From assembly GCA_026709325.1 (NCBI GenBank), contig JAPOTF010000061.1, forward strand, positions 1 through 39,895: 39,895 nt of DNA, given 5' to 3'. Source of the stretch: Roseovarius sp. GTDB lineage: Bacteria > Pseudomonadota > Alphaproteobacteria > Rhodobacterales > Rhodobacteraceae. Below the pieces are notes generated by a model. It made no database searches, was not told the origin of the DNA, and saw nothing but the letters and a program-made list of their open reading frames with translations. The translations under genes were made by a program, and so were the position numbers. Shown piece after piece: positions 1 through 39,895 of the stretch; positions within the stretch are counted from its first letter, which is position 1, and each line of letters begins with the position of its first letter.

Positions 1-177
1 CGATTCATCTCGCTGCCGGGGTGATCGCCGCGAAATAAATGTCAACGGGCCCTAATGAAATCCGAGAAAAACCCGTTCCCATTACCAGTAAAAGTTGGTC
101 GAGCATCGCTTTGGGTTGAACGAGATGTTGTTGCCTGGAAGTCGCACATAGTCGCTACACAACGCGGACTTGAATAA
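1..177 (+). pseudogene. Decayed AlpA-family DNA-binding protein (excisionase-like), 5' end outside window
   Basis: The open frame from the ATG at 55 to the TAA at 175-177 encodes 40 residues. They match the C-terminal half of AlpA/MerR-like small DNA-binding proteins: an LMKSEKNPFPLPVKVG block followed by SLWVERDVVAWK. The usual N-terminal helix-turn-helix is not in this frame. Bases 1-54 give RFISLPG in the same frame, then a stop. The neighbouring frame gives GVIAAK, a stop, then MSTG, which is what an AlpA N-terminus would look like after one or two small frameshifts, one near the GGGG run at about 18-21. AlpA-type proteins regulate excision of prophages and integrative elements and often sit next to the integration tRNA. 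Here an intact tRNA begins 225 bases downstream. I read this as the relic of a mobile-element border; the reconstruction of the frameshifts is inference. Confidence 0.6.
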
Positions 178-189
178 TAGTTGGTCTTC

Positions 190-378
190 TTATCGAAGAC
201 CCCATTTGTTATTCTCTGTGCATTTCAAAAAAGTTTCAGTTTTCTTTCTAAAATTTTTCGTTATAAGGGCCTCTAATTCAGCCTGCACAGCTGGTTGAGA
301 GATTCGAGACCTGTGCTCAAACCCTTCGACTATTGCGAAAACAGGCTTAAGTTTAGAGTAAGGAGTTTGATCGGTCAT
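190..378 (-). CDS. Uncertain small ORF, 62 aa, no recognised family
   Basis: A 62-codon ATG-started frame lies between the decayed AlpA gene and the tRNA, on the opposite strand. The protein is charged and mostly soluble-looking (KPVFAIVEGFEHRSR near residues 11-25, then a lysine-rich stretch), with no membrane segment or motif I recognise. No convincing ribosome binding site precedes the start. Given the surrounding debris it may be a fragment of a larger former gene of a mobile element, or not coding at all. Confidence 0.2.
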   Translation of the reverse strand: MTDQTPYSKLKPVFAIVEGFEHRSRISQPAVQAELEALITKNFRKKTETFLKCTENNKWGLR

Positions 379-401
379 TGATCGGTCGCAGTGTTGTTAG
401 T

Positions 402-723
402 GCCCCTATAGCTCAGCTGGTAGAGCAACTGATTTGTAGCGGAAGCCTTGGACGCAACACCCAGGGCGAGTTGCAACCCTCAGAGGAAACTCTGGGGTGA
501 CAAAGGTGTCAAATTCGGGGAAACCTGAGCAGGTCATGCTGCTGGCAATCCCGAGCGAAGCCCGCCCAAGCGGGAACGTGTAGAGACTTGACGGCACCCA
601 CCTAAAGCCTTCGGGCCATGGTGAAGAGAAAGTCCAGACCACAAAGGCCCATCCGGGTCGCGGCGAAAGTCGTAGATGGTATGAATCAGTAGGTCCGCGG
701 TTCGAGTCCGTGTGGGGGCACCA
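402..723 (+). tRNA. tRNA-Thr(UGU) interrupted by a group I intron
   Basis: Exon 1 is 402-437 and exon 2 is 684-723; joined they give a 76-nt tRNA with encoded CCA. The acceptor stem pairs GCCCCTA with TGGGGGC. The D-arm has AGCTCAGCTGGTAGAGC. The anticodon arm is ACTGA-TTTGTAA-TCAGT, giving anticodon UGU (435-437), which reads ACA threonine codons. The T-arm is CGCGG-TTCGAGT-CCGTG. The 246-nt intron sits between U36 of the anticodon and A37, the position used by known bacterial group I introns in tRNA-Ile(CAU) and tRNA-Arg(CCU). Without splicing the gene cannot make a functional tRNA. A typical promoter is not obvious just upstream; a weak TTGATC at 367-372 is the best -35 candidate. Confidence 0.95.
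438..683 (+). ncRNA. Self-splicing group I intron (IC3-like) in tRNA-Thr
   Basis: The 246-nt intron follows the U of the anticodon and ends in G (683), as group I introns do. P1 can form between exon TTGT (434-437) and GCAA at 454-457, with the required U-G wobble at the splice site. P3 pairs GGTGTC (505-510) with GGCACC (593-598). The P4/J region has AAATTCGGGGAAACC. P7 pairs GACTT (585-589) with AAGTC (630-634); in the Azoarcus tRNA-Ile intron the same helix is GACTA/TAGTC, so the pair covaries. P8 pairs CACC with GGTG. The overall order closely resembles the Azoarcus intron (GGCACCCACCTAA and GGTGAAG blocks are shared). No homing-endonuclease ORF fits inside. The intron should act as an autocatalytic RNA that joins the tRNA halves; activity itself is inferred. 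Confidence 0.93.
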
Positions 724-994
724 GCTCTATGTTTTGGCCTTTAGCTTAAATCCAAAAGAGTTGTTGCAAGCGAGATCAATCAAGCCTCAAACTTGTGCGA
801 ATCTCAACGATCAGGTACATGCAGTAGAGCGTATTGGGCTGTGAATCCCAGAACTGAATATCAAAAACGTAGGTTCATTTGTTCGTAGACTGGCGTGTAA
901 TTCTGTGCAGCTCGGTAGAATCAGTTTACCGCTAACATGCTGAATTGCCTAGAAAATACCCAGTAAAATCAACCCCTCAGTACACTCAATTTAA
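724..994. other. Gene-less stretch between intron-containing tRNA and inverted tRNA half
   Basis: There is no credible ORF here. Two short pieces on the plus strand are faintly tRNA-like: GTAGAGCGTATTGGGCTGTG near 825-845, resembling a D-arm plus anticodon arm, and GCAGCTCGGTAGAATC near 907-922. Neither folds into a full cloverleaf by eye. The stretch is probably debris of the same rearrangement that left the inverted tRNA half next to it. Confidence 0.4.
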
Positions 995-1034
995 GATTGC
1001 AAATCAGTTGCTCTACCAGCTGAGCTATAGGGGC
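995..1034 (-). pseudogene. Truncated, intron-less 5' half of tRNA-Thr, inverted
   Basis: Read on the minus strand, 1034 to 995 matches the first 40 nucleotides of the spliced tRNA-Thr at 402 with a single difference. The third anticodon base is C instead of U, so the loop reads TTTGCAA. The match runs across the exon junction (the AATC of exon 2 is present), so this copy never carried, or has lost, the intron. After position 40 the sequence diverges and no 3' half is found. With the copy at 402 it forms a 40-base inverted repeat about 560 bases apart. Confidence 0.9.
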
Positions 1035-1043
1035 GCGACATGC

Positions 1044-1072
1044 TGAATAATAAGCTGCAGGCCGTAATGCAA
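1044..1072 (-). promoter_or_regulatory. Sigma70-type promoter upstream of the tRNA half
   Basis: On the minus strand TTGCAT (1072-1067) and TATTCA (1049-1044) are separated by 17 bases, and the -10 element ends 9 bases before the tRNA 5' end at 1034. That is the normal layout for a tRNA promoter. It suggests that the inverted half is the original chromosomal tRNA locus, although it now drives only a half tRNA. Confidence 0.5.
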
Positions 1073-1124
1073 GCATGAAATGGCATCTCGTCATATGCCC
1101 GGATTTCAGGTGGTTCCAAGGCGG

Positions 1125-1385
1125 TTAATCCATTCCGAGTGCCGACTTGTAAGTTTCCAGAATAGCCTCCTCTTCAGCAAGTTCATCCTTGTCGCGCTTT
1201 CGCAATGTAATGATTTTACGCATTATCCTGGCATCAAAACCGCGCGCCCTGGCTTCAGACATCACATCTTTCTGCTGATCGGCGATTTCCCTTTTCTCCT
1301 CTTCCAGTCGCTCAAGTCGCTCAATAAATTGACGCAGTTCGTCTGAACTCACCTGATAGCTCCGGTTCAAAATCTGGTCGCTCAT
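1125..1385 (-). CDS. gapR: GapR-like nucleoid-associated protein (DUF2312)
   Basis: This 86-residue protein is a DUF2312/GapR family member. It has an N-terminal SSDELRQFIERLERLEEEK coiled-coil helix and a basic second half with FDARIMRKIITLRKRDKDE, the family signature. In Caulobacter GapR is an abundant tetrameric protein that clamps overtwisted DNA and helps topoisomerases ahead of replication and transcription. The start is set at 1385 (MSDQ), preceded by GGGGAAAG; an upstream in-frame ATG at 1403 adds only six residues. The length fits the family. The gene stands alone, divergent from the small membrane-protein gene at 1520. Confidence 0.9.
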   Translation of the reverse strand: MSDQILNRSYQVSSDELRQFIERLERLEEEKREIADQQKDVMSEARARGFDARIMRKIITLRKRDKDELAEEEAILETYKSALGMD

Positions 1386-1519
1386 TATCTTTCCCCATAT
1401 CATTTAAACTTCGGCTCTTATATGCTTGCGATGCCATTCTCAACCATGGAAATGCGCTTCAAGGGTTGCGAAGCGCTTCCCATCGGTATATCTCGCGCAA
1501 ATTCGCACAGGAGAAATGC

Positions 1520-1732
1520 ATGCCACTGATCATAATGGGAATTATTGCCACAATGGCCGGACTGGTTATGCTGATCAGGTGCATTTTGCGTGTGCGCAAA
1601 TTGCGCAATGCCGGGCTGAATGACGAGGATATGCGCAGGGAATTGAATAAAGTGGTGCCATTGAACACTGGCGCGCTCCTTGTTTCCGTCACAGGCCTAT
1701 TGCTGATAGTTGTCGGAGGGATAATGGGCTGA
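1520..1732 (+). CDS. Small two-helix inner-membrane protein
   Basis: The 70-residue protein starts at MPLIIMG. The ATG at 1520 follows CAGGAG six bases upstream, which decides against the longer frame. It has two hydrophobic segments, at about residues 3-22 and 47-68. A basic, charged stretch lies between them (RVRKLRNAG, DEDMRRELNKV), so both ends probably face the same side of the membrane. Proteins of this shape recur in Rhodobacterales genomes, but I know of no assigned function. It is divergent from gapR, with a 134-base shared upstream region. Confidence 0.65.
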   Translation: MPLIIMGIIATMAGLVMLIRCILRVRKLRNAGLNDEDMRRELNKVVPLNTGALLVSVTGLLLIVVGGIMG

Positions 1733-1883
1733 TGTGCAACGACGCACCGAAAGCTTTCATGCTTCAATCTCATTGATTCAAACACGTCGCCGAATCGGCA
1801 TTGCCAAACAGTTCCGCAATGGGATCGGATTTTACTACAGAAGATTCAGTCTCACTTAACCAAAGCGAAAGCCATTTTTTTTA

Positions 1884-4565
1884 TTAACCGGCAATTTCCG
1901 CCTCAAGAGGCAGGCTGACGCGGAAAACCGTTCCCTCGCTCCAGGGAAGATAAACCAGGCTGCCACCCAATCTGGTCATGATCTCTCTGCTAATGGCAAG
2001 ACCAAGACCGGCACCGCCGGCCCTTGCCTCTCCAATCCGAGAGAATTTCTCAAATATCAAATCCTGCGACTCCAATGGAATGCCGGACCCGTTATCGGAA
2101 AAGTCCACCTCGAGCATGCCATTCATTCTCGCAACCTTGATTTCAAGTTCCGGAGTCTTTGCGTCACAATATTTTCTTGCATTCGATATCAGATTGATGA
2201 AGACCTGCACCAGGCGATCCAAATCCGTATCGAGATCAATTTTCTCATTTTCAGGATTGCGCGTTATTTTAAACCCGTCGCCCTCGCTTGCAACCGTGTT
2301 AACCGCTCGATCAAGCAATTCGGAAAGTCGGCCTTCCGAAAGATTAACGACTGCATGCGCGTTTTCCAGAACGCTAAGATCCAGCAGTTCGTCAAGCAGT
2401 CGTGTTAGCCGCGTGGCCTCTTCATAGATAATCGACGCAAACTTCTCCCGCTTGTCAGGTGAAATGTCGCATGGATTTTTCAGTATTTCGGAAAAGGCGC
2501 GGATTGACGTCATGGGTGTACGCAGCTCATGACTGATCTGGCTTAAAAATGCGTCCTTCTGAACCGAGAGGCGGGTTAATTTATCGTTTACCTCACGCAA
2601 TTGCCTGGCGGTTCTTTCCTGTTCCTCGGTCTTTATAACCAGGCGACTGGAATACTCCATTATCTGGGCGGTCTCATCTGCAACGGCCATCAGATCCCGA
2701 ACGGAAACCCCGGCCCCCACGACAATCTGCGAAATCATGGCGTTGGCGGTTGCCGCTCCAACAGATCCCGATAGAACTCTTTCAAGTTTCAACAGGAAAT
2801 CAGGTGTCGGCGCAGGCAGATATTCACCACCCTGCTCCTTGGCGGCGTTCTGAAAGATTGCCCTTGCGTCTTCGGAACCCAGCACTCTTTGAGACATCAG
2901 CAGGAGATCTTCGCTTTGGGCAAGTCCTCCGGTCCAGTTTCCCGGCACTTGCGACTGCCACAGCGCGTTGACAAACTGCCCGCTTTGAAGTCGCTCGACT
3001 GGCGTTGGAAAACCGGCAATGGAAAAGATCACATAGAACAATATGTTGAATGACAGACTCCACATGAACGCATGCATTACCGGTTCCATGCCCTCGGTGA
3101 TGAACAGTGCCTGAGGACGTAGCCACAATATGTCGAAGAGACCTCTTTCAATAACAGATTGCGGCATTATTGACGAGGCGCCAAAACTTGGCAAAAACAG
3201 ACAATATGCCCAAAGCGCGAAGCCCGCCGCCAGCCCGGCAATCGCCCCTGTTCGATTCCCGCCGCGCCAAAACAGTCCGCCAACGAGTGACGGCATGAAC
3301 TGGGCAACGCCCACGAATGATATCAGACCAATCGCGGCAAGCGCGGCCCCTCCCCCTGACATGCGGAAGTATAGATAGCCAAGGAAAAGAATAACCAGAA
3401 TTGAAATTCGGCGTGCAACTAGAATCACTCTGCGAACGTCACCCGCCATAATTGCGGAACCGCCTGTTGCCCACAGCCAAACCGGCATGACAATATGATT
3501 TGAAACCATGGTTGACAATGCGATTGCCGCGACGATCACCATCGAAGTCGCGGAACTGAAACCGCCGAGAAATGCAAGAATGGCAAGCCCCTCGCGACCG
3601 TTTTCGAGAGGCAGGGTTAAAACAAAAAGGTCGGGATCCCGGCCGCCGCCATATATTGGGTCCAGCCCGATAACCGCAATGGGAACCACAAACAGGCTGA
3701 TCAGCATCAGATAAAGGGGAAACGCCCAGGATGCCGTTCTCAGATGGCCTTCATTCTCGTTTTCGACAACCATTACCTGAAACATTCTGGGAAGGCAAAT
3801 GAAAGCCATGGCCGAGAGAAGAGTGAGACCAATCCAGCGGCCTCCGGAAACCTCCCAGTCCGAGATTGCCGATTCATTTATTTTTGCAAGGGTGGAGTCA
3901 ATCCCTCCCGCCAGGCCCCACACGGCAAATATTCCAACGGCAAGCAGCGCAATAAGCTTGACCACCGCTTCCAGCGCTATGGCCATAACCACGCCATAAT
4001 GCCGCGCATTGGCTTCAAGATTTCGGGTGCCGAAAAGTATTGTGAACACCACCAGGCCCGCAGTGACCCAAAACGCTATTATCTGCTGATTGGGCAGGCC
4101 GTCTCCGGAGGCGTCGGCCTCCGCAAAGGCCGCAATGGAGAATGTAACTGATTGAAGTTGCAGCGCTATATATGGCGTGGTTCCCACAACCGCCATTAGT
4201 GTAACGAATACCGCAAGTAAATTCGACTTTCCATAGCGGGAAGATATCAGGTCCGCTATTGATGTTATCCGGTTGGTCCGTCCCACGATGACAAGCTTGC
4301 GCAATGTCCACCACCAGCCGATAATTATCAGTGTCGGACCAAGATATATTGTCAGAAACTCAAGCCCGGAACTGGCCGCAAACCCGACTGCGCCATAAAA
4401 TGTCCACGCCGTGCAATAGATTGATAGCGACAATGTATAAATGATGGGACTTGAAAGCCATTTCCCCTGCCCACGCCTTGCGGTGCGGTCGGCAATGAAC
4501 GCAACGCAAAACAAAAGCGCGACATATAGAAGGCAAAAGACGGCAAGCGCGTTAAGTGTCGCCAT
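1884..4565 (-). CDS. SLC5 transporter-STAC-sensor histidine kinase (CbrA/CrbS-like)
   Basis: The 893-residue protein fuses three parts. Residues about 1-490 are a multi-span sodium/solute symporter (SSF/SLC5) domain. Residues about 525-590 contain the STAC domain seen between symporter and kinase in CbrA (LLLMSQRVLGSEDARAIF, then LERVLSGSVGAATA). Residues about 640-893 are a kinase core: a coiled coil, the H-box SQISHELRTP with the phospho-His near 679, an N-box NLISNARKY, DNGSGIP, and GLGLAISRE. CbrA- and CrbS-type kinases sense or admit small carboxylates or amino acids and control carbon use, including acs. I see no PAS domain and no fused receiver. It is the last gene of an operon with a small membrane protein (3-base gap) and a receiver. 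The nearby Acs and ABC operon suggest a short-chain carboxylate signal (inference). Confidence 0.9.
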   Translation of the reverse strand: MATLNALAVFCLLYVALLFCVAFIADRTARRGQGKWLSSPIIYTLSLSIYCTAWTFYGAVGFAASSGLEFLTIYLGPTLIIIGWWWTLRKLVIVGRTNRITSIADLISSRYGKSNLLAVFVTLMAVVGTTPYIALQLQSVTFSIAAFAEADASGDGLPNQQIIAFWVTAGLVVFTILFGTRNLEANARHYGVVMAIALEAVVKLIALLAVGIFAVWGLAGGIDSTLAKINESAISDWEVSGGRWIGLTLLSAMAFICLPRMFQVMVVENENEGHLRTASWAFPLYLMLISLFVVPIAVIGLDPIYGGGRDPDLFVLTLPLENGREGLAILAFLGGFSSATSMVIVAAIALSTMVSNHIVMPVWLWATGGSAIMAGDVRRVILVARRISILVILFLGYLYFRMSGGGAALAAIGLISFVGVAQFMPSLVGGLFWRGGNRTGAIAGLAAGFALWAYCLFLPSFGASSIMPQSVIERGLFDILWLRPQALFITEGMEPVMHAFMWSLSFNILFYVIFSIAGFPTPVERLQSGQFVNALWQSQVPGNWTGGLAQSEDLLLMSQRVLGSEDARAIFQNAAKEQGGEYLPAPTPDFLLKLERVLSGSVGAATANAMISQIVVGAGVSVRDLMAVADETAQIMEYSSRLVIKTEEQERTARQLREVNDKLTRLSVQKDAFLSQISHELRTPMTSIRAFSEILKNPCDISPDKREKFASIIYEEATRLTRLLDELLDLSVLENAHAVVNLSEGRLSELLDRAVNTVASEGDGFKITRNPENEKIDLDTDLDRLVQVFINLISNARKYCDAKTPELEIKVARMNGMLEVDFSDNGSGIPLESQDLIFEKFSRIGEARAGGAGLGLAISREIMTRLGGSLVYLPWSEGTVFRVSLPLEAEIAG

Positions 4566-4568
4566 AAT

Positions 4569-4832
4569 TCAGAGCCGAAACTGATTGCGCTGTCTTTCTT
4601 CTGAGGGATCTGGAAGACTCCGGGAAATCAGCCCGCTCAGAACAACCAGCGCAATCCAAACAGCAAATACATATACCATTACCTTGGTGGTGGGAACCGT
4701 CTCGCCTCCCCAAAGAAGAGGCATACCGAACAAGGCGGCGCCAAATAGCGGCATTAGCCTTGATGCGTCCGCCATGCGACGACGCCGGTAGGCTCGCCTG
4801 TCGCTTATGCTGTTATCCTCCTTGTCGCTCAT
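4569..4832 (-). CDS. Small membrane protein between receiver and kinase
   Basis: The 87-residue protein has an arginine-rich, cytoplasmic-looking N-terminus (RRAYRRRRMADASR). Two hydrophobic segments follow, at about residues 27-42 and 50-70, with a charged tail. Its ATG overlaps the receiver's stop codon as ATGA, and its stop lies 3 bases before the kinase ATG, so the three genes are surely cotranscribed and translationally coupled. No family is recognised. Its fixed position suggests an accessory subunit of the symporter-kinase (inference). Confidence 0.8.
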   Translation of the reverse strand: MSDKEDNSISDRRAYRRRRMADASRLMPLFGAALFGMPLLWGGETVPTTKVMVYVFAVWIALVVLSGLISRSLPDPSEERQRNQFRL

Positions 4833-5197
4833 TCCGTCACCAGATCGCGAACGGCATTGAGAACCTCCTCGTTCGAGAACGGCTTGGTCAGATAAAGGTT
4901 GGCCCCGGAACGTTTGGCGGTCTCTATGTCTTCTTTTCGCCCTCTTGCGGAAAGCATCAGCACGGGGACATTGCCAACAGTTTCATCCTCTCGAATATCT
5001 TGTAGAATATCAAAGCCGCTTCGACCAGGAAGCATTACGTCCAATATCACAACATCTGGGTTTCGGCGGCGCACCGCGTCAAACGCATCAAGACCGTTTG
5101 CATGTGTTCTTACATCCCATCCATCTCTTGACAGGATAAATCTAACCGCCTCCACAATGTTTTGTTCATCTTCAATAAGCAAAACCGTCTTGGTCAT
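4829..5197 (-). CDS. Stand-alone response-regulator receiver (CheY-like)
   Basis: The 122-residue protein is a single receiver domain: LLIEDEQNIVEA at the start (acidic pair), phospho-acceptor Asp53 in VVILDVMLPG, Ser83 in MLSARGRKED, and Lys105 in LTKPF. There is no output domain, so it must act through a partner protein or by shuttling phosphate. AAGG lies seven bases before the ATG. It is the first gene of the operon with the membrane protein and the symporter-kinase and is the obvious phosphorylation target of that kinase. CrbS and CbrA usually pair with DNA-binding regulators, so a receiver-only partner is a deviation. Confidence 0.93.
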   Translation of the reverse strand: MTKTVLLIEDEQNIVEAVRFILSRDGWDVRTHANGLDAFDAVRRRNPDVVILDVMLPGRSGFDILQDIREDETVGNVPVLMLSARGRKEDIETAKRSGANLYLTKPFSNEEVLNAVRDLVTE

Positions 5198-5242
5198 CGT
5201 TGCGCCTTTTTACGTGCCATCATTCACTTTAGTAAACTTGCC

Positions 5243-6529
5243 TCAAAAGTCAGATGCAAGCATTGATTTCTCGCGGCGCGCCTCGCAATTCTCCACAGGG
5301 CAAATTTTGCATGTCCTGCCAACCTGCCTGGCCTGTTTTTTTTCGCTCCCGGGCAAAATCAGCATGTGCGCATTAAGGAGCGCGGGAACGCTGAAGCCCG
5401 CCTGCCGGACGGTTTCGGTAACGGAAAAAGTCTCCACAACCGCCTGACCCTGAACCAGCGTTTCCCGAATGGGCACGCCCGGCTGAGACAGGGACTGATA
5501 AATTGGCCACAGCGGGCATCCCGCCACATCAATTGGTATTTTAAAGCCGCCGATTTCCTTTCGCATCAAAACGGCGCCGGCACCATCGCAGACAACCAAA
5601 CCCACGGGTTCGCACAACTCCTTCGGCAAGGTCGCCAATCTCCTAAATACTGTAGGCAGAGGCGAGCCGGTTGCCGTTGCCAACATTTCGGGCGATGGTC
5701 CCGAACGGGTGATCACCTGGCGCAATGTCGCATCTGGAATTGCCATCGCATCACGGCTGTATTGCCTGAGATACCTTACAACCAGGCTGTGGCCGGCATC
5801 GGAGCCGTGCCATGAGATATTCTTTACGGCATGATCAAAATCAAGGTTCAACACCTCAAATTCCGGGAAATGATACCCGTTGTCTTCAAGAAACCCGTAA
5901 AGTTCCTCCTGTGGAGTCATGAGAGCGGAACCTGCATCCGGAGCCGTCTGAAGATGCTTCACCAGCATTTCGGCGCTTTCGGCCAGTCTCCGACTGTCTT
6001 CATCTATGTTGCGCTGAAACCTCGACTGCCATACGGATTCCAATTCCCTGTTTTCCGCAAGTATTGAAGCCGCTGAACGAATTGACGTTACGGTTGAAAT
6101 TACCTCATGCAGCGTTTTGATCAGAAGCGGATCATGAACGAGTCTTTCCGAGAACATTTTGACAGCGCAATCCAGTTCATCCCTCTGTCTGATCAACTCA
6201 ACGAGATATTGCGCCAACCCGGGAAACCGGACGGCAAACTCGTCCAGCCTGTCCATTTCCACTGAAGCGCCTAGTGGCAAGGCGCCACTCACCTTGGCGA
6301 GTGCCGCAATCAGCGACGCCTCGGCCCCCTCGGACAGCAAAGAAGGTTCAACCCCGAGAACATTGGCGAGATTCAGCAATACTCGTCCGCCAATTTTTCG
6401 CTTGTTGTGCTCGATAAGATTTAGATATGATGCCGATATTCCCGACTTTTGCGCAAGATCGCCCTGTTTAATTCCCTTCATTATTCGATGTTCGCGGATT
6501 CTGGTGCCGATCATATTGCTTTCCGACAT
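5243..6529 (-). CDS. Xre-family regulator with ScfR/RamB-like C-terminal domain
   Basis: The 428-residue protein has an N-terminal HTH_3/Xre domain (residues about 8-62; IREHRIMKGIKQGDLAQ, SASYLNLIEHNKR). A long middle region follows, and a C-terminal DUF2083-like part ends in a cysteine cluster (CKICPVENCEARR). This architecture belongs to short-chain acyl/carboxylate regulators (RamB, PrpR/ScfR-like), which control acetate and propionate metabolism. The middle region lacks an HExxH motif, so peptidase activity is not expected. The start at 6529 follows AAGGA by 8 bases. It is divergent from the ABC-acs operon across a 224-base region and upstream of the receiver-kinase operon, so it probably regulates the uptake/acs operon (inference). 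Confidence 0.87.
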   Translation of the reverse strand: MSESNMIGTRIREHRIMKGIKQGDLAQKSGISASYLNLIEHNKRKIGGRVLLNLANVLGVEPSLLSEGAEASLIAALAKVSGALPLGASVEMDRLDEFAVRFPGLAQYLVELIRQRDELDCAVKMFSERLVHDPLLIKTLHEVISTVTSIRSAASILAENRELESVWQSRFQRNIDEDSRRLAESAEMLVKHLQTAPDAGSALMTPQEELYGFLEDNGYHFPEFEVLNLDFDHAVKNISWHGSDAGHSLVVRYLRQYSRDAMAIPDATLRQVITRSGPSPEMLATATGSPLPTVFRRLATLPKELCEPVGLVVCDGAGAVLMRKEIGGFKIPIDVAGCPLWPIYQSLSQPGVPIRETLVQGQAVVETFSVTETVRQAGFSVPALLNAHMLILPGSEKKQARQVGRTCKICPVENCEARREKSMLASDF

Positions 6530-6753
6530 GCCATTATTCCTTTTATAAATCAGAAATTCCCAACGAATATTAACAAAAATTTACAATTCCAAAACGGATA
6601 ATTTTATGATATTTACAAAAGATGAATTCGGGAAATCATCAATCGTTGAAACTTTAAACGACCCCTGACATCGGTTAACCAAGCACATTGTGCAAGAGGG
6701 AGGCGCAGATGCGGCGACTCCCAAAGCAAATGACATAATCGGGAGAAAAACTC
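6530..6753. promoter_or_regulatory. Divergent control region between the Xre regulator and the ABC/acs operon
   Basis: This AT-rich spacer separates two divergent genes. The motif TTTACAA occurs twice on the plus strand, at 6580-6586 and 6612-6618, 32 bases (about three helical turns) apart. It resembles the TTTGCAAA core reported for RamB-type regulators. The regulator just to the left has the same architecture, so these are candidate operators. No sharp sigma70 promoter could be fixed by eye. Confidence 0.4.
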
Positions 6754-8106
6754 ATGTCAAAACAAAATCTGACCCGTCGCGGTCTTCTCAAAACCAGTGC
6801 CGTGGCCGGAGCCGGCCTTGCGGTTCCAACAATCTTCACGGCGCAATCCGCGGCGGCGTATATGAACGAGCCCACAGGTTCCACCGTCACACTCGGCTTT
6901 AACGTGCCTCAAACCGGTCCCTATGCGGATGAGGGCGCCGACGAACTGCTTGCGCAGCAGCTTGCCGTCGAGCACATAAACGGAGAGGGCGATGGCGGAT
7001 GCCTGAATACATTCACATCAAAAGCCCTTCAGGGCAATGGCATACTTGGCAAGAAGGTCGACTTTGTAACGGGCGACACCCAGACAAAATCCGATATCGC
7101 CCGCGCCTCCGCCAAGTCGATGATCGAAAAGGATGGCGTCATAATGGTCAACGGCGGCTCTTCTTCAGGTGTTGCGGTTGCAGTGCAATCCCTTTGCCAG
7201 GAGGCGGGCATCATCTTCATGGCAGGCCTGACACACTCAAACGACACGACAGGCAAGGACCGCAAGGCAAATGGCTTCCGGCATTTCTTCAACGCCTACA
7301 TGTCCGGTGCCGCGCTGGCACCCGTGCTTCAGAATGTTTACGGCAACGAGCGCAGAGCCTACCACCTGACCGCAGACTACAACTGGGGATGGACTCAGGA
7401 GGAATCGATTGTGGCCTACACGGAAGCGATTGGCTGGGAAACGGTAAACACCGTTAAAACTCCGCTCGCGTCAACAGACTTCTCCTCCTACATCGCACCT
7501 GTACTGAACTCGGGAGCCGACGTTCTGGTTCTGAACCACTATGGCGGCAACATGGTCAACTCGCTCACCAACGCAATTCAGTTCGGTCTTCTTGACAAAG
7601 AGGTAAATGGCCAGAACTTTGCAATTGTCGTTCCGCTTTATTCCGAACTGATGGCTACCGGCGCCGGTGAAAACATCAAAGGCGTTTATGGTTCCATGAA
7701 CTATAACTGGCAGCTTGACAACGAGGGTTCCAAGACTTTCGTCCAGTCCTTCGGCGAGAAATTCGGCAAGCCTCCGTCAAACTCCGCTCAAACCTGCTAC
7801 GCTCAGGTTTTGCTTTACGCAGATGCCTGCGAACGCGCGGGTACATTCAATCCATGCGGTGTGGTCGAGGCACTTGAAGGCTTTGAATTTGACGGCCTTG
7901 GCAATGGACCTACGCTTTATCGCGCGGAAGACCACCAGTGCTTTAAAGATGTTCTTGTTGTTCGCGGCGCGGAAAATCCAACTTCTGCATATGACACTCT
8001 GGAAATCGTGGACATCACGCCTCGTGCCCAGGTCGAATATGTTCCAAACCATCCAATGTTCGGTGGCGACGAGGCCTCTCTGGGCACCTGCAATCCAGGT
8101 GTCTGA
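6754..8106 (+). CDS. Tat-exported ABC substrate-binding protein (HAAT/LivK type)
   Basis: The 450-residue protein begins with a twin-arginine signal (LTRRGLLKTSAVAG, then a hydrophobic run and an AQSAAA cleavage region near residue 34). The mature part starts with VTLGFNVPQTGPYADEG and has the type I periplasmic-binding fold of branched-chain amino acid/amide/urea receptors (Peripla_BP_6). It is longer than typical LivK and has at least eight cysteines in the mature part, so disulfides are plausible; folding before Tat export would suit that. It is the first gene of the transporter-acs operon. The ligand cannot be read from sequence. Linkage to acs, an Xre/ScfR-like regulator and a symporter-kinase makes a short-chain carboxylate or a derived amide likely (inference). 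Confidence 0.9.
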   Translation: MSKQNLTRRGLLKTSAVAGAGLAVPTIFTAQSAAAYMNEPTGSTVTLGFNVPQTGPYADEGADELLAQQLAVEHINGEGDGGCLNTFTSKALQGNGILGKKVDFVTGDTQTKSDIARASAKSMIEKDGVIMVNGGSSSGVAVAVQSLCQEAGIIFMAGLTHSNDTTGKDRKANGFRHFFNAYMSGAALAPVLQNVYGNERRAYHLTADYNWGWTQEESIVAYTEAIGWETVNTVKTPLASTDFSSYIAPVLNSGADVLVLNHYGGNMVNSLTNAIQFGLLDKEVNGQNFAIVVPLYSELMATGAGENIKGVYGSMNYNWQLDNEGSKTFVQSFGEKFGKPPSNSAQTCYAQVLLYADACERAGTFNPCGVVEALEGFEFDGLGNGPTLYRAEDHQCFKDVLVVRGAENPTSAYDTLEIVDITPRAQVEYVPNHPMFGGDEASLGTCNPGV

Positions 8107-8113
8107 CAAGCAT

Positions 8114-8146
8114 CGGCTCCGGCCGCGATTGGCGCGGCCGGAGCCG
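8114..8146 (+). promoter_or_regulatory. Perfect 14-bp stem-loop between binding protein and permease genes
   Basis: CGGCTCCGGCCGCG (8114-8127) pairs perfectly with its complement at 8133-8146 around an ATTGG loop. It begins just 7 bases after the binding-protein stop codon and is not followed by a T-run, so it is not a classical terminator. Intergenic hairpins at this position are known to stabilise the upstream message and reduce read-through, giving excess binding protein over permease. That role is inferred here. Confidence 0.75.
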
Positions 8147-8195
8147 CAGGTGAAACACCTGACATAAATCGGAAACAACCCTGCGGAACGATACC

Positions 8196-9218
8196 ATGGA
8201 CTCAATAATTCTCCAGATATTAAACGGTCTGGATAAAGGCTCGGCCTACGCACTCATCGCGCTGGGACTGACACTGATATTCGGAACCTTGGGAGTCGTG
8301 AACTTCGCACATGGCGCATTGTTCATGATCGGCGCCTTCTGCGCCGTAACACTGCAACGAATATTGAATTTCAGTTACGAGACAATTGACGAGACCAAAA
8401 AAGACTTTCTCGGCAACCCGCTAAAGGTGGAGACGCCATATGTCGAAAGCTGGTTCGGGCCGGAAATGGGCGCGGGCATAATAGAATGGTCGGTTCCATT
8501 GGCCATACTGTTCTGCATACCCGTGATGATCGCCGTCGGCTTTGCCATGGAACGCGGCCTGATTAAGTTTTTCTACAAGCGCACGCACGCGGACCAGATT
8601 CTTGTGACATTCGGACTAGCCATTGTCTTGCAGGAAATCATTAAATTCTACTATGGCGCCAACCCGATTCCAACACCGGCCCCGGACGCCCTCGACGGCG
8701 TTATAAACATGGGAGCGATCATTGGAATGGATATTACCTATCCGATCTGGCGCGTGGTGTATTTCTGTTTTGCGGCGGTGATCATATTGGGAATATTCGC
8801 CTTCCTTCAATTTACCACATTTGGCATGGTTGTAAGAGCCGGCATGGCCGACAGAGAGACAGTGGGGATTCTCGGAATTAACATTGACCGAAGATTTACA
8901 ATCATGTTTGGCATAGCCGCCGCAGTGGCGGGCCTTGCAGGCGTGATGTACACGCCGATTAATCCGCCCAATTACCATATGGGAATGGATTTTCTGGTCC
9001 TCAGCTTTGTTGTGGTTGTCGTTGGCGGCATGGGAAGCCTGCCTGGAGCAGTTCTGGCCGGTTTTATTCTTGGTATCCTCGAGAGTTTCGCCTCAACCGC
9101 ATGGGCAACAAGTCTTCTGCCTGGAATCAACCAGGTGATAATTTACCTCGTCGCCATCATAATTCTTCTTACCCGGCCACGGGGTCTGATGGGACGCAAA
9201 GGCGTGATGGAGGAATAA
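8196..9218 (+). CDS. Branched-chain/amide ABC transporter permease (LivH type)
   Basis: The 340-residue integral membrane protein belongs to the BPD_transp_2 family. LNGLDKGSAYALIALGLTLIFGTLGVVNFAHG at the N-terminus (residues about 8-39) is the LivH hallmark, and GAVLAGFILGILES lies near the C-terminus. It has about eight membrane segments and an insertion at residues about 55-85 (TKKDFLGNPLKVETPYVES) that lengthens a periplasmic loop. It forms the membrane channel together with the LivM-type partner, whose ATG begins 3 bases after this stop. Only a weak ribosome site is visible, downstream of the stem-loop. Confidence 0.92.
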   Translation: MDSIILQILNGLDKGSAYALIALGLTLIFGTLGVVNFAHGALFMIGAFCAVTLQRILNFSYETIDETKKDFLGNPLKVETPYVESWFGPEMGAGIIEWSVPLAILFCIPVMIAVGFAMERGLIKFFYKRTHADQILVTFGLAIVLQEIIKFYYGANPIPTPAPDALDGVINMGAIIGMDITYPIWRVVYFCFAAVIILGIFAFLQFTTFGMVVRAGMADRETVGILGINIDRRFTIMFGIAAAVAGLAGVMYTPINPPNYHMGMDFLVLSFVVVVVGGMGSLPGAVLAGFILGILESFASTAWATSLLPGINQVIIYLVAIIILLTRPRGLMGRKGVMEE

Positions 9219-9221
9219 ACC

Positions 9222-10430
9222 ATGCTTGGATTAAACAAACAAGACACTTCATTGTTCCTGATCGTGGTGGCAATGACCGTACTTGCGCCATTCTTTCTGA
9301 ATCCGTTTCCCAGTGAAAGTTCTCTGGCACTGTTTAATGCGGGTTATCCGGATTTGATGCAGCGATTTGTCATATTTGGCATATTCGCCATAGGCTTCAA
9401 TATTCTCTTTGGCCTTACGGGTTATCTGAGTTTCGGTCATGCCGCCTTTCTCGGAGTTGGTTCCTATGCCGCAGTCTGGATATTCAAACTTTTTACCTAC
9501 AATGTGATTCCAGCAATTGTTTTTAGCGTCATCGTGGCTGGCGCATTTGCCCTTTTCATCGGCTATATAAGCCTGCGTCGCTCTGGAATTTACTTTTCGA
9601 TCCTAACCCTGGCATTCGCCCAAATGTCATTCGCGCTGGCTTATTCCGTGCTCTCGAATCCCAATTTCAACCTGACCAATGGTGAAACCGGACTGCAGGT
9701 ATATGGAGACGACCTGCAGATTTTCCATCGTGAAAATTTGCCGGACTTTCCACACCTGTTCGGCTTGTCAATGCGGGCCAACTACGAGCTTGAAATCGGT
9801 TCATGGCTGTTCAACTTCAGTGCCGGCTACTATATATGCGCCATCATCATGATTGCCGCGTTCTACCTGGCGGTTCGCATATTTCGCTCCCCGTTTGGCA
9901 CGATGCTTCGCGCAGTGAAGTCAAACCAGACAAGGATGTACTACACCGGCCTCAACGCGCGCCCCTACACGCTTGCGGCCTTTGTTGTTTCCGGCATGTA
10001 TGCCGGTCTGGCAGGCGGTTTGATGGCCGCCGTCGACCCTCTCGCGGGTGCGGAGCGAATGCAGTGGACAGCGTCTGGAGAAGTGGTTCTCATGACAATT
10101 CTTGGAGGCACGGGAACGCTGATCGGGCCAATACTTGGCGCGGGCTTCATAAAATACTTCGAGAACATATTCTCGAAGATCAACGACACCATTCTTCACG
10201 GCTGGTTCGCGTTTCTGCCGGAAGGGCTGGAAAATCTAATGGTCGCCATTGTTCATCCGTTTATTGGAAAGGGGTGGCATCTAACTCTGGGCATTCTGTT
10301 CATGCTTGTGATCATCTTCCTTCCCGGTGGTCTAGTGGAGGGCGGTCAGCGCATTTTGAATCTGCTCCGCAGGAGAAATGGCCAAAAAAGCGACGCGGAC
10401 AAGTCCGCGCAGTCAACTCCGGCGGAATAG
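9222..10430 (+). CDS. Branched-chain/amide ABC transporter permease (LivM type)
   Basis: The 402-residue membrane protein has the LivM signature [20 protein letters not shown] near residues 63-82. It also has [18 protein letters not shown] in the cytoplasmic loop that contacts the ATPases, and LPGGLVEGG near the C-terminus. The charged tail ([15 protein letters not shown]) is a little longer than usual. The start follows GGAGGAATAAACC, overlapping the end of the upstream permease gene. It is the second half of the heterodimeric channel. Confidence 0.92.
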
Positions 10431-10442
10431 GGAGAGATTTCA

Positions 10443-11198
10443 ATGGGCATACTTGAAGTAAAAAACGTCAACAAGCGCTTCGGTGGCCTTCAGGCTCTCG
10501 GAGATGTAAACCTCAGTGTAAACGAGCGCACTGTACATGCCATAATCGGCCCAAACGGCGCCGGCAAATCAACTTTGCTCAATTGTCTGATAGGCAAATT
10601 GATACCCGATACGGGCAGCGTCATGTTTGACGGGCAGCTGGTGCTGGGCCTAAAGCCCTACGAAATCAATCAAATGGGCATTTCCCGCGTTTTTCAGACA
10701 CCCGAGATTTTTGGCGACCTGACGGTTCTGGAAAACATGATGATACCCATATTTGCCAAGCGAGACGGTTCCTTCCGCCTTCACGCTTTTGAAAGTACCC
10801 TGAATGAAGGTGAAATCATCGATCAGGCCATGGTTCTGCTTGAAAGTCTGGGTATGGCGGACAAGCGTACAATGCAATCCGCATCCCTGTCGCGAGGAGA
10901 CAAGAGGCGGCTTGAAATTGGCATGTGCCTTGCCCAGGAACCCAGGCTTCTGCTGCTTGATGAACCCACAGCGGGCATGGCAAGAGCGGATACCAACAAC
11001 ACGATTGATCTGCTGAAGCAGATCAAGGACGAGCGGGACATCACCATAACGATCATTGAACATGACATGCATGTTGTGTTCTCACTGGCCGAACGCATAA
11101 CGGTACTTGCCCAGGGTTCGCCACTGGTTGAAGACACTCCAGATAATATAAAGGGCCACCCCAAGGTTCGCGAGGCCTATCTGGGCGAATCCGCCTAA
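10443..11198 (+). CDS. ABC transporter ATPase (LivG type)
   Basis: The 251-residue nucleotide-binding subunit has Walker A GPNGAGKST (about residues 37-45), Q-loop region RVFQTPEIF, and Walker B LLLLDEPTAGM. The signature motif is altered: LSRGDKRRLEIG instead of the canonical LSGGQQR. That can be tolerated in heterodimeric ATPases, where the partner (LivF) supplies a canonical site. GGGAGAG precedes the ATG. The gene is 12 bases after the permease and 14 bases before the LivF-type gene. Confidence 0.92.
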   Translation: MGILEVKNVNKRFGGLQALGDVNLSVNERTVHAIIGPNGAGKSTLLNCLIGKLIPDTGSVMFDGQLVLGLKPYEINQMGISRVFQTPEIFGDLTVLENMMIPIFAKRDGSFRLHAFESTLNEGEIIDQAMVLLESLGMADKRTMQSASLSRGDKRRLEIGMCLAQEPRLLLLDEPTAGMARADTNNTIDLLKQIKDERDITITIIEHDMHVVFSLAERITVLAQGSPLVEDTPDNIKGHPKVREAYLGESA

Positions 11199-11212
11199 AC
11201 AGGAGAAAACTC

Positions 11213-11968
11213 ATGAATGTAAAACCCGATTTCTCGAAAGGGCACAACGTCGCCGAAACCGCCCCGGCATTTCTCTCAATCTGGGGCCTGAAATCCTACT
11301 ATGGCGAAAGCTATATTGTTCAAGACATATCCTTTAACGTTCACGAAGGTGAAATCCTTGCCCTTCTGGGACGCAACGGAGCGGGCAAGACCACAACACT
11401 GCGTTCAATTGCCCGCATGGAATCGCCCCAAGTCCATCATGGAGAGATATGGCTTGATCACCAGCCTCTGCACAACATGAACAGCCATCAGGCCGCAAGC
11501 TGCGGTATAGGACTTGTTCCCGAAGACCGCAGAATTATTCCGGGACTGACAGTCGAGGAAAATCTTGAACTGGCCCAAATAGCGCCACCCATTGGCTGGT
11601 CTATCGGACGAATCTATGAACTCTTCCCAAGACTAAAGGAGCGCCGCAAGCAGGAGGGCGTGACACTTTCTGGCGGAGAACAGCAAATGCTGGCCGTAGC
11701 CAGAGCGCTGGCACGGGATCTCAAGGTGCTTCTTCTTGACGAGCCGTATGAAGGTCTTGCGCCTGTGATAGTTGACGAAATTGAGACAACTTTGGGTATC
11801 ATCAAGGAACAGGGCATAACCTCGATTATTGTTGAGCAAAATGCGGTTCGCGCATTGGAACTTTCGGACAGGGCGGTAATACTCGATACCGGTGGGATAG
11901 TGTTTGACGGCACGGCGATGGAGGTTCTTGAAAACGAAGCGCTGCGCGCTGAATATCTGGCCATCTAA
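11213..11968 (+). CDS. ABC transporter ATPase (LivF type)
   Basis: The 251-residue nucleotide-binding subunit has Walker A GRNGAGKTT (about residues 57-65), a canonical signature LSGGEQQML, Walker B LLLDEPYEGLAP and an H-loop region replaced by IIVEQNAV, typical of LivF. About 18 extra N-terminal residues precede the usual start. CAGGAG lies upstream of the ATG. With the LivG-type subunit it powers the transporter. It is followed after 75 bases by acs on the same strand. Confidence 0.92.
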   Translation: MNVKPDFSKGHNVAETAPAFLSIWGLKSYYGESYIVQDISFNVHEGEILALLGRNGAGKTTTLRSIARMESPQVHHGEIWLDHQPLHNMNSHQAASCGIGLVPEDRRIIPGLTVEENLELAQIAPPIGWSIGRIYELFPRLKERRKQEGVTLSGGEQQMLAVARALARDLKVLLLDEPYEGLAPVIVDEIETTLGIIKEQGITSIIVEQNAVRALELSDRAVILDTGGIVFDGTAMEVLENEALRAEYLAI

Positions 11969-12043
11969 GCGGCAAATCCCGCAATCTGCACATGGCCGAT
12001 TGCAACTAAATGCGACAATCGCAAATGAAAACGGAGGGCACCC

Positions 12044-13987
12044 ATGTCCATTCAGAACATTTATCACCCGTCATCCGAAATCGTCGCCAATTCACATTTG
12101 GATGAGGCCGGATATAATGAAATGTATGCCGCTTCGATCAACGATCCCGAAAACTTCTGGAAGGAGCAGGCCAAGCGAGTAGACTGGATCAAGTCCTTCA
12201 CAAAAATCAAAAACTCAAGCTATGCGCCAGGCGGCATATCAATCAAATGGTTTGAAGACGGCCAAATCAATGTTTCCGCAAACTGCGTGGACAGACATCT
12301 TGAGACGCGAGGCAATCAGACCGCAATCATATGGGAGCCTGACGAACCTGGCCAGTCAACGCACATAACGTATTTGGAATTGTCCAGGAATGTAAACAGG
12401 CTTGCGAATGTATACAAGGGCCTGGGAATAGGCAAAGGAGACAGAATTGTTCTCTACATGCCAATGATTCCTGAAGCCATATATGCAATGCTGGCATGCA
12501 CAAGAATCGGCGCAATTCATTCAATCGTATTCGCCGGATTTTCATCGGATGCGCTTGCCGCCAGGATTAACGGATGCGAGGCAAGTCTGATTGTAACAGC
12601 CGACGAAGCGCCTCGCGGCGGTCGCAACACGCCGCTCAAGGCCAACGTGGACAAGGCACTGGAGCAATGCGGAGAAACCAGGGTTCTTGTCGTGAGGCGC
12701 ACGGGAAATGAAGTCCCGATGAATGGGGATCGGGATTTTGACTATGGTTCATTGATGGCCAATGCCGATTCACATTGCGAGCCGGAACCCATGAACGCGG
12801 AAGACCCGCTTTTCATTCTTTACACTTCAGGGTCAACTGGAGCGCCTAAAGGCGTTGTGCACACGACTGGCGGATATCTCGTCTGGGCTTCAATGACGCA
12901 CGAGTTGTCTTTTGACTATCATGACGGCGACATCTACTGGTGCACTGCTGACATAGGCTGGGTTACGGGGCACAGCTACATTGTCTATGGGCCTCTCGCC
13001 AACGGCGCGACAACCCTTGTTTTTGAAGGCGTGCCCACCTATCCGGATGCGTCGCGCTTCTGGCAAGTCTGCGAAAAGCACAAGGTAAATCAGTTTTACA
13101 CGGCTCCGACAGCCATCCGCGCCCTTATGGGTCAGGGTAGCGAGTATGTCGGGAAATGCGATCTCTCCTCTTTAAAGGTTCTTGGCACCGTTGGTGAACC
13201 GATTAATCCGGAAGCATGGGAATGGTATTACAATGTAATCGGAAACGGCAAAATCCCCATTGTGGACACATGGTGGCAGACCGAAACCGGGGGTCACCTC
13301 ATTACCCCCCTGCCAGGTGCCCATGGGCTAAAGCCCGGAGCGGCCATGAAACCCTACTTCGGTGTCGACCCGGCTGTACTTGATCCCGCTTCAGGTGAGA
13401 TAATCGAAGGCAACGGCGTGGAGGGCGTTCTCTGCATCAAAGACAGCTGGCCGGGCCAAATGCGAACCATATGGGGTGATCACGAAAGGTTTGAAAGCAC
13501 GTATTTCTCTCAGTACAAGGGCTATTATTTTACCGGTGACGGATGCCGCAGAGATGAAGACGGCGATTACTGGATTACCGGCCGCGTCGATGACGTTATC
13601 AATGTTTCCGGGCACCGCATGGGGACAGCCGAGGTTGAGTCGGCTTTGGTTGCGCATCCAAAAGTGTCGGAGGCCGCCGTTGTGGGCTACCCGCACGAAA
13701 TCAAGGGTCAAGGCATTTATTGCTATGTAACCCTCAACGCCGGCGAAGAGTATGAAGAGGAACTGCGCAAGGAACTGCGCCTTTGGGTTCGCAAGGAAAT
13801 CGGCCCCATCGCCTCGCCCGACCTGATCCAGTGGGCTCCCGGATTGCCAAAAACCCGTTCCGGAAAAATCATGCGCCGCATTTTGCGCAAGATTGCGGAA
13901 AACGATTACGGTTCTCTGGGCGACACCTCGACTCTTGCCGATCCTTCGGTTGTCGACGAACTCATCGAGAATCGCATGAATCTCTGA
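12044..13987 (+). CDS. acs: Acetyl-CoA synthetase (AMP-forming)
   Basis: The 647-residue enzyme activates acetate with ATP and CoA to acetyl-CoA, AMP and pyrophosphate. Visible motifs are A3 [15 protein letters not shown] (about residue 265), WWQTETGG (about 410-417), the hinge region [19 protein letters not shown], and [16 protein letters not shown] near the C-terminus with the catalytic lysine that Pat-type acetylases modify. The length is normal. CGGAGGG precedes the ATG. Position after the five transporter genes suggests that imported substrate, or a breakdown product, is activated here. Propionate as an additional substrate cannot be excluded. Confidence 0.96.
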
Positions 13988-14718
13988 GATTCCCACACTG
14001 GTTTAATTTTCTTCTCCTCCCCATGCGGGCCGATGCGACAAACACCGCCCTCCTTCCGAGGTACGATGCATGCAGACGTTATTCCATAAAACAAAGAACA
14101 TGCCGCCATCATTGCCGACAAGACTGGACATAACATGCATCTTCATTTTAAACAACTGTTAAAAATTGATTTTTTTATACCATGAATGATCATCGTCTTC
14201 CAATGCCGAAGGCATTGACCTGCAAGCGCAGATTCACATGCCATGCGGACCGCCTGCTTTTATGCATGGATATGCTTTGCCACAAACTGCAGATGAAATT
14301 CTGTCGCACTTGATTGAGAGCGGCGTCCGCAACTCGTGCTTGATTTTTTAATTCACTTTGAAGTAAGAGCCGCACAGTTGCCCAATCCATTGCCATGCCA
14401 TTTTTCGGTAAAATAGATTGGAGCCAATTCATAAATCATCATTAATTGGCGGACGGTTTTCCAAGTGCCTTGCACTTGTCGATTCTTGCCCCGATGCAAC
14501 TCAGTGGCAATCTATATTGGCGGCAGTATCAAATAAAATGCAACTCCTGGACATACGCGCAAAAATGGAGTTCATATGCAATGCGCACGCTTTTTCATTT
14601 GATTTCTTTCATTTGCGACATCTTGTCGTGATTGCAACAGAATGCGGGCATATCCCCAATAAAAGTTTTGAATCACTTGCGGCTGCCCGCCGCACCGTTC
14701 AAGCAGGAGGTTTATGTT
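13988..14718. other. Gene-less stretch of about 730 bases
   Basis: No frame here has a family resemblance. An 80-codon minus-strand frame (14190-14432) and short plus-strand frames lack ribosome sites and recognisable motifs. The base composition is lower in G+C than the flanking genes, with runs such as GATTTTTTTAT near 14168. No hairpin-plus-T-run terminator for acs could be found. The last bases carry the promoter region and the strong GCAGGAGG site of the next gene. Confidence 0.5.
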
Positions 14719-15759
14719 ATGTCGACCTTGTCTGTTCCCCATTCAAATTCAGAATCAAGAGCCTTGCAGGGCATCCTTTGCGTGCTGATTGGCATGCTCT
14801 TCTTTGTCATTCAAGACGCCTTGATGAAATCCCTATTGCAAACCCACACAATATGGCTGCTTATGTTTATCCGCTCCGTGGTTGCGATTGCCGTTCTGGT
14901 ACCGATCATTCTATGGATTGGACCGCCACATATGTTAAGCAGTTCACTTTGGAAACTGCATTTGATCCGCGGAGGCCTTTTTGCGGTCGGATTTTCAAGT
15001 TTCTATGCGGCTTTTCCCTTTATGGGTCTTGCTGAAGCGACAACGATATTTTTCTCCGCACCTCTCATCACCGGTTTGCTGGCAGCCGTCTGGCTCAAGG
15101 AAACAATCGGTCCACACAGGATAGGGGCGCTGGCATTTGGTTTTTTTGGTGTGGTTGTCGCAATAAATCCAACTTCGGAAGCATTTACCTGGATTGCGAT
15201 TTTGCCATTGTTCAGTGCCGCCGCATATGCCGTCGGGCAAATCATCGCGCGGCAAATTGGCGAAAGGGAAAGTTCTCTTACCGTTGGGCTTTACACGCTT
15301 GTATTTTCCGGAATTATCATTCTTTTCATGGGTTGGATGATAAACCTTTTGGCCGGGAATGCGCTAACAGATGACTATCGGCACATTCGCTGGACCATTT
15401 CCACGGAGTGGATCGCCGTCTGGCATATTCTGGCAATTCTTGGATTGACTGGAATGATCGGCTACATTCTTCTGGGCAGAGCCTATCAGGTGGCCAACGC
15501 AAGCCTGGTGGCGCCTTTTGACTATTGCTATCTTCCATTCGCAACTGCAGCGGGGTATTTTCTATGGGGCGAGGTTCCGCCTCACACCACATTTGTCGGC
15601 ATGTCCATGATTGTCGGTGGAGGATTGTATCTGGGGTATCGCGAATTGCGCATTATGCGTCATACATCAGATCAGCCTGTCGTTGCCGAAACCATTTTCG
15701 CGCCATCAAATCCGCATATCGCCCAAATGCCAGATGACGAAAACGCCGGGGTTTGCTAG
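14719..15759 (+). CDS. EamA/DMT-family transporter
   Basis: The 346-residue protein has about ten membrane segments in two EamA repeats. The first repeat opens with LQGILCVLIGMLFFVIQDALMKSLL (residues about 17-41) and contains the typical EATTIFFSAPLITGLLA; the second starts near residue 170. Drug/metabolite family members export or import small metabolites, and the substrate is not predictable. GCAGGAGG eight bases before the ATG at 14719 fixes the start. An earlier in-frame ATG at 14632 would add 29 residues unlike the family and has no such site. The gene is convergent with ppk2, the stops only 13 bases apart. Confidence 0.88.
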   Translation: MSTLSVPHSNSESRALQGILCVLIGMLFFVIQDALMKSLLQTHTIWLLMFIRSVVAIAVLVPIILWIGPPHMLSSSLWKLHLIRGGLFAVGFSSFYAAFPFMGLAEATTIFFSAPLITGLLAAVWLKETIGPHRIGALAFGFFGVVVAINPTSEAFTWIAILPLFSAAAYAVGQIIARQIGERESSLTVGLYTLVFSGIIILFMGWMINLLAGNALTDDYRHIRWTISTEWIAVWHILAILGLTGMIGYILLGRAYQVANASLVAPFDYCYLPFATAAGYFLWGEVPPHTTFVGMSMIVGGGLYLGYRELRIMRHTSDQPVVAETIFAPSNPHIAQMPDDENAGVC

Positions 15760-15772
15760 GCGGCGCCATTAT

Positions 15773-16699
15773 TCAAGGTCTTGAAAGTCTGTACTCTTTG
15801 GCCTTCGAAAGAATCTGGCGCGCAGATCCGACTATGAGTGGGTCGGGCGCATTTATGACATGATTGTCTTTCTCGGGGTACTCAACCGAGTGAAGAAAAT
15901 GCAGCATGCAATTCAATCTGGCACGTTTTTTGTCGTTTGACTTGATTATCGTCCATGGTGTTTCCGCCGTATCCGTATGGAAGAACATGGCCTCCTTGGC
16001 CTGTGTGTATTCATCCCACATGTTAAGACTTGCCCTGTCTATCGGAGACAGTTTCCATTGTTTGAGCGGATCGGTCTGGCGACTCATGAAACGTTCTCGC
16101 TGTTCGCTTTGGGACACTGAGAACCAGTATTTGTACAGGCGAATGCCCGACCGAACCAGCATGCGCTCAAATTCCGGCGTCTGGCGCAAAAATTCAAGAT
16201 ACTCCCAAGGTTCGCAAAAACCCATCACATGCTCAACGCCCGCTCGGTTGTACCATGACCGGTCAAAAAGCACTATTTCCCCGCTAGTGGGCAAATGCCG
16301 GATATATCGCTGAAAATACCACTGACCCTTTTCCGTATCTGTCGGCTTGTTCAACGCCACAACCCGTACGTATCTGGGATTCAAATGTTCCGTAAATCTC
16401 TTGATCGTTCCACCTTTCCCGGCAGCGTCTCGGCCTTCAAACAGCAGAACAAACTTTTCACCCGTCTTTTGAATGTGATTCTCCAGCTTAAGCAACTCCA
16501 CCTGCAGTTTTGCTTTTTTTGCCTCATATGCCGTTCTTCCAAGATTCGTCGGATATGGATTTGCTTCCCGCTCAAAATCATTAAGCGCATTTGCAGCCAG
16601 ATTTTTATTACCCAACCCGGTTTCGGAAATGGCGTCATCATTCAATGCAACGTCTCCATGGATTTCCGAAACCGTATCGGAATTGGCGCCGTTAGTCAT
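15773..16699 (-). CDS. ppk2: Polyphosphate kinase 2 (PPK2 family)
   Basis: The 308-residue protein has the PPK2 core: Walker A LLFEGRDAAGKGGTIKRF (about residues 85-102), PRYVRVVAL, Walker B FDRSWYNRAGVE, and the lid region RQTDPLKQWKLSP. Such enzymes transfer phosphate between polyphosphate and nucleotides, mostly making NTP or NDP from polyphosphate. The single domain and the sequence pattern suggest the class I type, which phosphorylates nucleoside diphosphates. An acidic leader of about 50 residues precedes the core. GGGAGG eight bases upstream supports the start. It is monocistronic and convergent with the transporter gene. Confidence 0.94.
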   Translation of the reverse strand: MTNGANSDTVSEIHGDVALNDDAISETGLGNKNLAANALNDFEREANPYPTNLGRTAYEAKKAKLQVELLKLENHIQKTGEKFVLLFEGRDAAGKGGTIKRFTEHLNPRYVRVVALNKPTDTEKGQWYFQRYIRHLPTSGEIVLFDRSWYNRAGVEHVMGFCEPWEYLEFLRQTPEFERMLVRSGIRLYKYWFSVSQSEQRERFMSRQTDPLKQWKLSPIDRASLNMWDEYTQAKEAMFFHTDTAETPWTIIKSNDKKRARLNCMLHFLHSVEYPEKDNHVINAPDPLIVGSARQILSKAKEYRLSRP

Positions 16700-17099
16700 T
16701 AAAACAACCTCCCATCAGGCAAAATCATGCAAGAGAATGCAATTGCCATGCCCGATTAACATTATTTGAGCGTCAAGCACTTGTTTTCATAATACACGGA
16801 TGGAGAATTCACGCAACCTCGACAAAACCGAACCGGACGGACGCCGCCCGGCCATCGCCCGTGCGCGGCGAAAACCCCCGAACCGGTCCAAAAGGCCAAA
16901 TCCACCGCCAAATGGGCGGAAAATCCGCTGGCGGGAATTACTGATTGAACAACTTTCCAGATATGCGTCTTGGATCTTCAAGCATATGATAACGCGCTGG
17001 TGCGCATTCAAATTTTGACTGTGGATTTTTCAGGCGGCCGTCATAACATCCGCATTGCAAAAAATGACGAGCGGATATCGGCGATTTAAATCCGAAGCT
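16700..17099. other. 400-base stretch with one doubtful basic ORF
   Basis: A plus-strand frame at 16800-17018 (72 codons) begins ATGGAGAATTCACGC. It is strongly basic and proline-rich (ARARRKPPNRSKRPNPPPNG), then semi-hydrophobic. This recalls the cytoplasmic leader and first helix of a class A penicillin-binding protein or similar bitopic protein, cut off after about 70 residues. It could be a decayed N-terminus; it may equally be non-coding. The rest holds the upstream region of ppk2. Confidence 0.3.
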
Positions 17100-17411
17100 C
17101 TAGTGCGTCCACGGAACCCGTCTGCGCGTCAAAAAATTCTCTCCATACCCCATGGGTCGAATGATGGGTTGGCGACTCTGCTGCTCGCATACAATCGCAT
17201 CTATGCCGTTTTCCCTTGCATATCCCAAAGCCGCTTCCCTGGAAGGAAAGCGCAATCTGACCTGTGCTTTGGTGTCAGCGGAACTGGTCCAGCCCATCAG
17301 CGGATCCACGTCCCTGCCGGTTTCATTGGTGAACTCCAATACCCAATGCCTGGTTCCGGCCATTCCCGATTGCATTGCATTGCGCGCAGGTTTATATATT
17401 CGAGCTGGCAT
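17100..17411 (-). CDS. NDUFS4-like complex I accessory subunit (ETC complex I, 18 kDa type)
   Basis: The 103-residue protein shows the whole family pattern. It runs [16 protein letters not shown], then WVLEF, then [18 protein letters not shown], then [14 protein letters not shown], and a final [12 protein letters not shown]. These proteins are homologues of the mitochondrial 18-kDa (AQDQ/NDUFS4) subunit of NADH:ubiquinone oxidoreductase and are restricted largely to Alphaproteobacteria among bacteria. It binds the peripheral arm of complex I. As is usual, the gene is outside the nuo operon. It supports the alphaproteobacterial assignment. Confidence 0.95.
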
Positions 17412-17598
17412 TAAACACTCCGGTTCACTTGAGGCAGTATTTCAAAATTGTTGCTCGAGCACAAGATAATTTTTACATGCTCCCAAACATAGACATATAG
17501 GCGTCAGGCCGCGATGCGCATTGCAACGCGCCATTTTCAAAGCCCGTTCGCCGTAAAGTCACAGGACCGAAATGTGTTCCATTAGATTGAAGGTGCCG

Positions 17599-18294
17599 TC
17601 AGTTTTGCTTGAACCTCATTAAGAGCTCATTCAAAGTCGCTTTATCTTCATCAGAAGTTTCCGCGCAAAGCGCTCGGTACATCATGGCCTGGCTTTTCAA
17701 AACAACGCCATCTTCCAGAATTTTAAGATGATTTGCTCTTAAAGTCACGCCCGTCGTTGTTATATCCGCGATTGCCTCAGCCGTTTCATTTTTAACGGCA
17801 CCTTCCGTTGCCCCCTGACTGTCGACAAGCTGATAGTCGGCAACACCGTGGTTTCGAAGAAATTCTCTTACAAGCCTGTGATATTTTGTCGCAATCCTTA
17901 ACCTGAATCCGTGCCGCCGCCGAAATGCGGCCGCTGCCGCATCCAGATCGTCCAGCGTGTTCACATCCACCCAAAATGAAGGAACCGCAATTACAAGATC
18001 GGCATGTCCGAATTCCAATTTCACCGTTTCCACAACCCGTCTATCCCAAAGACCGAGCTTTTCCCGCACCAGATCCATGCCGGTTATTCCGAAATGTATC
18101 CTGCCGACGGAAAGTTCGCGCGGTATTTCCCCCGCGGACAGCATTACAAGTTCAACATTCAAAATTCCGTCCAGGGTTCCCGAATATTCGCGTTCCAAAC
18201 CACCGTGAACAGCTTTAAGACCTTTGAGACCGAACCATTTGAACGCGTCTTCCATAAGTCGGCCTTTGGAGGGAACCCCGATTTTTACGCTCAT
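17599..18294 (-). CDS. hisG: ATP phosphoribosyltransferase, short form (catalytic subunit)
   Basis: The 231-residue protein catalyses the first step of histidine synthesis, ATP plus PRPP to phosphoribosyl-ATP. It starts with IGVPSKGRLMEDAF and contains GITGMDLVREK; the PRPP-binding loop is in the second half, where ADITTTGVTLRANHLKILEDG is visible. It lacks the C-terminal regulatory domain, so it is the short form that needs HisZ. The ATG overlaps the hisZ stop as ATGA, meaning coupled translation and equal dosing of the two subunits. Confidence 0.96.
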   Translation of the reverse strand: MSVKIGVPSKGRLMEDAFKWFGLKGLKAVHGGLEREYSGTLDGILNVELVMLSAGEIPRELSVGRIHFGITGMDLVREKLGLWDRRVVETVKLEFGHADLVIAVPSFWVDVNTLDDLDAAAAAFRRRHGFRLRIATKYHRLVREFLRNHGVADYQLVDSQGATEGAVKNETAEAIADITTTGVTLRANHLKILEDGVVLKSQAMMYRALCAETSDEDKATLNELLMRFKQN

Positions 18295-19376
18295 CCCTCG
18301 CGCTCCAGTTCAAGCGTGAGGCCGGGACGAATAACGCCGCCAACCGCCGGAACCATGCGTCCGCGGCCAAGTCGGCGGGTTAGCGCATCATAGCGACCGC
18401 CGGAGGCTACAGGCGGCATTTCCGAATGCCTCTCACTGTAGAACCCAAATACAAAACCGTCATAATATTCCATCTGCGTCCTGCCGTAGCTTGCCTCGAA
18501 AACAAGTGCGTTCAGGTCAATTCCGCAATTTTCAATTGCCTCCAGTCTCTTTTCAAGTCCATCCACCGCAGGCACTATTACCGGCATATCCAATTCTATC
18601 TCACGCAAGCGTTTTAAAGACGCTTCCGGTTTTCCTCCAACCTCGAGGATTTCATCAAGCAATTCAATTACATGCTCCGGCAATGGCTTCGTCGCGGCAT
18701 CTTCCCTCAAGGCCTCTATGCGCTCCGTTATTTCGCTGGCGGTCCGCAAACCAATAACCTGCCCGGCATTTGACATGGGATCTTTCGAGGCAAGCAGTTC
18801 CGCCCTGCTGTTCGGAACCGGCATGCGACCCGAATATCTGTCCAGGAGCGTTCGAAAACGCCCTGGACGCCAGATATGCCGCATTAAAGCGCGTTTGCGA
18901 CGGTTGATCGTGGAAAGACCTTCAACAGCCGACATTAATATGCCGATGTCTCCAATTGCGGGTTTAAGCCTTAAATTCCCGAGCATGCTGTAGATTGACG
19001 AGAACACTCTTGCATCGGCGTATGCGGGATTGCCTATGTGGAACAGTTCAATCCCGACCTGAAAATATTCAATTGGCCGATCCCGGCACTCGTTCTGACG
19101 GCGAAACACCTCTCCCGCATATGTATAGCATGCCGATTCCGCGCCATGCTCCATATGCATTTGCGCAACCGGAACAGTGAAATCCGGGCGAAGCATCAAT
19201 TCCCCTTTTTGCGAATCCACGGTTACAAAGGCTCTCGCCCTTATGTCCTCGCCATATAGGTCAAGAAGCGCCGCCGCCGGCTGAAGAATATCCGTTTCGA
19301 CAGGTTGCGCGCCTTTCTTTTCAAAAAGCGAACGAAGCCGCAGTGCCTCTTTCCGTATTGCCGCGCGGTTTTGCAT
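18291..19376 (-). CDS. hisZ: ATP phosphoribosyltransferase regulatory subunit
   Basis: HisZ is a class II aminoacyl-tRNA-synthetase paralogue that has lost aminoacylation and acts as allosteric subunit of short-form HisG. Visible are RPDFTVPVAQMHMEH, FRRQNECRDRPIEYFQVGIELF (motif-2-like) and a C-terminal ASGGRYDALTRRLG. The ATG at 19376 overlaps the hisS stop as TGATG; a longer frame from a TTG at 19388 is less likely. That gives 361 residues, normal for HisZ. It lies between its paralogue hisS and its partner hisG. Confidence 0.95.
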   Translation of the reverse strand: MQNRAAIRKEALRLRSLFEKKGAQPVETDILQPAAALLDLYGEDIRARAFVTVDSQKGELMLRPDFTVPVAQMHMEHGAESACYTYAGEVFRRQNECRDRPIEYFQVGIELFHIGNPAYADARVFSSIYSMLGNLRLKPAIGDIGILMSAVEGLSTINRRKRALMRHIWRPGRFRTLLDRYSGRMPVPNSRAELLASKDPMSNAGQVIGLRTASEITERIEALREDAATKPLPEHVIELLDEILEVGGKPEASLKRLREIELDMPVIVPAVDGLEKRLEAIENCGIDLNALVFEASYGRTQMEYYDGFVFGFYSERHSEMPPVASGGRYDALTRRLGRGRMVPAVGGVIRPGLTLELEREG

Positions 19377-20854
19377 CAGGAACTCCAAGAGTTCAGGCAG
19401 GCCTTGACTTTTTCCGCAAGCTCGTTTCTTCCAACTTCAAATTGGCTTGGCCGTTTTTTCCATTCTTCATGGGAGGCGTTTTTGGCTATCTCGGCACCAT
19501 ATACCAGATCCTTTATCTGCACCACGCCCCTGGCATGTTCATCGGTTCCTTCAATTACCGCAAGCGGGCTTCCGCGCCGGTCCGCATACTTTAACTGGTT
19601 GCCAAAATTTCGCGGGTTTCCAAGATATACTTCAGCCCGCACTCCCGCGCTTCTCAACTCCCCGGCCATTTTAAAGTAGTCAGCCATCCTGTCTCGATCC
19701 ATCACCGTAACCACAACCGGGCCTTTTTTACTGCCGCCGAGTCCGCCTTTTTCGCGCAAAGCCGCCAGAAGACGATCAACGCCTATGGATATTCCCGTCG
19801 CGGGAACTGTCTGACCGGTAAAGCGTTTGACCAGATCATCATAACGTCCACCACCCGCTACAGATCCGAATTGTCGCCGTTGGCCTTTTTCATCAAGGAT
19901 TTCAAAGGTTAGCTCGGCCTCAAATACAGGACCGGTATAATATCCAAGACCCCGAACCACTCCCGGGTCAATAATGATCCTGTCAAGGCCGCAGCCTTGG
20001 GCATCAAGCAGATTTGAAATCTGATCAAGCTCGCGCAGACCATTCGCGCCGGCTTCCGTCGCACCCACAGCCGATTTAAGATTATCCAAAGTCTCTTTGT
20101 TGGATTGCCCTCTTGAAGCAAGAAGCGCCAGCATCCCACCAATTTGCTTCGGTTCCAGACCCACGCCCTCGATAAATGCGCCCGAGGCATCCAATCGGCC
20201 ACTGCCAAGAAGTTCTTCAACTCCGGATTCCCCTATCTTGTCAAATTTATCAATGGTGCGAAGAATTTCATCTCTTGCCTTGAGATCGCCTGAAAGGCCG
20301 AGAGACTCAAGCGCCCCGTTAAGAACCTTTCGGGAATTGATCCTGATAACGTAATCGCCTCTTGCAATGCCCACTGCCTCTAGAATATCGGAAAGCATTG
20401 CGCAAATCTCAGCATCGGCAGCCGAACTTGAAGAACCCACCGTATCGGCGTCACATTGATAGAATTGCCTGTATCTTCCCGGACCGGGTTTTTCGTTTCG
20501 CCATACCGGACCCATTGCGTAGCGTCGGTAGGGCGCTGGAAGATTGTTTCTGTATTGAGCATAAACGCGAGCCAAAGGGGCTGTAAGGTCATATCTCAAA
20601 GCCAGCCAGTTTTCCTCGTCTTCATGCCATGCGAACACTCCTTCATTGGGGCGCTCCAAATCGGGCAGAAACTTGCCAAGCGCTTCAACGGTTTCAATTG
20701 CGCTGCTTTCGAGTATTTCGAAACCGTAGCGGTCATACACCTCGGCAATCGCGCTGAGCATTTCACCCCGTTCAGCCACTTCATTGCCGAAGTAATCGCG
20801 AAATCCTTTTGGCGCGGAAGCCTTTGGGCGGTTTTTCTTTTCCGGCTTTGCCAT
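19376..20854 (-). CDS. hisS: Histidyl-tRNA synthetase
   Basis: The 492-residue class II synthetase has PKGFRDYFG at the start, [15 protein letters not shown], motif 2 near [20 protein letters not shown], the histidine-binding [14 protein letters not shown], and motif 3 [16 protein letters not shown]. It charges tRNA-His. The protein is longer than the roughly 420 residues of E. coli HisRS and its motifs deviate. That fits the separate alphaproteobacterial HisRS lineage, which evolved with loss of the G-1 identity base of tRNA-His (established for the group, applied here by inference). It is the first gene of the hisS-hisZ-hisG operon. Confidence 0.96.
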
Positions 20855-21389
20855 CTGCCTATTTCTCCCGGCAGTTCCGTTTTCCGTTTGCGTCTATCCC
20901 ATATGAACAAAGTGAGCAAGGGATGCACTATGCGGTCATATGCGTTTACATCCAAATTCACGTGCCGCTTTCCGGAATTGCATAAAGGATATCCCACTAG
21001 CCATTACGCTTCTTAGATTAAGTATGACCAATTACGGAAAGGACGTTATTTGAACCGCAAAATTAATTCATGTCCGGAATCTCAGGAAATTCATACCGGC
21101 AATGAAACATGGAATTCATGCGCCTTATGCATATTGCTCTTGAATGGGGCGTCAGAATATTGCGCGTTTGCCGGGAAAGTTGTTGCGCATCATTCCCAGG
21201 TTGCTAAACTAACCATGGAAATGCCATGGATGGCCGACCTGTATTTCCAGAAACGCCTTCAACTTAATGATCCCGTATCGGCTCATTGGAGCCTGGATCA
21301 GACAAACGCAGCCATTGAAAGCCAAAATTCAGATCAACATTCCGGAATGTCATCATGCTGCTATAGCGAGAAATCGGCATAATGAAAAA
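20855..21389. other. 535-base divergent intergenic region without recognisable gene
   Basis: This lies between the divergent hisS and the enolase-superfamily gene. A 110-codon plus-strand frame (21050-21382) is cysteine-rich without pattern, lacks a ribosome site and overlaps an alternative frame; I do not believe it. The palindrome-like CCATGGAAATGCCATGG at 21213-21229 is the only notable sequence. No sharp promoter could be fixed. Confidence 0.45.
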
Positions 21390-22622
21390 ATGAAACTTCA
21401 GGACATTGACATTGTTGTTGTTGCTCCCCCCGCGCCGGGATGGGGTGGAAGGTATTGGATACTGGTAAAAGTTGCCACCAGAGATGGAATCATCGGATGG
21501 GGTGAATGCTATGCATCAACTGTAGGTCCCGCAGCAATGCGCGGTGTTGTCCAAGACGTGTTCGAACGGCACATGCATGGTGAAAACCCTGAAAACATTG
21601 AATTAATGTTTCGGCGGGTGTATTCATCCGGTTTCACGCAGCGTCCCGATCCCACGGTTATGGGTGCATGGTCCGGTCTGGAAATGGCCTGCTGGGACAT
21701 TGTTGGCAAGAAACGCGAACGTCCTGTGTGGGCGCTCCTTGGCGGCCGCGTGAATGAGCGCGTCCGCGCATACACATATCTTTATCCCATGGCGCATCAC
21801 GATATCACGGGCTTCTGGACGAGCCCGGACATGGCGGCGGAATCCGCCGCGCAATGCCTTGATAACGGCTACACGGCCGTTAAATTCGATCCGGCCGGCC
21901 CCTACACGATTAGGGGCGGACACATGCCCGCAATGACCGACATCGCGTTGTCGGAGGCATTCTGCGAGGCAATCAGGCAAACCGTGGGAAGCCGCGCAGA
22001 CATTCTTTTTGGGACCCACGGGCAGTTTTCCACAGCCGGCGCAATCCGGCTTGCAAGGGCATTGGAACAATATTCCCCTCTTTGGCTCGAGGAACCCGTT
22101 CCGCCAGACAATGTTGGAGCAATGGCCAAAGTCGCCCGGGCCACATCAATTCCCATTGCGACAGGCGAGCGTCTAACGACCAAATCCGAATTTGCCAACG
22201 TCCTGCATCAGGGAGCCGCGGCAATTCTGCAGCCAGCGCTTGGTCGCGCGGGCGGCATTTGGGAAATGAAGAAAGTCGCCGCCATGGCGGAAGTGCATAA
22301 CGCCCTGCTTGCGCCGCATCTTTATGCGGGTCCAGTCGAATGGGCCGCGAATATCCATCTTGCGGCATCGATACCCAATCTGCTGATGTGCGAAACAATC
22401 GAAACCGACTTCCACAAAAACCTCATCAAAGGGTCATTAAGCGTCGAAGAAGGATATGCAACGGCACCGGAGGCGCCCGGGCTTGGAATTCAAGTTGACG
22501 AGAATCTCGCCAGGGCACATCCCTATCTGGGCAGGGAACTGCATCTTCAAATGCAGGAGGCGCCGTGCGACTACGCAAATCCAAACGCCTTTACCGGCGG
22601 CGCAAGTCCAAAGCTGAAATAG
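21390..22622 (+). CDS. Enolase-superfamily (mandelate racemase/muconate lactonizing-like) enzyme
   Basis: The 410-residue protein has the N-terminal capping domain (WILVKVATRDGIIGWGECYAST, about residues 22-43) and the MR_MLE barrel. The pieces are GLEMACWDIVGKKRERPVWALLGG, AVKFDPAGPYT, LFGTHGQFS, LWLEEPVPPDN, IATGERLTT, and LLAPHLYAGP. Metal ligands Glu in EEP and Glu in GER are present. The usual first metal ligand Asp (as in VDFHGR of galactonate dehydratase) is Gly here, in FGTHGQ. The family mostly dehydrates acid sugars; the substrate is unknown. The start is set at 21390, where family similarity begins, although the site upstream is weak; an upstream in-frame ATG at 21267 would add 41 unlike residues. 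It has no operon partner. Confidence 0.87.
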   Translation: MKLQDIDIVVVAPPAPGWGGRYWILVKVATRDGIIGWGECYASTVGPAAMRGVVQDVFERHMHGENPENIELMFRRVYSSGFTQRPDPTVMGAWSGLEMACWDIVGKKRERPVWALLGGRVNERVRAYTYLYPMAHHDITGFWTSPDMAAESAAQCLDNGYTAVKFDPAGPYTIRGGHMPAMTDIALSEAFCEAIRQTVGSRADILFGTHGQFSTAGAIRLARALEQYSPLWLEEPVPPDNVGAMAKVARATSIPIATGERLTTKSEFANVLHQGAAAILQPALGRAGGIWEMKKVAAMAEVHNALLAPHLYAGPVEWAANIHLAASIPNLLMCETIETDFHKNLIKGSLSVEEGYATAPEAPGLGIQVDENLARAHPYLGRELHLQMQEAPCDYANPNAFTGGASPKLK

Positions 22623-22656
22623 GCGTTGATTTGACAAAAGAAAAGCGGATTTCAAT

Positions 22657-23586
22657 TCACGGCAACGTTCCAAGCCACAGCCATACGGTTAATACGGACA
22701 TTGCCGTGGCGACAAGAACGGATGTTGCGGCCACTCGTTTGGCCTTGCCATAAATACTTGCAAAAATATAGCCGTTTATCCCCGGAGCCATGGATGCCGT
22801 CAATACGGAGGAGCGCATTGCGTCTACCGTTAGCCCAAATGCATTGCCGAGCCCGCTGGTTATCATGGGATGAAGTACAAGTGATACCGCGCATATGTAA
22901 AACACCACTTTCAAATCGCCTTCCGGTCGATAGTTTGCCAGAACCCCGCCAAGACCGAACAGAGCAACTGGCAACGCCGCGCGTGCCAGCATTTCCATCG
23001 CCTGGTTAAGAGTTTCCGGTATTGCAATTCCCGCAAGGTTCGCGACAAATCCAAGTCCTATAGCTATAATCAGGGCATTTGACAACATCGCCCTGAGCGC
23101 TTTGGAAATTGTCTCAAATAGCGACTCTCCCATTGAACGAACAGTTTCCATCGCCATTATGCCGATACCATAGCAAAACGGCGCGTGAATTGCGATAATC
23201 GCATAGTTCACGCTTAATGAATCGGCACCATACGCCCGCTCGGTTAGAGGAAGGCCAAGCAAAACCGAATTTGAAAAAAGGCAGCAAAATCCAATAACCA
23301 CCGCATCTTCCCAGCCGCGGCCAAAAATCAATCTCGACCCGAACAGGCCCAGCATAAAACCGCATAGTGAACCGGCATAAAAGCTGGCGAGTGCCGGGCC
23401 ATTGAAACTTTGCCCAAGATCAATACTTGCCATGGCAAGAAACAACATGCAGGGTATGGCGAAATTCTGAGTGAATTTCATAAGCGAATCAACGCCGGAA
23501 TCTGAAAAATACCCTTTCCAAACTGCAAGATAACCGAACCCGATAACCATAAAGACCGGAAGGATCACATCCAGCAGGGCCTGCAT
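22657..23586 (-). CDS. AEC (auxin efflux carrier) family transporter
   Basis: The 309-residue protein has ten hydrophobic segments in the 5+5 arrangement of the AEC family. The start is ALLDVILPVFMVIGFGYLA, with NFAIPCMLF in helix 2, FSNSVLLGLPL in helix 4 and ARAALPVALFGLGGVLA in the second half. Bacterial members move dicarboxylates or other small anions. It is the last gene of the dac-tmk-holB-tatD-MBL operon; its ATG is one base after the MBL stop. Confidence 0.9.
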   Translation of the reverse strand: MQALLDVILPVFMVIGFGYLAVWKGYFSDSGVDSLMKFTQNFAIPCMLFLAMASIDLGQSFNGPALASFYAGSLCGFMLGLFGSRLIFGRGWEDAVVIGFCCLFSNSVLLGLPLTERAYGADSLSVNYAIIAIHAPFCYGIGIMAMETVRSMGESLFETISKALRAMLSNALIIAIGLGFVANLAGIAIPETLNQAMEMLARAALPVALFGLGGVLANYRPEGDLKVVFYICAVSLVLHPMITSGLGNAFGLTVDAMRSSVLTASMAPGINGYIFASIYGKAKRVAATSVLVATAMSVLTVWLWLGTLP

Positions 23587-23587
23587 C

Positions 23588-24391
23588 TCAAGCTTGATCC
23601 TCTAATGTTATCACCATGCCGTCATAGGCTGGCGCGACATTTTCCGGGGTCTCGTCGGCAACAACCTGATAGTCAAGATCAATATGCATGTTCGTTAGAA
23701 CGGCGTTCTTTGGAGCCGCCCGCCTGATCCAGTCAAGCGTTCTCTCGAGATGAGCATGTGTTGGATGAGGAGTGCGTCGCAATGCATCGACAATCCAGAT
23801 ATCAAGCTCTTCAAGCTTTTCCCAGGTTTCATCGGGGATTTGAGACGCATCTGGCAGATACGCAATATCGCCAATCCTAAACCCCAATGAATCAATCTGG
23901 CCATGTTTTACCCTAAATGGACGAAGCGTTACTTTGCCGCCTTCACCATCCACGACTATATTCCCGCTAATGGTGCGCATCTCCAGAATTGGAGGATATG
24001 GAGATCCCTCGGGCTGTACAAATGCATATCCGAAACGCGTAAGGAGGGTGTTTTGCGTTTCGACCGTGGCCCAGACCGGAACCCTGGCCCGCATGTTAAA
24101 TACAATCATTCGCAAATCATCAAGGCCATGCACATGATCGGCATGATCATGTGTGTATGCAACCGCATCCAGCATCCCCACACCCGCATCAAGAAGCTGC
24201 GACCGCAAATCGGGAGACGTGTCAATCAAGACCCTGGTCGTTCCATCCGGTCCAATGCGCTCGACGAGAAGAGAGCAGCGCCGACGATGATTTTTGGGGT
24301 TTTCGGGATCGCAATCACCCCAGTTTCCGCCAAGACGCGGAACGCCCCCGGATGAACCGCATCCAAGTATGGTAAATCGCAATCCGCGCAT
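23588..24391 (-). CDS. MBL-fold phosphodiesterase-like protein (PhnP/cPDE type)
   Basis: The 267-residue protein starts MRGLRFTILGCGSSGGVPRLGG. It carries the zinc-binding YTHDHADHVHGLDDLR (HxHxDH) and further ligands in LPDASQIP and TNMHIDLDY. The N-terminal GCGSSGGVP and the NPKNHRRRCS loop are typical of PhnP-like phosphoribosyl cyclic phosphodiesterases and relatives found next to tatD in Alphaproteobacteria. There is no phn locus here, so a housekeeping role is likely. The start at 24391 shares TGATG with the tatD stop; an ATG at 24415 would add eight residues inside tatD. Confidence 0.92.
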   Translation of the reverse strand: MRGLRFTILGCGSSGGVPRLGGNWGDCDPENPKNHRRRCSLLVERIGPDGTTRVLIDTSPDLRSQLLDAGVGMLDAVAYTHDHADHVHGLDDLRMIVFNMRARVPVWATVETQNTLLTRFGYAFVQPEGSPYPPILEMRTISGNIVVDGEGGKVTLRPFRVKHGQIDSLGFRIGDIAYLPDASQIPDETWEKLEELDIWIVDALRRTPHPTHAHLERTLDWIRRAAPKNAVLTNMHIDLDYQVVADETPENVAPAYDGMVITLEDQA

Positions 24392-25185
24392 CAGGGCATC
24401 ACCCTGAATTTGCATGCGTTTGCAAACAGCCTCTCGAAATTCTCCTCCGTTTGCGAAGCGAAATCGTCAATGCTCATTCCAAATATTTCAGCGCCGACCT
24501 TTGCAGTATGGATCACATGGGCGGGCTCGTTTCTCTTGCCTCGAAACGGTGGCGGGGCAAGATACGGCGAGTCTGTTTCAACTAGAATTCTGTCTACCGG
24601 CACCGCGGCGAAAATCTCCCGCAATGCCTGGCTTCTCGGGAATGCGACTATCCCGGACATTGAAAGATAAAATCCGAGATTGACAGCCGTTTTTGCCAGT
24701 TGAGGTCCAGATGAAAAACAGTGCATCACACAGGAAAATGCGCCTTTTTCATGTTCTTGCGTCATGATATCGGCCATGTCCTCATCTGCATCCCTTGAAT
24801 GGACAATCAAGGGAAGACCGGTTCTTCTGGCAGCCTCAATGTGAATCCTCAGGCTTCGCTTCTGCTCAACCGCAATCTCTTTTGTATAATGGTAATCGAG
24901 ACCGGTTTCCCCTATGGCGACAAATTTGGGATGCATTGCCAGCCGCGCCAATTCATCAACTGTCGCCATCGGCTCCTCAGCCGCATAGTGGGGATGCGTG
25001 CCGACCGCATAGTATACTGATTCACTGGTTTCGGCAATGGCGCGAACATCCGGTTCATTGCGAATTCTTGTGCATATTGAAACCATTCTCGAAACACCCG
25101 AGGAACACGCTCTTTGAATCACATTGCCGCGGTCGTGATCAAACGATTCGAAATCCAGATGGCAATGGCTGTCTGTCAATTGCAT
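24391..25185 (-). CDS. tatD: TatD-family metal-dependent deoxyribonuclease
   Basis: The 264-residue protein has the TatD pattern. It shows TDSHCHLDF (HxH metal site) at the start, AIGETGLDYHY (Glu ligand), LIVHSRDADEDM, CVMHCFSSG and the final ETDSPYLAPPPFRGKRNEP. These TIM-barrel enzymes are 3'-5' DNA/RNA exonucleases. The start at 25185 (MQLTDS) matches the family; an ATG at 25218 would overlap holB by 23 bases. A GAGAG precedes the chosen ATG. It lies downstream of holB in a housekeeping operon. Confidence 0.94.
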   Translation of the reverse strand: MQLTDSHCHLDFESFDHDRGNVIQRACSSGVSRMVSICTRIRNEPDVRAIAETSESVYYAVGTHPHYAAEEPMATVDELARLAMHPKFVAIGETGLDYHYTKEIAVEQKRSLRIHIEAARRTGLPLIVHSRDADEDMADIMTQEHEKGAFSCVMHCFSSGPQLAKTAVNLGFYLSMSGIVAFPRSQALREIFAAVPVDRILVETDSPYLAPPPFRGKRNEPAHVIHTAKVGAEIFGMSIDDFASQTEENFERLFANACKFRVMP

Positions 25186-25195
25186 TGCGCTCTCT

Positions 25196-26323
25196 TTATT
25201 TTCGCGCCCCGGCGGCATCCCGCATCAGAAAAACCGTATCCAATACCATGGACATTGGATCAAGGTTTACCTCCATGCCCTCGCTTGCACGCGCGCCAAT
25301 CTGAAGAGCGCAGTCGGCCCATCTTTGCGCCATTGCCAGCGATGGCGACAGACGGGCAAACACCTCCGTTTCCCCCGGAACCGCTTCGGCGGCGGATTGA
25401 CCTGTCGCCCCAAATCGAGCAAGACGCGATAGAAACAAATCAAACAGAATGTACAATAGTTCGAGCCTTTCCTCTTCCCCCCGGACGGAGACGCTTTCCG
25501 CCAGTTTCAGACTTCTCGCCCTGTCAAGCCCGGGAAACGACCCGGCCAAGGCCACAACTTCGGCATAAAGATCCAGTCCATCGAGATTGGTCAACCTCAA
25601 AGCCTTTCCAACCGACCCGCCCGAAAGCTCGTATAGGGCCTGCTTGCCATCACCGATATCAAGTCCCGCCTGCGCAAGCGCCCGGGAAACATTTTCGGCC
25701 TCCAGCATTTCCAACCTCAAATTCAGGCAGCGAGAACGAATTGTGGGCAGCAATTTGGCCGGTTTGTGGCTTATGAGAAAGAATGTTGTTCTTCTCGGTG
25801 GCTCTTCAAGCATTTTCAGCAAGGCATTTGCAGCCTGTTCGTTCATGTCATCGGCGGAATCGACAATCACTACCCTTCTGCCTCCATCCGCGGCGCTAAG
25901 TCCAAGAAATCGATTAAGATCACGGACCGAATCGGCGACAATCTGATCCTGCAACCGCCCGCTATTTTCGTTTACCCGGCGACGGATCACATACATTCCG
26001 GGATCGGTTCCCGCCGCCACACGCCTTGAAACCGGATGATCCGGGGAAATGTCAAGTGAATCCGGGCACTGCGGGGGGTCTCCAGGCTTGCCGGCCCCGT
26101 CATTAACGGGCGTGGCAAGCAGAAATCGCGCCATCCTCCATGCCAAAGTGGCCTTTCCGATACCAGCAGGTCCATTTAGCAACCAGCCATGATGCATTTT
26201 TCCAGACAGAAACGCCTCCAGCAAAACAGTTTCCGCCTTTTTTTGACCATACAGCCGAATGGTTTCCCTTGGGTGAGGAGCGCCGTATATTCTGTCGGGT
26301 TCCTGGGCGGGCCCCTCAATCAT
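25196..26323 (-). CDS. holB: DNA polymerase III delta-prime subunit
   Basis: The 375-residue clamp-loader subunit has the modified P-loop GPAGIGKATLAW (about residues 51-62), VIVDSADDMNEQAANALLKMLEEPP and FFLISHKPAKLLPTIRSRC. The last segment is the SRC motif supplying the arginine finger. It forms the clamp loader with delta and tau/gamma. Its ATG overlaps the tmk stop as ATGA. Confidence 0.94.
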   Translation of the reverse strand: MIEGPAQEPDRIYGAPHPRETIRLYGQKKAETVLLEAFLSGKMHHGWLLNGPAGIGKATLAWRMARFLLATPVNDGAGKPGDPPQCPDSLDISPDHPVSRRVAAGTDPGMYVIRRRVNENSGRLQDQIVADSVRDLNRFLGLSAADGGRRVVIVDSADDMNEQAANALLKMLEEPPRRTTFFLISHKPAKLLPTIRSRCLNLRLEMLEAENVSRALAQAGLDIGDGKQALYELSGGSVGKALRLTNLDGLDLYAEVVALAGSFPGLDRARSLKLAESVSVRGEEERLELLYILFDLFLSRLARFGATGQSAAEAVPGETEVFARLSPSLAMAQRWADCALQIGARASEGMEVNLDPMSMVLDTVFLMRDAAGARK

Positions 26324-26943
26324 AAGGGCATCTCCTTAATGACATTGTGAATATCGGCGGCCACTTTATCTTTTGGCCGATTCCCGTCTACCAGCACTAC
26401 ACGTTCGGAACATTCCCTCGCCAGGTCGAGGAAACCACGCCGCAGGCGATCCTGAAGTTCCAGACCGAATGATTCAAAACGCTTCTCGTCACCTGTTCGG
26501 GCCACGGCGCGATCAAGGCCGACTTCAGGCTCAATATCAATCACAAATGTAAGATCGGCTTCCCTGCCAATCATCTGCGTATGCAGAATATCCACCTTGC
26601 GCCTCAATTCCCCGCGGCCAACACCCTGATATACTCTTGTACTGTCCACATATCGATCCGACAAAACGTGCCTGCCGGCGGCAATGGCGGGTTCAATCAC
26701 GCGCTCCAGGTGATCCCGACGGGCAGCCGTAAAAAGCAGCAATTCCGTTTCCGTAGACCATCGGCCCTTGTCGCCCTTAAGTACCATATTCCGGATTTCC
26801 TCGGCGCCGGGACTTCCTCCGGGCTCGCGCGTCACAATCACCTCATTACCTGCCGCAATCAGTTTTTCCGCCAGCATCAGTATTTGGGTCGATTTTCCGG
26901 ATCCATCTATACCTTCAAAGGTAATCAGCTTGCCCGATTTCAT
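26320..26943 (-). CDS. tmk: Thymidylate kinase
   Basis: The 207-residue enzyme phosphorylates dTMP to dTDP. It has P-loop FEGIDGSGKSTQ at residues about 9-20, REPGGSPGAEEIR, and LSDRYVDSTRVYQGVGRG for nucleotide monophosphate binding. FVIDIEPEVGLDR and a lid follow. Length and motifs are normal. It is 9 bases downstream of the D-Ala-D-Ala carboxypeptidase gene and overlaps holB. Confidence 0.96.
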   Translation of the reverse strand: MKSGKLITFEGIDGSGKSTQILMLAEKLIAAGNEVIVTREPGGSPGAEEIRNMVLKGDKGRWSTETELLLFTAARRDHLERVIEPAIAAGRHVLSDRYVDSTRVYQGVGRGELRRKVDILHTQMIGREADLTFVIDIEPEVGLDRAVARTGDEKRFESFGLELQDRLRRGFLDLARECSERVVLVDGNRPKDKVAADIHNVIKEMPL

Positions 26944-26952
26944 AAAGACGCT

Positions 26953-28107
26953 CTAAACTTCACGACTAAGCCGAAGCCACAGCAATTTAAAAACCGACAT
27001 TATCCGTATACCGAATCCTCCCCTTTCCACGTCTTTTGCGGCAGCCAGCGGAAACCGCTTTTCCGGCAGTCCTTCCGGTTTAAAAACCAGCTCCGCAAGT
27101 TTGTCGCCCTTCTTGACAGGAGCCTTGACAGGCGAAGAATAAATGACCTCGGCCGTCAACTTTCCAGCGGATTTTGCCGGTACAAGCATGCTTACGTCTT
27201 CATTCACCACCAGTTCTATCGATTCATTTTTCCCCATCCAGACATCCGCCTGTACAATCTTGTCTCCTTTATTGAATACGTTCTTCAAGCTAAACTGTCT
27301 GAACGCCCAGTCAATAATGGCAGAAGCTTCTTCCGCACGTTTAGCAGAGCTTGAAAGTCCGGAAAAAACAAACAATATCCGTCTGCCGTCTCTAATTGCC
27401 GACGCGGCAAGACCATATCCGGCTTCCTGCGTATGGCCCGTTTTCAACCCGTCGGCGCCAATGTCAAGACCAAGAAGAGGATTCCGATTCCATCTGTTTT
27501 TTGGCGCGCGATTATCAAACTCGAATTCCCTTTCAGCAAACATTGGATAAAATTCCGGGAAATCCTCTATGATTCTTCGCGATATTATGGCCAAATCTCG
27601 AACGCTCATTACATGGCCCTCCTCGGGCCAGCCGTTTGAATTGCGAAAAGTCGAATTTTGCATCCCCATATTTCGCGCGCGCTCAGTCAAAAGCCTGGCA
27701 AAACCCTTTTCAGAGCCATCAGGACTCAAAGCCTCTGCAATCACTGCACACGCATCATTGCCTGACAGCACGATAATTCCGCGCAGCAGGTCCTCCACCT
27801 TCACTTTGTCCGTCGTGTCGAGAAACATGGTGGAACCGCCGTAATCCATGGCATGCTGCGACACGTGAAGCTTTTCATCCAATGACAGCCGACCGTCTCG
27901 AATTGCCGCGAAAGCTTCATAAAGTGTCATAAGCTTTGACATTGACGCCGGAGGGAGCGGGATGTCGGCATTTTTTGACAACAGAACATTTTCAGTTGTC
28001 ATGTCAATGATTATGGCCGCCTTCGCGCTGGTATCGAATGCAAGCCCCTGCATGGGCGGCATTGCAAATGCGACAACCAGTGCAAAACGTGAGAACAGAA
28101 GACGCAT
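26953..28107 (-). CDS. D-alanyl-D-alanine carboxypeptidase (PBP5/6-like, DacC type)
   Basis: The 384-residue protein has a Sec signal peptide (residues 1-23, ending GLAF). The penicillin-binding triad is SMSK near residue 56 (PPASMSKLMTLYEA), SGNDA near residue 116 and KTGHT near residue 223. It also has a C-terminal PBP5_C domain and a final amphipathic, basic segment (MSVFKLLWLRLSREV) that anchors it to the periplasmic face of the membrane. It trims pentapeptide side chains of peptidoglycan. It is the first gene of the operon with tmk, holB, tatD, MBL and AEC genes. Confidence 0.94.
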   Translation of the reverse strand: MRLLFSRFALVVAFAMPPMQGLAFDTSAKAAIIIDMTTENVLLSKNADIPLPPASMSKLMTLYEAFAAIRDGRLSLDEKLHVSQHAMDYGGSTMFLDTTDKVKVEDLLRGIIVLSGNDACAVIAEALSPDGSEKGFARLLTERARNMGMQNSTFRNSNGWPEEGHVMSVRDLAIISRRIIEDFPEFYPMFAEREFEFDNRAPKNRWNRNPLLGLDIGADGLKTGHTQEAGYGLAASAIRDGRRILFVFSGLSSSAKRAEEASAIIDWAFRQFSLKNVFNKGDKIVQADVWMGKNESIELVVNEDVSMLVPAKSAGKLTAEVIYSSPVKAPVKKGDKLAELVFKPEGLPEKRFPLAAAKDVERGGFGIRIMSVFKLLWLRLSREV

Positions 28108-28321
28108 GACAACAACTCCAGACCTTGTAAAATTATTGCTGCAGGCAATTAAACCCGCTCAATGGAGCAAATTCAACAGGCCATTTTAAAGCTGAATTCA
28201 AGCAACCATAAACAGCATGGCCAGTTCAACGGATCTGATTCAGTGCATTTTGGCGATTAATTTTGTCATGAATATCATAAGGGGCTTTAATTTTCATTTC
28301 CATAAAGTTATTGCCCCGTTA

Positions 28322-28411
28322 GGAGGAGTGGCAGAGTGGTCGAATGCACCGGTCTTGAAAACCGGCGTGGGTGAAAGTCCACCGTGGGTTCGAATCCCAC
28401 CTCCTCCGCCA
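28322..28411 (+). tRNA. tRNA-Ser(UGA)
   Basis: This is a 90-nt class II tRNA with encoded CCA. The acceptor GGAGGAG pairs with CTCCTCC. The anticodon arm CCGGT-CTTGAAA-ACCGG gives anticodon UGA at 28356-28358. A long variable arm (CGTGGGTGAAAGTCCACCG) and a T-arm with GGTTCGAATCC complete it. It reads UCA and other UCN codons. Confidence 0.97.
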
Positions 28412-29049
28412 CCCTGCAACGGCAACGCGAACGCGTGCTGGCGCCAATTGCACGGCGTTTGCCGAAATCATAACTCAAATCATGTCGTTTAATGATCTTA
28501 TGATACGCGCTTCGAATTCACCGATCTCGATCCGCTGAGCCAAAGCATGCTGCTTCCGGTACCGCAGGAGACGCGGTTTCAGGCAATAGCCGAATTCAGG
28601 AGTCGCATAAGCGCAATTTGCCCCGGATCATACAGCTGTTGCCATTCAGAATTATCGGCACATCGCGCACCTGCCGGATCAGGGCGGCGATGGAGATTTG
28701 CGCCTTGTCGAGCAGGGCATGTATTAGGTGGAGCTTTCCCGCGGCATAGATGCCAAAACCTGTTGTCCCGACCAGATTGTCTTTTTAGCCGGGGAATTGC
28801 GACTGGCGGCAAAATATTCAGCGGCTCCGCGCAGAACCTCAAAGCAAGCCGTCGTCAGCGCCGGACTTCGCCTTTTCAGATTGCCGGCGACGCGCATCGC
28901 AAAACCGGCATCACCTCAAATTCGCGCAAAGCCATTCACAATCTGCTTGAAATCTCTTGCGGCTTTGTGGAGCAGATGAAACCGGTCAACACGTTCTGCT
29001 GGCTGGATAAGTATGCGAAAACAGTGATCTGGCCATATTTTCAACGAGA
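28412..29049. other. 640-base stretch without a believable gene, downstream of tRNA-Ser
   Basis: Long frames exist on both strands (plus 28547-29083, plus 28728-28979, minus 28579-28842). They overlap each other, have no ribosome sites and match no family I recognise. The G+C content of 28550-28900 is higher than around it. Being directly downstream of a tRNA 3' end, this could be eroded integrated DNA or a decayed transposase, but I see neither an att repeat nor a diagnostic motif. Confidence 0.4.
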
Positions 29050-29505
29050 TCAGGAAGACTGGCATTTACCGCAAAGACCGTGAATTTCAACATTCCAACT
29101 GGAAGGCGAAAAAGTGTTGTTTTCCTCGCTGTTTTTGAAAGTCTCCGGTAAATCGCGGATATGGGTTTCAATCACTACACCGCAATCATCGCATATCATA
29201 AAATGGCCTCCTGCATGTCTGTGATCGGCGTTGCAGACAACATAGGCTTTGAGACTTTCAATCCGATGTATAAACCCTTTTCGCTGCCAGAACTGTATAG
29301 CGCGATAGGCAGTCGGTGGCTTGGGAGAATGAAGAATTTTTCCAAGTTTTTCGAGTATTTCATAGGCTCCTAAAGGCCTGGGGCTTGCCGCTATAATTTT
29401 TAGAACCTCCAGTCTTGGTTTTGTCAGGCGCTCCTTGTGCCGAACACAGAATAGCTTTGCTTGATCAACGATGTTGTTTTGACCGGACATATCGTTATTT
29501 CTCAT
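29050..29505 (-). CDS. zur: Zinc uptake regulator, Fur family
   Basis: The roughly 151-residue protein is a Fur-family repressor. It has a winged helix (residues about 20-80; RLTKPRLEVLKIIAASPRPLGAYEI, then TAYRAIQFWQRKGFIHRIES). A dimerisation domain with HRHAGGHFMICDDCG follows, then CGKC at the C-terminus for structural zinc. Spacing and neighbours point to Zur rather than Fur. The start is uncertain: ATGs at 29505 and 29490 are both downstream of the DUF1826 stop, and starts at 29535-29613 would overlap it. It is in an operon with the DUF1826 gene, behind a Zur box at 30225, so it is probably autoregulated. Confidence 0.88.
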   Translation of the reverse strand: MRNNDMSGQNNIVDQAKLFCVRHKERLTKPRLEVLKIIAASPRPLGAYEILEKLGKILHSPKPPTAYRAIQFWQRKGFIHRIESLKAYVVCNADHRHAGGHFMICDDCGVVIETHIRDLPETFKNSEENNTFSPSSWNVEIHGLCGKCQSS

Positions 29506-29524
29506 GTCTTTTACAATGCATTCC

Positions 29525-30181
29525 CTATGATGCATATCTGTTATGGTTTTGGTGCTTTTCGACATATTCCCAAAAAGATTTTGGATCAAGGCGCATAAGG
29601 ATCGATGGACCATTCAAAGCTGCGTCAGGTGTGCGGTGCAACAACCCTTTAGGGCCACCGCGAAACACAGCGACATCCCACTTGTTCATAAACTTCAGTG
29701 CGGATTTGTCCTTTAGGATTTTCTCATTGGGCATGCCATTCATATATGCATTGCGATTGGCGGCTTCATCCGGCAGCCATTCAGTACCTTTTCCGGCATA
29801 AGTCACAAGCATGCGTTGCGGTACATTGTCGATATGGTAACGACGGCATCCGCGTTGCGATCCAAGCCAAAAGCCAATGGCGTCGCCATTTTCCATTTCA
29901 CAGAATGTCTTGCATACCGCGACCATGTCACCAACCCAAAGATCGAAAAACGGATCGGTTTTGATCTCGCCGGGAATTTTTTCTTCCAGAATTACACTCA
30001 CGTCATTCAGCGCAGATTCTTTGCGAACCATCCCGTTAATCCCGAAAGGTGTCGACATCAGCTTTTGAAAAAAAGCATCGGCGCCCGCAGGAGCAGTGCG
30101 CTCCACGATTCCCAGTTGATCTGTACAATTTGTGAAGGCCTTAATCGCCTCAAGGCTACCGGTTCGAAAAACACCCGTCAT
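29525..30181 (-). CDS. DUF1826 protein of the zinc-response locus
   Basis: The 218-residue protein matches DUF1826, a family of unknown function that is repeatedly found beside zur and COG0523 GTPases. It contains [18 protein letters not shown], the block [28 protein letters not shown] near the middle, and [19 protein letters not shown] near the C-terminus. The conserved Cys and His residues in the middle block could bind metal (inference). There is no signal peptide, so it should be cytoplasmic. It is the first gene downstream of the Zur box on the minus strand. Confidence 0.85.
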
Positions 30182-30224
30182 TTTTTATTCACTCCCCTCT
30201 TGCAAATTCGGCGCGCGTAATTAT

Positions 30225-30245
30225 AAATGTTATGTTGTAACATTT
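30225..30245. promoter_or_regulatory. Zur box (bidirectional operator)
   Basis: AAATGTTA-N5-TAACATTT is a perfect 8+8 palindrome (N5 is TGTTG). It agrees with the alphaproteobacterial Zur consensus of about GAAATGTTATANTATAACATTTC. It lies 43 bases before the DUF1826 ATG on one side and 27 bases before the GTPase ATG on the other, so one operator can repress both transcripts when zinc is sufficient. Confidence 0.85.
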
Positions 30246-30272
30246 CATTGGTCAAGAAGGAAACGGCAAACA

Positions 30273-31490
30273 ATGAAAGCGCTAGAGAAAAAACTGCCGG
30301 TTACGGTTTTGTCAGGGTTCCTGGGTGCGGGAAAAACAACCCTGTTGAACCACATACTGAACAACCGTGAAGGTCGCAAGGTCGCGGTAATTGTAAATGA
30401 CATGAGTGAAGTCAACATTGATGCCGACCTTGTCGAGCGCGGTGGCGGCAATCTTTCACGAACCGAGGAAAAACTTGTCGAAATGAGCAATGGCTGTATT
30501 TGCTGCACTTTACGCGAGGACCTTTTGATGCAGGTTTCAGAATTGGCCGCAGAGGGTAGATTTGATTATCTTCTCATTGAGAGCACAGGTATTTCGGAAC
30601 CATTGCCCGTTGCCGCAACCTTTGATTTTCGCGATGAAGGTGGCAGAAGCCTTTCCGACGTTTCACAGCTTGACACAATGGTCACAGTCGTTGACGCCGC
30701 CAATTTGATCAAGAATTACAGTTCAACCGACTTCCTGAAGGATCAAGGTGAAAGCCTTGGCGAAGAGGACGAGCGTACAATCGTTGATTTATTGGTTGAA
30801 CAAATTGAATTTGCCAATGTCGTTATTCTAAACAAGATCGATCTGATTTCCAAAGATGAACTTGAGACTGTTAAGGCCATTATTCGCGGCCTGAATGCCA
30901 AAGCGAAAATTATTAAAACAACATTGTCGCAAGTTGATCTTGGCGAGGTGATAGATACTGGGCTGTTTGATATCGAAGAAGCGCAAGATCATCCTTTATG
31001 GGTGCAAGAACTTTACAATTTTAAAGATCATGTTCCTGAAACAGAGGAGTATGGCATTACCAGCTTTGTTTATCGTGCTCGCGAACCTTTTGATCCGGTA
31101 AAAATTCACGCCTTCTTCAATAGGGAGTGGCCGGGTGTCGTAAGGGCAAAAGGCTTTTTTTGGATTTCAAGTCGGCCGAATTTTGTAGGTGAAGTTTCGC
31201 AAGCCGGCGCTTTTGTTCGCCACAGGGGCATCGGACGCTGGTGGGCCGCCGTTCCCAGGGAACGCTGGCCGGAAGGAGAGCATTTTGATCAAGTTATAAA
31301 GCGGCAGTGGAGTGAACACTACGGCGACCGCAGGCAGGAAATTGTCTTTATTGGATTAAATGCGGAAATGGATGAAGATAAAATTCGTCTTCAACTTGAT
31401 GAATGCCTGATCGAAGACTATCTTGCCAAGCCCGAAATCTACCGGGACATGCTGGATCCATTCCCTGCATGGTTCCAACCGGGTTCCTGA
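30273..31490 (+). CDS. COG0523 (CobW/ZigA-like) GTPase, putative zinc metallochaperone
   Basis: The 405-residue G3E-family GTPase has P-loop [14 protein letters not shown] (residues about 14-27) and [10 protein letters not shown]. The metal-binding [10 protein letters not shown] has its CxCC at residues 75-78. [12 protein letters not shown], the base-specificity motif NKIDL and a C-terminal CobW_C domain (about 285-380) follow. Zur-controlled members are GTP-dependent chaperones that deliver zinc to client enzymes in scarcity. The start at 30273 is downstream of the Zur box; longer frames would run through the operator. It diverges from the DUF1826-zur operon. Confidence 0.93.
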
Positions 31491-31975
31491 CAAATACATG
31501 GCGTGTTTTCCGAAATTTACATAGGGGACTCGAACTTGCGACTGGCCTGCGACTGGTACGGCACCTTAATCGGCACGTTTGAAATTATGCCGGGAACGGT
31601 AAGCGCCACGCGCAAAGCGCTGAACGCAAATCTGGCCTTTCCCTGTTTTCAGAGGGATAATTCGTGGCAATGCAAGCTGCACGTGTGCAGGATTCCAACC
31701 CAAAGGCGTTCGCTATAACGCCACTGCCAAAACACGCCGTTCAAATTCATTACCGAGCCCTGCATATTAACATCCAAATTATCCGAGAGATGGCCAAAGT
31801 CCAAACTTCCGTCGGAAGCAAATTGCATGCGGCCTGCGGAACGGCATTATGATCTTCCTTGAAAGGCCAGATTCCCCGCGCCCCATTCTCCTTTACGGGG
31901 CGTTTTTCATCATGAAGAAACTTTAGCCGGCCCTCTCGTTTTCGGATTCCCGATCAAATTGTCAAATCCGCGATT
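31491..31975. other. 485-base stretch with no clear gene, ending in a terminator
   Basis: Short plus-strand frames (31503-31718, 31664-31852) lack ribosome sites and family resemblance. The sequence is followed by a good terminator at 31879-31907, about 390 bases after the GTPase stop. Either the GTPase message has a long 3' tail or a short untranslated RNA is made here. Confidence 0.4.
31879..31907 (+). terminator. Rho-independent terminator
   Basis: CGCCCC (31879-31884) pairs with GGGGCG (31897-31902) around a 12-base loop and is followed directly by TTTTT. It points along the plus strand and most simply ends the COG0523 GTPase transcript. Confidence 0.7.
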
Positions 31976-32887
31976 TTATCCGGTTTTTTTGTCGTGGATA
32001 AACCAGGTGATCGGCTCAATTAATCCGGCAAGAATGATCAGCGGCAATCCAACGATCTCACGCCAGGTCAGCGCCTCTCCAGACCACATTGCGGCAGTCA
32101 CAGCCGCAACGGCAATTTCAGTCATGAAAAGAAGACCCACAATGCCAGGATTCAATCTGGTCGGAGCGAAGATGCTTGCGATCCCGGCCGGGATGATCAA
32201 AATTGCCGATACTGGAACAAACCAGATCAAGACCTGAGATAATTTCTCCAAATCCGGCAAGGGCACTGCTCCATTTGAAGTTGCAAGCCATGCAACGACA
32301 ACAGATAAAGCGGCCGCCATGCCAAAAAAATTCATCGTATGTGTCATAAAATGAACTTTCTTTGACATTAGTATGATTACCGCGCCAACCGCCCAGAACA
32401 TTCCCGATGCCACGCCGAACCAGTCTCCAACATTTCTTGGCAGGGGAATTCCGGAATTGTCCGCGAATATGACAAACATCCCCGCCCATCCAAGGCCAAT
32501 GGCAAGCCATCTGTGAAAGGTGATGCGATCGCGGAGAATAAGCCAGCCCAATAGAAATCCCCATATGGGCATCAGGTAGAACAGCAAAACCGCGCGCATT
32601 ACCTCGGTATAGAGAAGTGAGGCCGAATATAGAGCATAGGCTATCCCCGCCAGCAGTCCGCCCGCAAGCCCCCAACCCCCATGGATGTATTCCATCCTTC
32701 TGGGCAGTACAAGAGGCAGACACATTAGCGCCGGCGTCAATGTAATGATCACCATTGCCCAGGGTGCGCCAAACCCGGCCTGTTCAACCAGTCGAACAGG
32801 AACCCAAAAGGCGCCAAATGCCATACCGGAAAAAAGGCCCGCAAAAACCGCCTGGCGGTCCGATGTCAATCTCAGCTCCAATTTCAA
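31976..32887 (-). CDS. EamA/DMT-family transporter with a TTG start
   Basis: The protein of about 300 residues has ten hydrophobic segments in two EamA halves (GMAFGAFWVPVRLVEQAGFG, AYALYSASLLYTEVMRAVLLFYLMP, and in the second half GLLFMTEIAVAAVTAAMWSGE). No ATG is available before residue 22. TTG codons at 32887 or, better, 32869 (preceded by GGAG) are the likely starts. It follows the GcvT-like gene by 3 bases at most in the longer form, so it is in the Rieske-GcvT operon and may import the compound they demethylate (inference). Confidence 0.85.
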   Translation of the reverse strand: MKLELRLTSDRQAVFAGLFSGMAFGAFWVPVRLVEQAGFGAPWAMVIITLTPALMCLPLVLPRRMEYIHGGWGLAGGLLAGIAYALYSASLLYTEVMRAVLLFYLMPIWGFLLGWLILRDRITFHRWLAIGLGWAGMFVIFADNSGIPLPRNVGDWFGVASGMFWAVGAVIILMSKKVHFMTHTMNFFGMAAALSVVVAWLATSNGAVPLPDLEKLSQVLIWFVPVSAILIIPAGIASIFAPTRLNPGIVGLLFMTEIAVAAVTAAMWSGEALTWREIVGLPLIILAGLIEPITWFIHDKKTG

Positions 32888-32890
32888 GTG

Positions 32891-34081
32891 TCAGGCAGGC
32901 CGACCTGGAATGTCGACAGTTATTCCTCGCGGTATGTCACAGGCCTTATCGTAAAATGGCATCTCCTCAAGCAACGCCGAACATAATCCGCCATCATTGG
33001 TCTCAACCATAATTTGCGACCCGGGGCCGTTCGAGGGACTGTCCATCAACGCCATGCCAACCCCCTTCTCGAGATAGGGCGAATATGCACCGCAAGTCAC
33101 CCTTCCCACTTTTTGACCATTAAGTTCTATCCGGCCGCTGACCTTTGGCTTTCCGCCATCGCACAGGATACCGTGCAATCTTTTTGAACCGGGTCGGAAT
33201 TCTAAAGCGGACTTTCCGATAAAATCGCTTTTTTTCATGTCGACAAAGCGGCCAAGCCCGACTTCAAACGGGGTGGTTGTCTCGTCAAAATCTGAGCCCG
33301 CATTTAGTATCCCGGCCTCGATCCGGCGTATGTTCATTGAGTCAAGCCCAAACAACTTTAATCCATGAACCTCTCCGGCCTTGCTCAAATGACGCCATAG
33401 CGCATCGGGATCATGATGCGGTTCGGTATAAAATTCCCATCCAAGCTCATTTGTATATCCGGTTCTGGTGATCCAAATCTTCTGTCCGCCAATATCAACT
33501 TGAGCAATGCCGAAGTAGCCAAAGGATTCGGGCAGGCCACCAGTTGCGGCATCGGCTAGAACCTTTATTGAATTTGGTCCCTGTATCTGGCTTACGTAAA
33601 CACGCGGATCGCAAATGCCGACATTCATTCCGCGCGAAAACGCCCGCGCCCAATTCAAAAAGTCGCCGTCAGCCTGCACATACCAAAAGTGATCATCGGC
33701 GAATCGGAGCAGAATCCCGTCGACAATCATTCCGCCGTTTTCCAGACATGCAATTCCATATCCGCAACGCCCCGGTCTGATCTTTCGGACATTGTTTGCA
33801 AAAAGATAATCAAGGAGCTTTTCCGCATCTGGTCCCCTGAACTCCAAGGGCAATTCACCCGTATGCAATAGCGCAGCTCTTGTTCGCAATAGCCAATATC
33901 CTTCTTCCTCCGGCATGGCATCAAGTTCACATGCCATAAGTCGGCGGTTGTAGACGCAGTAATGCGGACCCAAAGGCCTCTCATGCTCGGTGTAGGGATG
34001 GCGGTCGATACCAAAATCCCATCCGGCGCCCGGCCTTGAAGTGACAAGGTCACGCGTCTTTCCGTCGGAGGAAACTCTCAT
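32891..34081 (-). CDS. GcvT/DmdA-like aminomethyltransferase (folate-dependent)
   Basis: The 396-residue protein has the GCV_T domain (DAEKLLDYLFANNVRKIRPGRCGYG, then GMIVDGILLRFADDHFWYV) and the C-terminal GCV_T_C barrel (RLHGILCDGGKP to EKGVGMALMDSP). Family members move a methyl or methylene group from a substrate to tetrahydrofolate, as in the glycine cleavage T-protein, dimethylglycine/sarcosine enzymes and DMSP demethylase DmdA. Which one applies here is not decided by sequence. The start at 34081 overlaps the Rieske stop as ATGA, so the two proteins are made together and probably act in one demethylation route. Confidence 0.88.
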   Translation of the reverse strand: MRVSSDGKTRDLVTSRPGAGWDFGIDRHPYTEHERPLGPHYCVYNRRLMACELDAMPEEEGYWLLRTRAALLHTGELPLEFRGPDAEKLLDYLFANNVRKIRPGRCGYGIACLENGGMIVDGILLRFADDHFWYVQADGDFLNWARAFSRGMNVGICDPRVYVSQIQGPNSIKVLADAATGGLPESFGYFGIAQVDIGGQKIWITRTGYTNELGWEFYTEPHHDPDALWRHLSKAGEVHGLKLFGLDSMNIRRIEAGILNAGSDFDETTTPFEVGLGRFVDMKKSDFIGKSALEFRPGSKRLHGILCDGGKPKVSGRIELNGQKVGRVTCGAYSPYLEKGVGMALMDSPSNGPGSQIMVETNDGGLCSALLEEMPFYDKACDIPRGITVDIPGRPA

Positions 34082-35226
34082 TGGCACACCGCGGGATCAA
34101 GTCTTGCACCCAGGTTATCGGCCACCAGTTTTTGAAAATGGTGAACCGCATGCTCGCTCAATTCCGTCAAACCTTCATCAACGACAAAGCGTCCCTGATT
34201 GTAGCCTGAAGATCTGAGGCCCATCTGAACGCTTTCGCACAAACTGATATCCTCGGGTTGCAGAACGTCAATCTGATAGTTGATCACATCCTGCAACTGC
34301 CGCGTGATTTTTCCATCCTTAACATACCAGTCCTGGTATTCAATGCACCTTTCCGGCCCAGTCGGATTCATCTGCAGCACTGATAAATTCGCTTCGCCAG
34401 GGTAGGCCCATATAGTGAAGTTGGGCCACACATACCATCCGGCATAGCCGAAATCCACATCGCCCTTTTCAAAGGAAAACGCACGGCTGTTTAGCGTTTT
34501 TGGATTGCCCGCGTACTGGCTGGAATACAAGCCGTGTACAATCGTGCTGTAACTGTCCATATCAACCAGATCCACAAAATCCCTATGCGCGGTCGCGCAA
34601 TGATAGCATTCAAGAAAATTGTCTATGAGCACCTTCCAGTTGGCGGCAACATCATAGGTGTCTCGTTGGGCAAAACCCAAACTGTCCACGGAAGGTACAT
34701 AACTTCGAATTTCATCTTCCAAATTACCCATCTGTTCCGCAAATGGAACCGCGCGGGAATCAAGGTTTACCAGAACAAGACCGCAAAACACTTCAACGCG
34801 CACGGGTTTGAGGGAATAATCATCTTTACGAAAACCCCTGACGTTTTCCGTGTTTCTGGCAGATTTCAATTTTCCTTCAAAATCGAAAGCCCAGGCGTGA
34901 TAAGGGCATGTAATGACATTTCTTTTTCCAGCGCCGCTTAATAGTTCGTGCCCGCGATGCGGACATACATTGTAAAACGCATTTAGTTCTCCGCTTCGAT
35001 TGCGAGCGACAAATATATTCTGCTCATGAATGCGGACGGTAATGTACATGCCCGGTTCCGACAACTGGCTGACATGCCCCGCATAATACCAGCTCCTGTA
35101 AAAAATTGCGCTTTTCTCCGCATTCCAAATATCCGAATCATGATAGAATCTGGCCGGCAACGTGTGTGAATTGCCCGGGTCGGCTCTAAATGGCGAGTCT
35201 CCGGGCATAATCTCCAGCAACGACAA
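34078..35226 (-). CDS. Rieske non-heme iron oxygenase, alpha subunit (quaternary-amine type)
   Basis: The 382-residue protein has the [2Fe-2S] Rieske site CPHRGHELL...CPYHAW (about residues 88-111; CxH and CxxH). Its catalytic iron site is NFLECYHCATAH. The residue three before the first iron His is Glu, where most ring-hydroxylating oxygenases have Asp; a bridging Glu is known in carnitine oxygenase CntA. Related enzymes demethylate or cleave glycine betaine, stachydrine, choline-like and carnitine compounds. No reductase gene is adjacent, so electrons must come from a distant partner. It is the first gene of the operon with the GcvT-like protein and DMT transporter. Confidence 0.9.
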   Translation of the reverse strand: MSLLEIMPGDSPFRADPGNSHTLPARFYHDSDIWNAEKSAIFYRSWYYAGHVSQLSEPGMYITVRIHEQNIFVARNRSGELNAFYNVCPHRGHELLSGAGKRNVITCPYHAWAFDFEGKLKSARNTENVRGFRKDDYSLKPVRVEVFCGLVLVNLDSRAVPFAEQMGNLEDEIRSYVPSVDSLGFAQRDTYDVAANWKVLIDNFLECYHCATAHRDFVDLVDMDSYSTIVHGLYSSQYAGNPKTLNSRAFSFEKGDVDFGYAGWYVWPNFTIWAYPGEANLSVLQMNPTGPERCIEYQDWYVKDGKITRQLQDVINYQIDVLQPEDISLCESVQMGLRSSGYNQGRFVVDEGLTELSEHAVHHFQKLVADNLGARLDPAVCQ

Positions 35227-35342
35227 ATCCCCCCCTAATCTTACACTGCAAGTGACAAATCAGTCCAGATTCTCTAGCAAAAATCTCTTTATTTGGCAAT
35301 GCCGCCAGAACGAGACCAATAGTGAAAGGCGCTTTTCAGATT

Positions 35343-36308
35343 CTAAAATTTCCACATCGCAGGAATGAAACGATAGGTTTCTCCTTCCCGCATTACATGC
35401 CCGACGCCCGGAAACGGAAAATGGTAGCCCAAGAGGGCAATCTGATCCGATGCCGCCATGTCAAGTATCCGCATGCGCGTTTCGACTCCCATCGGGCCAT
35501 CGGAGTCAAACACGTTGTACCATTCCGGTTTTGAAAATCCAATGTACGCGTGCACAATGCTATCGCCGAGGGCCAGAAGCGAAGCGTCACCGCCATCCAA
35601 AAGTACAGACATATGTCCAGGTGTGTGACCTGGCGTGCCTATCAGGGTAACCCCGGGAACAACTTCATGCCCGTCAGACGCCAATGTCCATTCAACGCCA
35701 TCCACTCCAAGCGAATTGACAGCGCCAATCACAAACTGCTGCTCCTGCGGCTGAACCCTGTCCACCAGACCATCCTGCGTCCAGTGTGCGAATTCCGACT
35801 CGCCGATGATATATTCGGCATCGGGAAATATCGCTTCGTCGAAATCGTCAATAATGCCCCATATATGATCCGGATGCGCATGGGTGATGACCACATGAGA
35901 TATTTCGTATGGATCTATGCCCGCGGTTTCCAAATTCTCCATCAGTCGCCCGGCAGTGTCAAAGAAGCGGTTTCCAGACCCCACATCTACAAGAATCCTC
36001 GCATCTCCAATTTCAATGTGGAGATGATTGGTATGAGAATAATTCATTTCCGGCGACAGAAAATGGCGCTTTAGAAACGCCCGCACCTCTTCCGGCTCCG
36101 CATTTATTCCAATGCCGCTGGTGGGCAAACTGAAATATCCGTCTGAAACCACAGTGGCTTTTGCATCGCCTATGGAAAACCGGAAATATGCCGGATTCCC
36201 GTCTTGAGAAGCGCCAAGCTCCGCAGCCAGCGCAAAGGGGGAGGAAAATGACGTTGAGCAAGCCGCAAACTTTAGCATGTCGCGTCGGGTTGGCCTTGTT
36301 AGATTCAT
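35343..36308 (-). CDS. Tat-exported MBL-fold metallohydrolase
   Basis: The 321-residue protein has a twin-arginine signal (TRRDMLKFAACS, then a hydrophobic segment ending ALAAE). The metallo-beta-lactamase core shows VITHAHPDHIWG (HxHxDH), GTPGHTPGHMSVLL and a final His in LLGYHFPFPG. The zinc ligands are complete. Relatives include periplasmic quorum-quenching-like and sulfur-linked hydrolases; the substrate is unknown. The start at 36308 follows AAAGGA; an ATG at 36341 has no site. It is 117 bases upstream of the Rieske gene on the same strand and could be part of that pathway. Confidence 0.9.
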   Translation of the reverse strand: MNLTRPTRRDMLKFAACSTSFSSPFALAAELGASQDGNPAYFRFSIGDAKATVVSDGYFSLPTSGIGINAEPEEVRAFLKRHFLSPEMNYSHTNHLHIEIGDARILVDVGSGNRFFDTAGRLMENLETAGIDPYEISHVVITHAHPDHIWGIIDDFDEAIFPDAEYIIGESEFAHWTQDGLVDRVQPQEQQFVIGAVNSLGVDGVEWTLASDGHEVVPGVTLIGTPGHTPGHMSVLLDGGDASLLALGDSIVHAYIGFSKPEWYNVFDSDGPMGVETRMRILDMAASDQIALLGYHFPFPGVGHVMREGETYRFIPAMWKF

Positions 36309-36632
36309 CAAAAAGTCATCCTTTGGTATTTTCAGTGTCATTATAGAACATGCAATAAATATGCCAAATAAAATCGCACCGCAGGCACTTGCTTTTCCTG
36401 ATCACAGATAAACAGAAGCTGCATTGCACCGTCCTTCGAATTTCCAGCAACGCATGGCTCCCACTATTGAAAAAACTCGTTTCCAACAGCGGCAATCGCG
36501 GGTTGGCTGTCCGCGCATTCACCACTGCCGTGATTGGGCAAAAGCAAACCGCCTTCATCTCCGGCAAGCGGCGCAAATGACAAATTGATGTTCATTTGTC
36601 TGAAAATTTAACAATCTAAGTCATATATTTAT
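36309..36632. other. 324-base intergenic stretch, nothing recognised
   Basis: This lies between ribE and the MBL gene, both on the minus strand. A 63-codon plus-strand frame (36389-36580) has no ribosome site or motif. In many Alphaproteobacteria ribBA, ribH and nusB follow ribE; none of them, whole or broken, is visible here. Confidence 0.45.
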
Positions 36633-37229
36633 CTAATTTGAAATTTCAAATTCGCGTAAACGCGAAACATAGCGCGCAAGGGTGTCAACCTCCAGATTTA
36701 CATGATTGCCGACCTTGGCCTCGCCCCAGGTTGTATTGCGGAGCGTATGGGGAATCAAATTTATGCCAAAAGCGCAGTTGTCAACCTCGTTTACCGTCAA
36801 AGACACGCCATTCAACGCCAGAGATCCCTTTGGAGCAATGAATTTGGCAAACTCTTCGGGAGTTCTGAGAGAAACACGCAAACTGTCGCCCTCTTCCCGC
36901 AGGCGGGTGATTTCCGCAACTCCATCCACATGCCCAGACACAATATGCCCGCCAAGATCATCTCCCACTCGAAGTGCGCATTCCAGATTAATTCGCGTTC
37001 CTTTTTCACAGTTCCGCAAATTTGTTACTGAAAGAGTCTCGGAAGATATATCAACTTCAAAACTGTCCTCCCCTTTGCCGACGACTGTCAGGCATACGCC
37101 ATTGCATGAGATTGAAGCGCCAAGATCAATTCTGTCCATATCATAGCCAGTTCCTATTTTTAGGCGCATGTCACCTTGATTACGGAGACTCCTTACAACA
37201 CCGATATCGGTAACTATTCCAGTAAACAT
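36633..37229 (-). CDS. ribE: Riboflavin synthase, alpha chain
   Basis: The 198-residue enzyme dismutates two 6,7-dimethyl-8-ribityllumazine molecules to riboflavin. It has the starting MFTGIVTDIG and two lumazine-binding repeats (SISCNGVCLTVVG and LALNGVSLTVNEV), with GGHIVSGHVDGVAEI between them. AGGAGGAAGC precedes the ATG. It follows ribD by 9 bases. Normal length. Confidence 0.96.
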   Translation of the reverse strand: MFTGIVTDIGVVRSLRNQGDMRLKIGTGYDMDRIDLGASISCNGVCLTVVGKGEDSFEVDISSETLSVTNLRNCEKGTRINLECALRVGDDLGGHIVSGHVDGVAEITRLREEGDSLRVSLRTPEEFAKFIAPKGSLALNGVSLTVNEVDNCAFGINLIPHTLRNTTWGEAKVGNHVNLEVDTLARYVSRLREFEISN

Positions 37230-37238
37230 TGCTTCCTC

Positions 37239-38333
37239 CTATATCGCCGACCATCGATGCATGACATCTTCGCCTATAATCCTTGACTCCATCAGCCCGA
37301 ATCTCGGAGCTTCCCCAAGCACGTCAATTTCCATCCCGCCCATGGCCGAGATGCCCTCTTCACCAATGGCGACGCCGGCCGTAAAGCAAATCAGGTCGCT
37401 TACCAGCCCATTCTTCAATAGCGATGACGCCAGACCTCCGCCACCTTCACATAATATATGCGTGAGGCCGCGATCACCCAAGTTGTCCAGCACTGTATTA
37501 ATGCAAAGCCGTCCATTGTGATTCCCGCATTCAATCATCACTGCCCCAAGGCTTTTCCATCTGTCCACAACTGATTTCACCGCATCCGCACCATGGCATA
37601 TCCAAAGCGGGATTTCTTTGGCGGTTTGCGCCAGATTGGAGTTGGCTGGAATGTCAATTCCGCATGTCAAGGCAATCCTTACAGGTTGCGATTCGATTCC
37701 CATGCCGCGAACGGTGAGCATGGGGTTGTCGGCTCTTATGGTTCCCGCGCCGACTAAAACCGCATCATGCCGGGACCGGATTTCATGTACAACCCTCCTT
37801 GAACTGGATCCCGTTATCCATTTCGACTGCCCGCTTTGAGTGGCAATTTTTCCATCCAGCGAGGTGGCCAGCTTTAAGGTAATTCTTGGCTTTCCGGTTT
37901 GCATTCTGGTCAAAAAGCCAGACAAGTCGGATTTTGCCTCAGCGGAAAGAAGACCGGTATCGACCTTTATGCCCGCCTCCCGCAATTTGGCGAATCCCCT
38001 GCCACCGACGCGCGGGTCGGGATCTTCAATTGTTGACACAACCCTTGCAATCCCGGCGTTTATCAACGCATCCGCGCATGGCGGCGTCTTTCCGTAATGC
38101 GAACACGGTTCGAGACTTACATAGGCCGTGGCACCCACAGACAATATGCCCGCCTGGCCCAGTGCGATGGTTTCGGCATGTGGTCTGCCACCTGGCCCTG
38201 TCCAGCCGCGACCAACAACACGATCGTTTTTTACAACAACACATCCCACGCAGGGATTTGGCCAGCAAATGCCCCTGCCCCTCTTTCCCAGAGCGAGGGC
38301 ATGTCTCATGTGCCTTATGTCAGAGTCAAACAC
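37239..38333 (-). CDS. ribD: Bifunctional riboflavin deaminase-reductase
   Basis: The 364-residue protein has the N-terminal CMP/dCMP-deaminase-like domain with zinc site PHAETIAL and SLEPCSHYGKTPPCADAL (residues about 50-90). The C-terminal RibD_C reductase has RITLKLATSLDGKIA and KWITGSSSRRVVHEIRSRHDAVLVG. It performs the second and third steps of riboflavin synthesis. The start is a GTG at 38333, five bases after the nrdR stop; the next ATG (38309) would drop the conserved first helix. Confidence 0.94.
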   Translation of the reverse strand: MFDSDIRHMRHALALGKRGRGICWPNPCVGCVVVKNDRVVGRGWTGPGGRPHAETIALGQAGILSVGATAYVSLEPCSHYGKTPPCADALINAGIARVVSTIEDPDPRVGGRGFAKLREAGIKVDTGLLSAEAKSDLSGFLTRMQTGKPRITLKLATSLDGKIATQSGQSKWITGSSSRRVVHEIRSRHDAVLVGAGTIRADNPMLTVRGMGIESQPVRIALTCGIDIPANSNLAQTAKEIPLWICHGADAVKSVVDRWKSLGAVMIECGNHNGRLCINTVLDNLGDRGLTHILCEGGGGLASSLLKNGLVSDLICFTAGVAIGEEGISAMGGMEIDVLGEAPRFGLMESRIIGEDVMHRWSAI

Positions 38334-38338
38334 TCTTC

Positions 38339-38815
38339 TTAGGATTTGCTTTCCGCTGGATTTTCCTTCGGACGCAATTCACTTACAAATTTATCAAAAT
38401 CGTCTGCCGCCTGAAAGTTTTTGTAGACACTTGCAAATCGCACATAGGCAACCGGGTCTATCCTGGACAGACTTTCCATTGCGATTTCGCCAATGACTTT
38501 CGATTGTATATCGGATTCTCCAAGACTTTCCAATCTTCTAACTATGCCGGTGACCAGCTTTTCAATGCGTTCAGGTTCCACAGGTCTTTTTTGCAACGCG
38601 ATCCGTATCGAACGCTCAAGTTTGTCTCTATCGAAATTCTCCCGGCGATTATTTGACTTGACCACGACCAGGTCGCGCAATTGAACGCGCTCATAGGTTG
38701 TAAACCTTCCGCCACACGCAGAGCAGTATCTACGACGTCGGATAGAGACATTCTCCTCTGCGGGGCGTGAATCCTTTACCTGAGTATCAAGACTGCCACA
38801 AAACGGACAACGCAT
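38339..38815 (-). CDS. nrdR: Transcriptional repressor of ribonucleotide reductase genes
   Basis: The 158-residue protein starts [18 protein letters not shown]. It has the four-cysteine zinc ribbon (CPFC, then [15 protein letters not shown]) and an ATP-cone domain ([30 protein letters not shown]). NrdR senses dATP/ATP and represses nrd operons through NrdR boxes. The ATG at 38815 follows GGAGGGATTGG. It is the first gene of nrdR-ribD-ribE, the usual alphaproteobacterial order. No FMN riboswitch is visible in front. Confidence 0.96.
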
Positions 38816-39326
38816 ATTTCCAATCCCTCCCCAGAAAAAACTCAATCATGGATGCATATACAGTTCATCAACAACATGTTATACCATGCACAACTGGTTG
38901 CGCAAGTTTTTTTTGGATGCACTGTCAATAACTTGCCAGGTTGCCCGCTTCAGTTAATGGCGAGATTTGGACCATCTCCTTGTCGTCGCGTCGCGGCGGC
39001 TGCGCGACATTCCATTTTCGATCCGTCCCATCCATTGTCGATCCGTTCCGGTGAAGCATCGCTCCAGACATCTGGCGGCGGCAACACTTCAGACGATGCT
39101 GGCCATCCATCGATACCGGAGCGCCGCGCCATGGCTTTGAAGCGTCAGATGAACACGGTTGCAGCCCGGTTTGAAACCGCGGACGGAAGCCGGCATGTCG
39201 TGAAAGCGCCTTGCCGAACGGTCCAGGCGCTCCGTGTCAAACAGCGTCAGCATCTCCGCAACCGAATCCCGATCATCTCTGAAAATCGAATAGGACAACG
39301 ACGCCTTCAACCTGACATTCATCGAT
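38816..39326. other. 510-base stretch with doubtful frames only
   Basis: Two minus-strand frames (39089-39322, 77 codons; 38950-39132) and a long plus-strand frame (38852-39391) overlap here; none shows a family pattern or ribosome site. The end of the first minus frame and the start of the second share residues around RWMAS/GWPAS and could be one frameshifted gene. G+C is higher than average from about 38980 to 39300. It is probably decayed DNA. Confidence 0.4.
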
Positions 39327-39722
39327 TTAAATCGCGCTTTTTCGACAAAGCGGTTGCGCCATGCAGTGAAGTCCCCCTCCCATCATGTTGAACATCCCCA
39401 TTTCCGGGTCGTATACGGTGAAACCGCTTGCTCTGAGCCTTTCTATCAGATTCGCGCTATTGGCGGGAGCCAGAACGCGGTCTTCACCCAGCGACATCAC
39501 GTTGCATCCCAAAGCCATTGTGTCTCTGAAACCAACCGGAACAATTTCAATTCGCCTGGAGCGAAGCCAGCTTGCGACATGGTCGGGCGTCGTCTCAAGA
39601 CAGACGGCGGCGCATTTCGGCGCAATCATGCAAACCATGATGTCAATGTGGACATAAAAGGGATCTATGCAGGCATATACAACCTCCCATCCCTCCATCT
39701 CCATCCAATTGCCAATCTGGCG
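39327..39722 (-). pseudogene. C-terminal part of a DDAH-like amidinohydrolase, 5' part replaced
   Basis: From the conserved MEMEGWEVV to the stop, the roughly 130 residues match the second half of dimethylarginine dimethylaminohydrolase/amidinotransferase-fold proteins. Visible are FYVHIDIMVCMIAP (catalytic His region), AAVCLETTPDHV, DTMALGCNVMSLGEDRVL and the catalytic Cys in GGGLHCMAQPL. The N-terminal half, with the other substrate-binding residues, is absent. Upstream, the same frame runs without a stop into transposase sequence. The likely breakpoint is near 39713-39722. As it stands the protein cannot be a normal enzyme. Confidence 0.78.
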
Positions 39723-39895
39723 CGCCGAGATCTCCTCGGCGACATGGTCGAGGAAGGCGAGGAACTCCGCCGAGCGGTGCCGCTCGACCGTCCGGCCGAC
39801 GACCTTCCCCGTGGCGACGTCCAGGGCCGCCAGAAGGCATGTGGTGCCGTGCCGCCTGTAGTCGCGCGTTCTCGTCTCCTCATGGTCCGACGTCA
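39723..39895 (-). mobile_element. IS630-type transposase fragment at window edge
   Basis: The minus strand from 39893 reads without stops: DYRRHGTTCLLAALDVATGK, then VVGRTVERHRSAEFLAFL, then DHVAEEIS. This is the central part of IS630-family DDE transposases, just before the second catalytic Asp block (VIMDN in relatives), which is missing. The stretch is roughly two-thirds G+C by eye, far above the rest of the window. No inverted repeat or TA target duplication lies at its junction with the amidinohydrolase. Confidence 0.8.

Follow-up and report, generated by a model that had tools for sequence, protein, structure and literature searches.

Group I introns in tRNA genes are well known, and their known bacterial hosts are the tRNAs for Leu, Ile, Arg, and fMet. 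The window analyzed here, a stretch of 39,895 nucleotides from a Roseovarius genome (GCA_026709325.1, contig JAPOTF010000061.1), contains a tRNA-Thr(UGU) gene that is interrupted in its anticodon loop. This locus raises the questions of whether the insert is a group I intron, whether the cell has another tRNA with the same anticodon, and by what route such an intron could have reached a Thr tRNA.

Bacterial tRNA introns are treated in general in a 2014 review, which places all phage introns known to that date in protein-coding genes (PMC3984707), and for cyanobacteria, alphaproteobacteria, and betaproteobacteria in a further report (PMC4033280). The description of tRNAscan-SE 2.0 notes fMet and Ile2 as hosts and records the tRNA-Ile(CAU) intron also in Acidovorax and Burkholderia (PMC8450103). 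Two kinds of published candidates were set aside. The cyanobacterial Gly, Lys, and Arg tRNA inserts named group I introns measure 22–49 nt in the accessible text of the sources, a length that leaves no space for a group I core; for the group I introns of plastid tRNA-Thr, the same text gives no core structure (PMC9840617; PMC5733544). No earlier bacterial tRNA-Thr group I intron with a core was found in the open-access literature searched, which agrees with the sequence-only reading, in which Thr(UGU) was not among the known hosts. The locus is assessed as an intron of familiar type whose host tRNA is new, part of a little-described group of tRNA introns from alphaproteobacteria and phages, and it adds Thr to the tRNAs that harbor group I introns in bacteria.

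The interrupted gene and its junction

Joining the exons (Table 1) yields a 76-nt tRNA-Thr(UGU) with a full cloverleaf and the anticodon UGU. The joined sequence, the perfect tRNA of the sequence-only reading, is letter-identical to an uninterrupted tRNA-Thr(UGU) gene that a different genus of the family carries (L079). Because the empty site is known from this intact gene, the intron boundaries are fixed, with the insertion after U36 and a G at the intron end. The Rfam group I model, RF00028, matches 421–657 on the forward strand with 51.7 bits (E 1.9e-10), a score barely above the gathering score of 50. Together with the junction and the covariation described below, this match confirms that what interrupts the tRNA-Thr(UGU) anticodon loop is a real group I intron, having the P1, P3, P7, and P8 pairings and the terminal G that had been proposed from the letters alone.

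Table 1. Positions of the interrupted gene, its exons, and the helices of the intron within the window.
Feature	Position	Strand	Partner or description	Basis
Interrupted tRNA-Thr(UGU) gene, whole	402–723	+	intron inside at 438–683	
5′ exon, tRNA-Thr(UGU)	402–437	+	ends at U36	joined exons equal intact L079 gene
Group I intron	438–683	+	246 nt, ends in G683 (omega-G)	RF00028, 51.7 bits; boundaries via intact relative
3′ exon, tRNA-Thr(UGU)	684–723	+	starts at A37, encodes CCA	joined exons equal intact L079 gene
P1, 5′ strand	434–440	+	UUGU then AGC, splice after U437; pairs with 470–476	
Internal guide sequence (P1, 3′ strand)	470–476	+	GUUGCAA	sequence
Extra hairpin in P1 loop	445–467	+	445–451 with 461–467	MFE fold
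P2 hairpin	478–497	+	478–485 with 490–497, GAAA loop	sequence
P3, 5′ strand	505–510	+	pairs with 593–598	covariation
P4 and P5	515–554	+	P4 515–520 with 549–554; P5 524–525 with 544–545	covariation alignment
P6 and P6a	556–578	+	P6 556–557 with 577–578; P6a 561–565 with 570–574	covariation alignment
P7, 5′ strand	585–589	+	GACTT, pairs with 630–634 (AAGTC)	covariation alignment
P3, 3′ strand	593–598	+		covariation alignment
P8	599–623	+	599–602 with 620–623; 607–609 with 614–616	covariation alignment
P7, 3′ strand	630–634	+	AAGTC	covariation alignment
Predicted P9 region	638–680	+	638–641 with 677–680, encloses two small hairpins	sequence and MFE fold

The gene was missed by ARAGORN in its default run and misnamed Ile(TAT) in its intron mode. 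It follows that a standard tRNA finder overlooks or misnames such genes, and that this one is likely to be absent from routine annotation. The intron mode was dropped for anticodon typing on account of the wrong anticodon, and brute-force exon joins scored by ARAGORN were dropped as too noisy. In their place, a strict split-tRNA search was used that requires a U before the intron and a G at its end.

About 270 nt downstream of the gene, an inverted 42-nt copy of the intron-less tRNA-Thr 5′ part lies on the minus strand at 995–1036. Positions 1000–1034 are identical to tRNA positions 1–35 and are followed by one mismatch and AATC. This stretch looks like a tRNA remnant, perhaps left by integration or rearrangement.

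Structure and covariation of the intron

All core helices from P3 to P8 are present, including the P3/P7 pseudoknot. At the splice site, where the 5′ exon ends in U, a U437·G473 wobble is formed within a UUGU/GCAA pairing, and the same pairing is possible in the Thr intron of Tritonibacter mobilis and in both betaproteobacterial Thr introns described below. An alternative P1 with 466–473 could form as well, which would comprise eight pairs, many of them G·U, and likewise place a U·G at the splice site. A hairpin in the P1 loop could be formed in T. mobilis from a different sequence and is lacking in the betaproteobacterial introns.

The pairings were examined in an alignment of 38 homologous cores, with 500 shuffles and with structures whose pairing partners were slid by 1–3 columns as controls. 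Standard pairs fill 96.6% of the pair cells (78.7% when shuffled), double changes occur in 206 cells (65 when shuffled), and the covariation score is 0.442 (0.114 when shuffled); none of the 500 shuffles reaches these values, which are not strict probabilities since shuffling does not keep the relatedness of the sequences. The slid structures do keep it, and in these the standard pairs drop to at most 48.5%. P3 is paired in 100% of the 38 homologues, with double changes at four of its six pairs, and one P6 pair is C-G in 26 sequences and G-C in 12. The variable P7 pair, which the sequence-only reading had taken for a compensatory change relative to Azoarcus, does covary: it is U-A in 17 sequences, A-U in 13, and G-C in 8, and is never broken. 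The MFE z-score is −2.95, and the unconstrained fold holds most of the named helices.

No open reading frame of 100 or more amino acids is listed across 438–683, and 246 nt leaves little room for a homing endonuclease gene. Without a long reading frame, the intron would rely on RNA catalysis, possibly with the aid of host proteins.

Over its core, the intron, a putative IC3 member, aligns with introns from Leu, Arg, Lys, and CAU tRNAs. It shares its anticodon-loop location, core, short length, and lack of a reading frame with the IC3 introns of tRNA-Leu(UAA) in cyanobacteria and plastids. However, those introns follow U34, whereas the window intron follows U36 of a Thr tRNA and has its own guide sequence and its own P6 and P7 letters. 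The tRNA-Ile(CAU) intron of Azoarcus is also an IC3-type ribozyme of the anticodon loop but belongs to a different tRNA. The cellular tRNA(CAU) introns collected here lie after U33 rather than U36, the position that the sequence-only reading had taken to be shared with Ile.

Proposed splicing and the decoding of ACA

The predicted splicing would proceed as follows. After transcription, the intron would fold so that the UUGU of the 5′-exon anticodon loop docks on the GCAA of the guide, forming P1 with its U·G at the splice site. Cleavage after U36 would use an exogenous guanosine bound at P7, and A37 of the 3′ exon would then be joined to give a normal tRNA that reads ACA.

The genome assembly that contains the window is a draft of 196 contigs and is 97.7% complete. 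A whole-genome tRNA scan gave 31 matches, of which 30 were typed, including Thr(CGU) and Thr(GGU), and one (C48:7019) was left untyped; no second tRNA-Thr(UGU) was found among them. An anticodon-arm search allowing up to two mismatches led to Lys and Arg tRNAs or to places without an ARAGORN tRNA, and to no intact Thr(UGU). Under the usual decoding rules, the ACA codon needs the anticodon UGU. Since the interrupted gene is the sole one detected for this anticodon, its correct splicing is probably essential, and ACA decoding should depend on it. With the gene seemingly single-copy and needed for ACA, the ribozyme would sit on an essential path of translation.

It could instead be argued that the gene is a pseudogene carrying a decayed intron, with another tRNA-Thr(UGU) elsewhere doing the work. 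The incompleteness of the draft and the inverted tRNA-Thr fragment downstream could be read in this way, but the exons are perfect, the core helices are all intact, a second Thr(UGU) was not found in the genome, and T. mobilis retains identical exons and the helices despite a divergent intron sequence, making a pseudogene quite improbable. An insertion of another nature, such as a BHB-type intron or a chance sequence, would fit the location, which is close to that of canonical tRNA introns, yet it can be dismissed almost entirely in view of the RF00028 match and the covariation from P3 to P8 with its pseudoknot.

Thr introns in related and distant bacteria

The same tRNA-Thr(UGU) intron is found on megaplasmids of T. 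mobilis (NZ_CP015231.1 and NZ_CP110385.1), a member of the Rhodobacterales, with 83.4% identity over 322 nt. All 76 exon bases are unchanged while the intron varies, and the same helices are kept. The tRNA and the site agree with those of the window, whereas the T. mobilis intron measures 252 nt instead of 246 nt and is carried on a megaplasmid; it scores 34.1 with RF00028, below the cut-off. It is unannotated in the collection used, and the open-access literature searched yielded no description of it.

In a family-wide sample of 395 genomes, one per genus, a full-length match to the interrupted gene was obtained only from the window genome. In many of the others, either different tRNAs carry introns or only the 3′ exon is matched, perfectly, the latter being the pattern of an uninterrupted gene, confirmed as such in one genome, that of L079. 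Outside the family, at least two marine betaproteobacterial records contain Thr(UGU) introns after U36, of 215–216 nt and with RF00028 scores of 57.7 and 73.0. They were found among the listed matches of the genome-wide pattern TTGTN{40,69}core, most of which are due to chance, and the tally of Thr introns is to be read as a minimum.

Introns in other tRNAs and in phages

Other alphaproteobacterial tRNAs also proved to be interrupted. Introns lie after U36 in Thr(GGU) (L043), Thr(CGU) (L293 and L304), and Arg(CCU), and after U34 in Arg(UCU) (L038 and L058) and Leu(UAA). Those of Lys(UUU) (L074, L294, and L297) and Lys(CUU) (L291 and L298) lie mostly after position 35, a placement that was set by rule within runs of U and could be one position out. 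As hosts, Thr(GGU), Thr(CGU), Lys(UUU), Lys(CUU), and Arg(UCU) did not turn up in the open-access literature searched. The window genome itself has a second group I intron, of 251 nt, after U34 of tRNA-Leu(UAA) (G000:C77:24235-24462, L002).

Phage contigs (L198–L213, L242, L254, L275, and L279) contain group I introns in Leu(UAA), Thr, Lys, Arg(UCU), and CAU tRNAs. One phage intron lies in Thr(UGU) after U34 (L202; RF00028 54.5), and two (L207 and L210) have internal reading frames with weak HNH endonuclease matches. An intron with the same core type lies between gp29 and gp30 of Pelagibacter phage HTVC120P (L284), where it seems to split the capsid gene into two annotated coding sequences, and viral introns without tRNA flanks (L214–L280) may be of the same kind. 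Loci that share one core while differing in tRNA and guide, in phages as well as in cells, offer a system for testing how tRNA introns change their target.

Origin of the intron

In trees of the core, which rest on about 150 columns and have many weak branches, the window intron groups with that of T. mobilis and with two phage introns, L203 and L207 (97/91). The group persists when six P6, P7, and J8/7 marker columns are removed (99/88) and when Thr(CGU) and Lys introns are added (97/85), in which case a wider group with the alphaproteobacterial Thr(CGU) and Lys introns appears (92/93). These nearest phage introns lie in different tRNAs, after U36 of tRNA(CAU) and after U34 of tRNA-Leu, and L207 has the HNH-like reading frame. 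The sampling favors phage relatives because the first search pattern used the P7 and J8/7 letters of this very lineage, and the trees show kinship of phage and cellular introns, with transfer conceivable in either direction.

It had been suggested from the sequence alone that a jump between tRNAs having U36 is plausible, a proposal that is supported only in part. The alphaproteobacterial Arg(CCU) introns do lie after U36, but they form a separate clade with P7 GACTG/CAGTC in place of GACTT/AAGTC, and a clade joining the window intron with the Leu and Arg introns of the family is rejected (AU p = 0.005). The same result weighs against local copying, whether the source was the resident Leu(UAA) intron or, through a U36-to-U36 jump, the family's Arg(CCU)-type introns. 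A Leu intron is at hand in the genome and the Arg position fits, yet the P6, P7, and J8/7 letters of the window intron differ from those of all Leu and Arg introns of the family, and such descent is disfavored and very unlikely. Another alternative traces the alphaproteobacterial and betaproteobacterial introns to a single ancient tRNA-Thr(UGU) intron, passed on by descent or by exchange, instead of to independent invasions of one site. The four Thr(UGU) introns share the tRNA, the position, P7 GACTT/AAGTC, and the guide core GCAA, and a single clade for them is not rejected (AU p = 0.225). On the other hand, the best trees separate the alphaproteobacterial from the betaproteobacterial introns, P3 differs, and the full-length match is confined to the window genome in the family sample, so that common ancestry of the four deserves consideration but is rather doubtful.

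The sequence comparisons argue strongly for an IC3-like group I ribozyme in the only detectable tRNA-Thr(UGU) of the genome, which would self-splice to yield the ACA-reading tRNA and shares its lineage with phage tRNA introns and with introns of Thr(CGU) and Lys tRNAs. It probably reached tRNA-Thr by horizontal transfer and a jump between tRNA anticodon loops. The anticodon arms of Thr(UGU) and Lys(UUU) in the window genome are identical at 15 of 17 positions, which would ease a jump between these two tRNAs. As a more speculative extension, phage tRNA introns, some with HNH reading frames, might form a carrier pool that repeatedly invades bacterial tRNAs, with the guide rewritten for each anticodon loop. 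The alphaproteobacterial targets would then include the full set of three Thr tRNAs together with Lys, Arg(UCU), Arg(CCU), and Leu, and the window intron would represent one arrival in a sole-copy gene.

Related sequences on plasmids

Partial matches of 60–80% to the query occur on about 1,265 plasmids, mainly enterobacterial. On pCTX-M3 (NC_004464.2, L048), the match at 1386–1684 corresponds to a tRNA-Leu(UAA) gene that lacks annotation and contains a group I intron of 213 nt; aac(3)-IId and a gene for an AAA ATPase adjoin it. In the tree, this intron lies closest to Leu introns from chromosomes of the window's family, which hints, for this one plasmid, that the stretch may stem from that family.
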